From: Caldifarciminota bacterium
GTDB taxonomy: Bacteria; Hydrothermota; UBA3072
Direction of reading: 5' to 3'
Assembly: GCA_023131835.1 (NCBI GenBank)
Contig: JAGLZA010000183.1
Span: forward strand, 1-40,703
Length of the DNA: 40,703 nt
Each line of letters starts with the position of its first letter. Position 1 is the stretch's first letter. Below the pieces are notes generated by a model. The model was not told where the DNA came from, did not search any database, and was given only the letters and a program-made list of their open reading frames with translations. The position numbers and the translations under genes are program-made. This document shows positions 1-40,703 of the stretch, piece by piece.

Positions 1-29
1 CGTAGTAACAAAGATAGAGGAGTAGCACT

Positions 30-173
30 TTGAGAGTTATAGTGAGATTAGAATGCAGTGAATGTAAAGAACGTAATTATACAACGAGAAAGAATAAAGA
101 TGCAAGGGGTAAATTAAAATTGAATAAATATTGTTCTCGTTGTAAGAAACATACAATCCATAAGGAGGTTTAG
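30..173 (+). CDS. rpmG: 50S ribosomal protein L33
   Basis: A 47-codon frame too short for usual ORF cut-offs encodes L33, a small protein of the large ribosomal subunit. It carries two zinc-type cysteine pairs, ECSEC near residue 9 and YCSRC near residue 36, so this is the zinc-binding (C+) form. The usual family length is about 49-55 residues. The start is TTG at 30, preceded by the Shine-Dalgarno-like AGAGGAG at 16-22; there is no ATG at a usable place. It is followed at once by tRNA-Trp, secE and nusG, the standard neighbourhood of rpmG. Its TAG stop (171-173) supplies the first two bases of the tRNA. Confidence 0.9.
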
Positions 174-245
174 GCCTGTGGCTCAACTGGTTAGAGCACC
201 GGACTCCAAATCCGGGGGTTGGGGGTTCAAGTCCTCCCAGGCCTG
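172..245 (+). tRNA. trnW: tRNA-Trp (anticodon CCA)
   Basis: A full cloverleaf can be folded by eye. The acceptor stem is AGGCCTG (172-178) with CAGGCCT (238-244). The D stem is GCTC/GAGC (181-184/194-197). The anticodon stem is CCGGA/TCCGG (199-203/211-215) with loop CTCCAAA, giving anticodon CCA at 206-208. The T stem is GGGGG/CCTCC (221-225/233-237) around TTCAAGT. The discriminator is G245 and CCA is not encoded. Position 1 of the tRNA falls inside the rpmG stop codon, so both must be cut from one transcript. Confidence 0.95.
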
Positions 246-258
246 TTAAAAAGAAATA

Positions 259-444
259 ATGTTTAAAAAGGTAATTACCTTTTTTAAGGAAGTAAAGCAA
301 GAGTTATCCAGGGTTTCCTGGCCTAATCGTAGAGAGTTATGGGCATCGACTGGTATAGTGATTGTAGTTTCGATGATTTTTGCTGGCGTAATCTGGGTAA
401 TGGATATAATATTTAACCGTCTATTCTTTGTTCTTTTCGGGTAA
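259..444 (+). CDS. secE: Preprotein translocase subunit SecE
   Basis: This is a 61-residue single-pass inner-membrane protein, the short bacterial form of SecE that clamps SecY in the SecYEG protein-export channel. The amphipathic segment FFKEVKQELSRVSWPNRREL (about residues 8-27) holds the conserved VSWP motif, followed by one hydrophobic helix at about residues 31-58. Start ATG 259 lies 13 bases after the tRNA, with only a weak A-rich ribosome site. It lies between tRNA-Trp and nusG, as in most bacteria. Confidence 0.93.
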   Translation: MFKKVITFFKEVKQELSRVSWPNRRELWASTGIVIVVSMIFAGVIWVMDIIFNRLFFVLFG

Positions 445-456
445 GGCGTGAATGAT

Positions 457-981
457 ATGGAAAGTAGGTGGTATATAATCCATGTATTTACTGGTTATGA
501 AAGAAGGGTATCCCGATATCTCCAGGAAGAGATATCAAGGAGAGGAATAGGTGATTTGATAGACCGTATCATTGTTCCCAAGCGGATGATAAAGGTTCGG
601 GATAGTGAAGGGAATATATCCAGTAAGGAGAAAAGATTATATCCCGGGTATATCCTTATCCATGCAGCTCCAGATGATTTGGTTATGCAGTTGATTTCTG
701 AGTCTCCACGTGTTATGGGTTTTCTTGGAAAAAAAGCTCCCCAGACTATATCGGAGGAGGAAGCTGAGAAGATAATGGAACTTATGGGAACTGTAGAGGA
801 AATAAGTGAAACGCGTTTGTTAATTGATCAAAGTGTTCGAATTATTGATGGTCCTTTTACTGATTTCAATGGAACAGTGAAAGAAGTCAATAGGGAGAAG
901 GAACGATTGACCGTTATGGTAACGGTATTCGGTCGGTCTACGCCGGTCGAACTTGGTTACAATCAGGTTGAGTCGACTTAG
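457..981 (+). CDS. nusG: Transcription termination/antitermination protein NusG
   Basis: NusG binds the clamp of RNA polymerase, suppresses pausing and links transcription to Rho or to the leading ribosome. The N-terminal NGN domain begins at [11 protein letters not shown]. The C-terminal KOW domain is seen as [18 protein letters not shown] followed by a [12 protein letters not shown] strand. An in-frame GTG at 448 would add three residues but has its AAGG only one base away. ATG 457 has the same AAGG (443-446) at a normal distance and gives the usual short N-terminus before WY, so I prefer it. Length is then 174 residues, normal for the family. It runs into rplK with 13 bases between. Confidence 0.93.
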
Positions 982-994
982 GAGGATAAAGAAG

Positions 995-1426
995 ATGGCA
1001 AAAGTGAAAAAGGCAGAGATAAAGTTATTGATACCTGCAGGGCAAGCTACTCCAGCGCCACCTATTGGTCCAGCCCTGGGACAATATGGTGTGAATATTA
1101 TGAACTTCTGTACTCAATTCAACGAAAGAAGCAAGGATAGGGGAGATGATCTTATTCCTGTTATTCTTACAGTGTACAAAGATAATTCCTTCGATTTTAT
1201 TATGAAGAAACCCCCGACATCTTTCCTTCTCAAGAAAGCAGCGGGTATTTTGAAAGGTTCCGGAGAACCCAACAGGGAGGAGGTTGCAACTGTAACAAAA
1301 AAACAGGTTAGAGAAATCGCTGAAGTAAAGTTTGAAAATCTTAATGCAGGCGATATTGAACAGGCTATGAAGATTATTGAAGGTACAGCACAGTCTATGG
1401 GAATATTGGTTGAAGGGGGCAAGTAA
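995..1426 (+). CDS. rplK: 50S ribosomal protein L11
   Basis: L11 (143 residues) forms the stalk base with 23S rRNA helices 43-44 and contacts elongation factors. The N-terminal domain has the family motif [20 protein letters not shown], and the C-terminal RNA-binding domain includes [12 protein letters not shown] and ends with a GTAQSMGI stretch. The open frame extends upstream to 953 inside nusG, but the strong AGGAGG at 980-985 and the [10 protein letters not shown] start fix ATG 995. Its TAA overlaps the rplA ATG by one base. Confidence 0.96.
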
Positions 1427-2136
1427 TGAAGAGGAGTAGGAGATACGAGGGATTACGGAATCAGTTTGATAAAAGCAATAGGTACCCTATAGAAGAGGCG
1501 ATTAAAGAGGTTCGTAAATTAGCAACTGCAAAATTTGATGAGACTATCGAACTATCTGTAAATCTCGGTGTAGACCCAAGGAAATCTGACCAAATGGTTA
1601 GAGGTTCTGTAGTTCTTCCAAAGGGGAGCGGTAAAGAAAGGAAGGTGCTCGTTTTTGCTGAAGGAGAATTACAGGTAAAGGCTGAAGAGGCAGGAGCAGA
1701 TTGGGTAGGAGGGGAGGAGTTTGTTAAGAAAATAGAGGATGGATGGCTCGAATGTGATGCTGTAGTGTCAGTGCCCGAAATGATGCCAAAGATTGGAAAA
1801 CTGGGCAGGATATTAGGACCAAGGGGATTGATGCCAACGCCCAAGGATGGAACGGTAACGAGAGATATTGGCGCAGCCGTTGAGGAAATCAAGAAGGGGA
1901 AAATCAATTTCAAGGTAGATAAAAGCGGAAATCTCCATATTCCCATTGGAAAGGCATCTTTTAAGGAAGAAGACCTCTATGAGAATTTTTCGGAAGCAAT
2001 CCGAAAGATATGGAGTCTTCGGCCTCCTTCTGCTTCCGGTGTTTACATCTACAGTATTATTCTCTCTTCAACGATGGGCCCAGGAGTAAAGGTTGATACA
2101 CAGCAGGTAAGAAATGAAATTATTCAACGGAGATAG
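1426..2136 (+). CDS. rplA: 50S ribosomal protein L1
   Basis: L1 (236 residues, typical about 230) builds the mobile L1 stalk that guides exit-site tRNA and in many bacteria represses its own operon by binding the mRNA. The signature GKLGRILGPRGLMPTPK is present near residues 125-142, preceded by VSVPEMMPKI. The C-terminal GPGVKVD is also typical. The start ATG shares a base with the rplK stop, which implies translational coupling. I did not find an obvious L1-binding mimic upstream. Confidence 0.96.
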   Translation: MKRSRRYEGLRNQFDKSNRYPIEEAIKEVRKLATAKFDETIELSVNLGVDPRKSDQMVRGSVVLPKGSGKERKVLVFAEGELQVKAEEAGADWVGGEEFVKKIEDGWLECDAVVSVPEMMPKIGKLGRILGPRGLMPTPKDGTVTRDIGAAVEEIKKGKINFKVDKSGNLHIPIGKASFKEEDLYENFSEAIRKIWSLRPPSASGVYIYSIILSSTMGPGVKVDTQQVRNEIIQRR

Positions 2137-2138
2137 TT

Positions 2139-2657
2139 ATGGGAATTGAAGAAAAGAAAATAGTAGTAAAGAATATAAAAGAGAGACTAAATAGGGCTAC
2201 CTTAATATGTTTTGCAAATTTCGGCCACCTTTCAGCTCCCAGGATGAATGGACTACGTGCTTTATTAAAGAAGAGTGATGCCGAGATGAAGGTATTTAAG
2301 AATCGGCTGATTCTTAGAGCCCTGAAGGAGAATTCTATTGAGGAGCTTTCAGGGCTACTTAGTGGCCCTACCGCAATGATATTTGCCTATGGTGATCCTA
2401 TAGCAGCAATTAAAATAATTGCTGATTTTAAATCTGGTGATGATATACCCGTTGTGAATGGTGGGTATATAGAAGGTGAGATATTTGATGGAGAGAGTAT
2501 TTTGAAATTAGCTACTATACCATCAAGGGAAGAACTGTATGGTAAAATGATTGAAATCTTCTCTTCATCCCTTGTTAACATGGTTTACATACTTTCGAAT
2601 ATTCCGAGGAGATTAGTAAATATTCTATCCGGGATAGCGGATCAAAAGGAGGAATAA
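2139..2657 (+). CDS. rplJ: 50S ribosomal protein L10
   Basis: L10 (172 residues) anchors the L7/L12 dimers to the ribosome stalk. The N-terminal part shows the L10 pattern with [21 protein letters not shown] followed by [12 protein letters not shown], then a [19 protein letters not shown] strand-helix unit. The C-terminal helix that holds L7/L12 includes [20 protein letters not shown]. Only two bases separate it from rplA, so the long L10 leader used for feedback in gamma-proteobacteria is missing here. The last base overlaps rplL. Confidence 0.94.
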
Positions 2658-3049
2658 TGGCAGAAGAGGTAAAATTAACGAAGAATGCAGAAAAGGTTAT
2701 TGACTTAGTGGGAAAGATGAATTTATTGGAATTAAAAACACTCGTGGATGCAATGGAAGAGCGATTTGGAGTAACGGCTGCAGCTCCTGTTATGCAAGCA
2801 CCTTTAGCATCTGCAGCGCAGGCAGAGGTAGAAGAAAAGACAGAGTTTAATGTGATTCTAAAATCCTTTGGTGATAGTAAGCTTGCCGTAATAAAAGACG
2901 TTCGTTCTTTACTTTCACTTGGTTTGAAAGAAGCCAAGGAACTTGTCGAATCTGTGCCCCAGACACTCAAGGAGGGGATATCAAAGACCGAAGCTGAGGA
3001 GATGAAGAAAACCATTGAAGAAGCAGGTGGTGAAGTAGAATTAAAGTAA
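2657..3049 (+). CDS. rplL: 50S ribosomal protein L7/L12
   Basis: This is the acidic stalk protein (130 residues) that recruits translational GTPases. The N-terminal dimer domain has [17 protein letters not shown], followed by an Ala-rich hinge (about residues 39-55). The C-terminal domain carries [20 protein letters not shown] and [14 protein letters not shown], the factor-binding helices. It follows rplJ with a one-base overlap and is separated from rpoB by 117 bases, in which I see no convincing terminator. Confidence 0.96.
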
Positions 3050-3166
3050 GAGCCTGGGTTTTATTAAATTGCATAGCAAATCAGGCAGAATGGTTGTCTC
3101 CGGGTGAAAGTGATAAGCTTATATTGTCACTAAAAATTTTGTTATATTGCAAAAGGAGGGATTCTA

Positions 3167-6100
3167 TTGGTTCCCAAAAGGAAGTATTTTAATTATAATA
3201 GAAATCTTCTGGAAGGACTTGAGTTTAAGGCGCCTAACTTCTTATCTGTTCAGCGAGACTCCTTTGAGAGGTTTATGCAGAATGAATATAACGACAGTCC
3301 AGAAAATCGCCCTGATAAAGGGTTAGAGTCGGTATTTCGAGAGATTTTTCCGATTGAAGATATTCATGGTAGATATAAATTAGAATATCTTTATTATTGG
3401 CTTGAGCCTCCCAGGTATACACCTGAACAAGCCAGGGAAAAAGAAGTCACCTATACTTCCCCTCTTTTTGGACGTTTTAGATTGATTGAGTATGAGGTAT
3501 CAGAAGAATCGTCTATCTCAAGGGATTTTAAAGGAAAAAGAGAAGTTCGACAGTCGATAGAACAGGATGTCTTCCTACTCGACTTCCCCTTGATGACAGA
3601 AAGGGGAGACTTTGTAATTAATGGAGTGGAAAGGGTGATAGTGGGACAACTCCATCGGTCCCCTGGTGTATACTTTGAGGAAGAAAAGATTGATGAGGCA
3701 AGAAGTACATTCAACGCGCAGATAATCCCTGATCGAGGGTCCTGGATTCGTTTTGAGATAAAAATGAAGGAAGTTATAAAGGTCAATTTGAATAGGAGAC
3801 GTCGTTTTCCTGTAACGGTACTTATAAAGGCTTTAGGATATCTTAAAGATATTGAAGAATCGGAACGGAAAAAAGAATCCCTGCTTGCGGAAATCAGGGA
3901 AAAGGGGTTTAGAGAAGAACTCGTTTCCAGTATCAATGAGATTGATAAAGAGATCGAGGGAGCAAAGGGAATCTGGAATTCAAAGGAAGATATCCTTTTA
4001 ATTTTCTTCCAGGAAGAAGAATTGGATATTACTGATGTTCGTCTTATCGGTAAATATCTCTCAAAGGACATCATATCAGAGGAAACAGGAGAGGTGTTTG
4101 CTGAGGCTGGAGATAGGATTGACGAAGAGAATCTAAAGGAGTGGTGTTCAAAAGATATTAAGAAGTTATTTATTCTATCCGTACCAGTTAAGTCAACACC
4201 ATCCTATATGCTAAATACATTAAGAAAGGATAAAGCGGAGGACGGCAGAGAGGCTGTACAGAAGATATATCAATACCTTAGAGGAACACATGCTCCAAGT
4301 GTAAAGATTGCAAGTGACCATTTCCGTTCTACTTTCTTTAACTCTGCAAATTTTAATCTTTCAAGAGTGGGTCGAAAAGCTATAAATAGAAAATTAAACC
4401 AGGAAGTTGATGAGAATTTTTTATCTCTTGCCCCCATGGATTTTATCAATACCATTAAGGGTTTGATGGAACTTGCGGATGGTAAGAGAGAGGAAGATGA
4501 TATAGATCATCTTGGAAACAGAAGGGTCAGGACTGTTGGAGAGCAATTGGAGAATCAAATCAGGGTGGCTCTCCGCAGAATGGTAAGAACGATAACGGAA
4601 AGGATGATCATTAAGGAAAATGAAGAGATGACACCAAAAGAATTGATAAATACCCGACAGATTAGTGGACTTATAAATTCATTCTTTGCGACGAGTCAAC
4701 TCTCCCAGTTTCTTGATCAGTCAAATCCTTTAGCGGAGCTTACCAATAAGAGACGTTTATCTGCTCTGGGACCCGGGGGGTTAACCCGTGATACTGCGGG
4801 TTTTGCAGTGCGTGATGTTCACTATTCCCATTATGGTCGTATATGTCCGATTGAAACTCCCGAAGGGCCCAATATTGGATTAATCACATCTCTTGCTTCT
4901 CTCAGTTATATTAACGAAGACGGTTTTATAGAAACTCCATATAGGAAGGTTAAGAAGGGAGTTCTTCTCGGTCAGATAGACTATCTTGATGTTACAACTG
5001 AAGATAAATTTACCATAGCACCGGCAAATCCAGAGGTGGATAAGAATAATAAGATCAAAAAAAACTATCTGATTGCAAGAAGAAAGGATTCATATCCGAT
5101 GGTTAAAAGAGAGGAGATTGACTATGTTGACCTTATTCCTCAGCAACTGGTCTCAGTCTCTTCTTCTCTCATTCCGTTCCTGGAGCACGATGATGCCAAC
5201 AGGGCTCTGATGGGATCGAATATGCAACGTCAGGCAGTTCCTCTTTTGACACCTGAAGCTCCTCTTGTGGGGACAGGGATTGAAGAAAAGGTGGCAAGGG
5301 ATTCACAAGCAGTGGTTGTGGCAAAGAGGGGAGGGGTGGTTCATAAGGTAACAGCCGAGGAAATCTGGATTAAAAGAGGTAAAAGACTTACAGCCGAGCC
5401 ATATGATATTTATCATCTCGGGAAATTCAAGAGGTCCAATCAAAATACCTGCATGAATCAGCGTCCTATAGTGAAAAAGGGTCAGAAGATTGAAGAGGGA
5501 GATATTATTGCAGATGGAGCAGCAATCGATCAGGGTGAATTGGCATTGGGGCAGAATGTTCTTGTAGCGTTTGTTCCATACTTTGGGTGGAACTATGAAG
5601 ATGCTATTGTTATATCAGAGAGGTTGTTGAAAGAAGATGTATTTACTTCGTTTCACATTGAAGAATATACATGTGATGTTCGAGATACAAAACTGGGGTC
5701 TGAAGAAACCACAAACGAGATTCCCAATGTTTCTGAAGAGGCTGTTGCTGACTTAAACAAGGAAGGCATTGTCAGGATTGGCGCTACAGTAAGTGAAGGT
5801 GATATACTTGTAGGGAAGATTTCGCCAAAAGGAGAAACAGAACTTACACCTGAGGAAAAATTACTGCGAGCCATTTTTGGAAAGAAAGCTGAAGATGTCA
5901 AGGATACTTCTCGCAAGGTTCCTTCAGGTGTATCCGGGGTTGTTATTGGAACATCCATTTTAGAGAGGAAACCAAGAAAAAGCAAGATTGATGCTGTTTC
6001 GCAAAAGTACGATAAGCGCATTCAGGAGTTAAAAAAGAGAAGAGAATCCATAGTAAGGGATTTATTGCTTGGAAAGACCGCAAAAAAGACCTTATATGTT

Positions 6101-7081
6101 GTAACCAGGGATAAAAATAGTGGAGAAGAGAAGAGAGAGGTTCTTCTAAGGATAAATTCAAAATTCAAACATAAGCATATATCCAGAATTGAACAATGGG
6201 AAGGATTTTCTGGTTATCCCTCGGTGCAAAAATTTTTAGAAGAGACGAATGAAAAGATTGAAAAGTTAGAAAAAGAGAAAGATGATGTTATAACCATTGC
6301 AGAGAGAGGTGACGAATTACCTGCCGGGGTAAATAAATTGGTGAAGGTGTACATTGGACAGCGTAGAAAGGTTTCTATTGGTGATAAACTATCAGGTCGG
6401 CATGGCAATAAGGGCGTTGTATCTCGGATTGTGCCTGAAGAAGATATGCCATATCTTGAAGATGGGACTCCGATTGATGTAGTTTTGAATCCTCTTGGAG
6501 TTCCCTCGAGGATGAATGTAGGACAGATACTTGAAACGCACCTTGGATGGGCAGCAAAGAAGTTAAATATAATGGTTGCAAGTCCCGTCTTTGAAGGGAT
6601 CTCTGTTAAAAGGATAAAAGAGTTGCTTAAGGAAGTTGGTCTTCCGGAGGATGGAAAAGTATGTCTTTGTGATGGAAGAACTGGAGAGCCTTTTGACGAA
6701 AGGATAACAGTCGGTTATATGTCTATAATGAAACTCTACCATATGGTAGAAGATAAACATCATGCAAGGGCAACTGGTCCTTATTCCTTGATAACACAAC
6801 AACCTCTTGGAGGAAAAGCTCAATATGGAGGGCAGCGGTTTGGTGAAATGGAGGTCTGGGCTCTTGAAGCCTATGGAGCAGCCTATTGTCTTCAAGAGAT
6901 GCTTACAGTTAAATCAGATGATGTCGAGGGGAGAAATAAGACATATGAGGCTATAGTTAAGGGTAAAACTCCACCTCAGCCGGGATTCCCTGCATCCTTT
7001 GATGTTCTTGTTAAAGAATTACAGGGTCTTGGATTGAATGTTGAACTCCTTAAAGAAGGGGAGGAAGAATATGAGGTTTAA
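3167..7081 (+). CDS. rpoB: DNA-directed RNA polymerase subunit beta
   Basis: The beta subunit (1304 residues) forms one half of the RNA polymerase active cleft. Recognisable blocks are LMTERGDFVINGVERVIV, the rifampicin-pocket region SQLSQFLDQSNPLAELTNKR, RICPIETPEGPNIGLI, NMQRQAVPLL and GDKLSGRHGNKGVVSRI. The start is TTG 3167 behind AGGAGGG at 3154-3160. A charged coiled-coil-like insertion lies around residues 945-1040, before the AERGDELPAGV block. The residue aligning with E. coli His526 is Asn527, a substitution in the rifampicin pocket. The 3' end overlaps rpoC by 11 bases. The 117-base gap before rpoB holds only weak promoter-like hexamers. Confidence 0.98.
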   Translation: MVPKRKYFNYNRNLLEGLEFKAPNFLSVQRDSFERFMQNEYNDSPENRPDKGLESVFREIFPIEDIHGRYKLEYLYYWLEPPRYTPEQAREKEVTYTSPLFGRFRLIEYEVSEESSISRDFKGKREVRQSIEQDVFLLDFPLMTERGDFVINGVERVIVGQLHRSPGVYFEEEKIDEARSTFNAQIIPDRGSWIRFEIKMKEVIKVNLNRRRRFPVTVLIKALGYLKDIEESERKKESLLAEIREKGFREELVSSINEIDKEIEGAKGIWNSKEDILLIFFQEEELDITDVRLIGKYLSKDIISEETGEVFAEAGDRIDEENLKEWCSKDIKKLFILSVPVKSTPSYMLNTLRKDKAEDGREAVQKIYQYLRGTHAPSVKIASDHFRSTFFNSANFNLSRVGRKAINRKLNQEVDENFLSLAPMDFINTIKGLMELADGKREEDDIDHLGNRRVRTVGEQLENQIRVALRRMVRTITERMIIKENEEMTPKELINTRQISGLINSFFATSQLSQFLDQSNPLAELTNKRRLSALGPGGLTRDTAGFAVRDVHYSHYGRICPIETPEGPNIGLITSLASLSYINEDGFIETPYRKVKKGVLLGQIDYLDVTTEDKFTIAPANPEVDKNNKIKKNYLIARRKDSYPMVKREEIDYVDLIPQQLVSVSSSLIPFLEHDDANRALMGSNMQRQAVPLLTPEAPLVGTGIEEKVARDSQAVVVAKRGGVVHKVTAEEIWIKRGKRLTAEPYDIYHLGKFKRSNQNTCMNQRPIVKKGQKIEEGDIIADGAAIDQGELALGQNVLVAFVPYFGWNYEDAIVISERLLKEDVFTSFHIEEYTCDVRDTKLGSEETTNEIPNVSEEAVADLNKEGIVRIGATVSEGDILVGKISPKGETELTPEEKLLRAIFGKKAEDVKDTSRKVPSGVSGVVIGTSILERKPRKSKIDAVSQKYDKRIQELKKRRESIVRDLLLGKTAKKTLYVVTRDKNSGEEKREVLLRINSKFKHKHISRIEQWEGFSGYPSVQKFLEETNEKIEKLEKEKDDVITIAERGDELPAGVNKLVKVYIGQRRKVSIGDKLSGRHGNKGVVSRIVPEEDMPYLEDGTPIDVVLNPLGVPSRMNVGQILETHLGWAAKKLNIMVASPVFEGISVKRIKELLKEVGLPEDGKVCLCDGRTGEPFDERITVGYMSIMKLYHMVEDKHHARATGPYSLITQQPLGGKAQYGGQRFGEMEVWALEAYGAAYCLQEMLTVKSDDVEGRNKTYEAIVKGKTPPQPGFPASFDVLVKELQGLGLNVELLKEGEEEYEV

Positions 7082-10000
7082 TGTTGGAAAGAATAGGGAT
7101 AGTCTGCCGAAGGGTTTTAACCTCATAAAACTCTCTTTAGCATTTCCAGAAACAATTCTATCCTGGTCACATGGAGAGGTTACTAAATCAGAGACTATAA
7201 ACTATAGAACGCAAAAGCCTGAGATGGGTGGATTATTCTGTGAACGGATATTTGGTCCGGTTAAGGACTACGAATGTAACTGTGGAAAATACAAGGGGCC
7301 AAAATATAAAGGGCATATTTGTGAACGGTGTAAGGTTGAAGTGACTAAATCCAGCGTTCGAAGAGAAAGGATGGGACATGTAGAGTTGGCAGTGCCAGTG
7401 GCTCATATATGGTTTTACAAAGTTACTCCAACAAGGATAGGTGGATTACTGGATCTTACCAAATCGCAACTTCAGAGGGTTCTATATTATGAATCTTACA
7501 TTGTTACCGATCCTGGGGATGCTCCCCTTAAAAAGAAGCAGTTATTACCTGCCGAGGATTATCACAAACTTCAAGAAGAATATCATGGTTCCTTCACGGC
7601 AAAAATGGGGGCAGAGGCAATTTATGATCTTCTTAAGAATATTAATATTGAGGCTACTGCAGAGACCCTGAGGGCTCAAATAAAGAGTGAGCGTTCGAGT
7701 CACAAAAAGAAAAAATTACTCAAGAAGCTTTCCATTGTTGAGGCGTTTCGAAATTCAGGGAATAAACCTGAGTGGATGATCATTCGTGTTCTCCCTGTGA
7801 TTCCCCCTGATATAAGACCTCTGGTTCCATTGGAAGGAGGGGTGTTTGCTACCTCTGATGTTAACGACCTTTATAGGCGAGTGATTACTCGAAATAATAG
7901 ATTGAAGAACCTTGTAGATATTGATGCTCCTGATATTATCTTGCGGAATGAAAGGAGAATGCTTCAAGAGGCAGTTGATGCCCTTATGGATAATGCCAGG
8001 ATATCGCGTCCCATTACAGGAAGAGGTAATAGACCACTCAAGTCTCTCACTGATTCTCTTAAGGGAAAGAGTGGAAGGTTCAGGAGGAATCTACTTGGAA
8101 AGAGGGTTGATTATTCAGGGAGATCGGTAGTTACGGTAGATCCTACCCTAAAATTACATGAATGTGGTCTTCCCAAAACGATGGCACGGGAGTTGTTTAA
8201 GCCGTTTCTGATAAGAAAGTTAGAGGAACAGGGTGTTGTGGATTCAATAAGAAAAGCCAGAAAGAAACTGGAAACGGATGACCCACTTGTTTGGGATTTA
8301 TTGGAAGAGGTAGTTGATGGATACCCAATTCTATTGAATAGGGCACCCACTTTACACAGAATCTCGATAGAGGCTTTTCTACCAAAATTGGTAGAAGGGA
8401 ATGCTATCCGCATTCATCCTATGGTTTGTCCTCCTTTTAATGCTGACTTTGATGGAGACCAGATGGCTGTCCATATCCCTCTTTCTCCATATGCCCGGCT
8501 GGAAGCATATACCCTTATGCTTTCTTCAAGGAACATTCTTTCTCCTTCAAGCGGGATTCCACTGATCTCTCCTACTCGGGATATAGTTATTGGAATTTAT
8601 TACCTTACAAAGGAAAAATCTGAGGTTAAAGAGATAAAAAGCTTCTTCGATGACATAGATGAGGTAATTACTGCTTATGAAAGCGGTGTATTGAATCTAC
8701 ATGATTGGATTAAGTTTAGATATGATGGGAAATGGATTGAGACAACGACAGGAAGGGTTGTTTTTAACGAGATAGTTCCTGAACCACTTCGCTGGATAAA
8801 TGAAAAGTTAGCCAGTAAAAGCTTAACCGCTTTAGTTCGGAGGTGCTATAGGAAGTTAGGGATGGATACAACTGCTTTATTCCTGGATGATATCAAAACC
8901 CTTGGTTTTGAATATGCATCCATTTCTGGTTTAACCTTTGGCCTTGACGATATGATAATCCCTGAAGAGAGAGACAAGATTATTGAAGAAGCACGAAATA
9001 AGGTACAAGAGGCAGAGAAACAATATAAGGAAAAGGGAATTATTACAGAGGGAGAAAGGTACAATAAGGTCATTGATGCCTGGACAAGGGCAACAGAACA
9101 GGTGGAAAAAGCATTAAAGAATGCCCTTAGTGAGGATAGATTTGGTTTTAACCCCATATATATGATGACAAATTCTGGCGCAAGAGGTAATATGGACCAG
9201 GTTAGACAGCTTTCCGGACTTCGTGGTCTTATGTCTAAGCCTCAGAAAAAACTGTCTACACAGGCGATCATAGAAACCCCAATTCTCCATTCCTTTAAAG
9301 AAGGATTGAATGAAATGGAATATTTTATCTCTTCACACGGGGGGAGAAAGGGGCTGACCGATACAGCCCTGAAGACTGCTGAGGCAGGTTATCTTACCAG
9401 AAGATTAGTTGATGTAGCTCAGGAAATGGTGGTGACTGAAGGAGATTGTGGAACAGTGATGGGAGTTGAGGTATCTTCATTGGTAGAAGGAGGTAAGATC
9501 GTTGAACCTTTAAGGGATAGGATAGAGGGTTCATATACTGCTGATGATGTTGTTCATCCGCTTACAGGAGATATTATCTTGCCTGCAGGAGAATGGATTA
9601 CCGAGGAGAGTGCTATAGAGATTGAAGAAGCAGGGGTCGAATCGCTCAAGATGCGCTCTGTGTTGACCTGTGAGGCTGAGCGAGGTGTATGCCAGCAATG
9701 TTACGGTATGGATCTCTCTACCGGTGAATTAGTGGAAAAAGGGACGGCGGTTGGTGTTATAGCTGCGCAATCCATTGGAGAACCCGGTACACAGTTGACA
9801 CTGAGGACCTTCCATGTGGGTGGTATCGCTTCTGGTGTGGCCGAGGAATCTGTCCAGAAGGCACCCAAAGATGGAAAGATAAAATTTTCTCCCGGTCTAT
9901 TATTTGAAGAACGAAGGGATAAATTCCATGTAGTCCTCTCAAGAAAGAGTGCAATCTTCTTAGAACACAGTGGCGGAAGGTTGAGGTATAGAGTCCCTTA

Positions 10001-11105
10001 TGGTGCAATACTTGAGGTGGAAGATGGGGCCGAGTTGGTTAAGGGTGATGTTCTCTTTGAATATGAGCCATATTCTAATTTGATAATAGCAGAACAAAAG
10101 GGAACTGTCAGGTTTGTAGATATTGAGGAAGGAATTACATTAAAAGAGATGGTAGATGAATCAGGCAAGAGACAGAGAATGGTGGTATATGAGAAGACTC
10201 GTAAGTATATTCCTACAATAGAGATTCTTTATGGTAAGAAGAAGATAGGGAGTTATTCAATACCCATGGGGGCATATCTCTTTATTGAAGATGGTAATGA
10301 AGTTGAAATTGGAGATCTACTGGCAAAAAAACCCAGGGATATAGCAAGGACTCAGGATATTACAGGAGGACTTCCGCGGGTAGAAGCCCTTGTAGAAGCG
10401 AGGACACCAAAGGAAAAATCGATAATATCAGAGATAGATGGTATTGTTCATTTCGGAGAGGTTTCTCGTGGTAAGCGCAAAATTTATGTTGAGTCTGATA
10501 AAGAGCGGAGAGAATATAAGGTTCCTTATGGGAAATACTTTAGTGTTTATGAGGGTCAGACTGTAAGAGCAGGGGATAAGCTCTGTGAGGGATTTGTTGA
10601 TCCTCAGGATATTCTGCGCGTAAAGGGAGTTACAGCTGCCCAGCAATATCTTCTGAATGAGATTCAGGAGGTTTACAGAATGCAGGGTGTCAAGATAGAT
10701 GATAAACATATTGGTATCATAGTGCGGCAGATGTTTAAAAAGGTAAAGGTTGCAGATGGAGGGGATACTCGATTCCTTGAAGATCAGATTGTGGATGCAA
10801 AGATAATAAGAGAGGAGAACAGGATGATGACTCAGGAAGGGAAAGAACCAGCCACTTACAAGCCCCTACTCTTAGGTATTACGCAGGCTTCTCTTTCCTC
10901 GGATTCTTTTATAGCATCAGCATCTTTCCAGAGAACCACCAGTGTGCTTTTAAGCGCTTCTCTTGAAGGTAAGGTGGATTATCTTAAGGGACTCAAGGAA
11001 AATGTGATTATAGGAGGTAAAATTCCAGCAGGAACTGGACTTAAAGAGTATGAAAGAATTCGATTAAGTTTCAAGGAAGAAGAAGAAGAAGAAAAAAGAG
11101 CTTAG
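7071..11105 (+). CDS. rpoC: DNA-directed RNA polymerase subunit beta'
   Basis: The beta' subunit (1344 residues) carries the catalytic magnesium site, [12 protein letters not shown], with Asp459, Asp461 and Asp463. The N-terminal zinc ribbon is visible as ECNCGKYKG and [10 protein letters not shown], and the second zinc site as [17 protein letters not shown]. The open frame begins at 7038, but [13 protein letters not shown] at 7071 has a good GGGGAGGAAG site in front and matches the normal N-terminus. The C-terminus holds the usual [13 protein letters not shown] and [20 protein letters not shown] blocks. It ends in an acidic-basic tail ten bases before rpsL. Confidence 0.98.
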
Positions 11106-11115
11106 GAGGTGTTTA

Positions 11116-11493
11116 ATGCCAACAATTAATCAACTGGTTCGCAAGGGAAGAAAGAAGGTGAAAAAGAAGACGAAATCACCTGCCCTTGATTCTTGCCCGC
11201 AGAAAAGAGGTGTATGTGTTAGGGTTTATACTACAACCCCTAAGAAACCCAACTCTGCGCTGCGCAAGGTGGCAAGAGTGAGATTGTCCAATGGGATGGT
11301 AGTTACTACATATATACCAGGTGAAGGGCATACCCTTCAAGAACATTCTATAGTTCTTGTCAGGGGAGGTAGAGTTAAAGATTTACCAGGTGTCAGGTAT
11401 CATATAGTTCGGGGTGTCTATGATTCAATTGGTGTTGAAGATAGAAGAAAGAGTAGATCTCGATACGGAACAAAGAAGCCAAAGGAGGAATAA
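11116..11493 (+). CDS. rpsL: 30S ribosomal protein S12
   Basis: S12 (125 residues) lines the decoding centre of the small subunit. The [19 protein letters not shown] block and [17 protein letters not shown] are intact. Lysines 43 and 88, the positions most often changed in streptomycin-resistant mutants, are unchanged. The strong GGAGGTG (11105-11111) precedes the ATG. It is placed directly after rpoC, so the rpoBC and str gene clusters form one unit here. The stop overlaps the rpsG ATG by one base. Confidence 0.97.
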
Positions 11494-11963
11494 TGGCAAG
11501 AAGGAGGAGGGCTCCCAAAAGAGAAATTGCTCCGGATTATAAGTATCATTCAGTTCTTGTTTCCAAGTTTATAAATAATCTAATGTGGGGCGGGAAGAAG
11601 ACCGTAGCAGAGAACATATTCTATAATGCTATTGATATTATAACCCAGAGAGCTGGATCTGATGGCATTGAGGTCTTTAATAAAGCCATAAATAATGTCA
11701 AACCAGTAGTTGCGGTTCGCCCACGCAGGATTGGTGGAGCGACCTATCAGGTACCTGTGGAGGTCAGGTCTGAAAGACGCATGTCCCTTGCAGTTAACTG
11801 GCTCATTGATGCCAGCCGGAAGAGAGGTGAATACACTATGAAGGAACGTCTTTGCAATGAAATTATTGCTGCATCAAGGAAAGAAGGGATGGCATACAAG
11901 AAGAAAGAGGATACCCACAGGATGGCAGAAGCTAATAAAGCCTTCGCACATTATAAGTGGTAA
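11493..11963 (+). CDS. rpsG: 30S ribosomal protein S7
   Basis: S7 (156 residues) nucleates assembly of the head of the 30S subunit. Family blocks seen are SVLVSKFINNLMWGGKKTVAE, VKPVVAVRPRRIGGATYQVP and RRMSLAVNWLIDASRKR. It ends with KKEDTHRMAEANKAFAHYKW, the short C-terminal form. An AGGAGG-like site lies within the end of rpsL. A 65-base gap follows before fusA. Confidence 0.97.
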   Translation: MARRRRAPKREIAPDYKYHSVLVSKFINNLMWGGKKTVAENIFYNAIDIITQRAGSDGIEVFNKAINNVKPVVAVRPRRIGGATYQVPVEVRSERRMSLAVNWLIDASRKRGEYTMKERLCNEIIAASRKEGMAYKKKEDTHRMAEANKAFAHYKW

Positions 11964-12028
11964 TCGGAAGATTTGAGAAGTCTGTTCGCCCAATGTTAAT
12001 TTGAGTCTATAGTTCTGAGGGCATTCAA

Positions 12029-14113
12029 ATGTATAATACATACGATAAAAGGAAAAAGGTTGATAACACGGATATTAGGAATATGGGTATAATTGCCCAT
12101 ATAGATGCAGGGAAGACAACACTAACTGAACGTATACTCTTTTATAGTGGTAAGGTTCATCAAATGGGTGAAGTGGATGAAGGTCTGGCAACAATGGATT
12201 ATATGGATCAGGAGAAGGAGAGAGGGATTACTATTACATCAGCGGCTACTACTATTTACTGGAGTGGTAAGAGAATTAATATTATAGATACTCCCGGACA
12301 TGTAGATTTTACAATGGAGGTTGAACGGACTTTGAGGGTCTTAGATGGTGGAATAGTGATATTTAGTGGCGTTGAGGGAGTGGAGGCACAATCTGAAACT
12401 GTCTGGAGACAGGCAAATAGATACGGCTTAGCACGAATAACCTTTATCAATAAATTAGACAGAAAGGGTTCGGATTTCTTTAGAACTGTTGATATGATGG
12501 AGGAAAAACTGAAAGTAGTTTCCCTTATTGTTAATTTTCCTTTCTATGAGCAGGGAGAGTTGAAGGGAGTAATTGATATTGTTGATATGAAGGGTTGGGT
12601 ATGGAAGGATAGAGAGGGAATGGAGTATGTGAGTATTCCTATACCTGATGAACTTTTGAGTAAAGCAAATGGTTTAAGAGAGGAGTTAATAGATAAAATC
12701 AGCCTGTATGATGATGAACTCATGGAAAAATATCTCGATGAAGAAGAGATTACTCAAGAATTACTAAGGAGGGCAATACGAAAAATAACCGTAAGATCCA
12801 ACGTGTTTCCTGTAATGAGTGGTTCAGCATTGAAGAATATAGGGGTTCAGAAGGTGATAGATGCTGTGGTGGATTATCTCCCTTCCCCGCTTGATGTCCC
12901 TTTAATTACAGGAAGAAATCCAGAGACAGAGGAAGAGGAGAAGAGAGAGAGTAACCCTGATGGTCCCTTTAGCGCCCTTGCATTTAAAATTCTGACAGAT
13001 CCCCATGGGAAGTTGACTTATGTAAGGATTTATTCCGGGAGGGTAAAAAAGGGAGAGAGGGTTTTAAATGTGAATAGGGGAACAAAAGAGAGGATTTCAA
13101 AGATCATCCTTATGCATGCCAACAAGATGGAAGAGATAGCAGAGGCAGAAGCAGGGGAGATAGTTGCTTTTCGGGGCTTGCAGAATGTTACAACAGGTTA
13201 TACCCTGACAGACGTGGATCACCCTATTCTGCTTGAGCCGCCCGATATTCCTAAACCTGTGATATTCACCTCAATTACGCCAAGAAGCCTTGCAGACCAG
13301 GAGAAATTTGCACTTGCCCTTAGGAAGATGAGTGAAGAAGACCCCACCTTTGAGGTCAAAAATGATCTTAATACGGGTGAAACCCTGATATATGGTATGG
13401 GTGAACTTCACCTTGAAGTAATAATAGAGCGTATTAAAAGAGAATTTTCTGTTCATGCAAGAGTCAGTACCCCAAAGGTTTCTTATAAAGAATCTATAAG
13501 ACAGGAAGCTACAGGGGAAGGTAAATTTATTAAACAAACAGGGGGCAAAGGCCAGTATGGTCATGTAATACTGAGACTGGAACCCGCGGAGGAATATGAA
13601 TTTATCAATAAAGCCTCGCCAAGTGAAATTCCGAAAGAGTTTATAAAAGCTATAAAAGAAGGTGTAGAGGAAGCAAGGTATTCAGGTTTCCTCGCAGGAT
13701 ATGAGGTGACCGGTGGACGCATTATAGTTACAGGAGGTTCATGCCATGAGGTGGATTCAAGTGATATTGCATATAAGATAGCAGCCTCCTTTGCATTCAA
13801 AGAGGCATATAAAAAGACAGACCCAATTATTTTAGAACCTATTATGAGAATTGAAGTCACAATTCCAAAGACATATTTCGGTTCCGTATTGGATGACCTT
13901 AATTCCAAAAGAGCAGAGATAAAGAATATTGAACACAGAGAGGAGGTTGAAATTATAGATGCTCACGTTCCATTGGCAAGATTGTTTGGCTATGCAACTA
14001 CCCTCCGTTCCCTCACCAGTGGAAGAGGAGTTCATCAGATGCAGTTTATGAATTATCAGCCTATTCCAGAAAAGATATTAAGGAAGAAATTGAAGGAGAT
14101 AAGGGGATATTGA
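12029..14113 (+). CDS. fusA: Elongation factor G
   Basis: EF-G (694 residues) is the GTPase that drives ribosomal translocation and, with RRF, recycling. GTPase motifs are AHIDAGKT (23-30), the switch region QEKERGITITSAATT, DTPGH (87-91) and NKLD (141-144). Domains II to V follow at normal length, including GMGELHLEVIIERIKREF. A GAGGG stretch lies about seven bases before the ATG. It is the last gene of the operon. There is no tuf after it, unlike the classical str order. Confidence 0.97.
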   Translation: MYNTYDKRKKVDNTDIRNMGIIAHIDAGKTTLTERILFYSGKVHQMGEVDEGLATMDYMDQEKERGITITSAATTIYWSGKRINIIDTPGHVDFTMEVERTLRVLDGGIVIFSGVEGVEAQSETVWRQANRYGLARITFINKLDRKGSDFFRTVDMMEEKLKVVSLIVNFPFYEQGELKGVIDIVDMKGWVWKDREGMEYVSIPIPDELLSKANGLREELIDKISLYDDELMEKYLDEEEITQELLRRAIRKITVRSNVFPVMSGSALKNIGVQKVIDAVVDYLPSPLDVPLITGRNPETEEEEKRESNPDGPFSALAFKILTDPHGKLTYVRIYSGRVKKGERVLNVNRGTKERISKIILMHANKMEEIAEAEAGEIVAFRGLQNVTTGYTLTDVDHPILLEPPDIPKPVIFTSITPRSLADQEKFALALRKMSEEDPTFEVKNDLNTGETLIYGMGELHLEVIIERIKREFSVHARVSTPKVSYKESIRQEATGEGKFIKQTGGKGQYGHVILRLEPAEEYEFINKASPSEIPKEFIKAIKEGVEEARYSGFLAGYEVTGGRIIVTGGSCHEVDSSDIAYKIAASFAFKEAYKKTDPIILEPIMRIEVTIPKTYFGSVLDDLNSKRAEIKNIEHREEVEIIDAHVPLARLFGYATTLRSLTSGRGVHQMQFMNYQPIPEKILRKKLKEIRGY

Positions 14114-14162
14114 GAATGCAAAAACATCCACTACTACCTTTTTATTTAACCGCAGATGAACG

Positions 14163-14257
14163 CAGAGATAGTCGCTTCGCTCCATTGCAAAATGCAGATT
14201 GCAAAGTGCAAAATGCAAAACTCCTCTCCACCCAACCATTTTTAACCGCAGATGAAC
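14163..14257 (+). repeat. Direct repeat, copy A (95 bp)
   Basis: This copy begins CAGAGATAGTCGCTTCGC and ends ACCGCAGATGAAC. Read by eye, it matches copy B at 14314-14401 at every base except for a 7-base AAATGCA-type unit present only here. The central part is built of TGCAAAATGCAGATTGCAAAG-like short repeats. Confidence 0.85.
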
Positions 14258-14313
14258 GCAGATTAAGGCAGAACCCCACCAATCCCCCCTATTTTTTATG
14301 TTTTCAGAGGACA

Positions 14314-14401
14314 CAGAGATAGTCGCTTCGCTCCATTGCAAAATGCAGATTGCAAAGTGCAAAACTCCTCTCCACCCAACCATTTTTAACCGCAGATGAA
14401 C
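14314..14401 (+). repeat. Direct repeat, copy B (88 bp)
   Basis: This is the second copy of the unit at 14163-14257, lying 56 bases after it, with seven bases lost in the TGCAAAA stretch. Such similarity suggests a recent duplication or gene conversion. Confidence 0.85.
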
Positions 14402-14455
14402 ACAAGTAAACAAGCTCGGTGGTTACATGGGAAGTTAAGGGAGAGAAGACAAGCA

Positions 14456-14544
14456 GGTGATATGTGATAGAAGTCAAGCGAGAAGACAGGCGGGTGTTAT
14501 GTGTTATGAGATAGAAGATGAACATGCACATATCACATATCACC
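14456..14544. repeat. 14-bp inverted repeat with 61-bp spacer
   Basis: The left arm GGTGATATGTGATA (14456-14469) is exactly complementary to TATCACATATCACC (14531-14544). The GTGATATGTG core recurs as a tandem at 40506-40533, so this is a dispersed motif. Confidence 0.7.
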
Positions 14545-14786
14545 CTACAAACCCAACAAATTGTCATTGCGAGTTCCTCTCCTCGCTCTTCTTATTTTTC
14601 GTGGAGGTCTGGGAGGAACTGACTAACACACTAACCCACCAACTCTTTGTCTTTGACTCTCGACTCTCGACATTGGACGCTGGACTTCTCATATCTTATC
14701 TGGCTACCACCGAGCGTATAAACAACTTTGGGACAATGCCAGATTTTTGTGGGTAGGTAATACCAAACACATATTAGAGGTAAAAA

Positions 14787-17078
14787 ATGAACAGTTCTTT
14801 GTTATTAATACTTGTATTAACTCTTCTTAATGGTCCAATAGATGTTCCGGATCACGATAACCTATCAAATTTAGTTCCTGACCGTATTGTGGTTCGTTTG
14901 AGAGATGACATCCTCGAATATGAAATCAAAGATATTACAGCCCATTTAGGAGGTAAGATTATTTATAAGAGTCCATACCTTGATTTCTATACTATCGAGG
15001 TTCCGAAAGGGCATAGCATTGAAGATTTTCTTTATGAGTATCGGAAAAAGAAGTTTGTGCTCTATGCAGATCGCATTGCAATTGGTAGAATATGCTGGAC
15101 CCCGGATGACCCATATTTCTCATATCAGTGGCATCTTGATTCTCTTCACCTGGATATGGAATCAGCCTGGGATATAGAGAGAGGTGATACATCTGTAGTT
15201 ATTGCTGTAGTTGATTGTGGCGTGGCATACGAGGATTATCCCATTCCTTCATATGAAGAGCACCCCACTGTGAAATCCTCTGGTGGGTGGTATCGTCTTG
15301 CATCAGATCTTAATGGAGTAGGGTTTGTTCAGGGATATGACTTTGTCAATGATGATTCCCATCCAAATGATAACAATGGACATGGGACTCATGTTGCAGG
15401 TATTATTGCGCAGGCAACAAATAACAATCTGGGAATGGCTGGTATGATTCCCGATTGTTCCATAATGCCTGTTAAGGTTCTTAATTACGCTGGTTGGGGA
15501 TATTCAACTAATATAGCAGATGGAATAGTCTATGCTGCCAATAATGGTGCGGATGTTATCAATCTATCACTTACTGGAGCGCCCGGCAATTCTTCTGGTT
15601 GGAGTGTTGTCCATGATGCTGTCAAACTGGCAAGGGATTCCTGCGTGGTTGTGGTTGCTTCTGCTGGAAATGAATCCGTAGGACAGCTATCCTATCCTGC
15701 TGGATTCGAAGAGGTTATTGCGGTTGCTGCGACAGAGTGGCAAGATTCTTTAGCCTATTATTCCCAGTTTGGGCAAGGTCTTGACCTTTCGGCACCAGGG
15801 GGTGATCTTCTGCATGATAGAAATGATGATAATTATGGGGATGGAATCTTGCAGCAGACCTTTAGATTAGACGGTGATACCTGCTGGGTGGATGAATTCT
15901 ATAATTATTTCTTTCAGGGGACATCGATGTCTGCACCTATTGTCAGTGGTCTTGCAGGTTTATTGAAAGCCCGGGGAATAGAGGATCCTGCTTATATCGA
16001 GGATATTATGTATTTCACAGCAAGGGACCTTGGCGCGGTAGGATATGATATAGTATATGGATGGGGGATAGTGGATCCTTCTTATGCATTATCTTTTCGA
16101 GACACCATACCCCCTCAATTTGGGATATTGGTTCTTCAGAATCCTTATCTTGAGAAATGGGTTGATATCTGGGTCTTCTCATCAGAGTGCCTTAAGGGTG
16201 GTGATTCTCCTCCGGATTCAGTGGTGGTTTCTATCGGCGGAACAATGGAGGAAATATCTTTGAGAAATGTTCCTACTGTGGATAGGACCTATCACTCTGA
16301 ATACAATCTCCCTTTGATTGAGGAGATGGAGATTGCTGTTATTGGATTCGATGTAGGGAGGAACCAGGGGCAGGGTGTTAGAAATTACTCTTTTGGTAAA
16401 CTCTCACTGGATGAATTCGATCTATCCACACCTGATAAATTCTGTAAGTGTTCATTCTTACCAAATTCAGTCGCAGAAGAGAGGTATATCCTGAGCGGCA
16501 AGTTAGATGAGTATGGTATGAAATGGATGGGGATTAATAACGATAGGATTTCGATTGGTGAACCCTACATTATTGGGACGGATGACCTCCTTCTATCAAA
16601 GGAATTTTCTCTTGCTATTCGATATGAATTGAAGGGCAAAGATATCCTTGAGAAGAAGATTGCTGCTTATCACTGGGATGAAGATTTATGGAGAAAATTA
16701 GAGAGCTTAATAGATATTGAGAATAATATTATCTATGCAAAGAGTGATCGATTGGGAGTTTTTCGATTATTTATTAGCGATGAAGAAACAGAGTCCTGTC
16801 CATATGATAATATGATGAGACTCGTTGGTCCAAATCCAATATTCAGCAAAACAGAGTTTTTGTTTACTATCAGGGAACCAGGGAGATTATCCATATCAGT
16901 CTATGACCTCCTGGGACGTGAGGTAAAGGAATTTATCAATAATAAGGTTTTTCCGGGTGAGTATAGAATTTCCTGGGATGGTAGGGATACTAACGGAAGA
17001 AGATTGCCAAACGGGAGTTACATAATCCATTCGGAAGGCCTTTTCGCTCAATCCATAAAGGTAGTATTGTTAAGGTAA
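14787..17078 (+). CDS. Secreted subtilisin-like serine protease (S8) with FlgD-like C-terminal domain
   Basis: This 763-residue exported protease has a hydrophobic N-terminus (about residues 4-15) acting as a signal sequence and a propeptide-like region (about 30-100). The S8 catalytic domain spans about 125-420. The triad reads Asp143 (VVDCG), His199 (NGHGTHVAG) and Ser380 (GTSMSAP), with Asn295 (ASAGN) as oxyanion residue. The C-terminus (about 680-763) has the FlgD-type Ig fold often used as an anchoring or secretion tail: VYDLLGREVKEF, then SWDGRDTNGRRLPNGSYI. A middle segment (430-680) is not recognised. The ATG follows AGAGG at 14776-14780. The stop overlaps the next gene, so both are probably cotranscribed. 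The substrate is unknown. Confidence 0.9.
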   Translation: MNSSLLLILVLTLLNGPIDVPDHDNLSNLVPDRIVVRLRDDILEYEIKDITAHLGGKIIYKSPYLDFYTIEVPKGHSIEDFLYEYRKKKFVLYADRIAIGRICWTPDDPYFSYQWHLDSLHLDMESAWDIERGDTSVVIAVVDCGVAYEDYPIPSYEEHPTVKSSGGWYRLASDLNGVGFVQGYDFVNDDSHPNDNNGHGTHVAGIIAQATNNNLGMAGMIPDCSIMPVKVLNYAGWGYSTNIADGIVYAANNGADVINLSLTGAPGNSSGWSVVHDAVKLARDSCVVVVASAGNESVGQLSYPAGFEEVIAVAATEWQDSLAYYSQFGQGLDLSAPGGDLLHDRNDDNYGDGILQQTFRLDGDTCWVDEFYNYFFQGTSMSAPIVSGLAGLLKARGIEDPAYIEDIMYFTARDLGAVGYDIVYGWGIVDPSYALSFRDTIPPQFGILVLQNPYLEKWVDIWVFSSECLKGGDSPPDSVVVSIGGTMEEISLRNVPTVDRTYHSEYNLPLIEEMEIAVIGFDVGRNQGQGVRNYSFGKLSLDEFDLSTPDKFCKCSFLPNSVAEERYILSGKLDEYGMKWMGINNDRISIGEPYIIGTDDLLLSKEFSLAIRYELKGKDILEKKIAAYHWDEDLWRKLESLIDIENNIIYAKSDRLGVFRLFISDEETESCPYDNMMRLVGPNPIFSKTEFLFTIREPGRLSISVYDLLGREVKEFINNKVFPGEYRISWDGRDTNGRRLPNGSYIIHSEGLFAQSIKVVLLR

Positions 17079-17083
17079 TGATA

Positions 17084-17635
17084 ATGAAGAGATTATTGTG
17101 GGTGTTTATCTTAATTGTTATAAGTTGTTCCCCTTCGGTAGAGGGATTACTTGATGATGGCTGGAGAGCCTTCGAGGCTGGTGATTTTGAAACTGCAAAA
17201 TCCTGTTTTCTTGATGCAATAGAAATAAATAATGATTGTGCTGATGCGTATAATGGTCTTGGGTGGAGTTGTGCAAAATTGGATGATATTTCACAAGCAA
17301 CAAGGAGTTTTCAATCTGCGATAAACAAGGATCATAATTTATGGGATTCCTATGCTGGTTTTGCAATTGTAGAGATGGACTACGAAAATGCAGTAAATAA
17401 AGCAAGCACAGTAATAACCAATGAGCCGAATTATTGTTTTTCTCATGATACTACAGTAACCATTGAGGATATCTATCTCTGTCGTGCTCACGGAAGAGTA
17501 TGTCTGGGTGAGTTTGAGGAGGCTCTTTCCGATGTCCGGGTGATTGATCCAACCTTTAATGCTGATATAAACACCCACGAAGGCAGAGAAGAACTAATTA
17601 GAAGAATAGAAGAACTCCTCATTTCCTATCTGTAG
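17084..17635 (+). CDS. Small TPR-repeat lipoprotein
   Basis: The product is a 183-residue predicted lipoprotein. A basic start and hydrophobic segment end in the lipobox VISC, followed by two or three tetratricopeptide units, such as DGWRAFEAGDFETAKSCFLDA and DAYNGLGWSCAKLDDISQAT. TPRs hold protein partners; the partner here is unknown. ATG 17078 overlaps the protease stop, but ATG 17084 gives a cleaner MKRLLWVF signal, so I chose that; either may be used. The overlap with the subtilase gene suggests a shared role at the cell surface. An intrinsic terminator follows directly. Confidence 0.75.
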   Translation: MKRLLWVFILIVISCSPSVEGLLDDGWRAFEAGDFETAKSCFLDAIEINNDCADAYNGLGWSCAKLDDISQATRSFQSAINKDHNLWDSYAGFAIVEMDYENAVNKASTVITNEPNYCFSHDTTVTIEDIYLCRAHGRVCLGEFEEALSDVRVIDPTFNADINTHEGREELIRRIEELLISYL

Positions 17636-17673
17636 GGGGGATTTCCCAGTCCCGATCACTTCCCCCCTTTTTT
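17634..17673 (+). terminator. Rho-independent terminator after the TPR lipoprotein
   Basis: The arm AGGGGGGA (17634-17641) pairs with TCCCCCCT (17661-17668), and TTTTTT follows to 17673. The loop is long (about 19 bases). The left arm starts in the TAG stop codon. Confidence 0.7.
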
Positions 17674-17780
17674 CTCGCAAAGCACGCAAAGGATTGAGTT
17701 AGTCAGTTTGTGGGTTAGTCTGTTATTTATAGTGGCACTGGACAATGTATCCCTATACCTAAAATATTCCAAGAATTGTA

Positions 17781-17803
17781 GAGACGAGGCAATGCCTCGT
17801 CTC
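17781..17803. repeat. Palindrome 1, core GACGAGGC
   Basis: The arm GAGACGAGGCA is followed by one base and its exact complement TGCCTCGTCTC (11+1+11). It is preceded by TTGTA, the same edge as the next palindromes. Confidence 0.85.
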
Positions 17804-17811
17804 CCTTGTAG

Positions 17812-17830
17812 GGGCGTATTGCATACGCCC
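17812..17830. repeat. Palindrome 2, core GCGTAT
   Basis: GGGCGTAT and ATACGCCC are complementary arms around a TGC centre. It is preceded by TTGTAG. The same core recurs at 18208-18234. Confidence 0.85.
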
Positions 17831-17846
17831 AATGGTCCAAAAATGT

Positions 17847-17870
17847 AGGGGCAATTCATGAATTGCCCCT
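17847..17870. repeat. Palindrome 3, core GCAATTC
   Basis: AGGGGCAATTC and GAATTGCCCCT are exact complementary arms around AT. The left edge is ATGTAGGGGC. Confidence 0.88.
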
Positions 17871-17896
17871 AGTTGTTCCGCGCTCTGGGTGTAGGG

Positions 17897-17912
17897 GCAA
17901 GATACATCTTGC
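17897..17912. repeat. Palindrome 4, core GCAAGAT
   Basis: GCAAGAT and ATCTTGC pair around AC. The left edge is GTGTAGGGGC; the right GGGG complement is missing and TTTT follows. Confidence 0.8.
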
Positions 17913-17922
17913 TTTTCTGTAT

Positions 17923-17940
17923 GTGCGAATTTATTCGTGC
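17923..17940. repeat. Palindrome 5, core CGAAT (degenerate)
   Basis: CGAAT and ATTCG pair around TT, with GTG on the left and TGC on the right. The edge has lost the GTAGGGG form. Confidence 0.55.
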
Positions 17941-17991
17941 TAAACGCACTAAGTATTATCTTTAGGGAATTAAGTTCAATGCATTTTGCTC

Positions 17992-18133
17992 GGGGGTTGC
18001 CCTCACAAAACCGCAGTCGATTTTCCCAGCGAGAAAATCGCTGCTTCCGCTCTCTGCCTCGCTCTCGTGAGATTAAAATCTCGGAGAACCATGCCCGCTC
18101 GGCCTCCGAGAGGATTTTGTGAGGACAACCCCC
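17992..18133. repeat. 142-bp MITE-like inverted-repeat element
   Basis: The outer arms GGGGGTTGCCCTCACAAAA (17992-18010) and TTTTGTGAGGACAACCCCC (18115-18133) are complementary with one mismatch. Inside, GCAG-T-CGATTTTC pairs with GAAAATCG-CTGC (18013-18044, one bulge), GAGATT pairs with AATCTC (18069-18082), and CTCGGAG pairs with CTCCGAG (18081-18111) as an alternative fold. There is no transposase. It looks like a small non-autonomous element or a BIME-like structure. I could not define a target-site duplication. Confidence 0.65.
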
Positions 18134-18207
18134 TCGCTTTTATCATTTGATTCTGCCAGTGTGAGAAACTGAAGATTGTTAGCATTTGTCAAGTATTCTC
18201 ACATTTT

Positions 18208-18234
18208 GTAGGTGCGTATTGCATACGCCCCTAC
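18208..18234. repeat. Palindrome 6, core GCGTAT (second copy)
   Basis: The sequence begins GTAGGTGCGTAT and ends ATACGCCCCTAC, with TGC in the centre, so both edges of the family (GTAGG and CCTAC) are kept. It has the same core as palindrome 2, 400 bp away. Confidence 0.85.
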
Positions 18235-18243
18235 TCTTGACCC

Positions 18244-18271
18244 TTGAAATTTTTGATATTATCTATATAAT
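18244..18271 (+). promoter_or_regulatory. Sigma-70-type promoter for DUF4160/DUF2442
   Basis: The -35 box is TTGAAA (18244-18249) and the -10 box is TATAAT (18266-18271), with a 16-base spacer. Transcription would begin near 18278, leaving a leader of about 50 bases before ATG 18331. Confidence 0.75.
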
Positions 18272-18330
18272 TAAACAATAATGAAATTACAATCAGATGC
18301 TAAAAAAGATGAAAAAGGGGTAGTTTGAAA

Positions 18331-18591
18331 ATGCCGAAAATAAGTGAATTTTTAGGTATAATTATTGCTATGTTTTACGATGACCATAATCCGCCTCATT
18401 TCCATGCAATATATAATGAATACAAAGCCACATTCACGATTGAAAGTTTAGAACTATTAGAAGGGGAATTACCGAGACGAGTGGTCTCCCTCGTTCTTGA
18501 ATGGGCGTTTTTACATCGGGATGAGTTAAAAAGAGAGTGGAAACTTGCAGGAGAGCATAAACCTCTATTCTGGATAGAACCTTTGAAATAA
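18331..18591 (+). CDS. DUF4160 domain protein
   Basis: This 86-residue protein fits the DUF4160 family: PKISEFLGIIIAMFYDDH near the start, the NPPHFHA motif and a central TFTIESLELLEGELPRR. Function of the family is not established; it is often found next to DUF2442, as here, and the pair has been suggested to behave like a toxin-antitoxin unit. A TTG at 18325 could add two residues, but ATG 18331 is better placed after AGGGG at 18316-18320. It has its own promoter and is isolated from the flanking operons. Confidence 0.85.
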   Translation: MPKISEFLGIIIAMFYDDHNPPHFHAIYNEYKATFTIESLELLEGELPRRVVSLVLEWAFLHRDELKREWKLAGEHKPLFWIEPLK

Positions 18592-18602
18592 AGGAGAAAT
18601 GA

Positions 18603-18848
18603 ATGCATGAAGTAAAAGATGCACATTATGTGAATGGATATATTTTAGAGGTTGAGTTTGAGGACGGTAAGAGGAAAAGAATTAACTTTGAAGAGTATCT
18701 ATACGGTGAAGTTTTTGAGCCATTAAAAAGTTTTGAGAGGTTTAAAAATTTCCGAATTGATAGGGAACTTGGTACAATAGTTTGGAATACCGGGGCAGAT
18801 TTTTGCCCGGATTTCCTTTATTCTCACGCAAAAGGGGTATCTGCCTAA
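18603..18848 (+). CDS. DUF2442 domain protein
   Basis: This 81-residue product shows the DUF2442 pattern: VKDAHYVNGYILEVEFEDGK, then EVFEPLKSFERFKNFRID, then TIVWNTGADFCPDFLY. The N-terminal half reads as beta strands. It follows the DUF4160 gene after 11 bases behind AAAGGAGAA, so the two are cotranscribed. It may be a partner or regulator of that protein; there is no direct evidence. Its 3' end overlaps the convergent recX by four bases. Confidence 0.85.
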   Translation: MHEVKDAHYVNGYILEVEFEDGKRKRINFEEYLYGEVFEPLKSFERFKNFRIDRELGTIVWNTGADFCPDFLYSHAKGVSA

Positions 18849-19462
18849 TCATTTTCTCTTAGGACTTCATCTATCGCTTCTCTTAAAAGGTATGAGGGGA
18901 ATCCTCGTCGTGCAAGATATTCATACATTCTTCTTTTGATATCATTCTTTCCTGTATACTTTCTCCTTGCTTTTTTCGCTGCGGATAAAGCATTCTTTCT
19001 TTCATCAACTATTGTAAGGGCTGCTTCTATATCATCGCTGGAGATTCCCTTCTCTTCCATTTCCCTTTTGAGTAAAAAATTTCCCCTTGGATTTCTTATA
19101 TTCCTATCCTTAATCCACATCATTGCGAAAGCGTGATCGTTTAAGAGGCCTGCTTCTTCGAAATTTTCGATCACATCATTTATGATATCTTCCTCAAATT
19201 CCTTCACCTTAAGATAATCTCGAATCTCCTTTTTGGAACGATCCCTGTATGTTAGATAATTTCTAACCTTTTCCTTTGCTTCGTTAATAGACTCCTGGTA
19301 TTTTATCTCAGAAAGTTGGGATTTATTGATTTCTTTACCCGCATAGAGGGATTGCTTAACTATTGTTTCTTTATATAATCCTAAAGCAAACTCTCCGTCT
19401 ATGTAAAGATTAACCCTCTTCTTGTTTTTCTTCTGTGTCTCTATCTTCGTTATCTTGCCCAT
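18845..19462 (-). CDS. recX: RecA regulator RecX
   Basis: RecX (205 residues) is built of three-helix repeats that insert in the groove of RecA filaments and limit their growth. Typical patterns are [36 protein letters not shown] and the end [22 protein letters not shown]. An N-terminal beta extension (residues 1-35, [12 protein letters not shown]) is also typical. The ATG lies inside recA, giving a 53-base overlap in another frame, so translation is probably coupled and low. It is the last gene of the long minus-strand run. Confidence 0.9.
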
Positions 19463-20450
19463 TTTCCATATTTAATTTTTCTCTGATCTTTTCTTCTAAT
19501 TCCTTAGATAAGTCCGGATTCTCAATAAAAAACCTCTTTGAATTTTCTCGTCCCTGTCCAATGTTTGTATCTCCATAAGTAAACCAGGAGCCGGATTTTT
19601 CAATAAGTCCAAGAGATTGCCCGATATCAAGCAATTCCCCCTCTTTTGATATCCCTTTACCGAACATTATATCGAACTCGGCTTCTTTGAAAGGTGGGGC
19701 AAGTTTATTCTTAACAACCTTGACCTTTGTTCTCATTCCAACCTGCTCTGTTCCTTCTTTAATTGCACCAATATATTTTATCTCCAACCTGACCGATGTA
19801 TGGAATTTTAATGCAAGGCCACCGGGGGTTGTCATTGGGTTTCCAAACTGTATTCCTATCTTGTAACGGACCTGGTTGAGAAAGACAGCAGATGTAGAGG
19901 ATTTGTTCATCACCCCGGATAATTTCCTCAGTGCTTGTGACATAAGTCTTGCACGAAGTCCCATATGCGCATCGCCCATTTCTCCTTCTATTTCCGCCTT
20001 TGGCACAAGGGCCGCAACTGAATCTATCACGATAACAGCTACTGCTCCACTTCTTACCAGCATCTCAGCAATCTCCAGAGCCTCTTCTCCTGTATCTGGT
20101 TGAGATATGATAAGTTCTTCAGTATCGATCCCGAGGGCTTTAGCATATTTGGGGTCCAGAGCATGTTCTGCGTCGATAAAAGCAACTGCTCCACCCATTT
20201 TCTGTGCCTCTGAAGCAATGTGGAGGGCAAGGGTGGTCTTACCAGAAGCCTCTTTTCCAAATATCTCGATTGCTCTACCTCTTGGGATTCCTCCAATTCC
20301 AAGGGCATAATCTAAAGAAAGTGAACCGGTGGGAATAACCGGAATATTTGCTATCTTTTTACTTCCCAATTTCATCACTGCCCCATCACCATACTGTTTT
20401 TGGATTCTTTTCATTGCGGAATCAAGTGCTTTCTTTTTTTCTTCATCCAT
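19410..20450 (-). CDS. recA: Recombinase RecA
   Basis: RecA (346 residues) forms the filament on single-stranded DNA for homologous recombination and LexA-type repressor cleavage. Walker A is GKEASGKT (65-72), Walker [11 protein letters not shown], and the L2 loop [10 protein letters not shown]. Two features differ from the usual pattern: GPESSGKT is GKEASGKT, and the L2 residue aligned with E. coli Glu207 is Met206. The C-terminus is acidic ([11 protein letters not shown]). The ATG is preceded by AGGAGG. It overlaps the end of the upstream membrane gene by eight bases. Confidence 0.97.
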
Positions 20451-21417
20451 TAAAACCTCCTATCCAGAGAATTATTGAAGCTACTATAAAGTATATACCA
20501 AATATTTCTAATGTGATCTTCCAGTTCGGTTTTATCCTTGCTTTTCTCCATATCCATATAGTCTCAGCAGATCCAAGGATTCCTCCTACAGCTCCAACAG
20601 AAATACCATAGAGGAGGAAGGTGGTATTTGTATTGGTCGAAGGCAATATATATGAGAATATGTTAGAAGACAGGATGACGGAACCAATACTGCCACTCAG
20701 GAATCCAGGCCATCTATCCAATATAAATGGATGTCCTTTTAGTAAATAGAATGCGATAAAAGCAACTCCTGCTGGTATGAGTATCCACCAATCCACCTGT
20801 TTGAGGGTTTCTCTGCTGATGAAAGCAAAGGTGAATGCACCTGCGATGAAGGAAAATCCCAGGAGAGACATCCTTCCATTGAAAAAGAGAATTATGAATA
20901 TATAGAGAATTCCAGAGAATATTAATTCCTTCCATCTCCATTTGGTCGGGGTCTTTTTCTCCTTTATTTCTTCTTTACCGCTTAAGAAGTAAGCAGATAC
21001 TAATAGAATAAGAAGGCCTGTAATCCAGAGAGGTAGCATAGATGAGGCAAAACCGGCTAAAGGTAGGTCAGGTTTACCGTTACCAACATATATAGCTATG
21101 TATATATTTCTCATATTCCCAAAGGGAAGGATTACACTTCCCATAAGTGCTGAAGCAACAAGCAACGCAGATGAGACGGATTTGTTTTTGAATCTGAGGA
21201 GCCATTTATCAAAGGATGATATAAGGACAAAGGAGAGAAAAAGTGGAGAAACTACATAGGAGAGGGTAATAAGTAATAGGATTGCGTTTTTTTCGTTATT
21301 GTTGTCCAATAATCTGTTCGCTATGGCATCGATTATTCGCGATCGTTTTATTCCGGCGGCAACAAATAGCATTATCAGTATAGAAAAGATATATGCAATC
21401 GGTGGGTGGATATTCAA
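20443..21417 (-). CDS. Multi-pass membrane protein, possibly ion-transporter-superfamily permease
   Basis: A 324-residue protein with roughly ten hydrophobic segments. The paired pattern of a broken helix after [18 protein letters not shown] and then [16 protein letters not shown] recalls the layout of ArsB/NhaD/SLC13-type transporters (helix hairpin, then a Gly/Pro/Asn-rich re-entrant turn), and a similar block, [20 protein letters not shown], occurs in the second half. This is a weak structural analogy, not a family match. The start is TTG 21417, overlapping the thpR stop as TTGA. No substrate can be named. Confidence 0.6.
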
Positions 21418-21950
21418 CTTTTTACCTCCGGGAATCGTCCTGAAACGGTGTAAATCGGTCCCTTTGGAGTCAAAGTACTCTCAAATAGGGTTATCTTATC
21501 CGCCAGAAAGGGTTCGTAGGAAAAGTCAATATGTGAGGGAAATAAGAGTTTCCCTTTTTTGACCCTTCCTATCGTAATATGGGGGGTGAAATTCTTGTTC
21601 TCCTTTTGGAATCCGAGTTGTGCCAATCCATCTTCAATATTCCTGAATAAATCCTTAATCACATCACTTCCTTTATCAACCCCGACCCATAAAACCCTGA
21701 CATTGGATTCAGAGGGGAATGCCCCAAGGTTCTTAAGACTTATATAAAAAGGTTCAACTCCTTTCCCGACATCCGCAAGTATTTCTTCTATTGGAGATGA
21801 TGATTCAACCTCTCCCAGGAATTTCAGGGTTATATGTAGATTTTCCTTTTCTACCCATTTGACCGATGCATTGGTATCAATAAGATTTTCCAGATTCCTG
21901 ATGGACTCTCTGGATTCCTTTGGTATTTCAATGGCAGTAAATAGTCTCAT
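21414..21950 (-). CDS. thpR: RNA 2',3'-cyclic phosphodiesterase (LigT/ThpR family)
   Basis: This is a 178-residue two-histidine phosphoesterase. Both catalytic HxTx motifs are present: HITL at 39-42 and HITI at 123-126. Members hydrolyse 2',3'-cyclic phosphate at RNA ends and can ligate tRNA halves in vitro; the cellular role is unsettled. It starts MRLFTAIEIP, typical of the family. It lies between pncC and the permease-like gene, in the pgpA-pncC-thpR-recA order seen in many bacteria. Confidence 0.9.
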   Translation of the reverse strand: MRLFTAIEIPKESRESIRNLENLIDTNASVKWVEKENLHITLKFLGEVESSSPIEEILADVGKGVEPFYISLKNLGAFPSESNVRVLWVGVDKGSDVIKDLFRNIEDGLAQLGFQKENKNFTPHITIGRVKKGKLLFPSHIDFSYEPFLADKITLFESTLTPKGPIYTVSGRFPEVKS

Positions 21951-21952
21951 TT

Positions 21953-22438
21953 CTATTTCTCCAGACTGTCTTTTAATCTCTTTAATAAGAAAACAGCAGC
22001 ATCATTCTTCACTCGTTCTCGTGGTGGATTAAAATACTCTATATTAGTAGTTATTTTTCCTTTGATGTCAATACCAAATACTACCATTCCAACAGGTTTT
22101 TTTATAGAGCCTCCTTGAGGACCTGCTATTCCGGTTGTAGCAAGCCCAACATCGGTTTTAAGGAGTTCTTTTACTCCTGATGCCATACATCTTGCGGTCT
22201 CTATGGATACTGCTCCATACCTCTGTATCGTTTCAGATGGAACTTTAAGTAATTCAATCTTTACCCTGTTTGAATAGGCAATTACTCCTCCCTCAAAATA
22301 ATCCGAACTACCTGGAACTCCGGTGATAATATCTCCTACCTTTCCTCCTGTTACGGATTCTGCAATAGATAGGGAAAAGCCTTTAATCTTTAAGAGTTTG
22401 CCAATGACTTTGGCTAATTCACTTTCTTCGGAGTTCAT
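21953..22438 (-). CDS. pncC: Nicotinamide-nucleotide amidase, CinA C-terminal type
   Basis: This 161-residue protein matches the stand-alone CinA C-terminal domain, which deamidates NMN to nicotinate mononucleotide for NAD salvage. Motifs are AESVTGGKVGDIITGVPGSS, GGVIAYSNRVK and TTGIAGPQGG. The N-terminal MoCF-like domain of full CinA is absent, so this is the short form. The ATG overlaps the pgpA stop by one base. Confidence 0.9.
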   Translation of the reverse strand: MNSEESELAKVIGKLLKIKGFSLSIAESVTGGKVGDIITGVPGSSDYFEGGVIAYSNRVKIELLKVPSETIQRYGAVSIETARCMASGVKELLKTDVGLATTGIAGPQGGSIKKPVGMVVFGIDIKGKITTNIEYFNPPRERVKNDAAVFLLKRLKDSLEK

Positions 22439-22893
22439 CAGAATATTCTCAAAAGAACGATAATCCAGAGGAATCCGTTTGCCAGGGCTCCTGCGATAAT
22501 ATCATCGAGGACGATTCCAAATCTGTTGGATTCTACTGATTTAATAAATGGTGCCTTAAATATATCAAACAAACGAAAAACGATGAGCCCTATAATGAGT
22601 ATAGGGATGGTTTTGTTATGCCAGGTAAATGTTACTATTATTCCAGCAAGTTCATCGAGGGTGAACCAGCTTGGGTCATCTTCAAGTTTAAAAGAGAGAA
22701 GAACTGCGAGGATGGTTATCCCAACGAGCAATCCTATGTAAAGTATAGAATTCCACCGGAGGGAATAATAAAGAAGTCCTGCTCCAATGATTGAGGTATA
22801 GGTTCCTCCTCCTTTTAGATTGCCAAGGTAAAAGAAGCTGCCTAAGAATTTCCTCCAGAGTGAGCATATATTTTCTGTTCTATTTTTTCTCAT
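22438..22893 (-). CDS. pgpA: Phosphatidylglycerophosphatase A
   Basis: The protein (151 residues, several membrane helices) is PgpA, which removes phosphate from phosphatidylglycerophosphate to make phosphatidylglycerol. Family blocks are FLGSFFYLGNLKGGGTYTS, the acidic EDDPSWFTLDELAGI and FRLFDIFKAPFIK followed by GIVLDDIIAGALAN. The Asp/Glu residues of the two acidic blocks are the likely metal ligands. The start overlaps the cheW stop by 14 bases. Confidence 0.9.
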   Translation of the reverse strand: MRKNRTENICSLWRKFLGSFFYLGNLKGGGTYTSIIGAGLLYYSLRWNSILYIGLLVGITILAVLLSFKLEDDPSWFTLDELAGIIVTFTWHNKTIPILIIGLIVFRLFDIFKAPFIKSVESNRFGIVLDDIIAGALANGFLWIIVLLRIF

Positions 22894-23329
22894 TTTTTGA
22901 ATAAATTCTCCTGACCACCCGAGTCTGCTTTTTTGTGAGAAAATTATTTAGATCAATAATAATCACGACCCTTTCTTCGAGAATACCGTACCCCATTATA
23001 TATGGAATTTCAATAATATTGTCAGCGTATTTTTTTACATCCATTTGGTAGATACCTTTTATTTCAGATATCCCATATGCCAGGTAATCTGAAGCACCGG
23101 GCAAGAGGACAATTTCTTTTTCTGGGGATGATACATTCAGTATATCCCATAATCTGATATAAGGTAATACTATATCCTTATAGCGAATTAGCCCACTTAC
23201 CCATTTTGGTGCTTTTGGGATAGATTCTATCTTTCGCAGTTTTGCCAGCCATTTAACCTGGTCTGTGGGTATTCCAAAAAAACCGTCTCCAAGGGCGAAT
23301 ACGATGCTCTTAATCAATGTAATGTTCAA
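22880..23329 (-). CDS. cheW: CheW-like chemotaxis coupling protein (second)
   Basis: This 149-residue single CheW domain couples chemoreceptors to a histidine kinase. Visible features are FGIPTDQVKWLAKLRKIESIPKAP, GLIRYKDIVLPYIRLWDIL and the later GYGILEERVVIIIDLNNFL strand pair. Glycine GxxxRG-type turns are less regular than in E. coli CheW, so it may be specialised. The start is TTG 23329, overlapping the receptor gene by 20 bases. No cheA lies nearby to pair with it. Confidence 0.85.
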   Translation of the reverse strand: MNITLIKSIVFALGDGFFGIPTDQVKWLAKLRKIESIPKAPKWVSGLIRYKDIVLPYIRLWDILNVSSPEKEIVLLPGASDYLAYGISEIKGIYQMDVKKYADNIIEIPYIMGYGILEERVVIIIDLNNFLTKKQTRVVRRIYSKNEKK

Positions 23330-24986
23330 TACTTTCAGTCATTCTTTCTGACAATTCAGATAATTTCTCTGTCAAACTTTGTGTCTCTTTCATAGAAATC
23401 ATCTGGTTATCTGTGTCTTCTGAAATCATTTTTGTGGATTCGGCATTCTTGTTTAGAAAGTCGCTCAATAGGGTAATTGAATCTGTTATTCCCTGTATGG
23501 TTTTCATTTCTTCTAAGAGAATCAGGGTAACCTGTTCTACCATATTCATTGTCAGAGCAATCGATTCGGAGATATCAGTGAGGTTATCTTGTGTTTTTTG
23601 CACCGATTCATTGCTTTTGATGGATATCATCTTACTCTCTTCATTACTCTTTTCTACAGATTGAACAGATACATTCATTATATCAATGGCTTTTCGCATC
23701 TTCTCGAGATGGCTTGCTGAGTCACTGCTGAGTTTTCTGATTTCTTCGGCTATTACGGTAAACCCTTTGCTCTCTTCTCCTACCTTGGATGCTTCAATAG
23801 AGGCGTTGAGAGCCAATAGATTTGTATCATTAGATATGGATTCCATCATTGCAGTAAACTTCTCAACCTCCTTAAAAGATGTTCTTAAGGATTCGAGGTG
23901 GGAGCTTGACTCTTTCATTTTTTCCACATAGGCCTGATTCATCAGGAGAGCCTCTTCGGCTTTTTCCTCTCCTGAATTGGCCAATTCAACTGATTTCTTT
24001 GCGAAGTTTTTCAATACTTGCATCTGGGACTCAATCTCTGATGTAATAGAAGTCAACTCCTCTGTGTGGTGATGTATTTCTTCTATTCTTCCCTTCGAGT
24101 CCTGAGAATTTTTGTTTATAACTTCAATGGAATTATTGATCCTTTCACTAAAAGTGGTTGTTTTTTCTACAGCAGTGAAAAGGCTTTTTGCCTGATTTAC
24201 TACCTTTAGAGCAGATGCATTAATATTTTCAATAATACCAGAAACGATCTCAAGGAATGAATTGAATTTCACTGATAACTCTTCCAGTTCATCCCCTGAT
24301 ACAATAATTACCCGCTGTGATAGATCGGGATTCTCTGAAAGAAATTGATCAAAACCCTCATTAAGAGATTCAACAGGTTCTTTGATCATCCTGATTAGAG
24401 CATATATCAGGAGAGCAGGGGGGATAAAATATAGATGGCCGAACAAGGTTTTTGCAAGGATCGACCCATTGTAGATAGCAAAAAGTATTGATGGAACAAA
24501 GGTAAATAGGAGTTTCCAGGTAAGTGATTGTCCTTTGAATCTCACACCTTTAATGGATTTATAGCAGGGAACAAGAACTAAGTATCCTATGGAATAGACC
24601 AACCCAAACTCAATAAAACCAACTGATAGTGTAATCGCTGTTATCTTAAAAAATCTAGCCATAGGAACTATAGATAGGAGGAGATTAAAGATGAAAAAGA
24701 GAATTGGTGTAAGGATTATAAAATCCAGTGCTGTATGAATTGCAGAGATGATAGGGGCTTTGTATAAAGATTCAATATCCTCCTTCTGGATGGCTCTATT
24801 TAACCGATACCATTGGTATATATAATATATAAAAGAAAGGAATAGTGTGATTGCAATGATAGAGATTAGTAATTTCCTGTAAGAAAGCACTTCTATCTGG
24901 AAAATGATCCCAGCAATGATGAGAGGGATACCAAAAACTATTTTAAGAAGGACAGTCAAGACTACATACCTATTTACTGTTTTCAT
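23310..24986 (-). CDS. Methyl-accepting chemotaxis protein with six-helix membrane domain
   Basis: A 558-residue chemoreceptor. The N-terminal 205 residues hold about six hydrophobic helices (near 8-30, 37-57, 86-107, 113-139, 158-178, 183-203) and no sizeable periplasmic sensor domain. A HAMP-like linker follows (about 200-255), then a long coiled coil with the signalling tip SNDTNLLALNASIEASKVGE (386-405), which contacts CheA/CheW. Gln/Glu-rich sites on either side could be methylated. The C-terminus (HYID) lacks the NWETF-type tether. It probably senses the membrane or an internal state; the ligand is unknown. It is flanked by two cheW genes. Confidence 0.93.
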   Translation of the reverse strand: MKTVNRYVVLTVLLKIVFGIPLIIAGIIFQIEVLSYRKLLISIIAITLFLSFIYYIYQWYRLNRAIQKEDIESLYKAPIISAIHTALDFIILTPILFFIFNLLLSIVPMARFFKITAITLSVGFIEFGLVYSIGYLVLVPCYKSIKGVRFKGQSLTWKLLFTFVPSILFAIYNGSILAKTLFGHLYFIPPALLIYALIRMIKEPVESLNEGFDQFLSENPDLSQRVIIVSGDELEELSVKFNSFLEIVSGIIENINASALKVVNQAKSLFTAVEKTTTFSERINNSIEVINKNSQDSKGRIEEIHHHTEELTSITSEIESQMQVLKNFAKKSVELANSGEEKAEEALLMNQAYVEKMKESSSHLESLRTSFKEVEKFTAMMESISNDTNLLALNASIEASKVGEESKGFTVIAEEIRKLSSDSASHLEKMRKAIDIMNVSVQSVEKSNEESKMISIKSNESVQKTQDNLTDISESIALTMNMVEQVTLILLEEMKTIQGITDSITLLSDFLNKNAESTKMISEDTDNQMISMKETQSLTEKLSELSERMTESIEHYID

Positions 24987-25608
24987 ATCCAGTCTCCTTA
25001 AAAGATTGCAGATGTTTCCCCTTTAATAATCTTTCAACCCTGAGTATCCCTGTTACCCTGGAGTTATAATTATACGCCCCTATCAGAACCTTTGAAGGGA
25101 ACATGTCTGGGAGGGGTAGTATCTCTTCTTTCTTGATATCTACAATCTCTACTACTTCATCAAATTGCAAACCTATAATTTGATCAGAAACTTCTATCAT
25201 TATTATTGGAGTTGTTCGTTTCTGTTTCTCTCTTAACCCAAGAAGGTTAGCAAAGTCAATAACCGGGACTATTACATCCCTGACCTCTGTTACCCCTGTT
25301 ACAAATTCTGGTAGATGTGGAGCTTCTGTTATTGATGCTTCATTTCTGATCTCCTCTATATAATCCAAAGGAATACCATAGTACTCCTTACCTTCCCTGA
25401 CGATCATCATCTCTTTGAACGATACAGGTGTAAGTTTTTCAATTTTTTTGGATACCTTTTCTTCTTTTCTGGTAATTTTTATTTCTGGTTCTTTCTTTCT
25501 TTTCTCTGGCTTTTCTGGTATAATCTTTTTTAAGTGTGTTTCTTTCTTTTCTTTATCCTTTTTCTCTTTTAGAATATTACGGAAACTGATTTTTTTCTTT
25601 TTAGCCAT
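24970..25608 (-). CDS. cheW: CheW-like coupling protein with charged N-terminal tail (first)
   Basis: This 212-residue protein has a Lys/Glu-rich, probably disordered tail (residues 1-60) followed by one CheW domain: YGIPLDYIEEI, VTGVTEVRDVIVPVIDFANLLGL and the end strand GAYNYNSRVTGILRVERLL. The tail is unlike ordinary CheW and may bind another partner such as the ATPase or TPR protein encoded next to it. It starts directly after the ExeA-like gene (no gap) and overlaps the receptor gene by 17 bases. Confidence 0.88.
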   Translation of the reverse strand: MAKKKKISFRNILKEKKDKEKKETHLKKIIPEKPEKRKKEPEIKITRKEEKVSKKIEKLTPVSFKEMMIVREGKEYYGIPLDYIEEIRNEASITEAPHLPEFVTGVTEVRDVIVPVIDFANLLGLREKQKRTTPIIMIEVSDQIIGLQFDEVVEIVDIKKEEILPLPDMFPSKVLIGAYNYNSRVTGILRVERLLKGKHLQSFKETGYENSK

Positions 25609-26409
25609 TTATATCTCCAGATCGTCTGCAACAGATTCAATTATATCTGGTCCGACCTTCTTGACTCCTTCGGCGCAACTAACAAAGAGGGCATTCTGTG
25701 CTATGTTATTTATTAATCGAGGTAGCCCTTTACTTCGTTTATAGAGTATATCCAATGCCGCTGGTTTGAATATCTCTCTCTTTGTTCCTGACACAAGTAA
25801 GCGGTGTTTTACATAGTTGTTGGTTTCTTCTCTTGTAAGTGGTTCAAGATGAAAACGAATATTAATCCTTTGTTTCAATTGTGGAAATCTTTCAATCTTT
25901 TCTTTGAGGTCAGGTTGCCCGAAGAGAACTAACTGGAGCAACTTTTTTTCAGAGGTTTCTATATTTAAAAGCAATCTTATCTCGCGCAGGGCATCAAGAG
26001 AAAGTATCTGTGCTTCATCTATCATTGCTATCACGGGTCTATTTTCGTTATTTAGATCAACCAACAGTTCCTCTAATTGATTAAGAACCTTTATTTTATA
26101 TCTTGGTACATCCTTTTTCCCCAATTTCCTCAAGATCGTTTTGAGGAGTTGCATTGATGACAGTTTTGGATTGGTTATTATAGATACTACACCGTTTTCC
26201 TTCTCAAGATGTTCTTTTAATGCATAAGCAAGGAATGTTTTTCCGCTTCCTATCTCACCGGTAATTAAGGTTAACCCTCCGCATATCTCCGTTATATTGT
26301 ATAGAAGTCTTGCATATCCTTCTTCAAATTCATCGCTCCTGAAAAGGAAATCAAGATCAGGAGTGTTGGAAAAGGGTTTCCTATTGAGATCCCAGTACTC
26401 ATTGACCAT
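25609..26409 (-). CDS. ExeA/MshM-like AAA+ ATPase
   Basis: This 266-residue AAA+ ATPase belongs with ExeA/GspA and MshM proteins, which use ATP to place secretion or pilus parts. It starts YWDLNRKPFSNTPDLDFLF, the family N-terminus. Walker A is GEIGSGKT (51-58), Walker B IAMIDEAQ (127-134), and RINIRFHLEPLT with KGLPRLINNI are the sensor regions. No C-terminal peptidoglycan-binding domain is seen. The frame opens upstream to 26460, but ATG 26409 has an AAGGAGG site and gives the family N-terminus. It overlaps the TPR gene by 11 bases. A link with pili is plausible from pilT in the same operon. Confidence 0.9.
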   Translation of the reverse strand: MVNEYWDLNRKPFSNTPDLDFLFRSDEFEEGYARLLYNITEICGGLTLITGEIGSGKTFLAYALKEHLEKENGVVSIITNPKLSSMQLLKTILRKLGKKDVPRYKIKVLNQLEELLVDLNNENRPVIAMIDEAQILSLDALREIRLLLNIETSEKKLLQLVLFGQPDLKEKIERFPQLKQRINIRFHLEPLTREETNNYVKHRLLVSGTKREIFKPAALDILYKRSKGLPRLINNIAQNALFVSCAEGVKKVGPDIIESVADDLEI

Positions 26410-27199
26410 TTCTTTCCTCCTTAGCCTTTTTTGCCCAGATGCTTTTCTGATTTGACTCAATCAATCGATCCCATGTCTGATGGGCGAGATTATCTAATTT
26501 TAGTTTTTTGTAGGTCTTACCTAAATAATAAAATGCCTCATATAGATTTGGGCCTATCGTTATAGCTTTATTAAAGAATTCAATAGCGTCAACATACATT
26601 TCTCTTTCGAAGTAGACCAATCCGAGATAAAAGGATGCATAGAGTATTGCTTCTTTGTCTTTTGCCTTCTTGGTGATGTTAGATAAACGTTCTATGGCTT
26701 CTCCGTATAAACCTTGTTTATAATTGATGTACCCTAAATTTGCCTGAGCCATTTCATTCTTAGGGTCCATTTTGATTACCTCCTGAAAGTTTCTGGCGGC
26801 TTCAGAGAAATCCTCAATATTTATGTAAGCCCAACCAAGAAGATTATATACCTGTATTTTCTTTGAATCCATTTGTTTTGCTTTTTTCAATTCCTTGATT
26901 GCTTCCTTATATTTTCCTAAAACTATGTAATTCCAACTTCTATCTAAAAGGGTTTCAACATTAATACGGGATGATTGAATTTTGCTTAAGAACCTTTTCA
27001 CATCAATGGGTTTTGTTTCTATCTCTTTTTTTTGTTTTGCATTTTTAAGTAATTCCCTTGTTTTGTTCTCCAGTCGGATTATTTCTGCTTTTACCTCTTT
27101 AATATTCTTGAGTATCAAATTTAGATCCTTCTCTACCTTTTCTTTCTTATTGAGTCTGATTTCAATATCTTTCAGGCGGGATTTTATTTTTTTAAACAT
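26399..27199 (-). CDS. Coiled-coil and TPR protein
   Basis: The 266-residue protein has a charged coiled coil (about residues 1-55) followed by at least four tetratricopeptide units, such as DRSWNYIVLGKYKEAIKELK, YNLLGWAYINIEDFSEAARN and FYLGLVYFEREMYVDAIEFF. No signal peptide, so it is cytoplasmic. TPR proteins next to chemotaxis genes can bind receptors or CheR; that role here is inference. The start overlaps the cheB stop by eight bases. Confidence 0.85.
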   Translation of the reverse strand: MFKKIKSRLKDIEIRLNKKEKVEKDLNLILKNIKEVKAEIIRLENKTRELLKNAKQKKEIETKPIDVKRFLSKIQSSRINVETLLDRSWNYIVLGKYKEAIKELKKAKQMDSKKIQVYNLLGWAYINIEDFSEAARNFQEVIKMDPKNEMAQANLGYINYKQGLYGEAIERLSNITKKAKDKEAILYASFYLGLVYFEREMYVDAIEFFNKAITIGPNLYEAFYYLGKTYKKLKLDNLAHQTWDRLIESNQKSIWAKKAKEERNGQ

Positions 27200-28211
27200 T
27201 ATTTACTATATCCACTATTTTATTTACGATTTTTTCTAAAGGTAGAACAAAGTCCACATATCCAGTATTAATAGCCGCTTTTGGCATACCAAAGACCACA
27301 GAGGTTTCGCTATCTTGGACGATAATTATTCCACCCTTGCGTTTTACACTCCTTATCCCTATGGAGCCATCCCTTCCCATTCCAGTAAGGATTATTGCAA
27401 TCATAAATCCATTGAAGAATTTTGATGCAGAATTCATAGTTATATCAGCAGAGGGACGGATACCGTGGAGGGGTGGTCTTTTATTTAGTTTAATTCGATT
27501 GTTTTTATCCAGTTCCAGATGAAAACCTCCGGGAGCAATCAGGGCTTCTCCTTTTTTTAGATGGTCTCCTTCACTCGCTTCCTTCACTTCAATCTTACAA
27601 TGTTTGTTTAATCTTTTAGCAAAAGCATCTGTAAAGCCCTCGGGCATATGTTGGATAACAATTATCCCTGATGCAAGATCGGGTGGCAGGTGAGAGAGTA
27701 GAAGCTTGATTGTTCGGGGGCCTCCTGTTGAGGCAGCTGCTATAATAAGCGTCTTCATATCAGTTGCAGTAACTGGACTTCTTATTAATTCCACATCCCT
27801 TTTGGCTATTTGCAGGTTTGCCCGGGCGGCAATTTTTACCTTTTTTAAAATATCCTGTGAGACCTCTCTTATATTAAGAGAAACAGTGCCCCCAGGTTTT
27901 TCAACGAAATCAATAGCACCGGCTTCTAATGCCTCAAATGTTTTCTGGGCTCCTTTTTTTGTATGTGCTGATACCATAATAATAGGAGTTGGGTCCTCAT
28001 CCATAATTCTTCTGACTGCTGTGATACCATCCATCCCGGGCATTTCTACATCCATAGTAATTACATCCGGCCTGAGGAGATATGTTTTTTCTATTGCTTC
28101 ATTTCCGCTTGACGCTGTGCCAATCACATTGATGGATGGATCCCTGGCAAGGATATCAGCCAGAGTCTTTCTCATAAATGCCGAATCATCAACGATTAGA
28201 ACATCAGTCAA
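27192..28211 (-). CDS. cheB: Protein-glutamate methylesterase CheB
   Basis: CheB (339 residues) removes methyl groups from receptors when its receiver domain is phosphorylated. The receiver (1-120) has the acceptor Asp54 in TMDVEMPGMDG. The esterase domain has the Ser161-His188-Asp281 triad in AAASTGGP, IQHMPEGF and GMGRDGS. The start is TTG 28211 overlapping the cheD stop as TTGA. With cheR and cheD beside it, this is a full receptor-adaptation set; the kinase that would phosphorylate it is not in the window. Confidence 0.95.
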   Translation of the reverse strand: MTDVLIVDDSAFMRKTLADILARDPSINVIGTASSGNEAIEKTYLLRPDVITMDVEMPGMDGITAVRRIMDEDPTPIIMVSAHTKKGAQKTFEALEAGAIDFVEKPGGTVSLNIREVSQDILKKVKIAARANLQIAKRDVELIRSPVTATDMKTLIIAAASTGGPRTIKLLLSHLPPDLASGIIVIQHMPEGFTDAFAKRLNKHCKIEVKEASEGDHLKKGEALIAPGGFHLELDKNNRIKLNKRPPLHGIRPSADITMNSASKFFNGFMIAIILTGMGRDGSIGIRSVKRKGGIIIVQDSETSVVFGMPKAAINTGYVDFVLPLEKIVNKIVDIVNNV

Positions 28212-28690
28212 ATAATCTTCTCCTCTCTTGAATAAGAATTTATTCGTACACTTCCATTTGATAGATTAAATTCCACTGATCTTCCGTAGTCACCTCCTAT
28301 ATCCTCTCCTACAATAGGGATTTTAAGACTCTTCAGTATCTCTCGTGCTTTCTCAGCATTCCTTTTTCCAACTGCATTTTCCTTGTTTTTGAGCAAATCC
28401 ACAAACATTACTGCACCACCTATTATCTTAGCTTTTATCATAGATGGATTTGCCCCGAATTCTATAGTTTTTTCCAGGAGCAATTGAATACCTGAATCGG
28501 CATATTTTGAAGTTCTTTCCTTTTTGGGATTCTCGGGAAGTAAAAAATGCAACATTCCACCCAACTTTTTTGCTTCATCGTAAAGGGTTACTGCTACACA
28601 TGACCCCAATCCGAAGGTTATGAGAATAACGGGATTTTCTGCAATCTGGTATTGGCCTGTTCTTACATGTATTTTTTTAGTTTTTTGCAT
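28208..28690 (-). CDS. cheD: Chemoreceptor glutamine deamidase CheD
   Basis: CheD (160 residues) deamidates glutamines of chemoreceptors to make methylation sites. Catalytic residues are Thr25, Cys31 (GLGSCVAV) and His48 (GGMLHFLLP), with the same spacing as in Thermotoga CheD (6 and 17 residues). The frame runs on upstream to 28762, but ATG 28690 has AGGAATAGG in front and gives the usual MQKTKKIHVRTGQYQ start. The gene overlaps cheR by 14 bases. Confidence 0.93.
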   Translation of the reverse strand: MQKTKKIHVRTGQYQIAENPVILITFGLGSCVAVTLYDEAKKLGGMLHFLLPENPKKERTSKYADSGIQLLLEKTIEFGANPSMIKAKIIGGAVMFVDLLKNKENAVGKRNAEKAREILKSLKIPIVGEDIGGDYGRSVEFNLSNGSVRINSYSREEKII

Positions 28691-29450
28691 ATATCCTATT
28701 CCTGATATCGTATGGTTTAAATACTTCCTTTGCGCTCCCTGCAAGTGACTCAATCTTTCCAAGAATCAGATAACCACCTGGTTTTAATGCTTCATAGAAA
28801 CGGAGTAGCGTTTGTTCTTGAAAAGCCTTGTTGAGATATATCAATACATTCCTACAGATTGTCAGGTCAAATGCCATCTTAAAAGCTATAGATTTGAGGT
28901 CTAAATTCTCGAATTTAACTGATGAGCGGATTTCATTTATTAACCTATAGTCTAGACCCTCTCTTATAAAATATCTTTTCTTTATTTCAGGGTCTATCTC
29001 GATTAAGGAAATCTTCTTATATATTCCATTTTTAGCTTTCTCGATCACCTCAGAATCAATATCAGTACCGATTATTGAACAATCCATATTCAGTTTATGG
29101 CAGAGGATTGATAGAGAATATGCTTCAGCACCGTCTGCACAACCAGCACTCCAGATGGAGGGGTTAGTGAGTGTAGGTAAAATCTCTTTTTCTAAGACCC
29201 GAAAGACTTCCCTGTTTCTAAAGAATCTTGTTAGATTTATTGTCAGGACTCTTTTCAGACGTTCTACCTCTTCTTTATCTTTCATAAGTAGAATACTATA
29301 TTCCTGATAATCATCAATTCCAAGACGCCTCATCCTTGCTTTGATCCTTCTCCGCAGGGGTTTAAGCTTATAATGCTCGGGCTCGAAATCCATAACCTTC
29401 TTGATTGTATCTGTGACGATACCGAAATCAGGTTCTTCTATTTTCTTCAT
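28677..29450 (-). CDS. cheR: Chemotaxis protein methyltransferase CheR
   Basis: CheR (257 residues) transfers methyl groups from S-adenosylmethionine to receptor glutamates. The N-terminal helical domain includes YKLKPLRRRIKARMRRLG; the SAM-binding fold has WSAGCADGAEAYSLSILC, GTDIDSEVIEKAK and FDLTICRNVLIYL. The usual GEEPYS of motif I is GAEAYS, a small deviation. There is no extra C-terminal domain. It overlaps the PATAN-TPR gene by 23 bases. Confidence 0.93.
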   Translation of the reverse strand: MKKIEEPDFGIVTDTIKKVMDFEPEHYKLKPLRRRIKARMRRLGIDDYQEYSILLMKDKEEVERLKRVLTINLTRFFRNREVFRVLEKEILPTLTNPSIWSAGCADGAEAYSLSILCHKLNMDCSIIGTDIDSEVIEKAKNGIYKKISLIEIDPEIKKRYFIREGLDYRLINEIRSSVKFENLDLKSIAFKMAFDLTICRNVLIYLNKAFQEQTLLRFYEALKPGGYLILGKIESLAGSAKEVFKPYDIRNRIYAKN

Positions 29451-31014
29451 CTTCTTCCGCCAGTTTAATGGTTCTTTTGATGGTTTGGTTGCGAGGTGCT
29501 AAATTTAATGCCTTTTTCCAGTTATACTTAGCCTCTTTTCTTAGTCCTTTCTGGAATAGTATATTGCCTTTTTTGAAGAATAGATCCCAATCTTCTATAC
29601 CAGCAGATATTGCTGCATCAATTCTTCTTTCGCATAGGTCATATGTCCCATTTTTGTAGTAATGATCTATAATCGCCTTTGTCAATTTCAAGGATGAATG
29701 ATCTACCTCCAATCCTCTTTTATATACCTCTACCGCTTTTTTATCTTCTTTTAGTGTTTTATACAATTTTCCAAGATTATGATAATACTCTCCAAATTGT
29801 GGGTTTTTCTTCAGGCCTTCCTTGAAATGCTTAAGAGCTTCTTCAATCTTACCTTTCTTAATTAATGTGTATGAATAATAGAAGTGTGTGTGTGTTGTTG
29901 GTTTTTCTATCTTTCCAAGTGTTTCCAATGCTTCATCTATCCTGGCCATTTCAATCAAAAGAATAGCCTTGTTAAGGAGTATAGTGGAGTTGGTTTCTCC
30001 TTTCGTTAGTGCATCCTCTATATATTTAAGGGCAGTTTCCTTATCACCCAGGATATCTGTTATGACAGATAGATTATTAAGGAGGATTGCTGATTCTTCT
30101 TTTTTGATTAGAGAGTTGAAGATGCCCCTTGCTTTTTCAATCTCTCCTGTTTTAAAATGTATAGTGCCCATATAGAAGAGAATTTCTCTGTTGTCTGGTT
30201 CTATTTCAAGGAATCGGGTAAATTCCCTTACCGCTTCTCCTAACATTCCTATTTGCAAGAAAGCAATTCCTAAATTCCTGTGCTCTTTGATCCTTATTTT
30301 TTCCTTCTTAAGAGATGTTCTATCCAGTTTAGTTTTTTTGATAATTCCCTTCTTTACTAATTTTGATAATGTATGGAGAGCTTTTAGTTCATCCATTGAT
30401 ACTGATTTCATTATACTTGCAACCGTTTCTTTTCCATCTATCATATTCACCACAATTCTCTCATCATCGCTAAGGCCTGATTCTGGAATTTCCCCTTTGG
30501 TCAGTATACTATCCCTGGTGAAGAGTGCTACGGATCTAAACTCATCCTGAAGGACAGCAGATTCAATGAGTATATCATCGACAGAAATTCTTAAAGGAAC
30601 TCCCTGTTTTCGCTGTTTTTTTAAGGGGTCAAAGATAAAAGAACCATTATTCCATTCGGATAACTCAACAATTGTATCCAGTATCTGTTTTCTGAGAATT
30701 TTTTCAAGAGTGTCAGTATCTATTAGATCTAATTCAATCAGGATCTTCCCAATAGGAGTATCAGGCTCTTCCTTTTGCAAATTGAGGACTTCGTTCAGGG
30801 TTTGTTGGTCAATATATCCCTGTTTAACAAGTATTTTTCCGAGTTTGTCCTCTCTGTTTATCCAATAAACCTGGGTGAGTTTTCCAGCATCCATATAGAG
30901 ATTGACCAGGTTCTCCTCATTCGTTATAACAAGTTCTCCTGTTTTATTACCTATTGAAAGCATCTGAAGTATGTCGGCTATCGTCATATCAGTAAGAGAT
31001 CCTTTGATTGGCAT
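29428..31014 (-). CDS. PATAN (DUF4388)-TPR protein
   Basis: This 528-residue cytoplasmic protein begins with the PATAN/DUF4388 domain (KGSLTDMTIADILQMLSIGNKTGEL), continues through two copies of a GspE-N-like motif (GKILVKQGYIDQQTLNEVL and GKILIELDLIDTDTLEKIL, about 58-112) and ends in eight or more TPR units (about 245-520). PATAN proteins are partners of MglA and response regulators in surface motility, so it could be an effector of the adjacent MglA. ATG 31014 is preceded by GAGGAGT. Confidence 0.88.
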   Translation of the reverse strand: MPIKGSLTDMTIADILQMLSIGNKTGELVITNEENLVNLYMDAGKLTQVYWINREDKLGKILVKQGYIDQQTLNEVLNLQKEEPDTPIGKILIELDLIDTDTLEKILRKQILDTIVELSEWNNGSFIFDPLKKQRKQGVPLRISVDDILIESAVLQDEFRSVALFTRDSILTKGEIPESGLSDDERIVVNMIDGKETVASIMKSVSMDELKALHTLSKLVKKGIIKKTKLDRTSLKKEKIRIKEHRNLGIAFLQIGMLGEAVREFTRFLEIEPDNREILFYMGTIHFKTGEIEKARGIFNSLIKKEESAILLNNLSVITDILGDKETALKYIEDALTKGETNSTILLNKAILLIEMARIDEALETLGKIEKPTTHTHFYYSYTLIKKGKIEEALKHFKEGLKKNPQFGEYYHNLGKLYKTLKEDKKAVEVYKRGLEVDHSSLKLTKAIIDHYYKNGTYDLCERRIDAAISAGIEDWDLFFKKGNILFQKGLRKEAKYNWKKALNLAPRNQTIKRTIKLAEEDEENRRT

Positions 31015-31015
31015 T

Positions 31016-32161
31016 TTAATACTCCTCTATTAATCGAAAACTATTATCCTTCAATTCGAGACTAATCTCGTTTATCAGATTTTCTATATTGACCTGATTG
31101 GTCTTCTTTGTATCAAATTCTTCTGCAGGAGGTTGCATTGTTTCATGGTCGGTTGTCGATAGACTCTCCTGGATTTTTTCGAACTCATCGATTTTGTTTG
31201 TCAACCATTCTACTCTTTCTGGGTCAAAAAGTGCCTCTTCTATCTCTTTAGACTCATTGTGAGTCAGGACAGATGTATCAAATAATGCATCTATTTCAAG
31301 TATACCATATCGTCTCTGGAGTTCGATGAGTCGTTGTATATCCATAGTAAATGATACAAACTCACTTGTTATCTTTTCAATGGGTCCATCAATAACCCTT
31401 TTTATTCGTTCAACATTGAATCCTTTCATTTTCCAAACATACATCTTGGATCGATATTCATCCCGGAGGCTCTCTTCCCTTTCTGTTCCACCTAACGTTT
31501 CTGGTATATCCTCTTTGACCTCATTGATGAATTGATCAAATTCTCCTCTTATTCGCTTTTTTTCTCTGGATGAAGTTTCTTTTTCTGGTTCATCCGGAGT
31601 GACATATCCGAAGAGTTTTGTTTTTTTTATTGCTCCTATTGCCTGACTTATTGTATGTATATCCTTGTCAATTAACTTATTTATTGTTTCTGAAGGAAAT
31701 CCTTTACCAAGGACATTTAGGACCTTCCTTTTGGATTTTTTGTCAAATCTATTTATCTTGACGATGACCCCGGCTTCTATGCGTGATATAATCCTATCTG
31801 ATATATCAAGTAAAGAGGGTGGGCAATCTGCTGTGTAGACTATCTGTTTATCTAATTCCTTGAAATAACTGGTAATCTCAAACAGGGTTTCGGGAACTGG
31901 AGACCTTGTAGGCAGGAGTTGAATATCTTCCAGTATCAAAAGGTCATAATCCAGGTATTCGTTCAGTTGTGCTGGTTGAAACTCCTTGGATTTGATAAGC
32001 AAAGAAGTTCCCCGATATTCCTCGGCCATCTTGCTGACAAGAAAGGATTTTCCCGTTCCTGAAGTGCCATAGATGTAGAGGGGGTTAACCTGGTTGGATT
32101 CCAGTGCTTCTTTGATGGCTTTTATTACTTCAGCATTAAAATTTCCATATATTATATCCAT
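31016..32161 (-). CDS. DnaA-like AAA+ ATPase without a DNA-binding domain
   Basis: The N-terminal 185 residues look like the DnaA/Hda ATPase: YGNFNAEVIKAI, Walker A GTSGTGKS, Walker B LLILEDIQLL, and SDRIISRIEAG as sensor and arginine-finger region. The usual DnaA domain IV (helix-turn-helix) is missing. Instead the C-terminal half is charged and coiled-coil-like, with the motif WKMKGFNVERI and later DPERVEWLTNKIDEFEK. ATG 32161 leaves one base after the mglA stop and has AGG before it; a GTG at 32170 is an alternative. The role is unknown; location next to mglA suggests polarity or motility. Confidence 0.82.
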   Translation of the reverse strand: MDIIYGNFNAEVIKAIKEALESNQVNPLYIYGTSGTGKSFLVSKMAEEYRGTSLLIKSKEFQPAQLNEYLDYDLLILEDIQLLPTRSPVPETLFEITSYFKELDKQIVYTADCPPSLLDISDRIISRIEAGVIVKINRFDKKSKRKVLNVLGKGFPSETINKLIDKDIHTISQAIGAIKKTKLFGYVTPDEPEKETSSREKKRIRGEFDQFINEVKEDIPETLGGTEREESLRDEYRSKMYVWKMKGFNVERIKRVIDGPIEKITSEFVSFTMDIQRLIELQRRYGILEIDALFDTSVLTHNESKEIEEALFDPERVEWLTNKIDEFEKIQESLSTTDHETMQPPAEEFDTKKTNQVNIENLINEISLELKDNSFRLIEEY

Positions 32162-32162
32162 T

Positions 32163-32756
32163 TTAGACACCTAAATTCCTTTTTACTTTTTTTAAAACCG
32201 ATATTCCAACAGCCTTAAATACCTTAATGACTCCCATTCCTTTTGTGGCAGTAGCAGGAAAGGATGGAAATCCTGTGTGATTCAACCGATTGTCAAATTC
32301 TTCTATTGGTGTGATATTAGAGAGATCACGTTTATTATACTCCAGAATAATTGGGATTTCATTTATATCAACATTGAATTCTTTCAGGTTTTCAAGTAGA
32401 TTATCCCAGCTCCACAGATTATCCCCGAGTCTGTCCTCCTGGGAATCGGCTATAAAGACTATTCCATCTGCACCCTGTAATACCAGTTTTCTTGTGGAGT
32501 CATAGTAAACCTGCCCGGGGACAGTATAGACCTGAAGTCTTGCTTTAAACCCCCTGAAGTTTCCTAATTCTATAGGTAAAAAGTCAAAGAAGAGAGTTCT
32601 ATCCTGCTTGGTTGCCAGTGAGATAAGCTCCGTTTTCCTGCTCTTAGGTATCTTTGAATATATGTATTTTATATTTGTTGTTTTTCCTGACCTCCCAGGT
32701 CCATAATATACTATTTTGCATATTACTTCTCTGGAAGCATGTTTAATAACCGCCAT
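32163..32756 (-). CDS. mglA: MglA-type small GTPase
   Basis: MglA (197 residues) is a Ras-like switch that marks the leading pole and controls motility machines. The P-loop is GPGRSGKTTN (19-28); TVPGQVYYDSTRKLVLQGAD (78-97) has the TVPG form of switch II typical of MglA in place of DxxG; the guanine motif is NKRD (141-144). No MglB (Roadblock) gene is beside it; its GAP must be elsewhere or different. It overlaps thiE by 14 bases. Confidence 0.95.
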   Translation of the reverse strand: MAVIKHASREVICKIVYYGPGRSGKTTNIKYIYSKIPKSRKTELISLATKQDRTLFFDFLPIELGNFRGFKARLQVYTVPGQVYYDSTRKLVLQGADGIVFIADSQEDRLGDNLWSWDNLLENLKEFNVDINEIPIILEYNKRDLSNITPIEEFDNRLNHTGFPSFPATATKGMGVIKVFKAVGISVLKKVKRNLGV

Positions 32757-33363
32757 ATTTATTAATTACTGTTGTAAGTTTTTTTGCATTCTTTATTATA
32801 TCTCCCTTAAAGAGTGATTTAGATACTGCAATTCCATAGGCACCTATAGTAAGGAGAGATTCAGCATTCTGGGAATTTATTCCACCAATTACGACGAGAG
32901 GTATTGTTATGTCTTTCCTGATAGAAGGTATGATGTCCATTGGTAATATTTTTTTCGAAGGTTTGGTATGAGAGTGATAGAATGGTCCTATGGCAACATA
33001 ATCAGCACCTTCTGCTTCTGCCTTAAGCGCTTCTTCTTTACTTTTAACTGTTTTTCCAATAAGCCCAGTAAAGTATCGTCTAACAATCGGTAGAGGTAAA
33101 TCATTGGCACCAATGTGGACACCATCTGCTTCTGATGCCTCAGCAATATCATAGCGGTCGTTGATGAAGATCTTCATACCCATTTCTTTTCCCAACCGAG
33201 TGATTGAAATAGCTTCTTCGTAGAAATCGCGATCAGAAATGTTTTTTTCTCTCAATTGTATTGTCTTTATTCCTCCTTCTCCTGCTTTTCTTACAGATTC
33301 AATCACTGAATCACCACAATATCTTCTATCGGTTATACCAACGAGCCTAAGGTAAATATCCAA
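32743..33363 (-). CDS. thiE: Thiamine-phosphate synthase family protein (ThiE/TenI-like)
   Basis: A 206-residue TIM-barrel protein of the ThiE/TenI group. ThiE joins the pyrimidine and thiazole parts of thiamine. Seen are [58 protein letters not shown] and [12 protein letters not shown]. The block normally GxSxH in ThiE is [10 protein letters not shown] here, so catalysis or specificity may differ, and a TenI-like role is possible. It starts with TTG 33363, overlapping accC by 17 bases. No room for a TPP riboswitch upstream. Confidence 0.82.
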
Positions 33364-34693
33364 GTTTTTTTATGAACCCGGTATTTATCTTTCCTTCCTT
33401 AAAATCAGGATGCTTAAGAATCTCTTTATGTATTGGAATAGTGGTTGGGACTCCTCTAATCACTAATTCATCCAGGGCTCTGAGCAATCTTTTTCTACTA
33501 TGCTCTCTATCCGTTCCATGGGAGATCAATTTAAGAAGGAGTGAATCATAATGGGGGGGGACTGTATAACCCTGGTAGATATGGCTGTCTATCCTTATAC
33601 CAGGACCTCCGGGGAAATGCAATGCATTAATAGTCCCGGGTCTGGGGGTAAATCCCTTTGTGTGGTCTTCTGCGTTTATCCTGACCTCTATAGAATGACC
33701 TCTCATATGGATCTGATTTTGTTTAGGTGTCAGAATTGGTTCTCCCCCTGCGATCCTTATCTGTTCACTGACAAGATCTATATCCGTTACCATCTCTGTC
33801 ACGGTATGCTCAACCTGAATTCTGGTATTCATCTCCATGAAATAGAACCCACCATTCGTTTCCAAAAGAAACTCAAAGGTTCCTGCAGATTGATATCCCA
33901 GCTGCCTGGTCCCGGCAACTGCAGCTTTACCCATTGCTTCCCGTAATTTTTTATCAACTGCAGTAGATGGAGATTCTTCCGTCAATTTTTGGTGTCGCCT
34001 CTGGATGGAACATTCACGTTCCCCCAGATGGATGACATTTCCAAAAGAGTCTGCTAATATCTGAATTTCTATATGCCTTGGATTCTCAATAAATTTTTCT
34101 ATATATAATCGGTTGTCTCCGAATGCTGCCTGAGCTTCTGATTTTGCCATTCTGAAGCCTGCCTTTAGCTCTAATTCGTTTTTTGCAATTCGCATGCCCC
34201 TTCCACCGCCGCCACTCACCGCCTTAACTATTACTGGATACTTTATTTTTTCGGCGATTGTTAATCCTTCTTTTATATCCTGAACGACTCCATCGCTTCC
34301 GGGAGTAACAGGAACACCTGCTTCTTTCATTACCTTTCTTGCTTCCGCTTTATCTCCCATCTTTTTTATTGTCCCGGAAGGTGGTCCAATAAAGATGAAA
34401 TTGTTATCTTCGCACGCCTCTGCAAAGGCCGGGTTTTCAGCCAGAAATCCGTAGCCAGGGTGTATGGCATCCGCACCTGTCACTTCTGCCGCTGCTATTA
34501 TTCTTGGTATATTGAGATAACTCTCATTAGGTGGAGACTTTCCGATACATACTGATTCATCAGCAAAGCAGACATGAAGTGAATCCTCATCTGCTTCTGA
34601 GAAGACAGCAACAGTATTTATCCTGAGGTCCTTTGCAGCCCTGATTATCCTCAGGGCTATTTCTCCTCTGTTGGCTATCAATATCTTCTTCAT
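33347..34693 (-). CDS. accC: Acetyl-CoA carboxylase, biotin carboxylase subunit
   Basis: AccC (448 residues) carboxylates the biotin on AccB using ATP and bicarbonate, the first step of fatty-acid synthesis. The ATP-grasp signatures are present: [26 protein letters not shown] and [16 protein letters not shown]. The start [15 protein letters not shown] is standard. It is separated from its partner accB by pilT, an unusual arrangement. Confidence 0.97.
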
Positions 34694-34696
34694 ATT

Positions 34697-35779
34697 TTAC
34701 CATTTTGAAGAAGATTGTTGAATCCCCTTCAGTCTCATCTGGAATTCGTCAGGGTTTGTGACATTCTCAAGAGCGGTTTCGAGGTCTACTATACCCTCTT
34801 TATAGATTGACATAATAGATTGATCAAATGAGTGCATTTGATACTGACTGCCATCAGTAATAGCCTCTGGAATCTTCAGTGTTTTCATTTCGTCTAACAG
34901 ATATTCCCTGATGGTGGATGTTGAGATAAGGATCTCTGTGGCAGGTAGCCTGCCTGTCCCATCTTTTCTTGGTAGAAGTCGGAGTGAAACAATCCCCTTC
35001 AAGACACTTGCCAGTAAGACTCTAACATGTAGATGTTGATGCGGAGGAAAGAAACTGATAATCCTGTTAATGGTTTCTGATGCATTTAATGTGTGAAGGG
35101 TGGAGAATACCAGATGTCCTGTATCTGCTGCTTGCATTGCAATTTCTATTGTTTCAACATCTCTTATCTCTCCTATCATTATTACATCTGGATCCTGCCG
35201 GAGTATATAGCGGAGGGAATTGGCAAAACTATTGGTATCGGTGCCAATTTCCCTCTGTGATATAATGGAACCTTTGTCCATAAAAAGATATTCTATAGGG
35301 TCTTCAATAGTTATAATATGTTTTTTTCTGTTCTGGTTGATATATTCTAACATCGCCGCCAGGGTAGTAGATTTTCCCGAACCAGTGGTTCCTGTTGCAA
35401 GAACAAGCCCCCTTGTTGTAAATGCGAGGGCTTTAAGTATGGGAGGAAGATTGAGTTCATCAATCGATTTTATCTCATGAGGAATGGTTCTAAGGGCAAT
35501 AGCAATACTACCTCTCTGCATATAGATATTTACACGAAATCTGGCAAGTCCAGGGATTCCGATGCCAAAATCTGCTTCCTTTTCTTTTGCGAAATGTTGT
35601 TGTTGTTCTTTGGTCATAAGTGATGAGGCAGCCCGCCTGAGGTCTTCCTTGTTTAGCGGGTCCATTTTCAAAGGCGTAAGAATCCCATGTATTCTAAATA
35701 TCGGTGGATTCCCAACCTTGAGATGTAGGTCGGATGCTTTAGAATCAAGCATTTTTTTGAAAATAGGTTTGAGTTGCAT
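34697..35779 (-). CDS. pilT: Type IV pilus retraction ATPase PilT
   Basis: PilT (360 residues) is the hexameric ATPase that depolymerises type IV pili for twitching. The N-terminal KASDLHLKVGNPPIFRIHG, Walker A GTTGSGKST, Asp box ITIEDPIEYLF, Walker B DPDVIMIGEIRD and His box GHLVFSTLHT are all intact. The C-terminal AIRNLIRE motif of classical PilT reads TSTIREYLLDE, so it is altered. The gene sits between accB and accC with 3-4 base gaps and lies in the same transcript as mglA. Confidence 0.95.
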   Translation of the reverse strand: MQLKPIFKKMLDSKASDLHLKVGNPPIFRIHGILTPLKMDPLNKEDLRRAASSLMTKEQQQHFAKEKEADFGIGIPGLARFRVNIYMQRGSIAIALRTIPHEIKSIDELNLPPILKALAFTTRGLVLATGTTGSGKSTTLAAMLEYINQNRKKHIITIEDPIEYLFMDKGSIISQREIGTDTNSFANSLRYILRQDPDVIMIGEIRDVETIEIAMQAADTGHLVFSTLHTLNASETINRIISFFPPHQHLHVRVLLASVLKGIVSLRLLPRKDGTGRLPATEILISTSTIREYLLDEMKTLKIPEAITDGSQYQMHSFDQSIMSIYKEGIVDLETALENVTNPDEFQMRLKGIQQSSSKW

Positions 35780-35783
35780 CTGT

Positions 35784-36233
35784 TTATGCCTTTTTTATGA
35801 CGAATAATCCCTGGTTGTATTCCACAGGTTTTTCATTGGCTACTAATACATCAGCGATTTCACCTGAGACATCGGATTCAATCTCATTCATTATCTTCAT
35901 TGCTTCTATTATGCAAACTATATCTCCTTTTTTGATGTGGTCGCCCTTTTCTACATAGGGGGGAGCATCAGGGGCAGGAGCACTGTAGAATGTTCCCACC
36001 ATAGGAGAAGCAATTGTGTGAAGATTATCATCTCTTTCTTCCTTTTTTTCTTTAGGAACCTCTACCGCCACTTCAGTGTCAGGGGGTGGCTTCACTATGA
36101 CTTCTTCTTGTTTTGGCGATTGGTGTTGGATTTTCGATATCCTTATTCTGGTCCCAAATCTGGAAATCTCTATCTCTCCTATCTTACTCCCTTCAACCAA
36201 TTCTATCAACTGCTTGATAAATGATAACCTCAT
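35784..36233 (-). CDS. accB: Acetyl-CoA carboxylase, biotin carboxyl carrier protein
   Basis: AccB (149 residues) carries the biotin that shuttles CO2 from AccC to the carboxyltransferase. The biotinyl domain (about 72-149) has the attachment motif EAMKIMNEI, with Lys113 the modified residue. A Pro/Lys/Glu linker (about 40-70) connects it to an N-terminal helical region. The frame opens at ATG 36245, but the promoter just upstream would start RNA near 36251, and GGGGGAA (from 36243) serves ATG 36233, so I chose 36233. Confidence 0.94.
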
Positions 36234-36257
36234 ATTTTCCCCCATTTTCTTTTCTAA

Positions 36258-36286
36258 AATATATGAATGAAGTATGCATAAGTCAA
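36258..36286 (-). promoter_or_regulatory. Sigma-70-type promoter of the accB-recX gene run
   Basis: Read on the minus strand: TTGACT (36286-36281), a 17-base spacer, TATATT (36263-36258). The start of RNA would be near 36251, giving a leader of about 18 bases to ATG 36233. It is the only good promoter I see ahead of the 21-gene run. Confidence 0.8.
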
Positions 36287-36498
36287 GTGTCTAAATAAGA
36301 TTTGACATCCTTTACGCAAAATTATTCCCTTCCCTCCCCCCCTTTATTTTGCCACAGAGGGCACAGAGCCCTTCACCTCCCTTAATTTTTGTAATTCAAG
36401 AGGAAGAAGAGCACACCACCCTTCCACCAAATTATTAACCACAGAGGGCGCAGAAAACGCAAAGTCTAACCACTCCTCTATCGTATTATTCCCCATTA
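36287..36498. other. Non-coding spacer upstream of the accB operon
   Basis: There is no gene here. It holds two of the 9-bp-periodic phrases: GCCACAGAGGGCACAGAG (36350-36367) and ACCACAGAGGGCGCAGAAAA (36439-36458). The rest is C/T-rich with nothing recognisable. Confidence 0.6.
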
Positions 36499-36636
36499 TC
36501 AAATATAGAATCCCAATAAAGCAGCAATTAGTGCTATGGTGCCTATAAATAGTGATAATATCCCTGTAAACAGAGCAGTTTTTCGACTTTTTGGAGAACC
36601 TATATTTTTACAAATCTGGATCAGACCACGAAACAA
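36499..36636 (-). pseudogene. Possible small membrane ORF or 3' part of an interrupted gene
   Basis: A 45-codon frame with a TTG start would give a basic segment (SPKSRK) followed by a hydrophobic stretch, FTGILSLFIGTIALIAALLG. It lies in exactly the same frame as the 71-residue ORF upstream and is separated from it only by a TAG at 36649-36651 and four codons. It could be the disrupted end of one gene, or chance. No ribosome site is seen. Confidence 0.25.
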
Positions 36637-36648
36637 GAAGCATTGTTT

Positions 36649-36864
36649 CTAAAAGAAATAACTTGATATGAATAGAATACCCCATAACTGAACATATAAG
36701 CCAGTTACTATCCCTACCCGGTTGGTTGGCATCATGCTACCTCCGTGAGGCTTAAACAGAGAAAAGTCTTTAATAATAAGTACCATATCAGCCAACGATA
36801 ATGCAACTAATGCAATGATTGTAATGGTTCCAAGCAACCTACCCTGTGCTTTCTTACTTTTCAT
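36649..36864 (-). CDS. Small hypothetical membrane protein
   Basis: This 71-residue protein is not recognised. A basic N-terminus, KSKKAQGR, is followed by a hydrophobic helix (about 11-31), a short loop with FKPHGGSMMP, and a second hydrophobic segment (about 50-71). Two transmembrane helices are likely. It is alone between the acc operon and the caspase-like gene. A single TAG separates it from a further 49 in-frame codons, also hydrophobic, so it may be the first part of a broken 120-codon gene. No clear ribosome site. Confidence 0.4.
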   Translation of the reverse strand: MKSKKAQGRLLGTITIIALVALSLADMVLIIKDFSLFKPHGGSMMPTNRVGIVTGLYVQLWGILFISSYFF

Positions 36865-36920
36865 TTAATGCCTGAAGGACACCACTCATCCGTTTCTCAC
36901 TGATTAAAACAGAAACGAAA

Positions 36921-36942
36921 GGGACGTTCAATTGAACGTCCC
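36921..36942. repeat. Palindrome 7, core GACGTTCA; also a possible terminator
   Basis: GGGACGTTCAA and TTGAACGTCCC form a perfect 22-base palindrome. On the minus strand it is preceded by GGTA and followed by TTTCGTTTCTGTTTT, so it could end transcription of the caspase-like gene as well as belonging to the GTAGGG-edged family. Confidence 0.75.
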
Positions 36943-36972
36943 TACCGGATAACCCACTGCAAATAATACTAA

Positions 36973-38778
36973 TTATTTACATCTCCCGATTCGCATTCTT
37001 CTTTTTTTGCTTAGTATCCCTTCGGGTAGAATCTTTGGGGTTTGATCTGTGTATAGCTCATTTCGCGCAACTTTATAAACATTCTTTTTTACATAGTCAT
37101 AGAGTTCGCCTAATTCGATCCAGCCATTATTGTCATTATCTGCTTTTCCTCTTAACCCTTTTAATAGATAATAAGTAAATAATCCATGCCTTTTATTTTC
37201 GTAGTCGTTGGATGTCTGTTCTGCATCTGCTGCTGATAGAACAACAAACTTTGGTTTAGCTATCATCTTAGTTAATTTTACAGGGACGAGGGGTCTTTTG
37301 CCCATTGCAAGAACAGAACGCCCTTCACCTGAGAAGCAGGCATCAAGAATAATAACTGCTTCTTTAATAGTAAGTTTATTCACTGCCTTATAAAGGTCTT
37401 GCAGAGGATATAAGGTCCTTTCCGACCCAAGTCTTCCATCATAAGGCACAAGATATGTTTCTCCTTTCTCTCCAGGGGTTCCATGACCGGCATAGTAAAT
37501 GTAGAGTATAGCATTTTTATCCAGCTTTTTAGGCAGCTTATCCTCAAAAACATCCATAAAATCACCAATAGAGGCTCTGTCATCATAAAATGTAAATATG
37601 TTCTCTGGTTTTACACCGCAAACATTTTCCAGATAGATTTTAACCATCTCTGCGTCTCTCTTTGCATACTTGATATCTGGAATACTGGACTCCCGGTAGT
37701 CACTGATTCCTATAACAACAGCATAGGCATTATCTCTCTTAAAGGAACTTGCAGTTAATGGATAATCTACATCTACAAGAGTGGATAAGACCTTCTTCTC
37801 TCGCTCTATTTTCGCAGGTTGTATAGCAACTGTAAATTCCGCCTCTTTTAAGGCATCAAATCCCCTTTCTTCTGTTACCCTGACTATTACACTGGCATCC
37901 TGATATTCAATCTTATATGGTAGTAATGCCTCAAAGGTTACGTATTTTTCTCCGTTAGGAGAAATATTCGCAAGAAATTTTTCCTTGCCAAGGTAATTTA
38001 ATACGGTACTATTTCCTGAAAGCAGAACCCTGACACCCAAAGCTGTGCCTTTGCCCTGATTGGACACCTTCACCCTGAGACCTACCTTCTCTCCACCATT
38101 GAAGACCTTATCTCTGTTGTCATCTATTATCTCATAACTGAAGGTTAATTTTGGTGGAGAGGTGATATCTTGTGGAGAAACTCTGGGCTCTGCTTCAGCG
38201 TAAACAGGTTTTTTCTTCTCTATTGCTGCTATGATTTCATCCCTATCATTATTGATATCTTTTTTTAACCTTTCCATAGCTTCCCTTACGAGGTCTTCAA
38301 GCCACTTCCCTGCCGGGGGAGTCCGTGCATATTCAGCGTAAATACTGACCCATTTTTGCCTTGAGTAAGGTTCAAAGTATGTTTTTATAACCTTTCCGGA
38401 AGGATCCGAGAGCTTCAGGTTTATAAACACCTTTCCGTGCATTTTGCTTGCTGGGACTCCAAACAATGTAAATGGATACCACAGAAGACCCCATACTGCC
38501 TGACCTACTTCCAGGGTAATTACATCAACAGCGCAAAGTATGTCAGGGTCTTCTTTTGCCGGATTAACGAAAACATTCTGGATAAGGTCTCTATAAATTG
38601 CTAAACTTACGCTTTCCCGCACAAGACCGGATGGTATTTTTGCGGGTAGTCTGATGCTGATTTTTGTCTTTTGTGTTATTGGAGTTTTCAACCTAACATG
38701 TGATTGGTATTTAAGATATTGGGAACACCCAGTTGACAGTAACACCAGTCCAATCATCAATATTTTTATTCTACGCAT
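36973..38778 (-). CDS. Caspase-like (C14 family) lipoprotein
   Basis: The 601-residue protein starts with a signal and lipobox-like LLSTGC (Cys18), so it is probably lipid-anchored at the envelope. Residues 30-170 are unrecognised; 213-320 look like a CARDB/Ig-type adhesive domain with VSNQGKGTALGVRVLL. The C-terminal peptidase C14 domain (about 350-560) has the catalytic dyad His432 (YYAGHG) and Cys481 (ILDACFSGEGR), plus NKRHGLFTYYLLKGLRG. A calcium-type loop DNDNNGWIELGE follows (547-558). It has its own near-consensus promoter and a TCCCTCC-complement ribosome site. Bacterial homologues are mostly of unknown function; proteolysis is inferred from the dyad. Confidence 0.9.
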   Translation of the reverse strand: MRRIKILMIGLVLLSTGCSQYLKYQSHVRLKTPITQKTKISIRLPAKIPSGLVRESVSLAIYRDLIQNVFVNPAKEDPDILCAVDVITLEVGQAVWGLLWYPFTLFGVPASKMHGKVFINLKLSDPSGKVIKTYFEPYSRQKWVSIYAEYARTPPAGKWLEDLVREAMERLKKDINNDRDEIIAAIEKKKPVYAEAEPRVSPQDITSPPKLTFSYEIIDDNRDKVFNGGEKVGLRVKVSNQGKGTALGVRVLLSGNSTVLNYLGKEKFLANISPNGEKYVTFEALLPYKIEYQDASVIVRVTEERGFDALKEAEFTVAIQPAKIEREKKVLSTLVDVDYPLTASSFKRDNAYAVVIGISDYRESSIPDIKYAKRDAEMVKIYLENVCGVKPENIFTFYDDRASIGDFMDVFEDKLPKKLDKNAILYIYYAGHGTPGEKGETYLVPYDGRLGSERTLYPLQDLYKAVNKLTIKEAVIILDACFSGEGRSVLAMGKRPLVPVKLTKMIAKPKFVVLSAADAEQTSNDYENKRHGLFTYYLLKGLRGKADNDNNGWIELGELYDYVKKNVYKVARNELYTDQTPKILPEGILSKKRRMRIGRCK

Positions 38779-38835
38779 TATCCCTCCTTATTTAATTTCC
38801 CAAAAGATATAAATAAGAAAATTCCTTTCTTTATT

Positions 38836-38864
38836 ATCATACAAGAGAGTAGAGGAAATGTCAA
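38836..38864 (-). promoter_or_regulatory. Sigma-70-type promoter of the caspase-like gene
   Basis: On the minus strand TTGACA (38864-38859), a 17-base spacer, and TATGAT (38841-38836). It leaves a leader of about 50 bases before ATG 38778, where AAGGAGGGA stands at the right distance. Confidence 0.82.
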
Positions 38865-39132
38865 GGTTCAAATGGGCCTCCCCTACCCCTTTATTTTACC
38901 ACAAAGACACAAAGGACACAAAGAAGACTTTTTGTTTTTATTTTTCCCTCCACCAACCCACAAGAAAGTGAACACAAAGGAGACAAAGTACACAGAAATA
39001 TATCTTAGCTGATTGCTGTTTGGCTGTAGGCTGATGGCTGTTTATGCCGCAGATAAACGCAGAACCCGTCATTACCCCCCACTTATTTTACCACAAAGAC
39101 ACAAAGGTCACAAAGAAATCTATTATTTTTTT

Positions 39133-39187
39133 GTAGGGGCGAGGTTTCCTCGTCCACCCCTCTGGGTCAGGGGACCTGACCCCTACA
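39133..39187. repeat. Palindromes 8 and 9, back to back
   Basis: The first is GGGCGAGG-TTT-CCTCGTCC (39137-39155, one G-T pair), the second GGGTCAGG-GGA-CCTGACCC (39164-39182). The pair starts with TGTAGGGG and ends with CCCCTACA, so the common edges close the whole 55-bp unit. Confidence 0.78.
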
Positions 39188-39225
39188 TTAAAGGGTCCAA
39201 GGGGTCGAGTGAAAGAATATAAACC

Positions 39226-39243
39226 GTGAAGGAACCGTGGCTA
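39226..39243 (+). repeat. Motif GTGAAGGAACCGTGGCTA, copy 1
   Basis: The 18-mer matches 40653-40670 with one difference. It ends 16 bases before the -35 box of the DUF4384-type gene. Confidence 0.6.
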
Positions 39244-39259
39244 AAAAAAATCCCCACCC

Positions 39260-39288
39260 TTGACAAATTATCGGAGATTCAATAATAT
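39260..39288 (+). promoter_or_regulatory. Sigma-70-type promoter of the DUF4384-type lipoprotein gene
   Basis: TTGACA (39260-39265), a 17-base spacer, TAATAT (39283-39288). The start would be near 39295, leaving about 45 bases to ATG 39340, with AAGGGGG (39326-39332) as ribosome site. Confidence 0.85.
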
Positions 39289-39339
39289 AAATGTTGTAGA
39301 AAATAAAACTCCAAATTTTTACAAGAAGGGGGTTAATAT

Positions 39340-40440
39340 ATGCGTTATTCGTTATGTCGAATGGGAAAGGTCTTACCATTAAAAATTCCTTTATTGGTCT
39401 TTTTAGTGACTATTTTTCTCCATTGTGGGGGAGGGAAAGGTTACAAGAAGCCATTGTGGTTAGACAGAGGTGTTTCGCCTCCCTACTATGTAGCACAGTC
39501 CACACTCCAGCCTGACAGGAAGGAAGCGCTGAATGAGGCTTTCTATGGGGCTCTGAGAGAATTCTATATTCGGGAACTGGGAATCATTCTTGATAGTGAT
39601 ACCCGGCTCAGGAAACAAGAAGTGGGAGATGAGGTAATCGTTGAGTATGAAAGTTCTATTCAGGCCAGGACATTTATAGGAGATGTTAAGGTAAGAAGTA
39701 AAAAGGAATACTTGGAACAAGAGAAGGGGAGATACCGTGGATATGTCTGTATTCTCATCCCGCAAGAAGAGATGATTCGTGCTCGCCAGAGTGTAAAGAA
39801 ATACCTGGATGAAGCTTTAGAATCTGCAGAGAAGGAAATCCAAAAGGCGGAACTATTAGAAGAAAATTCCTATACGGAAGCCCTTCTGGGTTATAAAACT
39901 GCAGCAATAATCTTAGAGGACTTGATTGATCCTATAGCCCGTGCCCTGAAAAAGAAGGTTGATGCCAGGATTCAAGCCTTAAAGCGGTTTGAGGATCCTG
40001 GTATTCAGTTGATGGAACTTCAAAGTACTGCATCCTATTTTGAGCAGGCGGAACTTATAAGATTGAACAGAGAGGAATCTTCCAATTTTGTTGATATCGG
40101 GGATACCCTCCAGTTACACTTCTCAGTAAAAAAACCAGTATACCTATATATTCTCAGTTACTGGAGAGAGCAAAAGGAAATACGGCTTCTCTATCCCAAC
40201 TGGTTGGAAGAAGAGGAAAACCTTATCTCCGGGAAATCGGTTTTCCCAAAGCGCAGCGGTTTTGTTGCCGCGCCTCCCGGGGGGTTAAATCTGCTTTTTG
40301 TAATTGCTACAAAGATGCGAATTGACCTTGATGAGAAAAGTATGGTCTTATCAAGGGAAAATCTAGAGGATTTTCTAAAATCCTTGAGAGATATTGAGAA
40401 ATACGAGATTCGGAAATTAGAAGTATTTATAAGAGAATGA
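39340..40440 (+). CDS. Putative envelope lipoprotein with DUF4384-like C-terminus
   Basis: A 366-residue exported protein. After a basic start and a hydrophobic stretch, Cys29 stands in FLHCGGG, a poor lipobox (His at -1), so lipidation is uncertain. Residues about 35-145 resemble the LPP20/LpoB-like fold (REALNEAFYGAL pattern, then YRGYVCILIPQEEMI). A helical part follows (150-235), and the C-terminal GDTLQLHFSVKKPVYLYILS with IRLLYPN is like DUF4384. DUF4384 often goes with caspase-like or kinase modules, and here the caspase-like gene lies divergently 560 bp away. The role is unknown. Confidence 0.75.
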   Translation: MRYSLCRMGKVLPLKIPLLVFLVTIFLHCGGGKGYKKPLWLDRGVSPPYYVAQSTLQPDRKEALNEAFYGALREFYIRELGIILDSDTRLRKQEVGDEVIVEYESSIQARTFIGDVKVRSKKEYLEQEKGRYRGYVCILIPQEEMIRARQSVKKYLDEALESAEKEIQKAELLEENSYTEALLGYKTAAIILEDLIDPIARALKKKVDARIQALKRFEDPGIQLMELQSTASYFEQAELIRLNREESSNFVDIGDTLQLHFSVKKPVYLYILSYWREQKEIRLLYPNWLEEEENLISGKSVFPKRSGFVAAPPGGLNLLFVIATKMRIDLDEKSMVLSRENLEDFLKSLRDIEKYEIRKLEVFIRE

Positions 40441-40480
40441 CGTCTTATATTCACGAAGCGGCTATCTCTGTGTCTTTTGA

Positions 40481-40571
40481 GTTCATAGGGTTCGTGGGGT
40501 TATATGTGATATGTGGTATGTGATATGTGGTAAGAGTTCGTTGAGTTCGTAGGGTTCATTAGGTTCGTTCC
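40481..40571 (+). repeat. Degenerate 9-bp tandem repeats with a 14-mer tandem
   Basis: Nine-base units read GTTCATAGG, GTTCGTGGG (40481-40498) and GTTCGTTGA, GTTCGTAGG, GTTCATTAG, GTTCGTTCC (40536-40571). Between them GTGATATGTGGTA(T/A) is repeated at 40506-40519 and 40520-40533. The rest of the window to 40703 is non-coding; it holds a CTATTTAAC-type repeat (about 40579-40602), motif copy 2 at 40653-40670, and GACACAGATAACACAGATAA at the end. Confidence 0.7.
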
Positions 40572-40652
40572 TAATTAACTATTTAACCATTCAACTATTT
40601 AACTAATTCCTTTTGTTTCCTTGCATTCTCTACGAGGAATTTTAAATAAACA

Positions 40653-40670
40653 GTGAAGAAACCGTGGCTA
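40653..40670 (+). repeat. Motif GTGAAGAAACCGTGGCTA, copy 2
   Basis: The match to 39226-39243 is 17 of 18 bases. It may mark the upstream region of the next gene beyond the window. Confidence 0.6.
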
Positions 40671-40703
40671 TAAACCGGATTAGACACAGATAACACAGAT
40701 AAT

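Follow-up and report, generated by a model that had tools for sequence, protein, structure and literature searches.

GTAG-tagged REP elements in a Caldifarciminota genome and the association of their cores with a segment of subclass 2.4 transposases

The palindromes described here, found in a 40,703-nucleotide stretch of a Caldifarciminota bacterium genome (contig JAGLZA010000183.1 of assembly GCA_023131835.1; the whole stretch is called the window), are GTAG-tagged REPs, which are known small repeats and represent no new class. Their cores form a limited vocabulary, in which every core belongs with a transposase lineage whose gene contains that same core. The identity of the core goes with the helix segment located just after the in-gene REP and not with the rest of the protein. 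Both the palindromes and the transposases (subclass 2.4) are already known in kind, but this association, together with the exchange of the REP and the helix as a block between genes, appears to be new.

Results

Palindromes in the window

Eight GTAG-tagged hairpins are present in the window (Table 1), five at 17778-18234, one at 36920-36945 and two at 39133-39186. The initial annotation had placed six palindromes in the first cluster and three more further on. All of the latter three were found, while only five of the six belong to the GTAG family, as the sixth, at 18018-18040, lies within an unrelated, MITE-like imperfect inverted repeat of 156 bp (17985-18140). This repeat has 32 matches in the genome, some being fragments of one copy and the others 74-96% identical. 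The constant part of the GTAG-tagged hairpins is GTAG at one end, in the forms GTAGGGGC, GTAGAGAC, GTAGGTGC and GTAGGGAC. The paired CTAC at the far end is often missing. The window alone is mildly above chance, with 4 hairpins scoring at least 10 versus 0-2 in Markov shuffles; this excess of long hairpins is slight, and the genome-wide counts decide the matter.

Several other features were observed nearby. A sequence 3' of a TPR-protein gene (17632-17674, GTAGGGGGGATTTCCC...TTCCCCCCTTTTTT) resembles an ordinary intrinsic terminator rather than a REP. Intergenic, degenerate tandem stretches of the CACAAAGACACAAAGG type occupy 38890-38990 and 39080-39120, the minus strand encodes a 601-aa protein with a caspase-like Peptidase_C14 domain at 36976-38778 (Pfam E 2e-16), and the gene at 39340 carries DUF4384.

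Table 1. GTAG-REPs of the window and in-gene-REP RAYT genes of the same genome
Feature	Position	Strand	Sequence	Core and remarks
GTAG-REP	17778..17803	+	GTAGAGACGAGGCAATGCCTCGTCTC	CGAGG core, AGAC edge
One-footed GTAG-REP	17808..17830	+	GTAGGGGCGTATTGCATACGCCC	GTAT core (family B); core in and before RAYT gene G000:C212:6040
GTAG-REP	17845..17871	+	GTAGGGGCAATTCATGAATTGCCCCTA	AATTCATGAATT core; near-identical core within RAYT gene G000:C212:14158
One-footed GTAG-REP	17891..17912	+	GTAGGGGCAAGATACATCTTGC	CAAGAT core, also within RAYT gene G000:C45:6227
Double-foot REP	18208..18234	.	GTAGGTGCGTATTGCATACGCCCCTAC	GTAT core (family B)
GTAG-REP	36920..36945	-	GTAGGGACGTTCAATTGAACGTCCCT	GTTC core (family A), with a compensated G-C to A-T pair
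One-footed GTAG-REP	39133..39155	+	GTAGGGGCGAGGTTTCCTCGTCC	CGAGG core, also within RAYT gene G000:C296:2311
One-footed GTAG-REP	39164..39186	-	GTAGGGGTCAGGTCCCCTGACCC	TCAGG core, also within RAYT gene G000:C296:2311
RAYT gene	C212:6040			B core before and in gene, A core at stop codon
RAYT gene	C212:14158			AATTC core; reading frame split in two pieces
RAYT gene	C45:6227			CAAGAT core
RAYT gene	C296:2311			Four one-footed REPs: TTCGAT, CGTGAT, CGAGG, TCAGG

Census of the genome

For the census, 585 kb of contigs were sampled from the same genome without regard to REPs. This sample contains 109 GTAG-REPs, or 186 per Mb (about 190 per Mb), far more than the nine palindromes first noticed, which, had they been the total, would have spoken against a family. 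A hairpin followed GTAGGGGC in 61 of 89 places but followed control tags in only 0/9, 0/10, 0/46 and 2/79 (0-3%); a further control, CTAGGGG, gave 1/2 and is too rare to count. GTAG with a hairpin of arm 8 or longer occurred 113 times, while any other tetranucleotide tested, the overlapping TAGG excepted, reached at most 19, giving GTAG an almost sixfold lead. Most of the 109 elements are one-footed (94), with a paired CTAC foot in the other 15. Although 85% of the sample is coding, 103 are located outside ORFs of at least 120 aa and only 6 inside, according to the same crude ORF call. The flanks of the A-core REP unit are conserved no further than 28 bp. These elements are thus short hairpins with a GTAG foot, present in high copy number and mainly between genes, as in the GTAG-REP superfamily; the cognate RAYT flanked by the same repeats, another superfamily feature, was found for part of the cores.

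The intergenic placement is also what would be expected if the palindromes were mainly RNA elements (terminators or mRNA stabilisers) kept paired by that function, and such roles have been suggested for REPs in the literature. However, a T-rich stretch follows only 17 of the 109, the GTAG tag is needless for such a role, and copies sit inside transposase reading frames, making this explanation very improbable.

Core families and covariation of the arms

At least 14 core families coexist in this genome, the largest in the 585-kb sample being CAAGA, CGAGG, CAATT, CGTTC, TCAGG and CAAGG. When 28-mers were retrieved from the collected loci by their edges only, 76-97% of the resulting 63 distinct sequences matched at each of the six core pairs, compared with 26-50% after the right halves were redealt, and 35 of the 63 cores were perfect palindromes versus 0.015 expected. 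As only the edges were used for retrieval and the cores were still paired, the pairing is no artefact of a palindrome search. The arms thus covary as initially proposed, and a family with a constant edge, self-complementary cores and many copies stands. What does not stand is its supposed difference from ordinary REPs, which were said to keep one core: Di Nocera et al. 2013 (PMC3733652) described genomes in which several GTAG families coexist, and subfamilies whose stems carry complementary changes. Like members of that superfamily, the elements reported here are palindromes of 20-40 bp with GTAG at one end; several families share a genome, complementary stem variants occur, and the arrangement is intergenic and often paired. 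They differ in that at least 14 core families occur in one genome and the RAYT genes themselves contain REPs.

The pattern GTAGGGGC-N12-GCCCCTAC is held by 29 of 147 genomes of the phylum, in which several centres, such as CATG, recur with differing, compensated arms. Among the papers listed by a text search of the literature for GTAGGGGC, all were unrelated. Public-genome matches to a two-core pattern came, according to record names, from Cyanobacteria, Chloroflexi, Planctomycetes, Omnitrophota, Zixibacteria, Atribacteria, Cloacimonadota, Sumerlaeota and others, and identical 28-mers occur in more than 20 phyla. Among 87 matches to a pattern admitting 256 cores, 47 were exactly GTATTGCAATAC, with GTTCAATTGAAC and GTTTAATTAAAC found 13 times each, across many phyla. 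Such cores form no continuum, which argues against hairpin-templated copying (snap-back or quasipalindrome correction), where a mutation in one arm is copied to the other and the cores drift while staying paired. This process is consistent with the compensated one- or two-pair variants (GTTCAATTGAAC/GTTTAATTAAAC; CTTGAT/TTTGAT/CGTGAT/TTCGAT; CGAAACTT/CGGAACTT) and with the uncompensated intermediates that are also present, and the small differences of the first two sets may reflect either hairpin-templated repair or stepwise coevolution. As the general explanation, however, hairpin copying is unlikely, since large core differences also accompany replaced coding sequence outside the palindrome.

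Transposases carrying the same REPs

A search with PF01797 at first suggested that the genome has no linked transposase. It returned only five Y1 proteins of ~310 aa, which resemble the published REP-less subclass 2.1 and have no GTAG hairpins within 1.5 kb. This view was overturned by a profile from relatives, as the Pfam Y1 model, at the cutoff used, had missed the subclass 2.4 RAYTs. Short RAYTs in relatives have GTAG hairpins on their flanks, and in one group the hairpins lie inside the gene. Seven RAYTs of this group made up the profile; each of them is matched by NF047646 (REP_Tyr_transpos), at least one below the cutoff of that model. The profile recovered four in-gene-REP RAYT genes plus fragments from the window's genome (Table 1). 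Hence the REP-type (Y1) transposase that the initial annotation proposed to look for is present, as four RAYTs with in-gene REPs matching core families of the window. Their in-gene or stop-codon cores cover ~67 of the 109 sampled REPs (~60%), including most window cores, while no subclass 2.4 gene was found in this genome for the cores of the other ~40%.

The encoded proteins have the motifs of subclass 2.4 (NH[IFV]H, WQ and YIxNNP, ~194 aa). In the genome's own L188 and L189, these are MPNHFHG/MPNHIHG, WQRNYYEHIIRN and YI.NNP, within open frames of 203-213 aa; L190 has YIIDNP, and L191 has YIIMNP with YQ in place of WQ. L318, from a genome of the window's class, has the same protein and the same REP as L249. 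In other RAYTs of the phylum (L111, L117, L144, L146 and L154), the REPs flanking a single gene have differing but self-paired stems.

A set of 79 distinct RAYTs was drawn from WOR-3 and over 20 further phyla, and in 71 of them a GTAG hairpin lies after HuH and before WQ. The in-frame REP and the double-foot REPs of subclass 2.4 are both found, the 50 non-WOR-3 genomes in this set having been chosen for holding double-foot REPs. The in-gene hairpins fall in different reading frames, indicating that the DNA hairpin is kept and not the peptide. The in-gene core equals the flanking core in 33 of 48 RAYTs (permutation mean 4.1, maximum 13).

Association of the core with a protein segment

Proteins of 58 RAYT genes from more than 20 phyla were split into three segments: N ends at HuH, M lies between the REP and WQ, and C begins at WQ. 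Similarity of the cores correlated with M (Mantel 0.36; with N and C held constant, partial 0.32, p 0.0005), while the partial values were -0.03 for N and, weakly, 0.13 (p 0.018) for C. The nearest neighbour had the same core in 20 of 31 cases by M, but in 5 of 31 by N+C and 1 of 31 by C; with M trimmed to the 30 residues nearest to W, so that those adjacent to the REP are dropped, the number was still 18 of 31. Although the segments are short and their trees weak, these lean in the same direction: core labels require 7 changes on the M tree and 13 on the N+C tree. On the N+C tree, a single clade was rejected only at p 0.036 for B-core genes and was not rejected for A-core genes (0.20).

Conservation is lowest in M (mean identity 24%, versus 42% for N and 49% for C), as would be expected of a hypervariable, weakly constrained linker whose link to the core merely reflects shared ancestry. 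However, M identity is 0.40-0.60 in same-core pairs and 0.20-0.34 in different-core pairs in every N+C bin holding same-core pairs, the partial Mantel value persists given N and C, and M is 88% identical where two genera retain an unchanged core (L191/L333, see below). We therefore regard the linker explanation as improbable.

A further coupling, between the edge and the C block, relates REP base 7 (G/A) to residue W+3 (N/other), with counts of 44:2 against 1:11 (Fisher 4e-9, kinship ignored): in the 58 RAYTs, GTAGGGGC feet go with WQRN and GTAGxGAC feet with WQ-x-R/S. With only two independent pairs on supported branches, it is no more than a lead.

When the RAYT profile was compared with sequences of solved structures, the sole match was E. 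coli TnpA_REP (PDB 4ER8; E 1.2e-6), over the HuH and WQ..YI..NP blocks. By chain order, M corresponds to the region with alpha-3, which contacts the REP bulge in that structure, and C to the WQ region, where residues around WQ contact GTAG. The E. coli protein differs in that the aligned chain has no visible REP insertion and its REP is bulged rather than a perfect palindrome. AlphaFold models of three sequences (pLDDT 36) were too poor for placing the helix against DNA.

Replacement of the REP block between genes

Clear replacement at the DNA level could be read in few pairs. L355 and L358, from two Atribacteria genomes, carry different REP cores. Their DNA is 97-100% identical over nt 1-271, 27-60% over the REP block (271-390), 80-83% at 391-450 and then 83-100% to about nt 600; the L358 segment is similar to its counterpart in L316, a WOR-3 gene that carries the core of L358. 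L188 of the window's genome and L323 of a sister genus occupy one locus with both flanks collinear. The block that starts shortly before the in-gene REP and ends at WQ cannot be aligned between them, although these genes differ beyond the block too (N 51%). Core A is kept at the stop codon of both, which suggests that the window's own lineage moved from core A to core B at this locus.

In a control pair from the same two genera, L191 and L333 share a core and are 88% identical in M, 91% in N and 96% in C. L190 and L340 have different cores and a drifted M (47%), which looks like gradual drift. Taken together, the first two pairs and the last suggest that exchange and gradual change both occur. 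Because large core changes track the replacement of the REP and the adjacent helix, neither snap-back copying nor selection for pairing alone, the two causes initially put forward, is favoured as the main one.

Discussion

We think it likely that GTAG-REPs are processed by subclass 2.4 TnpA_REP proteins, in which target and helix form a linked block whose replacement gives rise to new REP families. The REPs would be miniature, non-autonomous elements that fold as single-strand hairpins and are processed by HUH/Y1 transposases (TnpA_REP/RAYT subclass 2.4); their mobilisation by these proteins is suggested by copy number and the literature. The conserved transposase block WQ..[ED]H..R would read GTAG, hence a constant edge, while the helix after the in-gene REP (alpha-C; alpha-3 of E. 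coli TnpA_REP) would mainly read the core, hence cores that differ between transposase lineages. Subclass 2.4 genes usually contain a REP of their own, inserted in frame after HuH and before Tyr and beside this helix, and the same core usually recurs in their flanks. Recombination, the presumed route, would replace the REP and helix block and so provide the transposase with a new REP family. Several such genes per genome, plus legacy copies, could produce the mixture seen in the window, and the coexistence of many kinds of REP in one genome would follow from the presence of several related transposases, each with its own kind in-gene. Exchange of this cassette would alter both arms at once, so that large differences do not require snap-back copying. 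We give roughly even chances to the stronger proposal that target and reader move as one cassette, with exchange between genes and phyla as the main route to new REP families and an A to B switch at the genome's own locus.

Specificity changes through the exchange of one protein segment between homologous genes are familiar from target-recognition-domain shuffling in HsdS of restriction-modification systems. Here, unlike in HsdS, the DNA target lies inside the exchanged segment, and the likeness is by analogy only. Quentin et al. 2018 (PMC6006769) describe TnpA_REP subclass 2.4 (Bertels group 4) as having double-foot REPs as well as an in-frame REP located after HuH and before Tyr, and judge that in-gene insertions may have little effect on the protein. 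Our genes share with the subclass, as described there, the HuH, WQ and YIxNNP motifs, the ~200 aa length, one-footed and double-foot GTAG REPs, in-gene REPs and scattered phyla. A core-helix association, block replacement between genes, exact core words common to more than 20 phyla and these REPs in WOR-3 were not found in the text of that paper that was consulted.

For REPs to gain new cores and yet keep the hairpin, the transposase and its target must change together. A transposase gene that holds its own target beside the covarying segment offers a physical answer to this joint change. The L355/L358 pair, naturally near-identical and differing almost only in the REP block, is ready for experiment.
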